From NCBI GenBank assembly GCA_947625435.1, contig CANQOI010000017.1:1-40148 (forward strand): a stretch of 40,148 nt of DNA, written 5' to 3'. Under the pieces are notes generated by a model. It was not told the DNA's origin. It was given only the letters and a program-made list of their open reading frames with translations, and did not search any database. Positions 1 through 40,148 of this stretch are shown piece after piece; positions within the stretch are counted from its first letter, which is position 1; each line of letters begins with the position of its first letter. Source of the DNA: an uncultured Clostridia bacterium. Its GTDB lineage: Bacteria > Bacillota > Clostridia > UBA1212 > UBA1255. The translations under genes were made by a program, and so were the position numbers.

Positions 1-121
1 TGCCGTTGTCGGAGGTGAAGCGATAGCCCAAGGCCAGCACCGTGACCACCGACACAAGGACAAAAACAAGCGCTATGATGATAACCAAAAGGATGGGGTT
101 TATTCTTTTCTTCTGCGTCAC
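1..121 (-). CDS. Membrane-anchored protein, partial (C-terminus beyond window)
   Basis: Only the first 40 codons are inside the window. Translation from a GTG at 121-119 gives a short basic N-terminus (MTQKKRINPI) followed by one hydrophobic segment (about residues 9-31), the pattern of a single-pass or signal-anchored extracytoplasmic protein. The GTG is preceded by a GGAAGGTGG stretch at suitable spacing. It lies 23 bases after the stop of the next small membrane-protein gene and is probably co-transcribed with it and with serS. Family not recognised; the hydrophobic N-terminus is the only functional clue. Confidence 0.55.
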   Translation of the reverse strand, partial: MTQKKRINPILLVIIIALVFVLVSVVTVLALGYRFTSDNG

Positions 122-144
122 AAAGCATCCACCTTCCAAACAGT

Positions 145-573
145 TTAAAGACCGAGACGGTCTGTAACAAAGGGCAGCAGCATGGCCACTATGGAAGCGG
201 CTATCAGCGCCGCAAGCAAGGTAAGGATAAGGGAAAGAAAGCCCCGGTTTTCCTTGCCGTATTTCATAAGCATTTTTTCCTTAGCCTCGGGCTTTAGATA
301 ATAGCGCTTTTCCAAGCCGTCCCCCGACGCTTCCGGCACCGCCTCTGCAAGCGCGGTACCGCGTCGAAGCGCAAAGCGGTACGCCGGGCCGCTGCACCCA
401 AGCTGCGCCAAGGTTTTGGCGCTCGCCTCGTCGCAGGCGTCCTCCCTGACAAGGGCGCACACAAGCCGCCCCGCAAAGAACTTGGCGAAAAACGCCCAGA
501 CGCAGGCCGTCATAAAGCCAATGGCAAAGCACCACCAAAGCTGAGTGCCGGAGCTGATGCCCAGTATGTTCAA
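145..573 (-). CDS. Small membrane protein of unknown function
   Basis: This 142-residue protein starts at a TTG preceded by GGAGG about 10 bases upstream. It has one hydrophobic segment near residues 11-33, a soluble stretch rich in Ala, Glu and Arg (about 40-108) and a second hydrophobic segment near 111-136, so both transmembrane helices probably flank a loop. No catalytic motif or known family was recognised. It follows serS by 32 bases without a visible terminator, suggesting read-through from the serS promoter. Its base composition (about 59% GC by hand count over 181-540) is clearly higher than in the rest of the window. Confidence 0.55.
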   Translation of the reverse strand: MNILGISSGTQLWWCFAIGFMTACVWAFFAKFFAGRLVCALVREDACDEASAKTLAQLGCSGPAYRFALRRGTALAEAVPEASGDGLEKRYYLKPEAKEKMLMKYGKENRGFLSLILTLLAALIAASIVAMLLPFVTDRLGL

Positions 574-605
574 AGCCTAAAAACCTCCTTAAAACGCCGA
601 AACGA

Positions 606-1889
606 CTACTTTCTTCTAATGGCGTCCTGCCCGCCCATATAGGGACGAAGCGCCTCGGGTATCCTTACGCTGCCGTCGGCCTGAAGGTTGTTTTCCAAAA
701 GCGCGATAAGCATGCGCGGGGGTGCGACGACGGTATTGTTAAGCGTATGGGCAAAGTACTTTCCGCCTTCGCCGTCCACCCGTATTTTAAGCCTGCGGGC
801 CTGCGCGTCGCCAAGGTTAGAGCAAGAGCAAACCTCGAAATATTTCTTCTGACGGGGGGACCACGCCTCCACGTCAAGGCTTTTTACCTTCAAATCCGCA
901 AGGTCGCCGCTGCAGCACTCAAGCGTGCGGACGGGGATATCGAGCGAGCGGAACAGCTCGACCGAATACCTCCACATCCTGTCGTACCATGCCATGCTGT
1001 CCTCCGGCTTGCAGACGACTATCATCTCTTGCTTTTCAAACTGATGTATTCTGTAAACGCCGCGTTCTTCTATACCGTGCGCGCCCTTCTCCTTGCGAAA
1101 GCAGGGGCTGTAGCTGGTCAGGGTCAGGGGAAGCTTGGCCTCGGGTATCACGGTATCTATGAACTTGCCTATCATGCTGTGTTCGCTTGTACCGATAAGA
1201 TAAAGATCCTCGCCCTCTATCTTATACATCATGGCGTCCATTTCCTCAAAGCTCATCACGCCGGTCACAACATCGCTCCTTATCATGAAAGGCGGCACAC
1301 AATAAGTGAATCCCTTGCCTATCATGAAATCGCGCGCATATGCAAGGACAGATGAATGAAGTCTTGCTATATCGCCTGTCAGATAGTAAAATCCGTTCCC
1401 CGCCACACGTCTTGCGGAATTAAGATCGATTCCCGAAAGTGATTCCATTATGTCCGTATGATACGGTATTTCATAAGACGGAACAACGGGATCGCCGTAT
1501 CTCTGAACCTCGACATTTTCGGAATCGTCTCTTCCTATCGGCACGGTCTCATCTATGAAATTAGGTATCTTCATCATACGCGACTTTATCTCTGTCTCGT
1601 ATTCCGATTCCTTTGCCTCTATATCCTCAAGCTCTTTGTTTATGTCGCCTACCCTGGATTTGATCTGCTCTGCTTCCGATCTTTTGCCCTCTCTCATGAG
1701 CCTGCCTATCGTGCCGCTGAGATCGTTCCTTTCCTTTCTCGCTTCATTCCCGCGCTGTATCGCTTCGCGGTTCTTCCTGTCAAGCTCTATGATCTCATCT
1801 ACGAGAGGAAGCTTATGGTCCTGAAATTTTTTTCTTATATTCTCTCTGACCGCTTCCGGATTTTCCCTCAAAATTTTTATATCGATCAT
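606..1889 (-). CDS. serS: Serine--tRNA ligase
   Basis: Charges tRNA-Ser with serine in the cytoplasm. The 427-residue product has the N-terminal coiled-coil tRNA-binding arm (about residues 30-105, rich in Glu, Lys and Arg), then a class II synthetase core: GTSEHSMIGKF, motif 2 around CFRKEKGAHG and HQFEKQE, the SCSNLGDAQARR stretch and a motif-3-like segment near HTLNN and PPRMLIALLEN. The ATG at 1889 is chosen because it begins the canonical MIDIKILREN start and sits behind GGAGG; an in-frame extension of 28 codons upstream does not look like the family. A sigma-A promoter lies about 70 bases upstream. The leader is only some 60 nt, too short for a T-box. The 3' part appears more GC-rich than the 5' part. 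Confidence 0.95.
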   Translation of the reverse strand: MIDIKILRENPEAVRENIRKKFQDHKLPLVDEIIELDRKNREAIQRGNEARKERNDLSGTIGRLMREGKRSEAEQIKSRVGDINKELEDIEAKESEYETEIKSRMMKIPNFIDETVPIGRDDSENVEVQRYGDPVVPSYEIPYHTDIMESLSGIDLNSARRVAGNGFYYLTGDIARLHSSVLAYARDFMIGKGFTYCVPPFMIRSDVVTGVMSFEEMDAMMYKIEGEDLYLIGTSEHSMIGKFIDTVIPEAKLPLTLTSYSPCFRKEKGAHGIEERGVYRIHQFEKQEMIVVCKPEDSMAWYDRMWRYSVELFRSLDIPVRTLECCSGDLADLKVKSLDVEAWSPRQKKYFEVCSCSNLGDAQARRLKIRVDGEGGKYFAHTLNNTVVAPPRMLIALLENNLQADGSVRIPEALRPYMGGQDAIRRK

Positions 1890-1957
1890 TTTACTCTGTC
1901 CTCCGCACTGTAAAATATATGAAAAATGCATACAAAAAACGCATGACACATGCTTGT

Positions 1958-1986
1958 ATTCTATACCAATCACCGGTATATGGCAA
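1958..1986 (-). promoter_or_regulatory. Sigma-A promoter of serS
   Basis: On the minus strand TTGCCA (-35, 1986-1981) is followed by a 17-base spacer and TAGAAT (-10, 1963-1958), five of six matches at each box. Predicted transcription start is near 1951, giving a leader of about 60 nt to the serS ATG. Confidence 0.75.
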
Positions 1987-2000
1987 CTCTTTTTTGAGCC

Positions 2001-2927
2001 TCAGCGAATGCACCGACGAAATACTCCTTCAAGATCAAAAGGCGGTATAAAGCTCTCGGAAGCGGACTCGCCGTCTTGTATATATGCGTTTGTAATGCCT
2101 ATCCTGTCTGCGTAATCGATAAGCTTCGAATACTCACGCGCGCTCACTTTTTTCATAAGCTCCGGAGGAAAATCAGGCTGTATATTTTCCTTGCCCGGAG
2201 GCACGTACTGGCTCATTATGCTGTAATATATGCTGTTTCCGTACAACGTGAAAATCCTTTTTAAAATATTCTTCGCCTCGGTAAGCTTTCCGGGAAGCAT
2301 AAGATGCCTCACTATGACGCCCGACTGCATGATGCCGTCGCTGTCAAATGAAAGCGGAGCCAGTCTCACCATACGTGACAGAGCCGCGTCGGCATATTCC
2401 ACATAATCCCCCACGCCGGAATATCTGAGGGCATCTTCATTGTTTGAGTATTTGTAATCCGTGAGGAAAATATCAGCATAGCCCTTAAGGCTTTCTATTA
2501 TTTCGGGTCTTTCATATCCGCTCGTATTATAAACTATGGGTATCTTGAGTCCGCCTTCCCGTGAAATATCTATGGCAGACCTTATCTGACTTACATAATG
2601 TGTAGGCGTAACGAGATTTATATTATACGCACCCGAATCCTGAAGTTCGAGCATTATTTCGGCCAGGCGTAAAATGTCAATATATGCTCCTGCGGCTCCG
2701 CGGCTTATGGGCGCGTTCTGACAATAAACGCACTTTAAATTGCAGCCGGAAAAGAAAACGGTTCCGGAGCCTCTTGACCTGTCAGATCCGTCTCCCGATA
2801 TGCACGGCTCTTCCCAGAAATGAAGAGCCGCACGTGCTGTTTTTATCTTATCCGATGCGCCGCAGAAACCTATACCGCCGTTTTCTCTGTCTGCGCCGCA
2901 CATACGCGGGCAGCAATCACACATCAT
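2001..2927 (-). CDS. PflX-like radical SAM protein (COG1313 type)
   Basis: A 308-residue cytoplasmic iron-sulfur protein resembling the uncharacterised PflX branch of pyruvate formate-lyase activating enzymes. It carries an N-terminal Cys cluster (CDCCPRMC, residues 3-10, and a further Cys near 22) and the radical SAM signature CNLKCVYC near residue 62, expected to hold a 4Fe-4S cluster that cleaves S-adenosylmethionine. The typical NLVTPTHYV stretch follows near residue 105. Its ATG overlaps the TGA of the upstream metallophosphoesterase gene as ATGA, indicating translational coupling. The substrate is unknown for the family. It should not be equated with the glycyl-radical activase at 10865, which has a different cluster arrangement. 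Confidence 0.8.
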   Translation of the reverse strand: MMCDCCPRMCGADRENGGIGFCGASDKIKTARAALHFWEEPCISGDGSDRSRGSGTVFFSGCNLKCVYCQNAPISRGAAGAYIDILRLAEIMLELQDSGAYNINLVTPTHYVSQIRSAIDISREGGLKIPIVYNTSGYERPEIIESLKGYADIFLTDYKYSNNEDALRYSGVGDYVEYADAALSRMVRLAPLSFDSDGIMQSGVIVRHLMLPGKLTEAKNILKRIFTLYGNSIYYSIMSQYVPPGKENIQPDFPPELMKKVSAREYSKLIDYADRIGITNAYIQDGESASESFIPPFDLEGVFRRCIR

Positions 2928-4414
2928 AATTTCTTTCGGCTTTTATACACAGTCATTCCCGCAAACACGCCCGCAGCTACGGCCGTTGCCGACATGATTA
3001 CAGTGGCAACGATGAGAAGCGTACTTGTGCCCGTACCCGAGGAAGCAGAATCTTCCTGTGCCTGTGATCCCGTCGCGGCAGCCGGGCCCGAAGCCGACGG
3101 TGCCCCTGACGGCGCCCCCGACGCGGTCGCAGATTGTGCCCCTGACGGTGTTTCGGTCGGTGTTTCGGTCGGTGTTTCCTCCTGTGTCACATACTGCGTA
3201 ACCTTTTGTGTCGATCCCGGTGTCGGCGACGGCACGGGTGTCTCCGTCGGTGTGACCTCAGGTGCCGGAGTCTTTGACGGTGACGGCGTATTCACATGAG
3301 AGCCGCTTACCGTAGCAGATGCCGGATGTGACGGCGTTACGCCGGCTGTGGCTGTGGGCTTCGGAGTCTCCGCATTTCCGGTACGAAGTACAGGGACTTC
3401 CACATCGAGGAGCCATTTGCCGTTGATAAAATCACGTCCTTTGATCTCCACCCTGTCTTTGTATACATATACGAACAGCCCTTCACTGCCTGTCCATTTT
3501 CCCTGTTGATCCTTTCGTCCCGTCAGATTGTCATACCACAGATATCCGACGGATGCGCAATTGACATATGTGGCGTGTGTCTTGCCGTCAGTAAGGAGCA
3601 CCGGCTGTTTTGTCGTAAAAGACCAATGCGTATGTCCGGAGAAAACTATAGTCTGCGGATATCTGTCGGCCACCTTCTTGAGATCCTCATACCTGTTATT
3701 CTTATAATAATACGGATTTACGGGATTTCCCTGCCAGTTCTGTCCCGGCAGAGAACCGGACACCGTATTTTTAAAGGGCTCATGGAATATCACATATATG
3801 GGATTTCCGGTCTGCGACGCCTTCTTCATCTCGGACTCGAACCAATCGTACTGCGCATCCGATACAAAAACATCATTACAGTTATCATTTCTGCTCGTGA
3901 CCTCAGAGCCCAGCATGATAACATATGAATCTGCGAGCATGAAAGAATAATACACATTATTTATATTCTGACACCCCGACATATCCTTGGCATATTTAAT
4001 GAATCTGTCTCTCCATACAGAGGGTTCGGTATCATTCGGCCCGGTACCGCTGCGGAGTGCTCTGTCGTGGTTGCCGATCGCGTAATAAACGGGTATATCA
4101 GGTATAACGCTTTCCTTTATACGTTTGAGCACTTTATACTGATCCTCTGTGCCGTTATTGGTATTATCGCCTACCGTAAGCACGGCTTCAGTCTCCGGCG
4201 ATATGCTCTTTACCTGTCGAAGCGCATTTTCATAATTTTCTTCATCGTATATATTCCCGTCTCCCATCTGCATGTCACCCATCACATTGAACATATATTC
4301 GGGTGCCGTACTTTTAGGCGCTGATGCGGTAACAGAAAGGGCATACGAAGCAAAAAAGGTCGTTATCAAGATCGAAACACTGAACAGGCGCTTAAAATAT
4401 ACTCTCATCTTCAC
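2924..4414 (-). CDS. Secreted, C-terminally membrane-anchored metallophosphoesterase
   Basis: A 496-residue calcineurin-like phosphoesterase. It has an N-terminal signal peptide (about residues 1-31), a catalytic domain (about 39-345) with metal-binding motifs GDMQ, GDNT, GNHD, HEP and GHTHWS, then a long Thr/Pro/Ser-rich linker (about 350-465, including TETPTETP and PSGAPSGAP repeats) and a C-terminal transmembrane segment ending KSRKKL. The first motif has Gln where many family members have His. The catalytic domain would face outward, tethered away from the membrane. The GTG start at 4414 has GAGGT five bases upstream; an ATG two codons later is the alternative. It is a tandem paralogue of the lipoprotein at 4423-5457. 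Substrate unknown; a nucleotide, phospholipid or cell-wall phosphate ester is possible. Confidence 0.85.
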   Translation of the reverse strand: MKMRVYFKRLFSVSILITTFFASYALSVTASAPKSTAPEYMFNVMGDMQMGDGNIYDEENYENALRQVKSISPETEAVLTVGDNTNNGTEDQYKVLKRIKESVIPDIPVYYAIGNHDRALRSGTGPNDTEPSVWRDRFIKYAKDMSGCQNINNVYYSFMLADSYVIMLGSEVTSRNDNCNDVFVSDAQYDWFESEMKKASQTGNPIYVIFHEPFKNTVSGSLPGQNWQGNPVNPYYYKNNRYEDLKKVADRYPQTIVFSGHTHWSFTTKQPVLLTDGKTHATYVNCASVGYLWYDNLTGRKDQQGKWTGSEGLFVYVYKDRVEIKGRDFINGKWLLDVEVPVLRTGNAETPKPTATAGVTPSHPASATVSGSHVNTPSPSKTPAPEVTPTETPVPSPTPGSTQKVTQYVTQEETPTETPTETPSGAQSATASGAPSGAPSASGPAAATGSQAQEDSASSGTGTSTLLIVATVIMSATAVAAGVFAGMTVYKSRKKL

Positions 4415-4422
4415 GGTCTACC

Positions 4423-5457
4423 TCAAGCCTTTTTAAGCGGCACTGTAACATCGAGTATCCATTTATCGGATGCGAAATCACGGCCCTTTATTTCAACTCT
4501 GTCCTCATAAACACATACGAACAGGCCCTCGCTTCCGATCCATTTATTATTTTCATCTTGTATTCCGGTAAGGTTATCATACCAAAGATATCCCACGGAT
4601 GCGCAGTTTACATATGTGGCGATACTGTCATCATCTGCCCCGTATACCGGCCGATTCGTAGTGAAGGACCAGTGTGTATGTCCTGAGAAAACTATGGTCT
4701 GTGGATAACTGTCGATTATATTCCTGAGGTCTTCGTATCTGTTGTTTTCATAATAATCCTTGTCATACGGGTTCCCCTGCCAGTTCTGTCCGGGCAATGA
4801 GCCCGATACCGTATCATAAAACGGTTCATGTATGACAACGAATATATGGTCGTACGTTTCACTTGCCTTTTTCATTTCGGAATCAAACCAATCATACTGT
4901 TCATCCGATATAAAAACGTCATTACAGTTATCGTTTCTGCTGGTGACCTCGGAGCCAAGCATTATAAAATATGAATCCTCTATATTGAAGGAATAATAAA
5001 CATTACTTATATTGTCATATCCCGAGCTGTCTTTTGCATAGAATATAAAACGGTCCCGCCATTCCTCTACAGGGGTCGTATTTTCTTCGGTACTGTGAAC
5101 GAGTCCTCTGTCATGATTTCCTATTGCGTAATACAGGGGTATGTCCGGAAAAGTCTCGTCTTTGATCGTTTTGAGCGTTTCGTAAGCCGACCTTTTACCG
5201 TTATCCGTGTGGTCCCCCACGGAAATCACAGCCTTTGATTCGGGCGATATTTCTTTTATCTTTTCCAGTGCGGCCCTGTAATTCTCCTCATCGTATATAT
5301 TCGGATCCTCCATCTGCATGTCCCCTATCACATTAAAAACATACAGGGGTTTTTCCGTGTACAAGTCATTTTTACTGCATCCGCCCGCCGCGGTCACGGT
5401 AACTGCCGCCGCAGCCACAGTACCTGCAAGTGTCACCAATATCTTTCTGCTGATCAT
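4423..5457 (-). CDS. Metallophosphoesterase lipoprotein
   Basis: A 344-residue paralogue of the next gene, 8 bases apart. The N-terminus has a signal peptide with a probable lipobox ending AGGC at Cys27, so it is expected to be lipid-anchored on the outer face of the membrane. Metal-binding motifs are conserved: GDMQ, GDHT, GNHD, HEP and GHTHWS. Long blocks such as the GSEVTSRNDNCNDVF and SGSLPGQNWQGNP regions are identical in both copies, so this is a tandem duplication. It lacks the Thr/Pro linker and C-terminal anchor of its neighbour; the two copies differ mainly in how they are attached. The ATG is preceded by GGAG. Substrate unknown. Confidence 0.85.
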   Translation of the reverse strand: MISRKILVTLAGTVAAAAVTVTAAGGCSKNDLYTEKPLYVFNVIGDMQMEDPNIYDEENYRAALEKIKEISPESKAVISVGDHTDNGKRSAYETLKTIKDETFPDIPLYYAIGNHDRGLVHSTEENTTPVEEWRDRFIFYAKDSSGYDNISNVYYSFNIEDSYFIMLGSEVTSRNDNCNDVFISDEQYDWFDSEMKKASETYDHIFVVIHEPFYDTVSGSLPGQNWQGNPYDKDYYENNRYEDLRNIIDSYPQTIVFSGHTHWSFTTNRPVYGADDDSIATYVNCASVGYLWYDNLTGIQDENNKWIGSEGLFVCVYEDRVEIKGRDFASDKWILDVTVPLKKA

Positions 5458-5470
5458 AATACAAATCTCC

Positions 5471-6421
5471 TTATTCTAATACTTTTTTAAACACGCGCTC
5501 CATATTTCCGTGCATTACGGCCTCTACGAGCGATTCACTGTAATTAAGCCTGAGGAGCTCGTCTGCTATCTTATACATGTCCGCGGCGCCCGTTATGCCG
5601 CGCGGCAGAGTATCTATGCCGTCAAAATCCGAGCCGAGTCCCACATTGTCAGTCCCGCCGAGTGACATAAAATGCTCTATATGCCTGATTATATCATCTA
5701 TACCGGCCCCTCCGCCTTCCTTCAGGAAGCCCGGGCAGAAGTTTATTCCCGTGACCCCGCCTTTGTCAATAAGTATCCGGAACATATCGTCCGTGAGATT
5801 TCTCGGGTGCCCGCACAGAGAACGTGAGTTTGAATGCGATGCTATAAAAGGCGCATCCGAAGTCTCCGCCACATCGTAAAATCCCTTGTCGGATATATGC
5901 GACACGTCTATCATCATACCGAGACGGTTCATTTCACGCACCACATCCCTGCCGAAATGTGTCAGTCCGCCGCTATAATCATCCTCTCCGTTTAAGTTGA
6001 CGGCGCCCGACGCATTGGTATCGCTTATGGCATACGGTGTATTCCATGTGAGCGTTATAAGGCGCACGCCTCTTTCATGGAGCGAGGAAACGCCGTTTAT
6101 ATCGCGTCCTACGGCTTCTCCTCCCTCTATGGCGAGTAAAACATACGTTCCGTTCGACGCTTTCTCAATATCGGACGCCGACAGTATCAGGCTCACATGC
6201 GGATTGAGCGCAAGCTCCGCGTAAAATTTATCCAGGTATCTGTTTGTCTTTGCAACAGGATCCTCTCTCCCGCAATCCGTCCAGAGAGCCGTCACCTGTA
6301 TGTAACGTTTATATCTCTCCGTCTGACGAAAGTTGAAATTCCTGTCGGCATCAAATAAGCTCTCGTCTTTCTTCAGCGTTGTGAGCGTATCGCAATGTGT
6401 GTCAAAAATACAAATATCCAA
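5471..6421 (-). CDS. Membrane dipeptidase family (peptidase M19)
   Basis: A 316-residue zinc dipeptidase of the renal dipeptidase type, which hydrolyses dipeptides including those with a C-terminal D-residue. Visible metal-binding features are HCD (His9, Asp11), EGGE near residue 117, DVSHISD near 176 and SHSNSR near 198. No signal peptide is seen, so it is probably cytoplasmic. The start is TTG at 6421: an in-frame stop lies two codons upstream and no ATG precedes the HCD motif, so the choice is nearly forced; a GGGAG lies about 11 bases upstream. It follows glnN by 29 bases, and links in this operon to glutamine synthetase suggest amino-nitrogen salvage from peptides (inference). Confidence 0.88.
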   Translation of the reverse strand: MDICIFDTHCDTLTTLKKDESLFDADRNFNFRQTERYKRYIQVTALWTDCGREDPVAKTNRYLDKFYAELALNPHVSLILSASDIEKASNGTYVLLAIEGGEAVGRDINGVSSLHERGVRLITLTWNTPYAISDTNASGAVNLNGEDDYSGGLTHFGRDVVREMNRLGMMIDVSHISDKGFYDVAETSDAPFIASHSNSRSLCGHPRNLTDDMFRILIDKGGVTGINFCPGFLKEGGGAGIDDIIRHIEHFMSLGGTDNVGLGSDFDGIDTLPRGITGAADMYKIADELLRLNYSESLVEAVMHGNMERVFKKVLE

Positions 6422-6450
6422 AATTCATTCAACTCCCGTATATTCACGTA

Positions 6451-8544
6451 TCAGACAACGCTGAAAAGAAGATCGCCGTATGTCGGGAAAGGATAATACT
6501 CTCTCGGCATGATGAGCTCGATACCGTCCGCCGCGGCGCGGACTTTTTTCATGTCCGGAAGTACCACGTCTCTCAGATAGCAGGCTGTCTTGAGAGTGTC
6601 GCCGCACGCAGGTATGGAAGCAATATCCGATTCAAGCGTATCGATCGCTTTATAGAGCTCCGACGCTCTGTCCGATATTGTCATAAGAAGCCCGTTTTCC
6701 GCGGAAACATCCGCCTGCGGAAGAGCGCTCTTAAGTGAATTAACGGTATCGCTCAGCATCCTGACATATTTGAGCACAGCGGGCATTATGTCCTTGCCCG
6801 CCATTTCACGTACGGTGTCGGCCTCTATCCTGACGACCTTGCAGTAGTTATCGAGTATTATCTCACAGCGTGAGCGTATCTCCGCTTCCGTGAGTACGCG
6901 GTGCCTTTCAAACAGGCGTATATTTTCTTCTCTCGTAAAATAAGGCAGCGCATCCGGAGTTGTGGGAAGATTGAGAAGTCCGCGCTTTTTCGCTTCTTCC
7001 ACCCATTCGTCCGTATACCCGTTCCCGTTGAAGATTATCCTCTTGTGCTTTTTGATCGTATCCCTGATGAGCTCATTGAGCTCGGTCTGAAAATCATCCG
7101 CTTTCTCCAGTCTGTCGGCAAATTCCATAAGGGCGTCTGCGGTTATGGTATTCAGTATCATATTCGGGCATGAGATCGACATGGAGGATCCCGGCATTCT
7201 GAACTCAAATTTGTTGCCTGTAAAAGCAAAAGGCGACGTGCGGTTCCTGTCCGTATTATCCTTCGGAAACTTAGGCAGCGTGTGTACGCCTATCTCCATG
7301 TTGACGCGTTCTGCGCCTTCATATTCGCTCTTACTCTCTATGGCCTCCAGCACGGCCGTAAGCTCTGTGCCGAGGAACATGGATATAACGGCCGGAGGAG
7401 CTTCGCTTCCTCCCAGACGGTGATCGTTCCCTGCGGAAGCCGCCGATATCCTGAGCAGATCCTGGTGCTCATCTACGGCCTTTATCACGGCGCACAGGAA
7501 CAGCAGGAACTGCGCATTTTCATACGGAGAATCGCCGGGCTCGAGCAGATTCATGCCTGTATCAGTGCTCAGCGACCAATTGTTGTGCTTACCGCTCCCG
7601 TTCACACCGTCAAACGGTTTTTCGTGAAGAAGGCATGCGAGCCCCATTTTTTCAGCCGTTTTCTTCATGACATCCATTATGATCTGATTGTGGTCGGTAG
7701 CTATATTTGTGTTCCCGTACACGGGCGCCAGCTCGTGCTGAGCAGGGGCGACCTCGTTATGCTCGGTCTTGGCCATTATGCCAAGCCTCCACAGCTCGTC
7801 GTCAAGCTCCCTCATATATGCTTTGACTCTCGGCTTGAGTGAGCCGAAATAATGATCCTCGAGCTCCTGTGTCTTGGGAGGCCTGCTTCCGAAAAGAGTC
7901 CTCCCCGTATAAACAAGATCCTTTCTCTTTTTAAAGAGCTCTTTATCCACAAGAAAATATTCCTGTTCGGCTCCTACGGTAGTCCTCACGTACTTTGCGC
8001 CGCTGCTTCCGAACAGCTTCAATATGCGCATGGCCTGCCTGTTCACTGCCTCCATCGATCTGAGCAGCGGCGTTTTCTTATCAAGCGCCTCTCCGCCGTA
8101 TGAACAGAACACAGTCGGTATGCAGAGCGTTCCTTCCTTTATAAAAGCGTATGATGTGGGGTCCCAGGCAGTATATCCTCTCGCTTCGAATGTGGCTCTC
8201 AGTCCTCCCGACGGGAAGCTTGAAGCATCGGGTTCTCCTTTAACGAGCTCTTTTCCCGAAAATTCCATTATTACCTGACCGTCCGATGCCGGTGAAATGA
8301 AACTGTCATGCTTTTCCGCCGTGATGTCGGTCATGGGCTGGAACCAATGCGTAAAATGCGTCGCACCCTTCTCGATCGCCCAGTCCTTCATGGCATTTGC
8401 CACAATGCCCGCTATATCCGGATCGAGGGTGCCTCCCCCGTCCATTGTCTTTTTGAGGGCACGGTATGTTTCTTTCGGAAGCCGTTCTTTCATGACACGT
8501 TCGTTAAAAACGAGACTTCCGAATATTTCAGATATACTGTCCAA
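6451..8544 (-). CDS. glnN: Glutamine synthetase type III
   Basis: ATP-dependent amidation of glutamate by ammonia, the main ammonium-assimilation step. The 697-residue length is that of the GS-III class (types I and II are much shorter). Class motifs include EIFGSLVFN at the N-terminus, GAEQEYFLVD, NEVAPAQHELAPVY and NGSGKHNNWSLS. TTG at 8544 is preferred: it has AAAGGAG eight bases upstream and puts the family-typical start (M-D-S-I-S-E-I-F-G) at the N-terminus; the ATG at 8568 has no ribosome site. It follows the aldolase-like gene by 48 bases. A TATAAA lies in that gap but without a convincing -35, so co-transcription from the promoter at 9934-9962 is more likely. No PII or GlnR gene is in view. 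Confidence 0.95.
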   Translation of the reverse strand: MDSISEIFGSLVFNERVMKERLPKETYRALKKTMDGGGTLDPDIAGIVANAMKDWAIEKGATHFTHWFQPMTDITAEKHDSFISPASDGQVIMEFSGKELVKGEPDASSFPSGGLRATFEARGYTAWDPTSYAFIKEGTLCIPTVFCSYGGEALDKKTPLLRSMEAVNRQAMRILKLFGSSGAKYVRTTVGAEQEYFLVDKELFKKRKDLVYTGRTLFGSRPPKTQELEDHYFGSLKPRVKAYMRELDDELWRLGIMAKTEHNEVAPAQHELAPVYGNTNIATDHNQIIMDVMKKTAEKMGLACLLHEKPFDGVNGSGKHNNWSLSTDTGMNLLEPGDSPYENAQFLLFLCAVIKAVDEHQDLLRISAASAGNDHRLGGSEAPPAVISMFLGTELTAVLEAIESKSEYEGAERVNMEIGVHTLPKFPKDNTDRNRTSPFAFTGNKFEFRMPGSSMSISCPNMILNTITADALMEFADRLEKADDFQTELNELIRDTIKKHKRIIFNGNGYTDEWVEEAKKRGLLNLPTTPDALPYFTREENIRLFERHRVLTEAEIRSRCEIILDNYCKVVRIEADTVREMAGKDIMPAVLKYVRMLSDTVNSLKSALPQADVSAENGLLMTISDRASELYKAIDTLESDIASIPACGDTLKTACYLRDVVLPDMKKVRAAADGIELIMPREYYPFPTYGDLLFSVV

Positions 8545-8592
8545 ACTGTTCACTCCTTTAAAGCTCATCGGTACTTTATATGACCGTCAGAG

Positions 8593-9879
8593 TTAAAAAT
8601 TGAATGCCTTCCTCAGATCCGCCACCTCGGCATCCGTTATGGCAACTATATCCCCCAGCGCTTTGGATGAGACTATGGCCTTGGCGCTGTACTCCATGAC
8701 CTCAAGCTTGTCAAACGCATTGAGAAGGCTCGAACCCGTCACGATCACACAGTCGTTTTCGGCGATCAATATAGGCGTCATATTGTCAAACATATCGGCG
8801 ACCATATCGGGCTGCATAAAGCTTGCTCCGAACGGGATTTTCTTTACGTCGCGGAGCATTATATAGGATTCCGGTATCGTACGCGAATCAAAGTCGCTGT
8901 CGGTAACGGCGAATGTCATTACATACGGTGCATGAGCTATGATTATTGAATTTATATCCTTATGCTTTTCGTATATCTTCTTGTGGAGCACTGCGGAGCG
9001 CGAAGGTATCTTGCCCGCTTCCTTCCATTCGCCCACTATCCTGACAATGTCCGATTCTTCCATATACTTACGGTCTTTAAAGTACGGCGTTATTAGGAAC
9101 GATCCGTCCGAAAGCCTCTGTGAAAATGTTCCCTGAGAGCTCGTGAACAGCTGCTGATCGTAGGCGCGCCTTATGAGCGTGCACATTTCACGTCTTGCCT
9201 CACGTTCTTCGCTGCTTATAGACTTATTTACGAATTCGCCCATTTCAACATGCTGTTTTTCCTTTGATATCTGTATATATCTGTCGCTCAGAGGATGAAT
9301 GGTTCCTACCTTCGAAGCCTCTATCTGTATGCGCGCGCAGTAATCCAGCGTTTCAAATGCCATAAACGCCTTAAACAGGTCGGATGCGCCTACGAACACG
9401 CCGTGATTCTCGAGCATCACGACATTATTTCCCTTCTCAAATTCATTTGTGACCTTAACGCTGAGTCCCTGACTTCCCGGCACATCATAAACGGCCATTG
9501 AAACATTTCCGCATATTTCCACGAAATTGGGGATGAGCCTTGTTTCCGGTATTTTTCTGACGATGCTGAATGCCACGAGCGCCGGCGGATGAGCGTGCAA
9601 TATCGCCTTTATATCCGGTCTCGCTTTATATATACGCGCATGCACGGGGAACTCGCTTGAAGGTTTATGAATGCCTATCACTGTTCCGTCCGGTTTTACC
9701 TGTATGATATCCTTTCTGCTGAGGGTTCCCTTGTCTACGGAGCCGGGCGTTATCCAAATGTCCCCGTTCTCATCAAGAATGGAAAGATTTCCCCCGGAGG
9801 TCGTAGTCATTCCGTACTGATATATTCTTTCCATCAACATTACGAGCTGATCAGCCGGATGCAGTAGTTCAAAATTCAT
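8593..9879 (-). CDS. Two-domain class II aldolase/adducin-like protein
   Basis: 428 residues built of two fused class II aldolase domains. Domain 1 (about 1-210) keeps the catalytic Glu in PSSEFPVH, the zinc ligands HAHPP and the third His in ENHGV, as in fuculose- and rhamnulose-phosphate aldolases. Domain 2 (about 225-428) aligns along its length but reads SRS for SSE, IAHAP for HAHPP and ENDCV for ENHGV, so it has lost the Glu and two of three zinc ligands and is probably inactive. The substrate is unknown: a sugar-phosphate aldolase or decarboxylase-like role is possible. First gene of an operon continuing into glnN. The ATG has GAGGTG at good spacing and a clear promoter about 55 bases upstream. 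Confidence 0.85.
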   Translation of the reverse strand: MNFELLHPADQLVMLMERIYQYGMTTTSGGNLSILDENGDIWITPGSVDKGTLSRKDIIQVKPDGTVIGIHKPSSEFPVHARIYKARPDIKAILHAHPPALVAFSIVRKIPETRLIPNFVEICGNVSMAVYDVPGSQGLSVKVTNEFEKGNNVVMLENHGVFVGASDLFKAFMAFETLDYCARIQIEASKVGTIHPLSDRYIQISKEKQHVEMGEFVNKSISSEEREARREMCTLIRRAYDQQLFTSSQGTFSQRLSDGSFLITPYFKDRKYMEESDIVRIVGEWKEAGKIPSRSAVLHKKIYEKHKDINSIIIAHAPYVMTFAVTDSDFDSRTIPESYIMLRDVKKIPFGASFMQPDMVADMFDNMTPILIAENDCVIVTGSSLLNAFDKLEVMEYSAKAIVSSKALGDIVAITDAEVADLRKAFNF

Positions 9880-9933
9880 ACCAACACCTCATTATCATGA
9901 TTTCCGCCGAAAATTCGTTCACACGGTTCTGTT

Positions 9934-9962
9934 ATTCTACCAAATCCGGGCCGATATTACAA
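9934..9962 (-). promoter_or_regulatory. Sigma-A promoter of the aldolase-glnN operon
   Basis: Minus strand TTGTAA (-35, 9962-9957), 17-base spacer, TAGAAT (-10, 9939-9934). The -10 matches five of six, the -35 four of six. It lies about 55 bases before the aldolase ATG. Confidence 0.7.
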
Positions 9963-9985
9963 CGAATGCCCGTAAAAAATATTCT

Positions 9986-10007
9986 GATTATTTCCCGGGA
10001 AATGATC
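9986..10007. promoter_or_regulatory. Palindrome, candidate operator in divergent promoter region
   Basis: A 22-base inverted repeat with a single mismatched pair (positions 9989 and 10004), centred on the perfect 14-mer ATTTCCCGGGAAAT at 9990-10003. There is no loop, so it fits a dimeric protein site better than an RNA hairpin. It lies 24 bases beyond the -35 box of the aldolase operon and 62 bases before the comEA start. No regulator gene is adjacent. Confidence 0.45.
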
Positions 10008-10068
10008 GGGCTCATGAAAATGTGGTAACATACTGCAGCGGAAAATACTACAGACAGAAGATGATGAT

Positions 10069-10794
10069 TTGAGATTTTTACGAGAAAGACGGTTCAGACT
10101 TTTCGGACGCGTGATAACGTTTTCCGGAAAGATCTCACTCGCGATATCGGCATTGATCGTTGCGGCGTGCGGTATATTCGGTTATTTTATAATGACCGGA
10201 AAGAGCGAAAGCGGTATCGCAGCTTCCGAAGCCGGCTCTGCGCCCGGGTATACCGCATATACCGTTACGCAGAGCACCGCCCCGCCGGGATCACCCGACA
10301 TGACACCGGGCCCTTCACATGACGTGACTCCCTCTCCGCAGGTACTTATATACATACATGTTGACGGAGCAGTAGCAAATCCGGGACTCATATCGCTCCC
10401 CGACGGTAAAAGGGTCGCCGACGCAATAGAGGCGGCAGGAGGATTGACAGGCAGCAGCGACATTTCCGATATAAATCTCGCCATGCGCCTCAGCGACGGC
10501 ATGAAGATATATGTGCCCGCAAAAGGTGAAACGGCATTTGTGATAACACCTTTCCCGTATCAGGGAAACGCACATCCTACAGATGATCATTCAGAGGAAA
10601 ATAAGATCGTCAATATAAATACCGCAGACAAGGACGAGCTTATGACTCTCAGCGGTATAGGAGCGACAACGGCAGACAAGATAATCGCATACAGAAATGA
10701 GAACGGCAATTTCGTGTCTCCCGAAGACATAATGTCCGTGAGCGGGATAGGAAGATCAAAATACGAGGCTATCAAGGACATGATATGTGTTTAA
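10069..10794 (+). CDS. comEA: ComEA-like DNA-binding competence protein
   Basis: 241 residues with a basic N-terminus and one transmembrane helix (about 23-45), a Pro/Thr-rich linker, an SLBB domain (about 92-160, with IYIHVDGAVANPG) and a C-terminal double helix-hairpin-helix domain (about 179-241, NINTADKDELMTLSGIG and VSGIGRSKYEAIK). This is the architecture of the ComEA receptor that binds double-stranded DNA at the outer face of the membrane for uptake. The start is a TTG with AGAAG eight bases upstream; no in-frame ATG or GTG is available. comEB and comEC are not next to it. A weak extended -10 (TGGTAACAT, 10024-10031) lies upstream, without a good -35. Confidence 0.88.
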   Translation: MRFLRERRFRLFGRVITFSGKISLAISALIVAACGIFGYFIMTGKSESGIAASEAGSAPGYTAYTVTQSTAPPGSPDMTPGPSHDVTPSPQVLIYIHVDGAVANPGLISLPDGKRVADAIEAAGGLTGSSDISDINLAMRLSDGMKIYVPAKGETAFVITPFPYQGNAHPTDDHSEENKIVNINTADKDELMTLSGIGATTADKIIAYRNENGNFVSPEDIMSVSGIGRSKYEAIKDMICV

Positions 10795-10799
10795 AATCC

Positions 10800-10828
10800 T
10801 TGAACGCATGAACATACGGATGTATAAT
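10800..10828 (+). promoter_or_regulatory. Sigma-A promoter of the glycyl-radical operon
   Basis: TTGAAC (-35, 10800-10805), 17-base spacer, perfect TATAAT (-10, 10823-10828). It lies in the 70-base gap after comEA, so the glycyl-radical genes have their own promoter. Confidence 0.7.
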
Positions 10829-10864
10829 GACCGTGTGTCGACATTGTGATATAAAGGTGGGGTT

Positions 10865-11764
10865 ATGCGCGGCATTATATTTAACATACAGAGATTTTCT
10901 CTTTTTGACGGACCGGGCATAAGGACCGTAGTCTTTATGAAGGGTTGCCCCCTGCACTGCACATGGTGCCACAATCCGGAGGGCATTTCGCCGGAACCGG
11001 AGATCATGTATGAGCCCACAATGTGCATAGGATGCGGTGAATGTGCGGGCGCATGCGCAAAAGGCATGCACATATTTCAAGGCGGTATGCACGGATACAT
11101 GCGAAAAGGCTGTACCGCCTGCGGAAGCTGCGCCGAGAGCTGCTGCAGCGGCGCGCTTTCTCTTTCGGGATATTACACGGACACGGAACAGGTTCTGGAT
11201 GAAGTCATGAAGGACGCTCCTGTATTTGCGGAAAGCGGAGGCGGCATAACGCTTTCCGGGGGCGAACCGTTTTACCAGGCAGATTTTACGACAGAGCTTG
11301 CGGCATCTGCAAAAGCCCGCGGTATATCCGTATGTATCGAGACATCCGGAATGGCAGATCCCCGTAAGCTTTCGGAAGCCGCCGCGTATACCGATTTTTT
11401 CTATTACGACTATAAAGTCACCGGAGAAGAAGAGCACAAGAGGCTTTGCGGAGCTTCTCAAAAAACGATACTTGACAATCTGTCCGTGCTCGACGATAAC
11501 GGAAGCCGCGTGACACTGACTTGTCCCATTGTGCCGGGACTGAATGACTGTAAAGAGCATATGCGCGCCATATCGCACATAGCGCGCATGCATTCGTGCA
11601 TCAGGGATATACAGCTGAAACCTTATCACAGGCTCGGACTGTCAAAGGCAAAAAAGCTCGGGACAGAACCCGGATACGATACGGAGCCTCCGGAAGTCGA
11701 AACATTGGAGGCCTTCCGTGACAGTATCCGGTCATGTTCAGGCAAGCCGTGCGAGATCCCGTGA
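10865..11764 (+). CDS. Glycyl-radical enzyme activating protein (radical SAM)
   Basis: 299-residue activase that installs the glycyl radical on its partner using S-adenosylmethionine. It has the radical SAM signature CPLHCTWC (about residues 30-37) and a ferredoxin-like insert with two further Cys clusters, CIGCGECAGAC (about 56-66) and CTACGSCAESC (about 83-93), as in activases of dehydratase- and decarboxylase-type glycyl-radical enzymes rather than the short PflA of pyruvate formate-lyase. The SGGEP motif follows near residue 132. ATG is preceded by AGGTGGGG. The downstream glycyl-radical enzyme starts 22 bases after the stop, so the two form a dedicated pair. Confidence 0.92.
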   Translation: MRGIIFNIQRFSLFDGPGIRTVVFMKGCPLHCTWCHNPEGISPEPEIMYEPTMCIGCGECAGACAKGMHIFQGGMHGYMRKGCTACGSCAESCCSGALSLSGYYTDTEQVLDEVMKDAPVFAESGGGITLSGGEPFYQADFTTELAASAKARGISVCIETSGMADPRKLSEAAAYTDFFYYDYKVTGEEEHKRLCGASQKTILDNLSVLDDNGSRVTLTCPIVPGLNDCKEHMRAISHIARMHSCIRDIQLKPYHRLGLSKAKKLGTEPGYDTEPPEVETLEAFRDSIRSCSGKPCEIP

Positions 11765-11786
11765 CAACGGAGGACGGAGGAATCTT

Positions 11787-14087
11787 ATGAATTTTACTGA
11801 CCGTATGGAGCGTGTTAAAGAAGATATTTTAACGAGACTTAAGCCATATGCTTTAAGAGAAGATACGCACACTTGTCCTCTCGATGCGGCTTCTGTGGGA
11901 ATATGCGCGGATGATGTGATAAAGAAGGATCCTTTTACGAATGAATTCAGGGAGAATCCGGATGCTCCGTACGTTATAAATCTGGCGAATGCCATAGTGC
12001 GCTCATGGAAAGAAGTGCCTGTCGTCATATTCAGGAATGAGGCGATAGTGGGTATAACAAGGCCTGAATATACCGTGCACGAGCATTTCAGCTGGGGCAT
12101 TCAGGGTGCCGAATCGGTGTTTGACGATCACGATATTAACCGTGATGAAGCTGAAAAGCTGTTCAGAAGGATGTCGCCTTTTACATGGGATCATGTCACG
12201 AATGAGGGCATACGTTTACTCGGAGAGCGCAGGTATGAAGCGTTGTGCAATGACAATATGTTCAGTGCGGGCGGCTATCAGGGGCACACTGTGCCGGATT
12301 ACGGGACTCTGCTGTGCAACGGTCTCGACGGAATGTTAAAGCTTACGGACAAATGGGCCGGTGTAAATGCCCGCGGAAATGATACCTGCGATCTGTACGA
12401 AGCGTGCCGCATTATAATAAGAGGCATGTCTGAATGGCTTACAATGTATGCGGCGGAGGCTGAAAGGCTGGCCGCCTCTGAAACTGATGCGGTCCAAAAG
12501 CGCTTCTATGCCGAGATCGCCGAAAACTGCGCGTATGTGGCTCACAATAAGCCGAAAACTCTTTATCAGGCGGTACAGCTCGTCTGGACACTTTCTCTTT
12601 GGGACTGGGTTGACTGTATGGGCCGTATGGATCAATATCTGTACGGGTTTTATGAAAGGGCCGTCAGAGACGGAGATGTCATATCTCCGGAAGAGTCTAT
12701 AACGTCGATAATATTTAAAATATGGGAAAACGGTTCTCATAATGTTACGCTCTCCGGTATGCTCGAAAACGGCTCAGATGCTACCAATGAGCTTACATAT
12801 CTCATGCTGCAGATACTGAGGTCCATACATGACACGCATCCCAGAATGACAGTGCGGCTCCATAAGAATTCACCGCCCGAGCTTTTGGATCTGGTCATTT
12901 CACTTTGGTCGGAAGGCATGTCCGACCCCACGGTCGTGAGCGACGAAACAGTAATACCCGGGCTCATTAAAATAGGCGTTGATCCGAAGGATGCCCGAAA
13001 TTATACTGTACTCGGCTGTCAGGAGATAGAGATACCGGGCATGAGCAACACCGGATGCGAAGACGGCATATTCAATATTGCAAAGGTGCTTGAGTATGCA
13101 TTTCACAACGGAAAGAGCACTTCCGATCCAGACGTGCAGGTCGGTCCCGCAACGGGCGAATTTACTGATTTCAAGACATTTGATGAATTCTATACTGCTT
13201 TCAGAATACAGCTTGAATATTTTACGAAAATTTTCTGCACGCTCTGCAACAAGGGTCAGGAAATACGCGCCGCGAATTTTGCCAAGCTTGTCAAAACGCC
13301 TTTTACGGCCGGCTGTCTTGAAAAAGGCATGCCGCATGACGCGGGAGGTCCCGTATACAACTACGGTGTTGTCGAGACAGCGGGACTCGCGGCGGTCTCC
13401 GATTCGCTCACTGCCGTAAAGAAGCTCGTTTTCGATGAACAGAGAATATCTTCCGAAACACTTATGGCAGCTATTGATGCGGATTTTGACGGATATGAAA
13501 AAGAACGGCTCATGCTTCTGAACAAGTCTCCCAAATTCGGAAATGACGATGACGAAGCAGATTCCATGGCAGTAAAGGTGCTGAACACATTCTGGGATGA
13601 GATAGCCAAATACCGTTCTGTTAGAGGCGGAGTATTTACGGGAGCATGCTCTTTACTTTACAGCGGAATATATTACGGAAAACATACGGGCGCTCTTCCT
13701 GACGGGCGTTTCAAAGGCGAGCCGCTGGGCAACAGCATAGGGCCGCGCCCGGGAGCCGATAAGAGCGGCGTTACCGCAATGCTGAATTCCGTGCAGAAGC
13801 TTCCTCTTCAAAAAGGAGTGGGAGGCACTACTCTCAATGTCGTTCTGACTACGAAGATGCTCTCAACACCGGCGCTGAGAAAAAAAACAGCCGCCGTCAT
13901 ACGCTCATATATCGTAAACGGCGGACAGATGGCTCAGATAACGACCGCAAATCTCGAAGACCTTGCGGATGCGCAATGTCACCCCGAAAGGCACGGAGAT
14001 CTGATCGTTCGTATCGGAGGCTTCAGCATACAGTTCGTGCAGCTTGACAAGGAAGCTCAGGATGAGATAATGAGCAGGTACAGCTGA
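11787..14087 (+). CDS. Glycyl-radical enzyme, PFL-like family, substrate unassigned
   Basis: 766-residue enzyme of the pyruvate formate-lyase superfamily. The C-terminal glycyl-radical loop reads RIGGF with the radical on Gly745. The thiyl Cys411 lies in GCQEIEIPG, with Glu413 two residues on: Cys-X-Glu is the pattern of dehydratases, C-S or C-N lyases and some decarboxylases, whereas pyruvate formate-lyase has Cys-Cys. The usual residue before the Glu is Val (GCVE), here Gln. The ATG at 11787 has GGACGGAGG upstream; a 23-codon in-frame extension overlapping the activase is unlikely. No microcompartment shell, aldehyde dehydrogenase or transporter gene is adjacent. Specific substrate cannot be assigned from sequence alone. 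Confidence 0.9.
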   Translation: MNFTDRMERVKEDILTRLKPYALREDTHTCPLDAASVGICADDVIKKDPFTNEFRENPDAPYVINLANAIVRSWKEVPVVIFRNEAIVGITRPEYTVHEHFSWGIQGAESVFDDHDINRDEAEKLFRRMSPFTWDHVTNEGIRLLGERRYEALCNDNMFSAGGYQGHTVPDYGTLLCNGLDGMLKLTDKWAGVNARGNDTCDLYEACRIIIRGMSEWLTMYAAEAERLAASETDAVQKRFYAEIAENCAYVAHNKPKTLYQAVQLVWTLSLWDWVDCMGRMDQYLYGFYERAVRDGDVISPEESITSIIFKIWENGSHNVTLSGMLENGSDATNELTYLMLQILRSIHDTHPRMTVRLHKNSPPELLDLVISLWSEGMSDPTVVSDETVIPGLIKIGVDPKDARNYTVLGCQEIEIPGMSNTGCEDGIFNIAKVLEYAFHNGKSTSDPDVQVGPATGEFTDFKTFDEFYTAFRIQLEYFTKIFCTLCNKGQEIRAANFAKLVKTPFTAGCLEKGMPHDAGGPVYNYGVVETAGLAAVSDSLTAVKKLVFDEQRISSETLMAAIDADFDGYEKERLMLLNKSPKFGNDDDEADSMAVKVLNTFWDEIAKYRSVRGGVFTGACSLLYSGIYYGKHTGALPDGRFKGEPLGNSIGPRPGADKSGVTAMLNSVQKLPLQKGVGGTTLNVVLTTKMLSTPALRKKTAAVIRSYIVNGGQMAQITTANLEDLADAQCHPERHGDLIVRIGGFSIQFVQLDKEAQDEIMSRYS

Positions 14088-14094
14088 GCGAGGC

Positions 14095-14805
14095 TTACGA
14101 CTGGAATGTGCTGTTATCTTCTGCGGCTGTTATCATTATTGTCAGATTGCCGTTCCTGCAGCGCAGCTCATCTATAAATTCGTGTACATCAGCATCTTTT
14201 TTGAGCGTTATGAAATATGTAAGCTCGAAAAGCGCTCCGAGATCCAGTGATTTTATGCGCAGGAGCTTATATGTACGAGTGTATTTTTCCAGCAGATCGT
14301 CAAACGCATGTGTGTAGTTAAGATCCTCCGGTATTTTTATCCTCAGATGCCTGTCATCGCATTTCCTTGTTCCGTATCCCGTTCTCGTAAGTATCACGAG
14401 AAGCGCCGATATTATCACTATGAAGACTATACCGAATGTTATGTATCCTCTGCCGCACGCAAAGCCGCCTCCGAGTGACAGGAAAATATACAAAATATCC
14501 TTGGGATCGCCGAGAGAGCTCCTGAAGCGTATCAATGAAAATGCTCCGGCCAGTGAAAAGGCGCCCGCAACGCTGGATCCGACTATCATTATTATAAGCG
14601 CGACTACCGGAGGCAGCGCAACTAATGTGAGCATGAAGTTCTGCGTGAATTCACCCGTTTTACCGTTCGCTATCATATACGCTCCGCTCACTATAAAGCC
14701 TGCCGCTATTGCCGTGACGATTATGATCACGGCATTTACGGGATCGATGCTGGTTGATATATCTGTCAGATTACTGTCCAATATGCTGCTGAAAAAGTCG
14801 TTCAT
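14095..14805 (-). CDS. DUF4956 membrane protein
   Basis: 236 residues. The N-terminal half carries about four hydrophobic segments (roughly 22-45, 57-78, 79-92 and 108-138) with the family-typical AGAFSLIRFRSSLGDPKD block; the C-terminal third is soluble. It is the usual partner of VTC-domain polyphosphate polymerases in bacteria, and here follows that gene by 61 bases. GGAGGT precedes the ATG. The gap upstream is AT-rich with a TATAAT but no good -35. Its role is presumably to couple the VTC enzyme to the membrane (inference). The stop is 7 bases from the stop of the convergent glycyl-radical enzyme gene. Confidence 0.85.
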   Translation of the reverse strand: MNDFFSSILDSNLTDISTSIDPVNAVIIIVTAIAAGFIVSGAYMIANGKTGEFTQNFMLTLVALPPVVALIIMIVGSSVAGAFSLAGAFSLIRFRSSLGDPKDILYIFLSLGGGFACGRGYITFGIVFIVIISALLVILTRTGYGTRKCDDRHLRIKIPEDLNYTHAFDDLLEKYTRTYKLLRIKSLDLGALFELTYFITLKKDADVHEFIDELRCRNGNLTIMITAAEDNSTFQS

Positions 14806-14813
14806 ATTTACCT

Positions 14814-14835
14814 CCGTATTATTTCCGTATTATTA
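14814..14835. repeat. Short tandem repeat upstream of the DUF4956 gene
   Basis: Two adjacent 11-base units, CCGTATTATTT and CCGTATTATTA on the plus strand. One copy overlaps the ribosome binding site of the DUF4956 gene. Confidence 0.4.
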
Positions 14836-14866
14836 TATTATCTGTTATTTTATATCACCGATCTTA

Positions 14867-15628
14867 TCACAACAGAAAGCTGTACAGGCCCTCAGCGCTT
14901 TCGCACGGGTATCCTCTCGATGATGCCACCATGCGCGCATACTCGGTTCCGTATTTTGAGAAAGAACACTGGAACAGCTTATGCTTATCAAGGAGCCACG
15001 TGAACCAGAGAGGCAGGTTCATGTTTATCTTTACCTCCATGAGCCAGGTATCGTCATTCAGCATTTTTTCCCCGTGATCACCCATATCAAGCGCAAGATC
15101 ATATCTTCTCGAGCGTATATTCGTATCAAAAGATACGCGGAACTGACTGTTCTCTCTGTCGAAGAATGCAAGTCTGTCATATGCCAGATAGAGCTTCGGC
15201 ACCAATTTATAAATATGCGTAAAATAATCTATCTCCATCATTACCTGCCTGTTCATATAATCCTTTATTTCAGGCATTACGCCGGTATCAAGATAACGCT
15301 TGGCTTCTTCAAGCTCCATACTGCTCCTTCTTTTATTTACAACACCCTTATATTTCTTTTTGATCTCTACAAAAACCATATCACCCGGCTTTGGTATGCC
15401 GTAGCCCCTCATCCTGAGTTTTTCTTTGTATTTCGGCTTTGCAAGAGAACGCTGTATGAGATTATTGTCCTCCGTATCATAATATATATTGCTTATCGTG
15501 TAATAATTCCCTCCGATATTATACCTGTCCATATCCATATGCTCATTCAGTGCGCATATGATGTTTTCCTTCTGCTGCGTATTTAACAGGTATTTCACCT
15601 CATATCGACTGAATACTTCCTTTGCCAC
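14867..15628 (-). CDS. VTC-domain protein, putative polyphosphate polymerase
   Basis: 253 residues of the triphosphate tunnel metalloenzyme fold. Tunnel residues are visible: RYEVKYLL near the start, YYDTEDN, KEKLRMRGYG, FVEIKKKYKG with the following NKRR, FDTNIRSRRYD and WLMEVKINMNLP. In yeast VTC4 this domain makes polyphosphate from ATP; bacterial copies are assumed to act similarly. The GTG at 15628 is preferred because GGAAGG lies 10 bases upstream; a GTG three codons earlier (15637) overlaps the preceding stop as GTGA but has the ribosome site too close. It pairs with the downstream DUF4956 gene; the CotH kinase gene often found with this pair is not present. Confidence 0.85.
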   Translation of the reverse strand: MAKEVFSRYEVKYLLNTQQKENIICALNEHMDMDRYNIGGNYYTISNIYYDTEDNNLIQRSLAKPKYKEKLRMRGYGIPKPGDMVFVEIKKKYKGVVNKRRSSMELEEAKRYLDTGVMPEIKDYMNRQVMMEIDYFTHIYKLVPKLYLAYDRLAFFDRENSQFRVSFDTNIRSRRYDLALDMGDHGEKMLNDDTWLMEVKINMNLPLWFTWLLDKHKLFQCSFSKYGTEYARMVASSRGYPCESAEGLYSFLL

Positions 15629-15633
15629 CAGAA

Positions 15634-16593
15634 TCACGCCTTCCGTATCATGACCTTTTTATAACCGAAGTTCTCTTTAAGCTTATTTATATTGCTCTTT
15701 TTCTGTCCTATATAGTCGGAAAGCTCCGCAGCCGGAACATATGCGGTGAAAACGCCGTTCTCAACATGCCCTATACTCAGCAGTCTGTCATAGTCGATAC
15801 GTGATCTTACGAGCTGACCGAACGCCGGATGATAAGGGCCCGCAGCTATTTCCCCGCTGTCCGATATGTTGTCGGATGACTGTAATCCCATTCTTATCAC
15901 TTTTATACCTGCAGAACTGTATTTAACTGAAAGCTTTGCGCAAAGCTCGACTGTTTCGTCAAGTGAAGGCGGTACATATTCGCCTCTTTCATACATTTTA
16001 TGCAGGTAAGTATTTTTAATGACTACGGTCGGATATATCCTCACTATTTTCGGAGAAAGTTCTATTATTTTTTCGGCAGTTCTGATGTCATCCTCGCTTG
16101 ATGCACCCGGAAGTCCCGTCATGGTCTGAAGTCCGAGCTCGAATCCCGCATTTTTGATGAGTTCCGAAGCCCTTACCGTATCTGAGAATGTATGACCGCG
16201 GCCGGAGCGTCTCAGGACATCATCGTTCATGGACTGGGCGCCGAGTTCGATCGTTCTCACACCGTATCTGCCGAGAAGTCCCAGTATCTCATCATTTATG
16301 CAATCCGGGCGCGTCGATATCCTTACAGAATCCACAAGACCTCTTTCTATATACGGATAAGCCGTCTCAAGATACGATCTCTGCTCGCTCATCGGTATTC
16401 CGGTAAAGCTCCCGCCGAAAAAAGCTATCTGGACAACGTCATAATAAGGCATTATATCCACATAGCTCTCCACAGTCCTGCGTACATCATCGCAAGACGG
16501 CACCACTGCATTACCGCTTATGATCTTCTGATCACAAAAGCAGCAATCGTGGGGGCATCCCACATGAGGTACAAATATAGGTATCACCAGCAT
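15634..16593 (-). CDS. Elp3-like radical SAM protein
   Basis: 319 residues with the radical SAM cluster motif CPHDCCFC (about 13-20), AFFGGSFTG near residue 58, and the TMTGLPG stretch near 158, matching the bacterial Elp3-like family (COG1243) that commonly lies near rnc in Clostridia. Unlike eukaryotic Elp3 it has no C-terminal acetyltransferase domain. A role in RNA modification is usually supposed but not demonstrated. It follows thuA by 4 bases, and its stop overlaps an alternative start of the VTC gene. Confidence 0.85.
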   Translation of the reverse strand: MLVIPIFVPHVGCPHDCCFCDQKIISGNAVVPSCDDVRRTVESYVDIMPYYDVVQIAFFGGSFTGIPMSEQRSYLETAYPYIERGLVDSVRISTRPDCINDEILGLLGRYGVRTIELGAQSMNDDVLRRSGRGHTFSDTVRASELIKNAGFELGLQTMTGLPGASSEDDIRTAEKIIELSPKIVRIYPTVVIKNTYLHKMYERGEYVPPSLDETVELCAKLSVKYSSAGIKVIRMGLQSSDNISDSGEIAAGPYHPAFGQLVRSRIDYDRLLSIGHVENGVFTAYVPAAELSDYIGQKKSNINKLKENFGYKKVMIRKA

Positions 16594-16597
16594 CGAT

Positions 16598-17311
16598 CTA
16601 CGGCTCCGAAGGCGCGACCCACGGACAGTCTATGGATTCACGCTTGTTCACAGGCGCGGCCCACCGTATCGCATTTTTGATTATCTTCTGCACATTTTCA
16701 TTGTAATATGTGGGATACGACTCATGCCCGGGACGGAAGTAAAATATCTTACCGTAACCTCTTGAAAATGTACATCCCGAACGTATCACCTCGCCGCCTT
16801 TGAACCAGCTTATGTATACTACATCATCCGGAGTCGGTATATCAAAATGTTCGCCGTACATTTCTTCGGGATCAAGCACGAACATCTCGGGAACGCCTTT
16901 TGATATAGGATGCGACGGCGCGCAGCACCACAGTCTCTCCTTGTCTCCCTCTCTCCATTTAAGAGTACAGCCTGTACCCATCAAAAGTCTGAACGGTTTG
17001 CTCATATGCGCGGAATGAAGCGGTATAAAGCCCATTCCTTTAAGTACATGATCTCTGACCCGTGCCGCTGTTTCATCTGTCACTTTCTCATGACAAACAT
17101 GGGCCCACCATATGAGCACATCCGTATTGCCCAGTACTTCCTCGGGAAGACCGTTATCCGGCTGATCCATTGTAGCAGTCCTCACTTCAATATCCTCTTC
17201 GGTGCCGATGAAAGCCGCTATACATCCGTGTATACCGTCAGGGTACACAGAACGCACTTCTTCACTGACCGTTTCGTGATAATTCTCATTCCAAACAGTT
17301 ACGCGTATCAT
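16598..17311 (-). CDS. ThuA-domain protein
   Basis: 237-residue protein beginning MIRVTVWNEN, with FIGTEEDIEVRTATMDQPD and the WWAHVCHEKV stretch typical of ThuA (trehalose utilisation) proteins, whose fold resembles class I glutamine amidotransferases. Cytoplasmic, no signal peptide. ATG at 17311 has AGGTGA about six bases upstream; a longer in-frame reading into rnc has no ribosome site. In other bacteria ThuA proteins are linked to carbohydrate metabolism, but the neighbours here (rnc, Elp3-like) give no such context, so the role is open. It starts 10 bases after the rnc stop. Confidence 0.85.
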   Translation of the reverse strand: MIRVTVWNENYHETVSEEVRSVYPDGIHGCIAAFIGTEEDIEVRTATMDQPDNGLPEEVLGNTDVLIWWAHVCHEKVTDETAARVRDHVLKGMGFIPLHSAHMSKPFRLLMGTGCTLKWREGDKERLWCCAPSHPISKGVPEMFVLDPEEMYGEHFDIPTPDDVVYISWFKGGEVIRSGCTFSRGYGKIFYFRPGHESYPTYYNENVQKIIKNAIRWAAPVNKRESIDCPWVAPSEP

Positions 17312-17321
17312 AAATATCACC

Positions 17322-18056
17322 TCATGAATTATTTGAAGAAGAAAATCCCAATTTTTCGAGCAGTACGCCTGCAGCATGCTGTTCGGCGTCCTTCTTACTC
17401 CTGCCCGTTCCTTCGGCACTGTTCTTCCGTCCTGTCTGTTTGTCTGTTACAGTCACTCTCGCGGAGTATGTACAATCATGTGCAGGGCCGTCCACATTGA
17501 ATATCTCATACAGGATATCCGTACAGCTCGTATTAACGGATTCCTGAAGCTTAGTCTTATAATCGGTATCACCGTATGTAGCGGCATGTTTTTTTATATA
17601 ATCCGGCATATCCAGCGTGTCCATAAGAACGGATACGGCGGCTTTAAAACCGCCGTCAAGGTACACAGCCGCAAGCAGACTCTCAAAGGCGTCAGCCTGT
17701 ATTGACGGTTTGTTCCTTCCGCCGGAAAGCTCTTCTCCGTGTCCGAGGAGCAGATATTCCTGCAAGCATATCTTCCGTGCGATCTCCGCAAGAGAGGACT
17801 CACATACGACCGAAGCTCTCAGCTTGGACATGCTGCCCTCGTTCATGTCGCCGTAATGCTTGTACAAATATGTGCTCACTATTGTACTGAGCACAGAATC
17901 TCCGAGAAATTCAAGCCTCTGATTATTCTCGTTTCTGCCGTGCTTAGAAGACTTTTCGTTCGCATAAGATGTATGAGTTAAAGCTTTCACGATCAAACTG
18001 CGATCATGAAAGCTGTACCCTATACATTTTTCTAATCCGGAAATATCATCTGTCAT
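17322..18056 (-). CDS. rnc: Ribonuclease III
   Basis: 244-residue double-strand-specific endoribonuclease for rRNA and mRNA processing. The N-terminal catalytic domain has the signature NQRLEFLGDSVLS (about residues 45-57) and the second acidic motif near QADAFESLLAAVYLDGG (about 121-137). The C-terminal double-stranded RNA-binding domain spans about 168-240, ending GRSKKDAEQHAAGVLLEKLG. The ATG overlaps the acpP stop by one base (TAATG), so translation is coupled to acpP. Confidence 0.96.
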   Translation of the reverse strand: MTDDISGLEKCIGYSFHDRSLIVKALTHTSYANEKSSKHGRNENNQRLEFLGDSVLSTIVSTYLYKHYGDMNEGSMSKLRASVVCESSLAEIARKICLQEYLLLGHGEELSGGRNKPSIQADAFESLLAAVYLDGGFKAAVSVLMDTLDMPDYIKKHAATYGDTDYKTKLQESVNTSCTDILYEIFNVDGPAHDCTYSARVTVTDKQTGRKNSAEGTGRSKKDAEQHAAGVLLEKLGFSSSNNS

Positions 18057-18283
18057 TATTTTGTTACTGACTTGATATATTCAACAGCATCCCCTACAGT
18101 AGATATCTTTTCTGCGTCTGCATCGGGGATCTCGATGTCAAAAGCTTCTTCAAAAGCCATGATGAGCTCAACTATATCGAGCGAATCGGCTCCGAGATCA
18201 TCTACAAAGGATGAACTCATAGAAACTGTATCCTCATCTACTCCGAGCTGTTCAACAACTATTTCCTTTACCTTCTCAAACAT
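18056..18283 (-). CDS. acpP: Acyl carrier protein
   Basis: 75-residue carrier of growing acyl chains in type II fatty acid synthesis. The phosphopantetheine site is Ser34 in ADSLDIVEL. The protein is strongly acidic, as expected. ATG at 18283 is chosen over the adjacent upstream TTG; AAAGGA precedes it. A sigma-A promoter directly upstream overlaps the plsX stop, so acpP can be made above the level of the upstream operon, as expected for an abundant protein. Confidence 0.96.
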
Positions 18284-18323
18284 CAATCATCAATCCTTTC
18301 TTTACTCTTTTCGAGACTTGGCT

Positions 18324-18352
18324 ATTATATATTATAATAAAGTAAAATTCAA
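18324..18352 (-). promoter_or_regulatory. Strong sigma-A promoter of acpP
   Basis: Minus strand TTGAAT (-35, 18352-18347), 17-base spacer, perfect TATAAT (-10, 18329-18324). The -35 overlaps the plsX stop codon (18351-18349). The spacer and surroundings are extremely AT-rich, unlike flanking coding sequence. Confidence 0.8.
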
Positions 18353-19356
18353 TCTTTTGAATTATCGATCCGGGCAAATGTGCTCTTGATATCATCCAAA
18401 AACGAACTTTCGGCAAGATCGCACGCTTTAAGTACAACATACCGTATCGTTTTGGCCTTCGAGCTGCCGTGACTCTTGATGACAAGCCCGTCTACGCCGA
18501 GTATGGGGGCGCCTCCGTTTATATCCGGATCCATTTTCTTTTTGAAAGCACTCAGACCCTTTTTAAGGAACAGTGAGCCGAACATCGTGAGCGGAGATTT
18601 GTATATGATATTTTTGATCTCGGAAAACATATACTTCGACGTGCCCTCTATGAGCTTGAGCACAACATTGCCGGTAAAGCCGTCAGTCACCACTATATCA
18701 GCCTTATCCTCGAAGAGATCCTTGCCCTCAAGATAACCTATGTAATTGAGAGAAGACTCTTTAAGGACAGCGCCCGCCTCTTTAACCGCATCCGGTCCCT
18801 TTTCTTCCTCGCTTCCGATATTTACCAATCCGACGCGCGGTCTTTCTGTTTTGAACAAAGCTTTGTAATACGCAGCTCCCAGATGTGCGAAATGAACATA
18901 TCGGGAAGCCTTGCATGACGTATTGAGTCCCGAGTCCACAAGGAGCATCCTTCCAGACTCAGTAGGTATCACAGAGCCGAGACACGGTCTTTCTATGCCG
19001 CCTATCCTCTTAAGTATCGTTATCGATCCCACAAGCAGTGCGCCGCTGCTGCCGGCGGACAGGAACACATCTCCTTCCTTTTCTTTAAGCATGCGGAAGC
19101 CTACCGTCATAGAAGAATCCTTCTTCTCCCGTATTGCTTTTGTAGGCACATCATCGTTTAAGATTACCTGCGTAGTATGTCGTATGCTGATCCTGGATGC
19201 ATCATAACTCAAGCCGGAAAGTACCCCTTTGATCGCGGTCTCATCTCCTATGAGAACAACATCAAAGCCGTCTCTCTCATTCACAGCTTCCACACATCCC
19301 TGAACTACAGCACCGGGAGCATTGTCCCCTCCCATCGCATCGACAAGAATCTTCAT
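18349..19356 (-). CDS. plsX: Phosphate acyltransferase PlsX
   Basis: 335-residue enzyme that makes acyl-phosphate from acyl-ACP for phosphatidic acid synthesis. It begins MKILVDAMGGDNAPGAVVQG and has the LSAGSSGALLVGS and DGFTGNVVLKLIEGT stretches and IGSEEEKG typical of PlsX. It follows pgsA by 9 bases and precedes acpP, which supplies its substrate carrier. No FapR-type operator was seen; it is probably transcribed with recA-recX-rimO-pgsA. Confidence 0.96.
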   Translation of the reverse strand: MKILVDAMGGDNAPGAVVQGCVEAVNERDGFDVVLIGDETAIKGVLSGLSYDASRISIRHTTQVILNDDVPTKAIREKKDSSMTVGFRMLKEKEGDVFLSAGSSGALLVGSITILKRIGGIERPCLGSVIPTESGRMLLVDSGLNTSCKASRYVHFAHLGAAYYKALFKTERPRVGLVNIGSEEEKGPDAVKEAGAVLKESSLNYIGYLEGKDLFEDKADIVVTDGFTGNVVLKLIEGTSKYMFSEIKNIIYKSPLTMFGSLFLKKGLSAFKKKMDPDINGGAPILGVDGLVIKSHGSSKAKTIRYVVLKACDLAESSFLDDIKSTFARIDNSKD

Positions 19357-19365
19357 GTAAAAATA

Positions 19366-19977
19366 TCACTCCTCCGGCTTTTTGTCCGTTGAAAGGACAT
19401 TTTTGTTTTTGCAGATATATTCTATGCCCGATACTATAGTCAGTATTACAGCAAGCGCCATAATAATATTTCCGCACATATAGCCGGCTTTGATAAGTGT
19501 TCCGAACCGGTCGGGTATTATACCGACGGTAAGAAGGACTATTATCGCAGCCGTCTGTACGACCATTTTTGCTTTGCCGAGAGTTCCCGCGGCTATCACG
19601 ACGCCGTTGCTCGCCGCCAGCATGCGTATTCCCGATACCATAAATTCGCGGGCAAGTATTATGAGCGCCGCCCACAGATACATAAGACTCACTCCCGTGA
19701 GCGACAAAAGAGCCGCGGTCACGAGCAGCTTATCGGCTATCGGATCGAGAAATTTACCGAAGTTCGTTACCAGATTGTTTTTCCTTGCGATATGTCCGTC
19801 GGCAAAGTCGGTAAGAGAAGCTATGATATATACGGCAAGCGCAAAATATTCCTTCGTGTCGGCAAAAAAGTTCCCGCTGTTCATAAACTGCATGTAGCTC
19901 GGATAAGGGAATGCAAAGATCGCAAAAACAAGTACAAGCACGAGTCTTGTCACAGTCAATTTATTCGGAAGATTCAA
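19366..19977 (-). CDS. pgsA: CDP-diacylglycerol--glycerol-3-phosphate 3-phosphatidyltransferase
   Basis: 203-residue integral membrane enzyme for phosphatidylglycerol-phosphate synthesis. The CDP-alcohol phosphotransferase signature D-G-x2-A-R-x8-G-x3-D-x3-D is complete, from DGHIAR to GKFLDPIAD (about residues 62-84). Several hydrophobic helices surround it. The TTG at 19977 is preferred: it begins MNLPNKLTVTRL, the family-typical start, and has GAGAGGAG seven bases upstream. The longer in-frame reading to 20037 lacks a ribosome site. Confidence 0.94.
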   Translation of the reverse strand: MNLPNKLTVTRLVLVLVFAIFAFPYPSYMQFMNSGNFFADTKEYFALAVYIIASLTDFADGHIARKNNLVTNFGKFLDPIADKLLVTAALLSLTGVSLMYLWAALIILAREFMVSGIRMLAASNGVVIAAGTLGKAKMVVQTAAIIVLLTVGIIPDRFGTLIKAGYMCGNIIMALAVILTIVSGIEYICKNKNVLSTDKKPEE

Positions 19978-20036
19978 AAAAACACTCCTCTCACAAAACC
20001 GCAGTCCGTTCACAGGCGGCCGCAAAGATTGATTCA

Positions 20037-21383
20037 TTATACACTAATTTGGCATCCTGTCAAATCATATTCTTCGGCTATCAATATCTTGACCTTTACG
20101 AAGCTGCCCGTCTCGACAGGCTCCTCCGCCGTAAAATATATTCTCCCGTCTATATTGTCCGGGCCCTCCGCATAGCTTCTTCCGTAGTAAAATATACCGT
20201 CGTCCGAAACGCCTTCAACGAGCACATCATATATCTTACCCACGCGCTTCCGGTTGTTTTCAAGCGATATATCCTGCTGTATGCGCATTATGGAGTCGTA
20301 TCTCTCCTTTTTGACGGAAGCCCTGACCTTTCCTCTCATTCTGAAAGCGGGAGTGCCCTCCTCGGGAGAGTATTCAAAAACGCCCAGCCTGTCGAAGCGG
20401 GTTTCCCTTACAAATTCCTCAAGCTCGGCGAATTCTCCGTCTGTTTCACCGGGGAATCCCACAATGAGAGATGTCCTTATGACGCATGACTTCATTTTTT
20501 CCCTGAAAGAGCGTATTACGCTCCGTATTTCATCGGGAGTGCCCCGTCTGTTCATATCGCTCAGTATGCGCGCATTTATGTGCTGAAGCGGAAGATCGAC
20601 ATAAGGCACCACTTTATCACAGTCATTCATGGCGTTTATGAGCTCCTCCGCTATCTCATCGGGATAAAGATACATCACGCGTATCCATTTGATACCGTCG
20701 ATACCGTTAAGTTCATGCAGGAGCTCCGCAAGGCACGGCTTTGAATAAATATCCTTTCCGTATCTCGACGTGTCCTGCGCTATAAGGACTATTTCACCGA
20801 CGCCGGCAAGTGCGAGCCTTTTTGCCTCCGCCGTTATTTCTTCCATGGGTCTGCTCCTGAAGCGTCCTCTTATATACGGTATCGCGCAATATGAGCATCT
20901 GTTGTCGCATCCCTCCGATATTTTTATGTAGGCACTTCCCTTTTCGGAGGCTATCACACGCGGCATATCAAGATATGTCATGTCTCCCGTTATCCTGTTA
21001 AAATCATATCTCCGACCGTTCAGACAACTTTCGACGGCCTTTGAGATCTCCGCATATCCGTTTATGCCGAGTACCGCGTCAACCTCTGGAAGCTCCGCAC
21101 GTATCTCATTGTAATATCTCTGTGCGAGACACCCGGCGGCTATCACACCTCTGCATACTCCGGTTTTTTTATGCGAAGCGGCCTCCAGGAGTGCATCTAT
21201 GGCTTCCTGTTTTGCGCTTTCTATGAAGCCGCACGTATTTACGATTATTACATCGGCCTCATTCATGTCATCGGTCATAATATAGCCGCTGTCTTTCAGT
21301 ATCCCGAGCATAATCTCGGAATCGACCTGGTTCTTGGCACATCCCAAAGATACGAGTGAAATCTTGTACTCCTTACTGTTCAT
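20037..21383 (-). CDS. rimO: Ribosomal protein S12 methylthiotransferase
   Basis: 448-residue radical SAM enzyme that methylthiolates an Asp of ribosomal protein S12. The N-terminal domain holds the auxiliary cluster Cys residues in SLGCAKNQVD, NTCGFI and AAGCLAQRY. The radical SAM signature is CDNRCSYC (about residue 158) followed by AIPYIRGRFRSR, and the C-terminal TRAM domain (about 380-448) binds the substrate. The SLGCAKNQVD and PYIRGRFRSRP forms point to RimO rather than the tRNA enzyme MiaB. It starts directly after the recX stop, with GGAGG in the recX end. Confidence 0.95.
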   Translation of the reverse strand: MNSKEYKISLVSLGCAKNQVDSEIMLGILKDSGYIMTDDMNEADVIIVNTCGFIESAKQEAIDALLEAASHKKTGVCRGVIAAGCLAQRYYNEIRAELPEVDAVLGINGYAEISKAVESCLNGRRYDFNRITGDMTYLDMPRVIASEKGSAYIKISEGCDNRCSYCAIPYIRGRFRSRPMEEITAEAKRLALAGVGEIVLIAQDTSRYGKDIYSKPCLAELLHELNGIDGIKWIRVMYLYPDEIAEELINAMNDCDKVVPYVDLPLQHINARILSDMNRRGTPDEIRSVIRSFREKMKSCVIRTSLIVGFPGETDGEFAELEEFVRETRFDRLGVFEYSPEEGTPAFRMRGKVRASVKKERYDSIMRIQQDISLENNRKRVGKIYDVLVEGVSDDGIFYYGRSYAEGPDNIDGRIYFTAEEPVETGSFVKVKILIAEEYDLTGCQISV

Positions 21384-22082
21384 TTATACTTCGTCCTCCG
21401 ATATGATCTTTTCGAGCGATCTTCTGACATCCGAAGGCGAAAAGCCCTTGCCCGCCAAATACCTGTAAAGCTTGAGCAGCTCCTTCTGCTCTTCCGGGAT
21501 GCCGTTTCTGCATTTTTGTCTTATGAGCGCCTCGCAGGCACTCTCATCCGATATTTCGGGATTATTTTCATAAAATTCGTCGCAGACCCTGCCGGCGAGC
21601 TCCGCATCTATCCCTTTGGAATAAACGAGCCTGTTCATGACATCCGCCCTTGAAACGTGTTTATCCCTTAAGAGAGAAGACACGAATCTTTCCGCGTATG
21701 CTCTGTCGTCAACATATCCGAGCTCCTTCAGCCTGTCGATCGTCTTTTCGGCCGCAGGCGCGGCATAGCTCAGAAGTTTTTTCTCACTGCCGGATATGTT
21801 CTCAAGCGACGTTTCGATCTTTTTGCGTATCTGTGCTTCGGTCCTGGACGTAAACAAAACGTATGACGCAATATATGCCGTCATACGTTTTGAAAATACA
21901 GCGGTGCAAATGCCGTCATAGCTCCCGCACGGTGCGCCTTCACAGTAAAGACCGAATTCTATGACTTCTTCATCTGTGAGATCAAGGCTTTCGCCGCTGC
22001 TGAATGAGACTGTATACGCCGCATCACCGCTATCCGCGCAAATATTCTTTACACAGGACACCACAAAAATATCACTGCTCAT
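21384..22082 (-). CDS. recX: RecA regulator RecX
   Basis: 232-residue protein of three-helix repeats that modulates RecA filaments. The [33 protein letters not shown] and [16 protein letters not shown] segments are typical RecX repeats. The N-terminal 60 residues form the small extra domain seen in Firmicute RecX. The start lies inside recA: ATG at 22082 overlaps the recA end by 11 bases; an ATG six codons earlier (22100) is the alternative and neither has a strong ribosome site. The overlap implies coupling to recA translation. Confidence 0.9.
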
Positions 22083-23145
22083 CGGATCCGCGTACCGCAT
22101 CCGGCGTAGCGGCGGGCTGCTTGTTCCTGTTCATGGATTCAAGAGCTGCGGCACGCACCTTAGCCTCTACCTCGGCCATGACCTCCGGATTGTCTTTAAG
22201 GTATATCTTCGCATTCTCGCGTCCCTGTCCTATTCTCTGATCCATGTACGAGAACCATGCGCCGCTCTTGTTTATTATGTCATAATTCACAGCCAGATCA
22301 AGTATGGAACCGCTCTTTGAAATGCCCTCGCCGTATATTATGTCGAACTCCGTCTCGCGGAACGGCGGAGCCACCTTGTTCTTTACTACCTTGACACGCG
22401 TTCTGTTTCCTATCGTATCTGTTCCCGACTTTATGGATTCTATCCTCCTGATGTCGAGTCTCACCGAAGCATAGAACTTAAGAGCCCGTCCTCCCGTCGT
22501 TACTTCGGGATTTCCGAACATCACGCCTACCTTCTCACGCAGCTGGTTGATGAATATAGCCGTCGTTTTTGATTTGTTTATGACTCCCGAAAGCTTTCTG
22601 AGAGCCTGTGACATGAGCCTTGCGTGAAGTCCCACGTGAGAGTCGCCCATTTCACCGTCTATCTCGGCCTTGGGCACGAGCGCGGCCACGGAGTCTATCA
22701 CTATAACGTCTATCGCTCCGCTCCTTACGAGCGCTTCCGCTATCTCGAGGGCCTGTTCGCCCGTATCGGGCTGCGAAACGATCAGATTGTCTATGTCGAC
22801 GCCCAGTGCTTTGGCATAGACCGGATCCAGCGCGTGCTCCGCATCTATGAATGCGGCGTCTCCGCCGTTTTTCTGTGCTTCTGCTATAACATGGAGAGCC
22901 ACCGTGGTCTTACCCGAGGATTCAGGCCCGAATATCTCTATTATCCTTCCTCTCGGGAGGCCTCCCACTCCGAGAGCTATATCAAGTCCCAGTGCGCCTG
23001 TAGATATGACGTCCACATTCATACCGACATTATCTCCGAGCCTCATAACTGCGCCCTTTCCGAACTGTTTATCTATATTTGCCATAGCGTTCTCAAGCGC
23101 TTTCCTTCTTTCGGCAATTTTCCTGTCGTCAAGCTGTTCAGCCAT
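22072..23145 (-). CDS. recA: Recombinase RecA
   Basis: 357-residue ATP-dependent strand-exchange protein. It begins [18 protein letters not shown], has Walker [10 protein letters not shown] (about residues 65-73), Walker [13 protein letters not shown] and the DNA-binding loops around [22 protein letters not shown] and the [17 protein letters not shown] region. The ATG at 23145 is certain: AGGAGGT stands eight bases upstream; a 14-codon extension upstream is not RecA-like. A good sigma-A promoter lies about 50 bases upstream. No GAAC-N4-GTTC LexA box was found in the leader or promoter. Confidence 0.98.
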
Positions 23146-23192
23146 TGTAAAACCTCCTGTAATGCTTTTAAAACGACCACAACACACTTTTT

Positions 23193-23221
23193 ATTTTACC
23201 GCATCGCTCATTATTTGGCAA
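23193..23221 (-). promoter_or_regulatory. Sigma-A promoter of recA
   Basis: Minus strand TTGCCA (-35, 23221-23216), 17-base spacer, TAAAAT (-10, 23198-23193), five of six matches at each. It probably drives recA-recX-rimO-pgsA-plsX and beyond. Confidence 0.75.
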
Positions 23222-23226
23222 CAAAA

Positions 23227-25479
23227 TTATCTGCCCTGCAGGTAATACTCCTCGGAAATCTCCTCTTGTCCCACGAGGCGCGTCATATTGAGCTGCGCTA
23301 TCACGAGCCCGTAATAGATACCCTTTGCCTTCAGCAATTCATCGTGCGTGCCCGATTCCGCTATCTTTCCGTGATCGAGCACTATGAGGCGGTCCGCGAA
23401 TTTCAAGGTTGAAAGCCTGTGCGCGATTGCAAATGTGGTCCTGTTCTTGACGAGACGCCTGAGAGCCTCCTGCACGAGCTTTTCACTCTCGGTGTCAAGA
23501 GATGCCGTGGCCTCGTCAAGTATGAGTATCCTGGGATCATGTATTATCGCTCTGGCTATAGCGATCCTCTGCTTTTCTCCTCCCGACAGAGTCTGTCCGT
23601 TCTGTCCTATGCGCGTGTCATATCCGTCGGGAAACCTCATGATGAAATCGTGGGCATTCGCCATTTTACATGCGCGTATCACTTCCTCGAAAGTGGCGTC
23701 CGGCTTCGAATAGATTATATTCTCATATATGCTGCCGCTGAAGAGGAAAGTCTCCTGGAGTACGACTCCTATCTGCGAGCGCACGCACTCCTGTGAAATA
23801 TTGCGCATATCCGTGCCGTCTATGAGTATCTTGCCCGAATCCGGATCGTAAAATCTCAGCAGCAGGTTTATGACAGTGCTCTTGCCCGAGCCGGAATGAC
23901 CCACAAGCCCCACCATTTCACCGCTTTTTACTTTAAAATTGATATTTTCAAGTACGGCCTGATACGACTTGTATCCGAAAAATACGTCCCGGTATTCGAC
24001 CTCGCCCTTGATCTCAGGAGTCACCGCGAGCTCGCTGTCCTTTATATCGGGTTCGCTGTCAAGTATATCGAACACACGTGCGGCGGCGGCAACGGCATCG
24101 GCTATCGACCTCGGAAGTGATATCATGTAATTTATGGGGCCGTATATCATGGACGCATATGTCGTGAACTGTACGAGAGTTCCCGCGTCCATGTCGGCGC
24201 GAAGTATGTATATTCCTCCTGTGAGCATGAGAGCCAGGTGGCTCAGCTGAGTCAGTATCTGTATGAGAGGCTGCACCGTATTCCAGAACACCTCGTTGCT
24301 GACCGACAGGTCTTTATATGATTTGCATACGAATCTGTAGCGCTGCGTTTCGTTTTTCTCCGTTCCGAATGTTTTTACGACACGTATACCGTTCAATATA
24401 TCCTGAAGCACCGAATTGCATTTGCCCGACAGGCGCCACAGCCTTCTGTACATCTTGTTTGTTTTTCTTCTGAAGGCCCGCATTATAAGAACGATGAGCG
24501 GGGCGGGTATTATGACTATGAAAGCCATTTTCCAGTTGATAAAGAACAGATATGTGCCTATGGCTATGAGCGTCAGGAGCTGATTCATGCATTCCGTGGC
24601 GTCGGACTGTATGAAGTTTTTGATCCTGTTCGTATCATTGAGTACGCGGCTCATGAGGTCGCCTACTTTGCGGTCGTTCGTGAAGCTCACCGACATGGAA
24701 TTTATGTGTCTGAATACCATGACTCTCAGATCGTGCATCATATTGCTGCTGAGTCTCGCCATGAGCCTCGATCTGAATATCGATACGAGCGCGAGCATGG
24801 CCCTGCACGTAAAATATGCCAATATTATGAATGCGAAAAGCATCATGAAATCGTGCATATTCCCGCGTTCTTCGGCGGGCCTCACGTATACGTCGTTTAC
24901 GAGCCTTGAATAGATATACGGCATGAGTATGTTTATTCCGCTCATGGCGAGCATCATAGCAACTGCCGCCGCAAGATACGGCACGTATTTCACGGCGATA
25001 CCGAGTATCCTTGTGAGCACCGCCGATTTTTTTGCGCAGTATGCACATACGGAGCTGCCCTGTACCAGCGGCCGTCCGCATTTAAGACATTTTTTATCCG
25101 GCTCCTCTCTGATATCGGTGTTCCTTCCCTGCCTTGCAAGATTTGTTTTCTGCGCGATGGTCGCGTACCTTGCTATATGCTCCATGGAGAATCTCGCCAG
25201 CTTCACATCCTCGCCGCAGTCGCCGCGCTTAGCCTCGAGTATGCCGGCTCCGCTCATCACCGTAACCTTATAATCCGAGTATTCGTCCTTGATTATCTCG
25301 CGTTTTACGTCTCCGTCATTGAGGAACAGGAAAAATCTGTCCGTGACTACAAAATAGCCGTCGGTGAATTCATCGTTTTCACCGAGATCCCACGGCACCG
25401 CGTATATCATTTTCTCGTTGCCGTATCTGTCGGCCACCAGATCCGCGGCCCAGTCCGGCAGTTCAAAAAACAGAGTCAT
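23227..25479 (-). CDS. ABC exporter with N-terminal zinc ribbon (DUF1854-associated), subunit B
   Basis: 750-residue fused permease-ATPase. Residues 1 to about 125 form a soluble domain, possibly PH-like; a four-Cys zinc ribbon CLKC/CAYC follows (about 131-150), then six transmembrane helices (about 165-455) and a nucleotide-binding domain with Walker A GHSGSGKST, Q-loop VLQETF, signature LSGGEKQR, Walker B ILILDEATASLD and H-loop AHRLST. All catalytic residues are intact. It overlaps the DUF1854 stop by one base (TAATG). Together with the paralogue at 26012-28258 it likely forms a heterodimeric exporter. DUF1854 proteins and such ABC proteins are annotated as cyanophycin-associated in some Proteobacteria, but no cyanophycin gene is visible here, so the cargo is unknown. 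Confidence 0.88.
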   Translation of the reverse strand: MTLFFELPDWAADLVADRYGNEKMIYAVPWDLGENDEFTDGYFVVTDRFFLFLNDGDVKREIIKDEYSDYKVTVMSGAGILEAKRGDCGEDVKLARFSMEHIARYATIAQKTNLARQGRNTDIREEPDKKCLKCGRPLVQGSSVCAYCAKKSAVLTRILGIAVKYVPYLAAAVAMMLAMSGINILMPYIYSRLVNDVYVRPAEERGNMHDFMMLFAFIILAYFTCRAMLALVSIFRSRLMARLSSNMMHDLRVMVFRHINSMSVSFTNDRKVGDLMSRVLNDTNRIKNFIQSDATECMNQLLTLIAIGTYLFFINWKMAFIVIIPAPLIVLIMRAFRRKTNKMYRRLWRLSGKCNSVLQDILNGIRVVKTFGTEKNETQRYRFVCKSYKDLSVSNEVFWNTVQPLIQILTQLSHLALMLTGGIYILRADMDAGTLVQFTTYASMIYGPINYMISLPRSIADAVAAAARVFDILDSEPDIKDSELAVTPEIKGEVEYRDVFFGYKSYQAVLENINFKVKSGEMVGLVGHSGSGKSTVINLLLRFYDPDSGKILIDGTDMRNISQECVRSQIGVVLQETFLFSGSIYENIIYSKPDATFEEVIRACKMANAHDFIMRFPDGYDTRIGQNGQTLSGGEKQRIAIARAIIHDPRILILDEATASLDTESEKLVQEALRRLVKNRTTFAIAHRLSTLKFADRLIVLDHGKIAESGTHDELLKAKGIYYGLVIAQLNMTRLVGQEEISEEYYLQGR

Positions 25480-26015
25480 TACACTATTACCTCCAGATTG
25501 CGCCTGCTCTTCTTGTCAAGCTTCGTCATGTCGGGTATGTTGTATCTGTTGCCGTCTACGTCGACTATGAGCATCCTCACATCGGAAAGCCTTATAAAGC
25601 TCGAAGTGTTGCTGTGAGCCGTGATCCTGCGCTTTCCCGATGTAGTGACGGCGTCCATTGTCACTATTCCCCTCTCATCCTTAAGACGTATTATCTGTGT
25701 TATATCCGGTGTGAAATATCTCGTATCGAGCTCATCGCATACTGTCCTGCGCAGATCCTCCGGAAGCTGTAAAACGTCCTCTATAACGCCTATCTCCTCT
25801 CCGGGCTCTCTGTTTTCCGTTATCTCTCTTACCGAAAGATATCTGTAAGGCATTGAGAGCGGGAAAGTCCTTTGTATCATTACTCTCCTGTACTTTTTGC
25901 CGCCTGTTTCAAGAGAGAGAAAGCCTCCCTCGCTCATGGAGAATTTCAGTTCGTCAGCCGTAAGATAATTTATTCCGGCGATCTCATTTATATCTTCATT
26001 TTCCATAACTGTCAA
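25479..26015 (-). CDS. DUF1854 protein
   Basis: 178-residue soluble protein between two ABC exporter genes. The FMSEGGFLSLE-like N-terminus, YRYLSVREI, EEIGVIEDVLQLPEDLRR and YFTPDITQIIRLKDERG stretches match the DUF1854 family, whose function is undetermined. The start is either TTG at 26015 (GGAGG four bases away, overlapping the upstream stop as TTGA) or ATG at 26006 (12 bases away). Overlap at both ends with the ABC genes implies a co-translated unit; a regulatory or assembly subunit of the transporter is likely (inference). Confidence 0.8.
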   Translation of the reverse strand: MTVMENEDINEIAGINYLTADELKFSMSEGGFLSLETGGKKYRRVMIQRTFPLSMPYRYLSVREITENREPGEEIGVIEDVLQLPEDLRRTVCDELDTRYFTPDITQIIRLKDERGIVTMDAVTTSGKRRITAHSNTSSFIRLSDVRMLIVDVDGNRYNIPDMTKLDKKSRRNLEVIV

Positions 26016-28258
26016 TTTTCCTCCAGTCCTCTCATTTTAAGAGCTTCCTTCTGTATCTGGTACAGTCTGTAGTAAACTCCCTCCAGCGCGTATATCTCCG
26101 CATGAGTGCCCTGCTCCGCAATGCAGCCGTTATCGATCACAATAAGCCTGTCCGCATTTCTGAGGGTGGAAAGCCTGTGCGCTATATTGAACGTCGTCCT
26201 TCCCTTTGCGAGCTGTTCAAGGGCCTTCTGTATGTGAAGCTCCGTCTTTGTGTCGACCGCGGACGTGGCTTCGTCGAGAATGAGTATCTTCGGATTTTTG
26301 AGTATGGCCCTCGCCAGTGCCACGCGCTGTCTTTCTCCTCCGGAAAGGCCTTTGCCTCCGGTACCTATCCACGTGTCGTACCCATCTTCCATCTTCATTA
26401 TAAAATCGTGAGCGTCCGCCATCTTTGCGGCGTTTATCACCTCATCCGGCGAAGCGTCGCGCTTCGTGTATGCTATATTGTCAAATACCGTGCCTGTGAA
26501 AAGGTAAGTGTCCTGAAGCACTGTGCCTATCTGCTCATGAAGCCAGTCAAGTGAGAGCTCGCGTATATCGACGCCGTCAAAGCATATCGTGCCCGAATCG
26601 GTGTCGTAAAGGCGCGATATGAGATTTATGAGTGTGGATTTGCCCGCGCCGGACGGCCCCACTATGCCTATATGCTCACCCGGGCAAGCCTCAAAGCATA
26701 TATCCTTTAATACGGGACGGTTGGGAACATAACTGAAATTCACATTGTCGAACGTCACACGGCCCGTAAAATCCTCTATTTTCACAGGCTTGTCCGCTTC
26801 TCTTATTTCCGATCTCGCATCAATTATCTCAAATATCCTGTTGGCAGAGTTCATGGCGGACGCAAACTGCTGGACAGTATTCGTGAGCCACTCAAGAGGC
26901 CCGTATATCATGCCGACATATCCCACGAGAGACGTGAGCTGTCCGAAGCCGAAGCTTCCGTCTATTATGAGTCTGCCGCCTATCACATATATCGCAAGGG
27001 AGCCGAGCCACATGACAAAGCTCACTATCGGGAACACTGTTCCGGATTTTATGTTTATATCGGCCTGAGTGTTTCCGAATATACGGCTTGCTCTTGAAAA
27101 CGACGCATTTTCCGTCTGTTCCTTTCCGAAGGCTTTTACGACGCGCACACCCGTAAACGAATCGTGCATTCTCGAAGTCATGATGCTCCTGTACCGGAAG
27201 CTTCTTGAGAACATTTTATTGAAGGAAGGCAGAAAATGTCTGAAAAAGAGCAGTATGAACGGCGCAGGTATGAGTATCAGCACCGAAAGAGACGGCCGCA
27301 TGGCTATCATGACTGCCGAAACGCCTACAAGCTTGAATATGTTCACGATAAGGAACGGTATGCCGTCCAGCATGAACCACTGAACCTCCTCGGCGTCTGA
27401 GTTCACCCTTGTCATGAGAGCGCCCGTTTCCTTGTCGGTAAAATATTTCACAGACAGTCTCTGCATCGACTCAAAGACCTCCGTGCGCATATTGAAAACG
27501 ACTTCATTTGCGAAACGGGAATTTTTTCTTCCGTATATCACCGTAAACAGCACCGACACCAGCTGCAGAGCGACCAGCAGCAGCACGAGCGGTACGATCT
27601 TACCGTAATTCGGACTGGCGGGCGCCAGCACCTGATCGAACAGCACCGTGCCCGAAAAATAAGGCACTATTATATTTATAAGGGCCGTTATGATCATGAA
27701 CGTAAGTATGAAAGCTATATATTTGCCGTACCTGCCGGAATATGTGAGCAGTCTTATGAAAACGTGCGCTTTATCCACGCAGTACGGACATATGTGGGTA
27801 TCGTCCCTGTATTCGCGCCCGCATTTAGGGCATCTGGCGGCTCCGCCTTCGCTCTCGAGCGCTTCCGTTATGTCCTCATGCTTAAGCGATTTCATGACAA
27901 GCTCCGCAAATCTGCCGAAATGCCTGTTCATGGCATTGCTGCCGCGGCACACGCGCACGAGCTCACCGCTGCCGCTTTTTTTTATTATAAGCGAAAGACT
28001 CGTGGCGGATATATCCACAAACAGCTCGTCATTTTCGTCCACCCCGAAACGTTCGAGAGAATCCGTGTATTTATATATCACATTATCCTTGTATGCTATG
28101 TATACATCGGCGTATTCAAAGCTGTCATTCATATCGCTCAGGACATGCGGGAGCTTTTCATCCGGTAAAATGCCGGCCTCCGCGGCCGCCTGCTCAGGCA
28201 ATATCTTTTCCTCGGCGTCATCTCTGCCGAAAATATTCTTTATCTTACCCTTTGCCAA
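26012..28258 (-). CDS. ABC exporter with N-terminal zinc ribbon (DUF1854-associated), subunit A
   Basis: 748-residue fused permease-ATPase, paralogue of the gene at 23227. A soluble N-terminal domain (about 35-125) and zinc ribbon CPKC/CPYC (about 141-160) precede six transmembrane helices (about 172-460). The nucleotide-binding domain has Walker A GPSGAGKST, Q-loop VLQDTY, signature LSGGERQR, Walker B ILILDEATSAVD and H-loop AHRLST, so both halves of the presumed heterodimer keep catalytic residues. The start is TTG with GGTGA about five bases upstream. It follows the pseudouridine synthase by 4 bases. Confidence 0.88.
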   Translation of the reverse strand: MAKGKIKNIFGRDDAEEKILPEQAAAEAGILPDEKLPHVLSDMNDSFEYADVYIAYKDNVIYKYTDSLERFGVDENDELFVDISATSLSLIIKKSGSGELVRVCRGSNAMNRHFGRFAELVMKSLKHEDITEALESEGGAARCPKCGREYRDDTHICPYCVDKAHVFIRLLTYSGRYGKYIAFILTFMIITALINIIVPYFSGTVLFDQVLAPASPNYGKIVPLVLLLVALQLVSVLFTVIYGRKNSRFANEVVFNMRTEVFESMQRLSVKYFTDKETGALMTRVNSDAEEVQWFMLDGIPFLIVNIFKLVGVSAVMIAMRPSLSVLILIPAPFILLFFRHFLPSFNKMFSRSFRYRSIMTSRMHDSFTGVRVVKAFGKEQTENASFSRASRIFGNTQADINIKSGTVFPIVSFVMWLGSLAIYVIGGRLIIDGSFGFGQLTSLVGYVGMIYGPLEWLTNTVQQFASAMNSANRIFEIIDARSEIREADKPVKIEDFTGRVTFDNVNFSYVPNRPVLKDICFEACPGEHIGIVGPSGAGKSTLINLISRLYDTDSGTICFDGVDIRELSLDWLHEQIGTVLQDTYLFTGTVFDNIAYTKRDASPDEVINAAKMADAHDFIMKMEDGYDTWIGTGGKGLSGGERQRVALARAILKNPKILILDEATSAVDTKTELHIQKALEQLAKGRTTFNIAHRLSTLRNADRLIVIDNGCIAEQGTHAEIYALEGVYYRLYQIQKEALKMRGLEEN

Positions 28259-28262
28259 AATA

Positions 28263-28979
28263 TCACCGAACCTCTGTGAGTTTTTCTATTTCTTCCGGAG
28301 ACAGGAATCGCCATTTGCCGGGTTTCAGATCTCCGAGTTCTATCGTGCCGAAGCTTATTCTTGTAAGGCTGTTTACGGGATGCCCTATCCTGTCAAGCAT
28401 CCTCCTCACCTGTCTGTTTCTTCCCTCTCTTATGCTTATCTCCGCTATGGCATTGTTGCCCTTGTACCCTACCACATCCAGTACTGCGGGGAGCGTCTTA
28501 CCGTCTTCGAGCATTATGCCTTCCGCAAACTTTCTTATATCTGTTTCATTCGGTACGCCCTTTACGACTGCTCTGTACGTTTTCCACACCTCAAAGGACG
28601 GATGTGTCACCTTCTGCATGAATTCCCCGTCATTTGTGAGTATTATAAGACCTGTCGTGTCGTAGTCCAGCCTCCCTACGGGATAAAGCCTCGCATCAAC
28701 TCCCTGTACAAGATCAACAACGCACTCGCGCCCTCTGTCATCCTTTGAAGCGGACAATACTCCCGCCGGCTTATTCATCAATATGTAATACTTCCTTTTC
28801 TCCGGCTTTATGATATTGCCGTCGACACAGACAGTGTCATTTCCGCTTACCTTAGTTCCCATACCGGTCACCGTGCTGCCGTTGACACTGACTCTTCCTT
28901 CTTCTATCATGTGCTCTGCGGCACGCCTCGAGGCAGCTCCGCAGAGAGCCATATATTTTTGCAGTCTCATTTCTTCCAT
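28263..28979 (-). CDS. Pseudouridine synthase, RsuA/RluB family
   Basis: 238 residues. An N-terminal S4 RNA-binding domain (about 1-60: MRLQKYMALCGAASRRAAE) precedes the catalytic domain with GRLDYDTTGLIILTNDGEF, the Asp in RLDYDT being the nucleophile, and the NRQVRRM motif near residue 198. The S4 arrangement and length fit RluB/RsuA, which modify 23S or 16S rRNA; the exact site is not decidable here. Its ATG overlaps the addA stop by one base (TAATG), with GAGGTG inside addA. Confidence 0.92.
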   Translation of the reverse strand: MEEMRLQKYMALCGAASRRAAEHMIEEGRVSVNGSTVTGMGTKVSGNDTVCVDGNIIKPEKRKYYILMNKPAGVLSASKDDRGRECVVDLVQGVDARLYPVGRLDYDTTGLIILTNDGEFMQKVTHPSFEVWKTYRAVVKGVPNETDIRKFAEGIMLEDGKTLPAVLDVVGYKGNNAIAEISIREGRNRQVRRMLDRIGHPVNSLTRISFGTIELGDLKPGKWRFLSPEEIEKLTEVR

Positions 28980-31900
28980 TATAAGCGCACCTCTTTTCCG
29001 CTTTTGACAAAATATACGATCTTACCCGGATCGCATCCGAAGCTTTTCTTCACGCACTCCGCGTAATACTCAAGCTGTTCTTTATACCTTGACGCATCGG
29101 GATACTCATCTGTCTTAAAATCTATCACCGTATAATCGTCGCCTTCTTTTATAAGACAGTCTATGATCCCCTGCACCGAAACGGTCTCTCCTTTTATGTC
29201 CGCCAGCTGTGTGAAAGGTATCTCCTTCATTACCGAGTCGGCGCCTGCTATGCGCGCGGCCATGCCGCTCGTAAAATATCCCGCCAGCATTTCACGGTCG
29301 ATGCTCTCCGCCTCTTTGCGGCTCAGGAATCCGGCGTCCTCCGCATACAGAATAAGTTCGCACGCATATCCGTACGCTTCATCCGAACTCATGTTCTTCA
29401 GTCTTCCGTAATCCGTCAGTCTCAGGCACGTGTGAAACGCGGTACCGCGCTCTGCGGCAGTGAGCGTTCCCACGGCGGAATGCGTAATGTCGGGTATGTC
29501 GGAAAGAGGCATTCCGCCCCCGTAAGGCACAGAGCCGTATTCGGATCCGTCGGCCATGCTCCTTCTTTTGAGCTCGGAAACCGATATCTTTGCAGGCATG
29601 CGTTCTTCCGTATTTTTCAGCTCATATCTGTAAAATGTCATTTCAGGTATGTTAAGAAAAGCATTCCCGTATACGGTCTCATCCTTAACTTCCGCATCGG
29701 ACCCGTCGCTCTCCGGGCAGTGTATGTTCTCCGGCTTCACTGCTTCCGATGCGACTATCCACTCTAAAAAGGACTTCGCTTCCGGTACATTATCCTCAAA
29801 GACGCCGCTGTCAACAGCCTTGTTCGTTTCACCTGTTATTATCAGCTTTTCCGCAGCCCGCGTCATGGCAACGTACAGCACTCTCATTTCCTCTTCAATG
29901 CTGTCTGTCTTCATGCGCCGCGCTGTGAGTACCTTCATTACGGACGGGTATTTCACGCGGAGATCCTCCCTGTAACAGGTAGGCCCGAGTCCGAGGCGTC
30001 TGTGCTTCAGGATAGGCTTGGAATAGTCCTTACTGTTGAAATTCTTACCCGTGCACGCAAGTATCACGACCGGGAACTCAAGTCCCTTGCTCTTGTGTAT
30101 GCTCATTATCTGTACGGCATCGATCCCCGATGACGCGGCGGAGGCGTCGCTGAGGTCTTCATTTCGCTTTTTGAGCGAGTCAAAGTAATGCAGAAATCTG
30201 AAAAGGCCTTTATTTACATTTTTATCGTACTCAGCCGCCTTTGCTCCGAGGAGATCCACATTGGCCGTGTGCAATCCGCCGAAGGGACCGTTTCCGATAT
30301 TTTCATAAAAATGATTTTCATTTATGAGTATCCTTAAAAGTTCCGACACTCCCATGTGTACGGCCGCTTTTCTGAGCTCCGAAAGCCTGTCCGTGAAGAT
30401 CGATATCTCCCTTGCCAGCCGTTCGTTGCCGCCGGCATAATTAAGACACATATCGTAAAAATATTCATCGTCCCCGCCACGCCTTACAGAGTCGTTTTTT
30501 ATTTCAGCGAGCTCGGTATCGGAGAAGCCGTAAATATTCCTCATGGTCGCCGCAAAATGTATGTCCTGTAGAGGGTTGTCTATTATACTCATGAATGACA
30601 GCATTATATTGACCTCGGCATTAGAGAAAAAGCCGCCGCCCGCGCTGTAAAATGCGGGTACGCCTGCATCTCTCATATATGCGACATATTCCTTGGCACA
30701 GGATGAAGGCGAGCGCATGAGGATCACCACGTCCCGGTATGTTATATTACGCATGCAGGCGCGCGCCCTGTCATATATCTGAAATCCCGAATTCACAAGA
30801 TCTTTGACGATATGCGCAACCTTTTCGGCCTCTCTGTTTACGCCCTTTTCTTTATTTACAATGTAGAGCTCCGTTTCACGTGATGACGGATTGGCCGTTT
30901 CCGGATAAAATCCCGCTCCGAAATTAAGCCTTTCGTCTTCGTCGTACGGCAGCATACACGTTCCTTCGGTCATTATTTTTCCGAAAAGTGCGTTCACGGT
31001 ATCTATAACGCCCGTCCTGCTCCTGAAATTTTTATTGAGTATTATTAGCTTACCGGCGTCGTCACTGTTTGAATAAGCTTTATATTTCTTTATAAAAAGA
31101 TCGGGTCTTGCCTGTCTGAAGCCGTATATGCTCTGCTTTACATCCCCTACCATGAAAATATTGCCGTCCTTTCTTGATATGAGAGAAAGTATGGCATCCT
31201 GTATCTCATTGGTATCCTGGTATTCGTCAATATATATCTCGTCAAAATATGCGGCATACCTTTCGGCTGTTTCACTGGGGCCGCCGTTGTCATCCGTAAG
31301 GACCTTATATGTTATGTGTTCCAGATCATTAAAGTCCAGTATATGCTTATCGGCTTTAAGAGCGGTATATGTCTTTTCAAAATCAATGACTACATCTATA
31401 AGGCACGATATGTCGGGATAAAGGAGCTTCATATCGTCATACGGTGTCTCTTCGGACTGCCCAACGGTGTAGAAAATACCCTTATTGCTGTTAAAGCCGT
31501 TCTTTACATCGCCGTATGCTTTTTTTACGAGATCCAGCACCTTTAATGTATCTTCATCATATTTTGACCTTATTTTGTTATTTATACTCGGGCTCCTGCT
31601 GAAATTTACGGATCTCACCGCTTCGTATATTTCAGACCATGAGCCCTCACGCTGTCTGTATAAAGGATCTCTGTATCTTGACAGCACCGAGACAGGATGT
31701 TCCAGCATGCGTATGTCATTTTCGAACTCTTTCCCGAACTCTTCTATGCCGCATTCGTCACACAGACACTTAAGCCTTATCAGCCTGTTTCTTTTTGCTT
31801 CCAGATCGCCGCAAAGATTCTCCGCCAGATCCTCGCACCATTTTGTACGGTAAAAATCGGTGCATGATCCCGGATCGAACATACGCTTCTGCTCTTCAAG

Positions 31901-32482
31901 CCATGCTATGGGATCCGGACTGTCGGATGCAAAATCGAAGAGCTCCAGTATCTGCTCGGATATGCCGCGGTCGCTGTTATATGCAGAATATATCTCTACA
32001 ATACGCTTAAAGGAAGCATCGTCCTTTCCGTACCAATGCTCGAGTACATCGTCCAGGGCATCCTCACGCAGCATTTTTCTCTCGCCGTCTTCGGCCATTC
32101 TGAAGGAAGGGTCTATGCCGCTCTCGCCGGGATTGCTCTTAACTACCGACCGGCAGAAGGAATGAATGGTCGTTATGTTGGATTTTGAAAGCAACGTCTG
32201 CTGCCTGCCGAGTCTCCGCACTTCAGCATCGGAAATATCCTCACGGTCCATCTCGTTCTGTATGGCCGTGTAAAGCCTTTCCTTAAGCTCAGCTGCGGCA
32301 GCATTCGTGAACGTAACGATGAGCAGTCTGTCAATGTCCGTTTTATTTTTTATTATCCTTAATATTCGCTCGATAAGAACCGCCGTTTTGCCGGAACCGG
32401 CAGCAGCGGAAACAAGTATATTTCCGCACTGTCCGTCCTCGTTAACGGCTCTTAACTGACTTTCCGTCCATTCCTTACCCAT
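28979..32482 (-). CDS. addA: ATP-dependent helicase/nuclease subunit A
   Basis: 1167-residue UvrD-like helicase with a C-terminal RecB-type nuclease domain, which processes DNA ends for RecA loading. Motifs: AAAGSGKTAVLIERI (Walker A, about 27-41), DEYQDTNEIQ (Walker B), GDVKQSIYGFRQARP, YVAMTRAAEKL (motif VI), and nuclease VIDFKTDE with QLEYYAE near the C-terminus. The WTESQLRAV start matches AddA. AddA works with AddB, but addB is not adjacent: a glycosidase gene lies 24 bases upstream. The ribosome site is weak. Confidence 0.95.
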   Translation of the reverse strand: MGKEWTESQLRAVNEDGQCGNILVSAAAGSGKTAVLIERILRIIKNKTDIDRLLIVTFTNAAAAELKERLYTAIQNEMDREDISDAEVRRLGRQQTLLSKSNITTIHSFCRSVVKSNPGESGIDPSFRMAEDGERKMLREDALDDVLEHWYGKDDASFKRIVEIYSAYNSDRGISEQILELFDFASDSPDPIAWLEEQKRMFDPGSCTDFYRTKWCEDLAENLCGDLEAKRNRLIRLKCLCDECGIEEFGKEFENDIRMLEHPVSVLSRYRDPLYRQREGSWSEIYEAVRSVNFSRSPSINNKIRSKYDEDTLKVLDLVKKAYGDVKNGFNSNKGIFYTVGQSEETPYDDMKLLYPDISCLIDVVIDFEKTYTALKADKHILDFNDLEHITYKVLTDDNGGPSETAERYAAYFDEIYIDEYQDTNEIQDAILSLISRKDGNIFMVGDVKQSIYGFRQARPDLFIKKYKAYSNSDDAGKLIILNKNFRSRTGVIDTVNALFGKIMTEGTCMLPYDEDERLNFGAGFYPETANPSSRETELYIVNKEKGVNREAEKVAHIVKDLVNSGFQIYDRARACMRNITYRDVVILMRSPSSCAKEYVAYMRDAGVPAFYSAGGGFFSNAEVNIMLSFMSIIDNPLQDIHFAATMRNIYGFSDTELAEIKNDSVRRGGDDEYFYDMCLNYAGGNERLAREISIFTDRLSELRKAAVHMGVSELLRILINENHFYENIGNGPFGGLHTANVDLLGAKAAEYDKNVNKGLFRFLHYFDSLKKRNEDLSDASAASSGIDAVQIMSIHKSKGLEFPVVILACTGKNFNSKDYSKPILKHRRLGLGPTCYREDLRVKYPSVMKVLTARRMKTDSIEEEMRVLYVAMTRAAEKLIITGETNKAVDSGVFEDNVPEAKSFLEWIVASEAVKPENIHCPESDGSDAEVKDETVYGNAFLNIPEMTFYRYELKNTEERMPAKISVSELKRRSMADGSEYGSVPYGGGMPLSDIPDITHSAVGTLTAAERGTAFHTCLRLTDYGRLKNMSSDEAYGYACELILYAEDAGFLSRKEAESIDREMLAGYFTSGMAARIAGADSVMKEIPFTQLADIKGETVSVQGIIDCLIKEGDDYTVIDFKTDEYPDASRYKEQLEYYAECVKKSFGCDPGKIVYFVKSGKEVRL

Positions 32483-32506
32483 ACCGATATTATCATCTGA
32501 TATTGA

Positions 32507-35500
32507 TCATTTTTTGCGCTGTGCCTCTATCGTGATCCCGTAAACAGCGCTGCCTATAAATCTGTAGTCGTCGCTCCACGAGCTGCCGCCCGTCACAAAA
32601 TGCTCCGGACCGTATGCCGATGTTTCCGTAGGCACAAGGTGCAGCGGTCCGAACATATTTCTCCTGGAGCAAACGAGCGTGACTCCTATGTCGCTTTCCT
32701 CTTTGACCCATGATGTTATGTCGGCCTCATACGGATCCCATGCTATTATCTCCCTGCGGCCGCCGCTGCGGCTTGCTCCCAAAGAGTGCACCTCCGCCAA
32801 CGATCCTCTGTACCCGTCTGTTCTGAGTATGACTCTGTCCGCATCTCTGTACTCAGCAAACAGTCCGGCAGGTATCTTATATGTAACACTGCCTGTATAG
32901 AACGGCATATTATATTCAATAAGATCCCTGAACCCTATCCTTCCGGGTCTGCTCACGAGCGTAGAGCGGTGTCCGTCTATGCGCACTCCGAAGTCTCCTA
33001 CGATATATATCGACTCTACGTTCGTTGTCCTTCTGAAAAGAGTGCTGCAATTAACGGTATTGCGCCCCTTGCGTATGACTCCCGCCGGTACGTGAAGCTT
33101 GCTGAAGCATATGTCTATCCAGAAATCCTTCGGATCCGTGCATTTGAGCACCGTTCCGTTCAGAGAGCACTCCCAAAGCTCGGGGCGCTCTATGGCAATG
33201 AATACATCACCTTCGGGAACATCATCTGCGTAGAACTCATATTCAAGCTCGAGCCTGCCGTACTCATTGTTGCAGTGGAGCTTAGAATACCAGGGCTGGA
33301 GCATATTTCCGCCTCTTCTCTCTATGCCGACTCTGTCTCTTATCCTTCCGTCAACGCGGAGCACTTCCTCTTCCATGTTCCATTCTTCATCGCCGAGCTT
33401 CCATTTGGCAAAATCGAGTACGCATACGTTCTTCTCATCAAGCTCATATTCAAATCCGTCCTTATCGGAGACCGGGATCGCTGAAATGCATTCATACGAA
33501 TCGCGCTCTTTGAGCGAAGCATCCTCTTCCTTTGAAAATACGAAAAGCTTTTCGCCGGCGGCTTCAATATCAAACGAAACCGAAACAGTGCCTTCGGAAA
33601 ATTCCGCGGCTTTTCTGTATCTGTTTCCCGTAGACATATCCCATTCTTCCGCGTAAGACACATTTTCGGCCACACCGTCTGTCCTTACAGTAAGACGTAC
33701 GTCCTTCCTCCCTTTACCCCTGTCCGTATTGAGAACGACAGCATACATGAGACCCGCGTCACTGTCATATCTCGTCTGTACGAATATCTCACTGCTTCCG
33801 GCTGCCGCTATGTCGGTCCTGCATGATGTGTTGTTCTTAAGCTCGCGCGCAAGGGCATCCTTGTCAAACGGTATGACGGCCGAGTTCTCATGAGCAGCGA
33901 GCGTCTTTACGTCGGACGACGGCTCGGATCCCACATATCCAGGTATATCTCCGCAGAATATCACCTTTCCTCCCGCGTCCAGGAAGGCGCGTAAAATGTC
34001 GACAGTCGATCTTCTCAATGTGAGCATTCCGCTCACCACTACAGTGTGATAAGAAGCCTTGCCCACATTCAGTACGGCTCTTCCCGAGCTGTCCGTACTC
34101 ACTGCCGACATGCCGCTCATCATGAATTCCTCTCCGTAATCGAAATCTATCTGACTTCCGGCCAGCATATTGAACAGCTTGGAATAATGGTCCTCCAGTG
34201 CCAGCTCATCCGTATTGTCGGGCGCCGGACTTATCCAGCGGGCCCAGTCAAGATATATTCCGGCCCATACCGATTCTATCGGATTCATGACAAGTGTGTC
34301 GCAAAGGGCATTTCCCTGTGACATCACGACTCCGAATCTGGCAAAATATGTTTCAACATGATCATAATATTTATAGTACGGAGACTGATGGAATATGCTG
34401 GCGGGATAATCGCGTTTCGACTCGCCTTCCATCGTATACCACGACAGATGCGGGCACCGAAGGTTTATGCCGAAGAGCGCCTGCCAGTCTCCCACTGCTT
34501 TATGTCCTTTAAAATCAAACTGCCATCCGGAGCAGCCGTACAGCTCCGAGAGCAGCCATTTCTGACCTGTCTGTCTCGCTGCGGATGAGAGCTGCTTCGC
34601 CACCCAATAGCATCTGTTGAATTCGGTCAGGAGATCTATGCCCGGATATGTCATATACGGATAGAAACGCATGAGCGAGCCGTTAGGCACAGTCTGATTT
34701 ATAAGAGCATCCTCGTGTAGCACGTGGCCCGTGAAAATGATATTGTTTTCTTCGCACCATTCCTTGTAAGGTACAGCAAAACGCTCTATAAAGAGATTGT
34801 TTGCCAGATCCACGAAATCTGTCTTTACCTTTGCCACCTTCGCACCGTTTTTCCTGTAATAAAGCTCAGGAAGCATCGCCTTAAGATCATATCCGTATCT
34901 TGATCTGAACTCATCAAATATGTCGTCTGTATAAGCCGCGGACGATATCTCGACTCCGTTTTCGATCCTGTAATCGTCGAGCATGTGCCCTCTGTGGGGT
35001 TCATCGGTGAAGATTCCCTTAATGCTCCTTCCCAGTCTGTCTCCGCAATGCTTTTTATATTCCTCGTGCGTAAGCTCTATAAAACGCTTTGTGGCCTTCA
35101 GACTCATCGTATCTATGTATGTCGTGCCGTTATACACGCTGGCGGGCTTGTCGGGAACTATTTTAAATACGAGCACTTTATTATAGCCGTTATTGCCTGT
35201 CAAGGCAGCCGAAAGCTCATCGGCTGTCCCGCATTCCTCATATCCGGATATGTCTCTTCCGTCGGTATGCGCCGCAAATATGTTTATGATGTCCGCGTCC
35301 TTCGTATCCCTTTCATAGTCAAAGGCATCCTTGTCGTAGGCGTTCAGGACTATGGATTTCATCCTGTACTGTTCATCCACGGTCACCTTTCCGCCTGCAC
35401 TGCCGCTCGGCCATCTGTCCTCGTCGTAAAGCCACGCTTCAAGACCGAGCTTCTCGCCTTCATCGGCGACCGTATTTATAAGATCGAACCACTCTTCTCC

Positions 35501-35689
35501 CAGATATTCTGTTATCAGGCCCGCACGCGAATGCATGAAAAAGCCTCCGAAGCCCATCTCCTTTATTACATGCAGCTGTCTTATAAGCTCCTCTTTTTTT
35601 AATTCTCCGTTCCAGGACCAGAAGGGTTTACCTCTGTATTCCGCACCCGGAGCAGTGAAAAGCTCTATCACATTTTTTCTGTCATTCAT
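32507..35689 (-). CDS. GH106-like glycoside hydrolase
   Basis: 1060-residue protein without a signal peptide, thus cytoplasmic. The N-terminal stretch with FWSWNGELKKEEL, GFGGFFMHSRAG and WLYDEDRWPSGSAGG is typical of large proteins annotated as glycosyl hydrolases related to family 106 (alpha-L-rhamnosidases); the exact family and substrate are inferred. The C-terminal 200 residues look like a galactose-binding beta-sandwich (ELWECSLNGTVL). ATG at 35689 is preferred because AAAGG lies upstream, at a long 12-base spacing; an ATG 13 codons earlier has no ribosome site. A strong promoter precedes it. It would act on imported oligosaccharides. Confidence 0.75.
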   Translation of the reverse strand: MNDRKNVIELFTAPGAEYRGKPFWSWNGELKKEELIRQLHVIKEMGFGGFFMHSRAGLITEYLGEEWFDLINTVADEGEKLGLEAWLYDEDRWPSGSAGGKVTVDEQYRMKSIVLNAYDKDAFDYERDTKDADIINIFAAHTDGRDISGYEECGTADELSAALTGNNGYNKVLVFKIVPDKPASVYNGTTYIDTMSLKATKRFIELTHEEYKKHCGDRLGRSIKGIFTDEPHRGHMLDDYRIENGVEISSAAYTDDIFDEFRSRYGYDLKAMLPELYYRKNGAKVAKVKTDFVDLANNLFIERFAVPYKEWCEENNIIFTGHVLHEDALINQTVPNGSLMRFYPYMTYPGIDLLTEFNRCYWVAKQLSSAARQTGQKWLLSELYGCSGWQFDFKGHKAVGDWQALFGINLRCPHLSWYTMEGESKRDYPASIFHQSPYYKYYDHVETYFARFGVVMSQGNALCDTLVMNPIESVWAGIYLDWARWISPAPDNTDELALEDHYSKLFNMLAGSQIDFDYGEEFMMSGMSAVSTDSSGRAVLNVGKASYHTVVVSGMLTLRRSTVDILRAFLDAGGKVIFCGDIPGYVGSEPSSDVKTLAAHENSAVIPFDKDALARELKNNTSCRTDIAAAGSSEIFVQTRYDSDAGLMYAVVLNTDRGKGRKDVRLTVRTDGVAENVSYAEEWDMSTGNRYRKAAEFSEGTVSVSFDIEAAGEKLFVFSKEEDASLKERDSYECISAIPVSDKDGFEYELDEKNVCVLDFAKWKLGDEEWNMEEEVLRVDGRIRDRVGIERRGGNMLQPWYSKLHCNNEYGRLELEYEFYADDVPEGDVFIAIERPELWECSLNGTVLKCTDPKDFWIDICFSKLHVPAGVIRKGRNTVNCSTLFRRTTNVESIYIVGDFGVRIDGHRSTLVSRPGRIGFRDLIEYNMPFYTGSVTYKIPAGLFAEYRDADRVILRTDGYRGSLAEVHSLGASRSGGRREIIAWDPYEADITSWVKEESDIGVTLVCSRRNMFGPLHLVPTETSAYGPEHFVTGGSSWSDDYRFIGSAVYGITIEAQRKK

Positions 35690-35755
35690 AACACATAACT
35701 GCCTTTCATAATTATTTGATTGATACATATTCGTTTATCAAAAAACGCGGTGGTT

Positions 35756-35784
35756 ATTATACACCTGAAGCCTTATTTCCACAA
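35756..35784 (-). promoter_or_regulatory. Promoter of the glycosidase-addA run
   Basis: Minus strand TTGTGG (-35, 35784-35779), 17-base spacer, perfect TATAAT (-10, 35761-35756). The first base of the -35 is the outermost base of the left 33-bp inverted repeat. The -35 matches only TTG, so an activator may help. Confidence 0.65.
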
Positions 35785-35816
35785 TCGTTTAATTTTCGGC
35801 CTTACGTATATTTTTT
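35784..35816 (+). repeat. Left arm of 33-bp inverted repeat flanking spoVT
   Basis: Reads ATCGTTTAATTT, then TCG, then GCCTTACGTATATTTTTT on the plus strand. The minus strand of 36517-36549 carries the same sequence apart from the central three bases (30 of 33 identical). The outer end abuts the -35 box of the glycosidase promoter. Confidence 0.85.
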
Positions 35817-35825
35817 ATGTACGTC

Positions 35826-35863
35826 CCGCAGCCGAAGCGCGGGCCACCCGTCTTACGGGTGGC
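35826..35863 (-). other. Two abutting GC-rich hairpins after spoVT
   Basis: On the minus strand, 35863-35843 forms a perfect 8-bp stem (GCCACCCG with CGGGTGGC, 5-base loop). Immediately after, 35842-35826 forms a stem with a UUCG tetraloop closed by C-G, GC-UUCG-GC, then CCGC/GCGG with one bulged U. No U-tract follows, so it is not a classical terminator. It starts 11 bases beyond the spoVT stop and ends 10 bases from the left inverted repeat. It could act as a 3' mRNA stabiliser, a weak terminator or a REP-like element. Confidence 0.6.
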
Positions 35864-35873
35864 GGCGACTTCT

Positions 35874-36452
35874 TCACTGTTCGAGCTGTCTGCCTATCAC
35901 GGCGGCAGCCGACTGCGTGAGCTTTGCCTCGGTGTCACCGGGTATATTCTTATTGTCCGGTGAAAACATTATGACGGATCCTACGGGGTCGCCGTGTGAT
36001 ATTATGGGCGTACCTACGTATGACATTATCTTATCGGAAGCTATATCTTCTATTATCGGAAAATAATCGCTTTTTCTGTCTTTTGCTATAAATGTCGAAC
36101 GGTCCTCCATGGCCTGCTCCAGCTGTCTCGTTATGCGCTTTCCGGTGAAATCCTTTTTTGATATCCCGGATACTGCCACGACAGTGTCCCTGTCCGTGAT
36201 ACATGTGGGGTACCCCGCCGTTTTGGAGAGGCTGTCGGCAAATTGAAGGGCGAATTCATTGAGATCGCTCATCACGGAGTATTTGCGTAAAATTATCTCG
36301 CCGTCTTCGCCCGTATATATTTCAACTGGATCTCCTTCTCTGAGTCTGAGCGTCCTGCGCATTTCTTTAGGTATCACAATGCGCCCGAGCTCGTCTATCC
36401 GTCTAACTATTCCCGTCGCTTTGAGCATATTGATATTTTTGGTCTCACTCAT
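35874..36452 (-). CDS. spoVT: SpoVT-type sporulation transcription regulator
   Basis: 192 residues: an N-terminal AbrB-like swapped-hairpin DNA-binding domain (about 10-55, with ATGIVRRIDELGRIVIPKEM and RTLRLREGDPVEIY) and a C-terminal GAF-like domain (about 65-190). In Bacillus SpoVT controls forespore genes late in sporulation under sigma-G. ATG at 36452 is chosen because AAGGAG lies about nine bases upstream and the in-frame upstream ATGs have none. No convincing sigma-A or sigma-G promoter was found; the upstream region holds the right arm of a 33-bp inverted repeat. The gene sits wholly between the two repeat arms. Confidence 0.92.
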   Translation of the reverse strand: MSETKNINMLKATGIVRRIDELGRIVIPKEMRRTLRLREGDPVEIYTGEDGEIILRKYSVMSDLNEFALQFADSLSKTAGYPTCITDRDTVVAVSGISKKDFTGKRITRQLEQAMEDRSTFIAKDRKSDYFPIIEDIASDKIMSYVGTPIISHGDPVGSVIMFSPDNKNIPGDTEAKLTQSAAAVIGRQLEQ

Positions 36453-36516
36453 ATATTTAAACTCCTTCATAAAAGCTGTTACGATCATTTCTCCTTAGTA
36501 TTATTTACCACATATG

Positions 36517-36549
36517 AAAAAATATACGTAAGGCTCCAAATTAAACGAT
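36517..36549 (-). repeat. Right arm of 33-bp inverted repeat flanking spoVT
   Basis: The minus strand reads ATCGTTTAATTT, then GGA, then GCCTTACGTATATTTTTT. It lies 65 bases upstream of the spoVT ATG and faces the left arm. No flanking target-site duplication was seen (tatttccaca outside left, cgcgttaaac outside right). Confidence 0.85.
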
Positions 36550-36562
36550 CGCGTTAAACAGC

Positions 36563-36607
36563 AAAAATGCGGAGTATCGCCGCAGGCGGGCGCTTTCTCC
36601 GCATTTT
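36563..36607 (-). terminator. Rho-independent terminator of the MBOAT-AlgX-like operon
   Basis: An 11-bp stem (AAAATGCGGAG with CTCCGCATTTT) encloses a GC-rich loop that can form an inner CGCC/GGCG pairing, and is followed on the minus strand by a T-run. It stands 37 bases after the stop of the AlgX-like gene. The flanking A and T runs could let it work in both directions. Confidence 0.8.
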
Positions 36608-36643
36608 CAGATCATGAAAGGATATCCCCCGAAAGACCGGGCA

Positions 36644-38422
36644 TCATCCCCAAAAACCTATGAGTGAATTTGCTATATTGACATTATCCCCATCGTATCT
36701 TTCGACCGCCAGCAGCAGGAGCACGTCTCCCACAGAGAGCTCCTTGAGAGCATTCTGCACGGCATAATGGTTATTATAGAAATCGCTTCTGTGACATACT
36801 GTGGCTTTTGCAAAATCACGGGCCAGGTACTGCTCCATGGAATGTCTGAAGGAGTCGCCTATGACCACTATCTTGGATCGGTTCGGTGAGTCCGAAGTGA
36901 ACTGTACGAGCTCCACCTCGGAACCTACAGAATTGTCGGGGAAGTACTTAGTATTGACTTTCACGTTCGTTTTATATTCGACCTGATAATCGGTATATGT
37001 TGTCGAATATCCGCAGAAATTCGAAAGATCCCCGCCTGTTCTCTTAGTCTCGTTCACCGTCAGCTCGAGCAGGTTGGTGGTATCCATTCCGAGGGCTCTG
37101 TAGACAGCCATGGTTCCCATAAATCCGCCGATTGAATTCCAGTGAGTATCCTGCTTGTAAAATACATCGTAAAGATATTTGGCCGTATTCAGATCGGAGA
37201 GAGGATACAGATATTTCACGGAGCTGTGCTGCTGCATATAATCGAGGAATACCTCCTGCCTTTTGGGCGTGGACTGTCTCTGATACGAAGGCATATATTC
37301 CGGATAAGCCTGCTCCTTGTTGGGCGCGGCCATCACAACAAGATGGATACCCTTTTTATCGCAGGCTTCCCTGAGCTTTTCAAAGGTGTGCCGCCACGAA
37401 TTCATGGTGCCGTTGTCCAATACATTCGTGCCCTGATAATAACCTATACTGTTGTCGCCCTCGTAGAAGAGCCAGTCGTTTCTCCCGTATATAGCTCCTC
37501 CGGCCGATCTCGGCGCAAGGTACGATGTGGACGTCTTTTTATTTCCCGTGATCTCGAGATTATAATATCCGCACGTACTGCATTTCGAGAGTATGTAGCC
37601 GTAATGCTCCTGATCGGCATTCTGTGTCTTTACCGTCGAATATTTATGGCCTGTCGCCGGTATTTCCTCTGTCTTCGTATCTCCGCATTCCGCGCATGTA
37701 TACACCCTTTCTCCCGCTTCCGTACATGTGGCGTTACGCACAATCCTGCCGGAATCGTATCTGTGCTCATGAGGGGCGGGAGTACGGCCGCCGCCGTCAG
37801 GCGTAGGCGTTGCCGGCTTTGCGGTTACCGTCCCGGTCGCCGGCGCCGTTTCAGAAGAAGTCGAAGGGGCAGGCGTTGCCGGTGCTTCCGCGGAAGGCGT
37901 TTCACCGGGCACAGGTGAAGGCGTACCGATCGGCTCCGGTGTGAGCGTGGGCGTAGGCGTGTTCCCGAACAGGTCGTTAAAATCTGACATATCTATAGTC
38001 GGAAGCTCCTCGTCAGCGTCGTCTCCGGCATTTCCTCCTTCTTCTCCCGACGCATTTTCGGAAGCATCGCCCATGAACAGCTGCGTCAGCTTAGGGTCTA
38101 TATTATTTCTGTAATACGTCTCATATTTCTGTGAAACGGTAGTTTCAAAATATATGAGTGAATTCCTGAAAGGAGAATGATCGCTGTAAAATGATTCAAA
38201 ACGGCTGAACCAGTCGTTCGACATAGTCACTGGGAATTCCGTAAGCTCCCTTTTTTCCGTCAGTCCGCCTTCCTCCTCGGATGCGACGTCATCGCCGAAT
38301 GCAAGCGAAAGTACCCACGGCGATACGGCCACCAGCGCGAACAGTATGATGACAAGTACGGCAAAATGCCTGATATTGCGATCGGCGTTCTCTCTGTTAT
38401 TATTATTTTTATTTTCTTCCAT
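36644..38422 (-). CDS. AlgX/DHHW-like SGNH acetyltransferase with Thr/Pro and Cys-rich insert
   Basis: 592-residue membrane-anchored protein, partner of the MBOAT gene 20 bases upstream. An N-terminal transmembrane helix (about 20-42) leads to the first part of the DHHW fold (EFPVTMSNDWFSRFESFYSDHSPFR). A Thr/Pro-rich linker (about 150-215) and a Cys-rich segment of the HEHRYDSG...TCTEAG...IPATGHKYS type (about 218-290) interrupt it. The catalytic part follows: IYGRNDWLFYEG, DTHWN near residues 424-428 and GDSFRHS near 521, giving a plausible Asp-His-Ser set. AlgX-like proteins accept acetyl groups from an MBOAT partner and O-acetylate extracytoplasmic polysaccharide. GGAGGT precedes the ATG. 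Confidence 0.82.
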   Translation of the reverse strand: MEENKNNNNRENADRNIRHFAVLVIILFALVAVSPWVLSLAFGDDVASEEEGGLTEKRELTEFPVTMSNDWFSRFESFYSDHSPFRNSLIYFETTVSQKYETYYRNNIDPKLTQLFMGDASENASGEEGGNAGDDADEELPTIDMSDFNDLFGNTPTPTLTPEPIGTPSPVPGETPSAEAPATPAPSTSSETAPATGTVTAKPATPTPDGGGRTPAPHEHRYDSGRIVRNATCTEAGERVYTCAECGDTKTEEIPATGHKYSTVKTQNADQEHYGYILSKCSTCGYYNLEITGNKKTSTSYLAPRSAGGAIYGRNDWLFYEGDNSIGYYQGTNVLDNGTMNSWRHTFEKLREACDKKGIHLVVMAAPNKEQAYPEYMPSYQRQSTPKRQEVFLDYMQQHSSVKYLYPLSDLNTAKYLYDVFYKQDTHWNSIGGFMGTMAVYRALGMDTTNLLELTVNETKRTGGDLSNFCGYSTTYTDYQVEYKTNVKVNTKYFPDNSVGSEVELVQFTSDSPNRSKIVVIGDSFRHSMEQYLARDFAKATVCHRSDFYNNHYAVQNALKELSVGDVLLLLAVERYDGDNVNIANSLIGFWG

Positions 38423-38442
38423 TTTACACTGACCTCCGTTCG

Positions 38443-39942
38443 TCAGAAATTGCCGTATATGGACGGGTTATATGAACCGCCCACGAGCATTATGAGGGAC
38501 CATACGAATATCGCGATCTGAGCTATCGTATCGGCGCTCATGAACACGTAGTTGTATTTTACTTTGTCATACAGCTTCATGAGCGGTCTCTGGAGTATAC
38601 CGGTAAGGAGTATTCCGGCTATGAGAGCGACCAGTATCTCCATATCAAGATAGCTGAGTACAGTCAGGCCTGCGCTCGAAGCCTTGAATGAGAACAGCTG
38701 TCTGAAATACCTGCCGGCCGCGTCAAGATTCGGCGCTCTGAAAAGCACCCATCCCATCATAACAACGAACTGCGTGTATATCCAGTTGACGATCTTGACG
38801 GGATTTTTCTTGAGGAGATTTCCGAGGAACGCTCTTTCTATTATGCTGAACAGAGCGAACAGAAGTCCCCAGAGTATGAATGTCAGATTGGCGCCGTGCC
38901 ATATTCCCGTAAGGAGGAACACCATGAACAGGTTGAAATATATCCTCGATTTTTTGCATCTGCTGCCGCCAAGAGGTATGTATATGTAATCCCTGAACCA
39001 GAAGGAAAGCGACATGTGCCATCTGCGCCAGAATTCCTGTATCGAAAACGATGTATACGGATAATTGAAGTTCTCCGTTATATCGAATCCGAACATGAGT
39101 CCTACGCCTATCGCCATATCGGTGTAACCCGAGAAGTCGTAATATATCTGCAATGTGTAAAGGACAAGTCCCAGCCACGCGATACCCGATCCCATGGCGT
39201 CAAGGTTCTCGATCGCCCATATACGGTCCACCTCACGGGCCACGATGTTCGCTATAAGTACCTTCTTTCCGAGGCCGTAACAGAAGCGCTTTATACCGTG
39301 CATGAAACGCTCGGCCGAATGGGTCCTGTTCGTTATCTGCGGGCCCAGATCGCCGTAGCGCATTATGGGTCCCTGCGTGAGCTGTGCGAAGAATGACATG
39401 TAAAGTGCAAAATGCGCGGGATTCTTACACGGCTTTACTTTTCTCGTATATACATCTGCTATGTACGATATTGACTGGAATGTTATGAACGATATGGCAA
39501 GAGGCATGGCGATCGCCTTTATACCCAGTGCGCCGGTGCACTCGAATTTAAGGAGAGAGCTGAATATCCCGCCTATCTTTTCCCCCGAAGTCAGTATCTC
39601 GATAAGGGTGACCATCATGTTGAAATATTTGAATACGACGAGCAGCAGCACATTTATGAAAACGGCGCACACTAGCACTATCTTGCGCGCGCCCTCTTCA
39701 AATCCGGTCTCCAGCTTCTCCATGAATATTCCGGCAAGGTAATTCACCGCCATCATCCCTATGAAAAGGAGCAGCTGATAAAGTCCTCCCCACGCGTAAA
39801 ATACGATGCTGAGCACGAGCAGCAATATGTTCCGCGCATTCGATCTCACATTTTCTTTGCGGATAAAGCCGAAAATGTAATAAATGATCAAAGATACGGG
39901 TAAAAAAATCTCAATAAAAAATACCCCTTTTGCAAACTCCAT
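38443..39942 (-). CDS. MBOAT-family O-acyltransferase (AlgI/DltB-like)
   Basis: 499-residue polytopic membrane protein with about ten hydrophobic helices. The MBOAT core is clear: YPYTSFSIQEFWRRWHMSLS, FRDYIYIPLGG and LTGIWHGANLTFILWG, whose His is the catalytic residue. YDFSGYTDMAIGVGLMFGF is also typical of AlgI. These proteins pass acetyl groups across the membrane to AlgX/DHHW-type partners, here the next gene. The polysaccharide acceptor is unknown (cell-wall polymer or exopolysaccharide). GGAGGG lies six bases before the ATG and a strong promoter upstream. Confidence 0.92.
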   Translation of the reverse strand: MEFAKGVFFIEIFLPVSLIIYYIFGFIRKENVRSNARNILLLVLSIVFYAWGGLYQLLLFIGMMAVNYLAGIFMEKLETGFEEGARKIVLVCAVFINVLLLVVFKYFNMMVTLIEILTSGEKIGGIFSSLLKFECTGALGIKAIAMPLAISFITFQSISYIADVYTRKVKPCKNPAHFALYMSFFAQLTQGPIMRYGDLGPQITNRTHSAERFMHGIKRFCYGLGKKVLIANIVAREVDRIWAIENLDAMGSGIAWLGLVLYTLQIYYDFSGYTDMAIGVGLMFGFDITENFNYPYTSFSIQEFWRRWHMSLSFWFRDYIYIPLGGSRCKKSRIYFNLFMVFLLTGIWHGANLTFILWGLLFALFSIIERAFLGNLLKKNPVKIVNWIYTQFVVMMGWVLFRAPNLDAAGRYFRQLFSFKASSAGLTVLSYLDMEILVALIAGILLTGILQRPLMKLYDKVKYNYVFMSADTIAQIAIFVWSLIMLVGGSYNPSIYGNF

Positions 39943-40003
39943 TTAATTCCCTCCGTATGTAACCGCTGTAATACTGCCAAAGTCTTAAACATCATGTGAA
40001 TGT

Positions 40004-40032
40004 ATTGTAAAATACAAGAGCACAAATGTCAA
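40004..40032 (-). promoter_or_regulatory. Strong sigma-A promoter of the MBOAT operon
   Basis: Minus strand perfect TTGACA (-35, 40032-40027), 17-base spacer, TACAAT (-10, 40009-40004). The best match in the window; leader about 55 nt to the MBOAT ATG. Confidence 0.85.
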
Positions 40033-40107
40033 TTGTTATATATCTCATATGCGTGAGAGACGTGCGTCTGAAGTTACTGTTCAGAGGTATCTAAACGAAA
40101 CATAAGT

Positions 40108-40142
40108 GATTCATCACCAACTTAAATAGTGATGCGTGAATC
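40108..40142. repeat. Imperfect inverted repeat upstream of the MBOAT promoter
   Basis: GATTCATCAC (40108-40117) faces GTGA (40129-40132) and TGAATC (40137-40142), with an unpaired TGCG on one side. The stretch 40033-40148 holds nothing else recognisable. It may be a terminator stem of an outside gene or a regulator site. Confidence 0.3.
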
Positions 40143-40148
40143 CGTAAG

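Follow-up and report, generated by a model that had tools for sequence, protein, structure and literature searches.

Inverted repeats flanking spoVT in a Clostridia genome: probable scar of a micro-inversion with inverted duplication of a promoter region

The genome of an uncultured Clostridia bacterium contains the gene spoVT enclosed by two inverted 33-nt repeats. This arrangement raises a simple question: are the repeats the working ends of a switch or of a mobile element, are they binding sites for a regulator, or are they the trace of a past rearrangement? The original prediction, made from the letters of the same window (the whole 40,148-nt stretch of DNA analysed here), had considered the first three. 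The genes and repeats referred to below are as follows.

32507 to 35728, minus strand: gene for a GH106-like glycoside hydrolase, which here follows spoVT in the same direction but is oppositely directed to it in relatives
35784 to 35816, plus strand: left arm, probably the copy of a former divergent inter-promoter region that was retained beside the GH106-like gene
35817 to 35873, minus strand: hairpins downstream of spoVT, GC-rich and with no T run (z = -3.07 for the hairpin region)
35874 to 36452, minus strand: spoVT, inverted relative to same-genus relatives; the longest open reading frame begins at 36488
36517 to 36549, minus strand: right arm, probably the copy that moved with spoVT; the predicted -35 (GTATA) of the spoVT forespore promoter lies at its inner end
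36568 to 36584, minus strand: intrinsic terminator-like site of the AlgX-like gene, found by terminator scan just right of the right arm

The repeats themselves are directly observed. Each arm is 33 nt long, the two are complementary at 30 of 33 positions (91%), and 700 nt lie between them. Among the inverted pairs of the 40-kb window this one ranks first by a wide margin: its score is 24, whereas 200 dinucleotide shuffles gave no score above 16, which confirms the inverted arms that had been predicted. A whole-genome BLAST search with the arm gave E = 1.1e-5. The three differences, described earlier as clustered in the centre, are indeed adjacent (TCG versus GGA; p = 0.006 under random placement); contiguous mismatches are improbable as independent changes and suggest one small event. 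The arms had also been said not to recur in the window, and this extends to the whole genome (2.03 Mb in 86 contigs, a fragmented assembly that is 98% complete): no further copy was found with up to 3 mismatches allowed, and an exact-pattern search was likewise empty. An assembly artefact is an unlikely source of the flip, because the longest exact run common to both arms is at most 18 bp, below usual assembly k-mers.

The enclosed gene matches the Pfam families SpoVT_C (E = 4e-41) and MazE_antitoxin (E = 2.5e-14); this match and the hairpin score agree with the predicted content of the segment, a single spoVT gene plus hairpins. The start of spoVT is likely the ATG at 36452 (MSETKN...) rather than 36488, because of the alignment with a same-genus relative, G003. 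The terminator scan found no intrinsic terminator between spoVT and the GH106-like gene. Beyond the GH106-like gene, to the left, lies addA; to the right of spoVT, AlgX-like and MBOAT genes occupy positions 36644-40148 and reach the contig end. Since it has no full-length counterpart across four same-genus genomes, the AlgX-like gene looks like a lineage-specific gain.

The orientation of spoVT was compared in these four further genomes of the genus (G001-G004). In G002 and G003, addA and the GH106-like gene point left and spoVT points right; G003 has an extra carbohydrate esterase gene between GH106 and spoVT, in the GH106 direction. GH106 and spoVT are oppositely directed in G004 too, with a 5'-nucleotidase-like gene between them, and G001 has the same order of nucleotidase, spoVT and lipoprotein genes as G004, GH106 being absent from its short contig. 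The window alone, among the relatives compared, has addA, GH106 and spoVT all pointing left. Because the orientation of spoVT relative to GH106 is opposite in three same-genus genomes, spoVT is, by parsimony, inverted in the window's lineage. Among 80 further GH106-like loci, spoVT lay within the examined flanks only in two already known relatives.

The repeats differ between the genomes as well: no arm-like sequence was found in the eight relatives searched, and in all four same-genus genomes spoVT lacks comparable flanking repeats. The DNA downstream of spoVT has no homology to that of the relatives. The right neighbour (the AlgX and MBOAT genes) has no counterpart in them; the ABC transporter gene that lies downstream of spoVT in the relatives is found here on contig C13, beside other genes, and their downstream lipoprotein gene was not found in this genome. 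The right breakpoint may therefore be part of a larger rearrangement.

Each arm touches a predicted promoter, read by eye.

35756 to 35784, minus strand: promoter of the GH106-like gene, predicted sigma-A type, TTGTGG-N17-TATAAT
36499 to 36527, minus strand: promoter of spoVT, predicted sigma-G/sigma-F type, GTATA-N17-AATAATA, from the class-wide layout and the sequence

Across the class, spoVT leaders carry GTATA, followed after about 17 bp by an ATAATA or ATACTA element, which is the layout of forespore sigma-G/sigma-F promoters. The predicted spoVT promoter of the window has its -35 within the right arm, in keeping with the earlier placement of this arm in the spoVT leader, and its -10 beyond the arm, within the flipped segment. 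Sigma-G and sigma-F both control spoVT in Clostridioides difficile, where the gene is required for mature spores (PMC3789822). At the other end, the left arm had been said to touch the -35 box of the next operon, and it does overlap the predicted GH106 -35 by one base, at the arm's outer end. A generic promoter scan did not list this promoter; at the corresponding place G002 and G003 have TTGCAA-N17-TAAGAT and TTGCAA-N17-TAATAT, respectively. The left arm also contains an orphan GTATATTTTTT, which repeats the spoVT -35 region but has no -10. Upon re-inversion of the segment in silico, the sequence becomes GTATATTTTTT...GTGGTAAATAATAC, whose spoVT side matches GTATATTTTTTTCGCAGTGGTAAATAATAC of G003, and the distance from the divergent -35 hexamer to GTATA is 21 bp both in the re-inverted window and in G003.

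We therefore read the arms, with a probability of about 0.7, as the scar left when a micro-inversion of ~0.7 kb, specific to this lineage, turned spoVT around, accompanied by an inverted duplication of the DDAI type. In the ancestral state, spoVT and the GH106-like gene (or its operon) would have been divergently transcribed with -35 elements ~21 bp apart, the orientation being that of the relatives and the distance that read in G003. During the inversion, a staggered break or a template switch would have duplicated the inter-promoter region in inverted orientation: one copy would have been kept next to the GH106 promoter, and the other would have moved with spoVT, leaving its forespore promoter whole. 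The retention of both promoters is probably the reason why the change was tolerated. The geometry supports this reading: the arms bound the flipped unit, with the left outer end at the GH106 -35 and the right inner end carrying the spoVT -35. Compared with close relatives, the segment lies the other way round, and it has inverted copies at both ends, the left end being anchored by a neighbour common to the relatives. The relatives carry no second copy, and the single copy is recognisable in them by promoter elements only; we infer an ancestral single copy from position only, because the intergenic DNA between and beyond the promoter elements is too diverged for significant alignment (flank homology of the window to G002 and G003 outside the arms is not significant on either side). 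As spoVT now reads towards GH106 and addA with no clear terminator between, some forespore read-through would be expected, and these genes may be partly co-transcribed with spoVT in the forespore.

The same final geometry would result from a two-step origin, in which an inverted inter-promoter copy was first placed downstream of spoVT and recombination between the copies then flipped the gene once. This route needs two events, and 18 bp of exact identity is little for homologous recombination to act on, so that we regard it as unlikely.

We give equally little credence to an active inverton, in which a recombinase would occasionally flip the spoVT segment and so alter the context of spoVT or the read-through into GH106 and addA. 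The 33-bp arms are within the range of inverton repeats, 10-40 nt (PMC11892184), the segment is inverted relative to the relatives, and the genome encodes 6 tyrosine and 4 serine recombinase domains. However, these domains lie only on other contigs, with none in the neighbourhood of the window, and the arms are missing from the relatives and occur at a single locus; neither a cognate recombinase nearby nor sites elsewhere were found. A genome-wide search for arm copies and recombinases, proposed with the original prediction as a check, thus came out empty for the former and positive, on other contigs, for the latter. The arms have no evident dyad inside them, and their three-base centre, taken earlier for a crossover core, is a mismatch that would hinder rather than help site-specific exchange. 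Nor would the inversion separate promoter from gene: the two arms have identical -35 elements and the -10 is part of the flipped segment, so that spoVT should be expressed either way round. With the promoter intact after a flip, a mismatched centre and arms absent in relatives, a live switch is unlikely. What survives of the predicted invertible segment is a historical inversion relative to three same-genus relatives; the phase switch is not supported, since the promoter travels with the gene. A live switch of a narrower kind, tied to sporulation and placing GH106 and addA under spoVT forespore read-through in one orientation only, is very unlikely.

It is slightly less probable still that the arms are paired sites for a regulator, such as SpoVT, that controls both promoters, the inversion being unrelated. 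The contact of each arm with a predicted promoter would suit such sites, but there are just two copies genome-wide, and across the spoVT leaders of the class the arm is conserved in its promoter -35 part only, so that the predicted SpoVT sites are not supported. Many relatives do share a dyad, but it falls outside the arm region. It is of the type ATTACAAAT...ATTTGTAAT, surrounds the spoVT -10 and start (leaders L005, L006, L007, L009 and L015) and is absent from the spoVT leaders of the window and G003; where present, it is likely an operator, on which SpoVT itself may act.

That the arms are terminal repeats of a small mobile element with spoVT as its cargo is extremely improbable: inverted repeats do enclose one gene, but there is a single copy rather than several, the flanks show no target duplication (as had been noted from the start), and spoVT is 89-91% identical to its nearest relative and still beside GH106, so that the mobile cassette of the original prediction is not supported.

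Other arrangements were observed around spoVT elsewhere. In G056, which belongs to another family, the inverted pair around spoVT is a different one (L023:1018-1069 and 2346-2397), with 26 nt at 2 mismatches and 52 nt at 73%, in which each arm is an outward sigma-A-like promoter; promoter duplication around spoVT may thus have occurred here too. In G028 (L012, about 1330-1500, upstream of spoVT), the promoter and leader of spoVT occur twice in tandem, and a reading frame beginning MKAAWC comes after the first copy.

Read as the scar of a micro-inversion, the locus illustrates, on a small scale that is easy to follow, how a head-to-head gene pair could be broken up undamaged, the copied promoter region leaving each gene its own promoter. 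Clean inverted repeats around a gene need not indicate a switch, and the orientation of the gene in relatives helps to tell scars from switches.

Among known systems, the closest comparison is with the DDAI inversions of bacteria, described in 2011 and outlined in passages of PMC8963470 and PMC4671568. As far as these passages describe them, the likeness is an inverted segment flanked by inverted copies of DNA that was previously single, or, in the present case, probably so; here, however, a single gene of 0.6 kb makes up the unit, only 33 bp of promoter DNA would have been copied, and the ancestral copy and right breakpoint are deduced. Invertons and other phase-variable inverted repeats (PMC11892184) resemble the locus in repeat size and in having an inverted unit, whereas here one orientation is known, there is no dedicated recombinase and the promoter is not switched. 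In the staggered-break inversions of Drosophila (PMC3355041), the duplications are kilobases long and in a eukaryote, compared with 33 bp in a bacterium here, but formerly single-copy DNA lies inverted at the two ends of the segment, as is proposed for the present locus.
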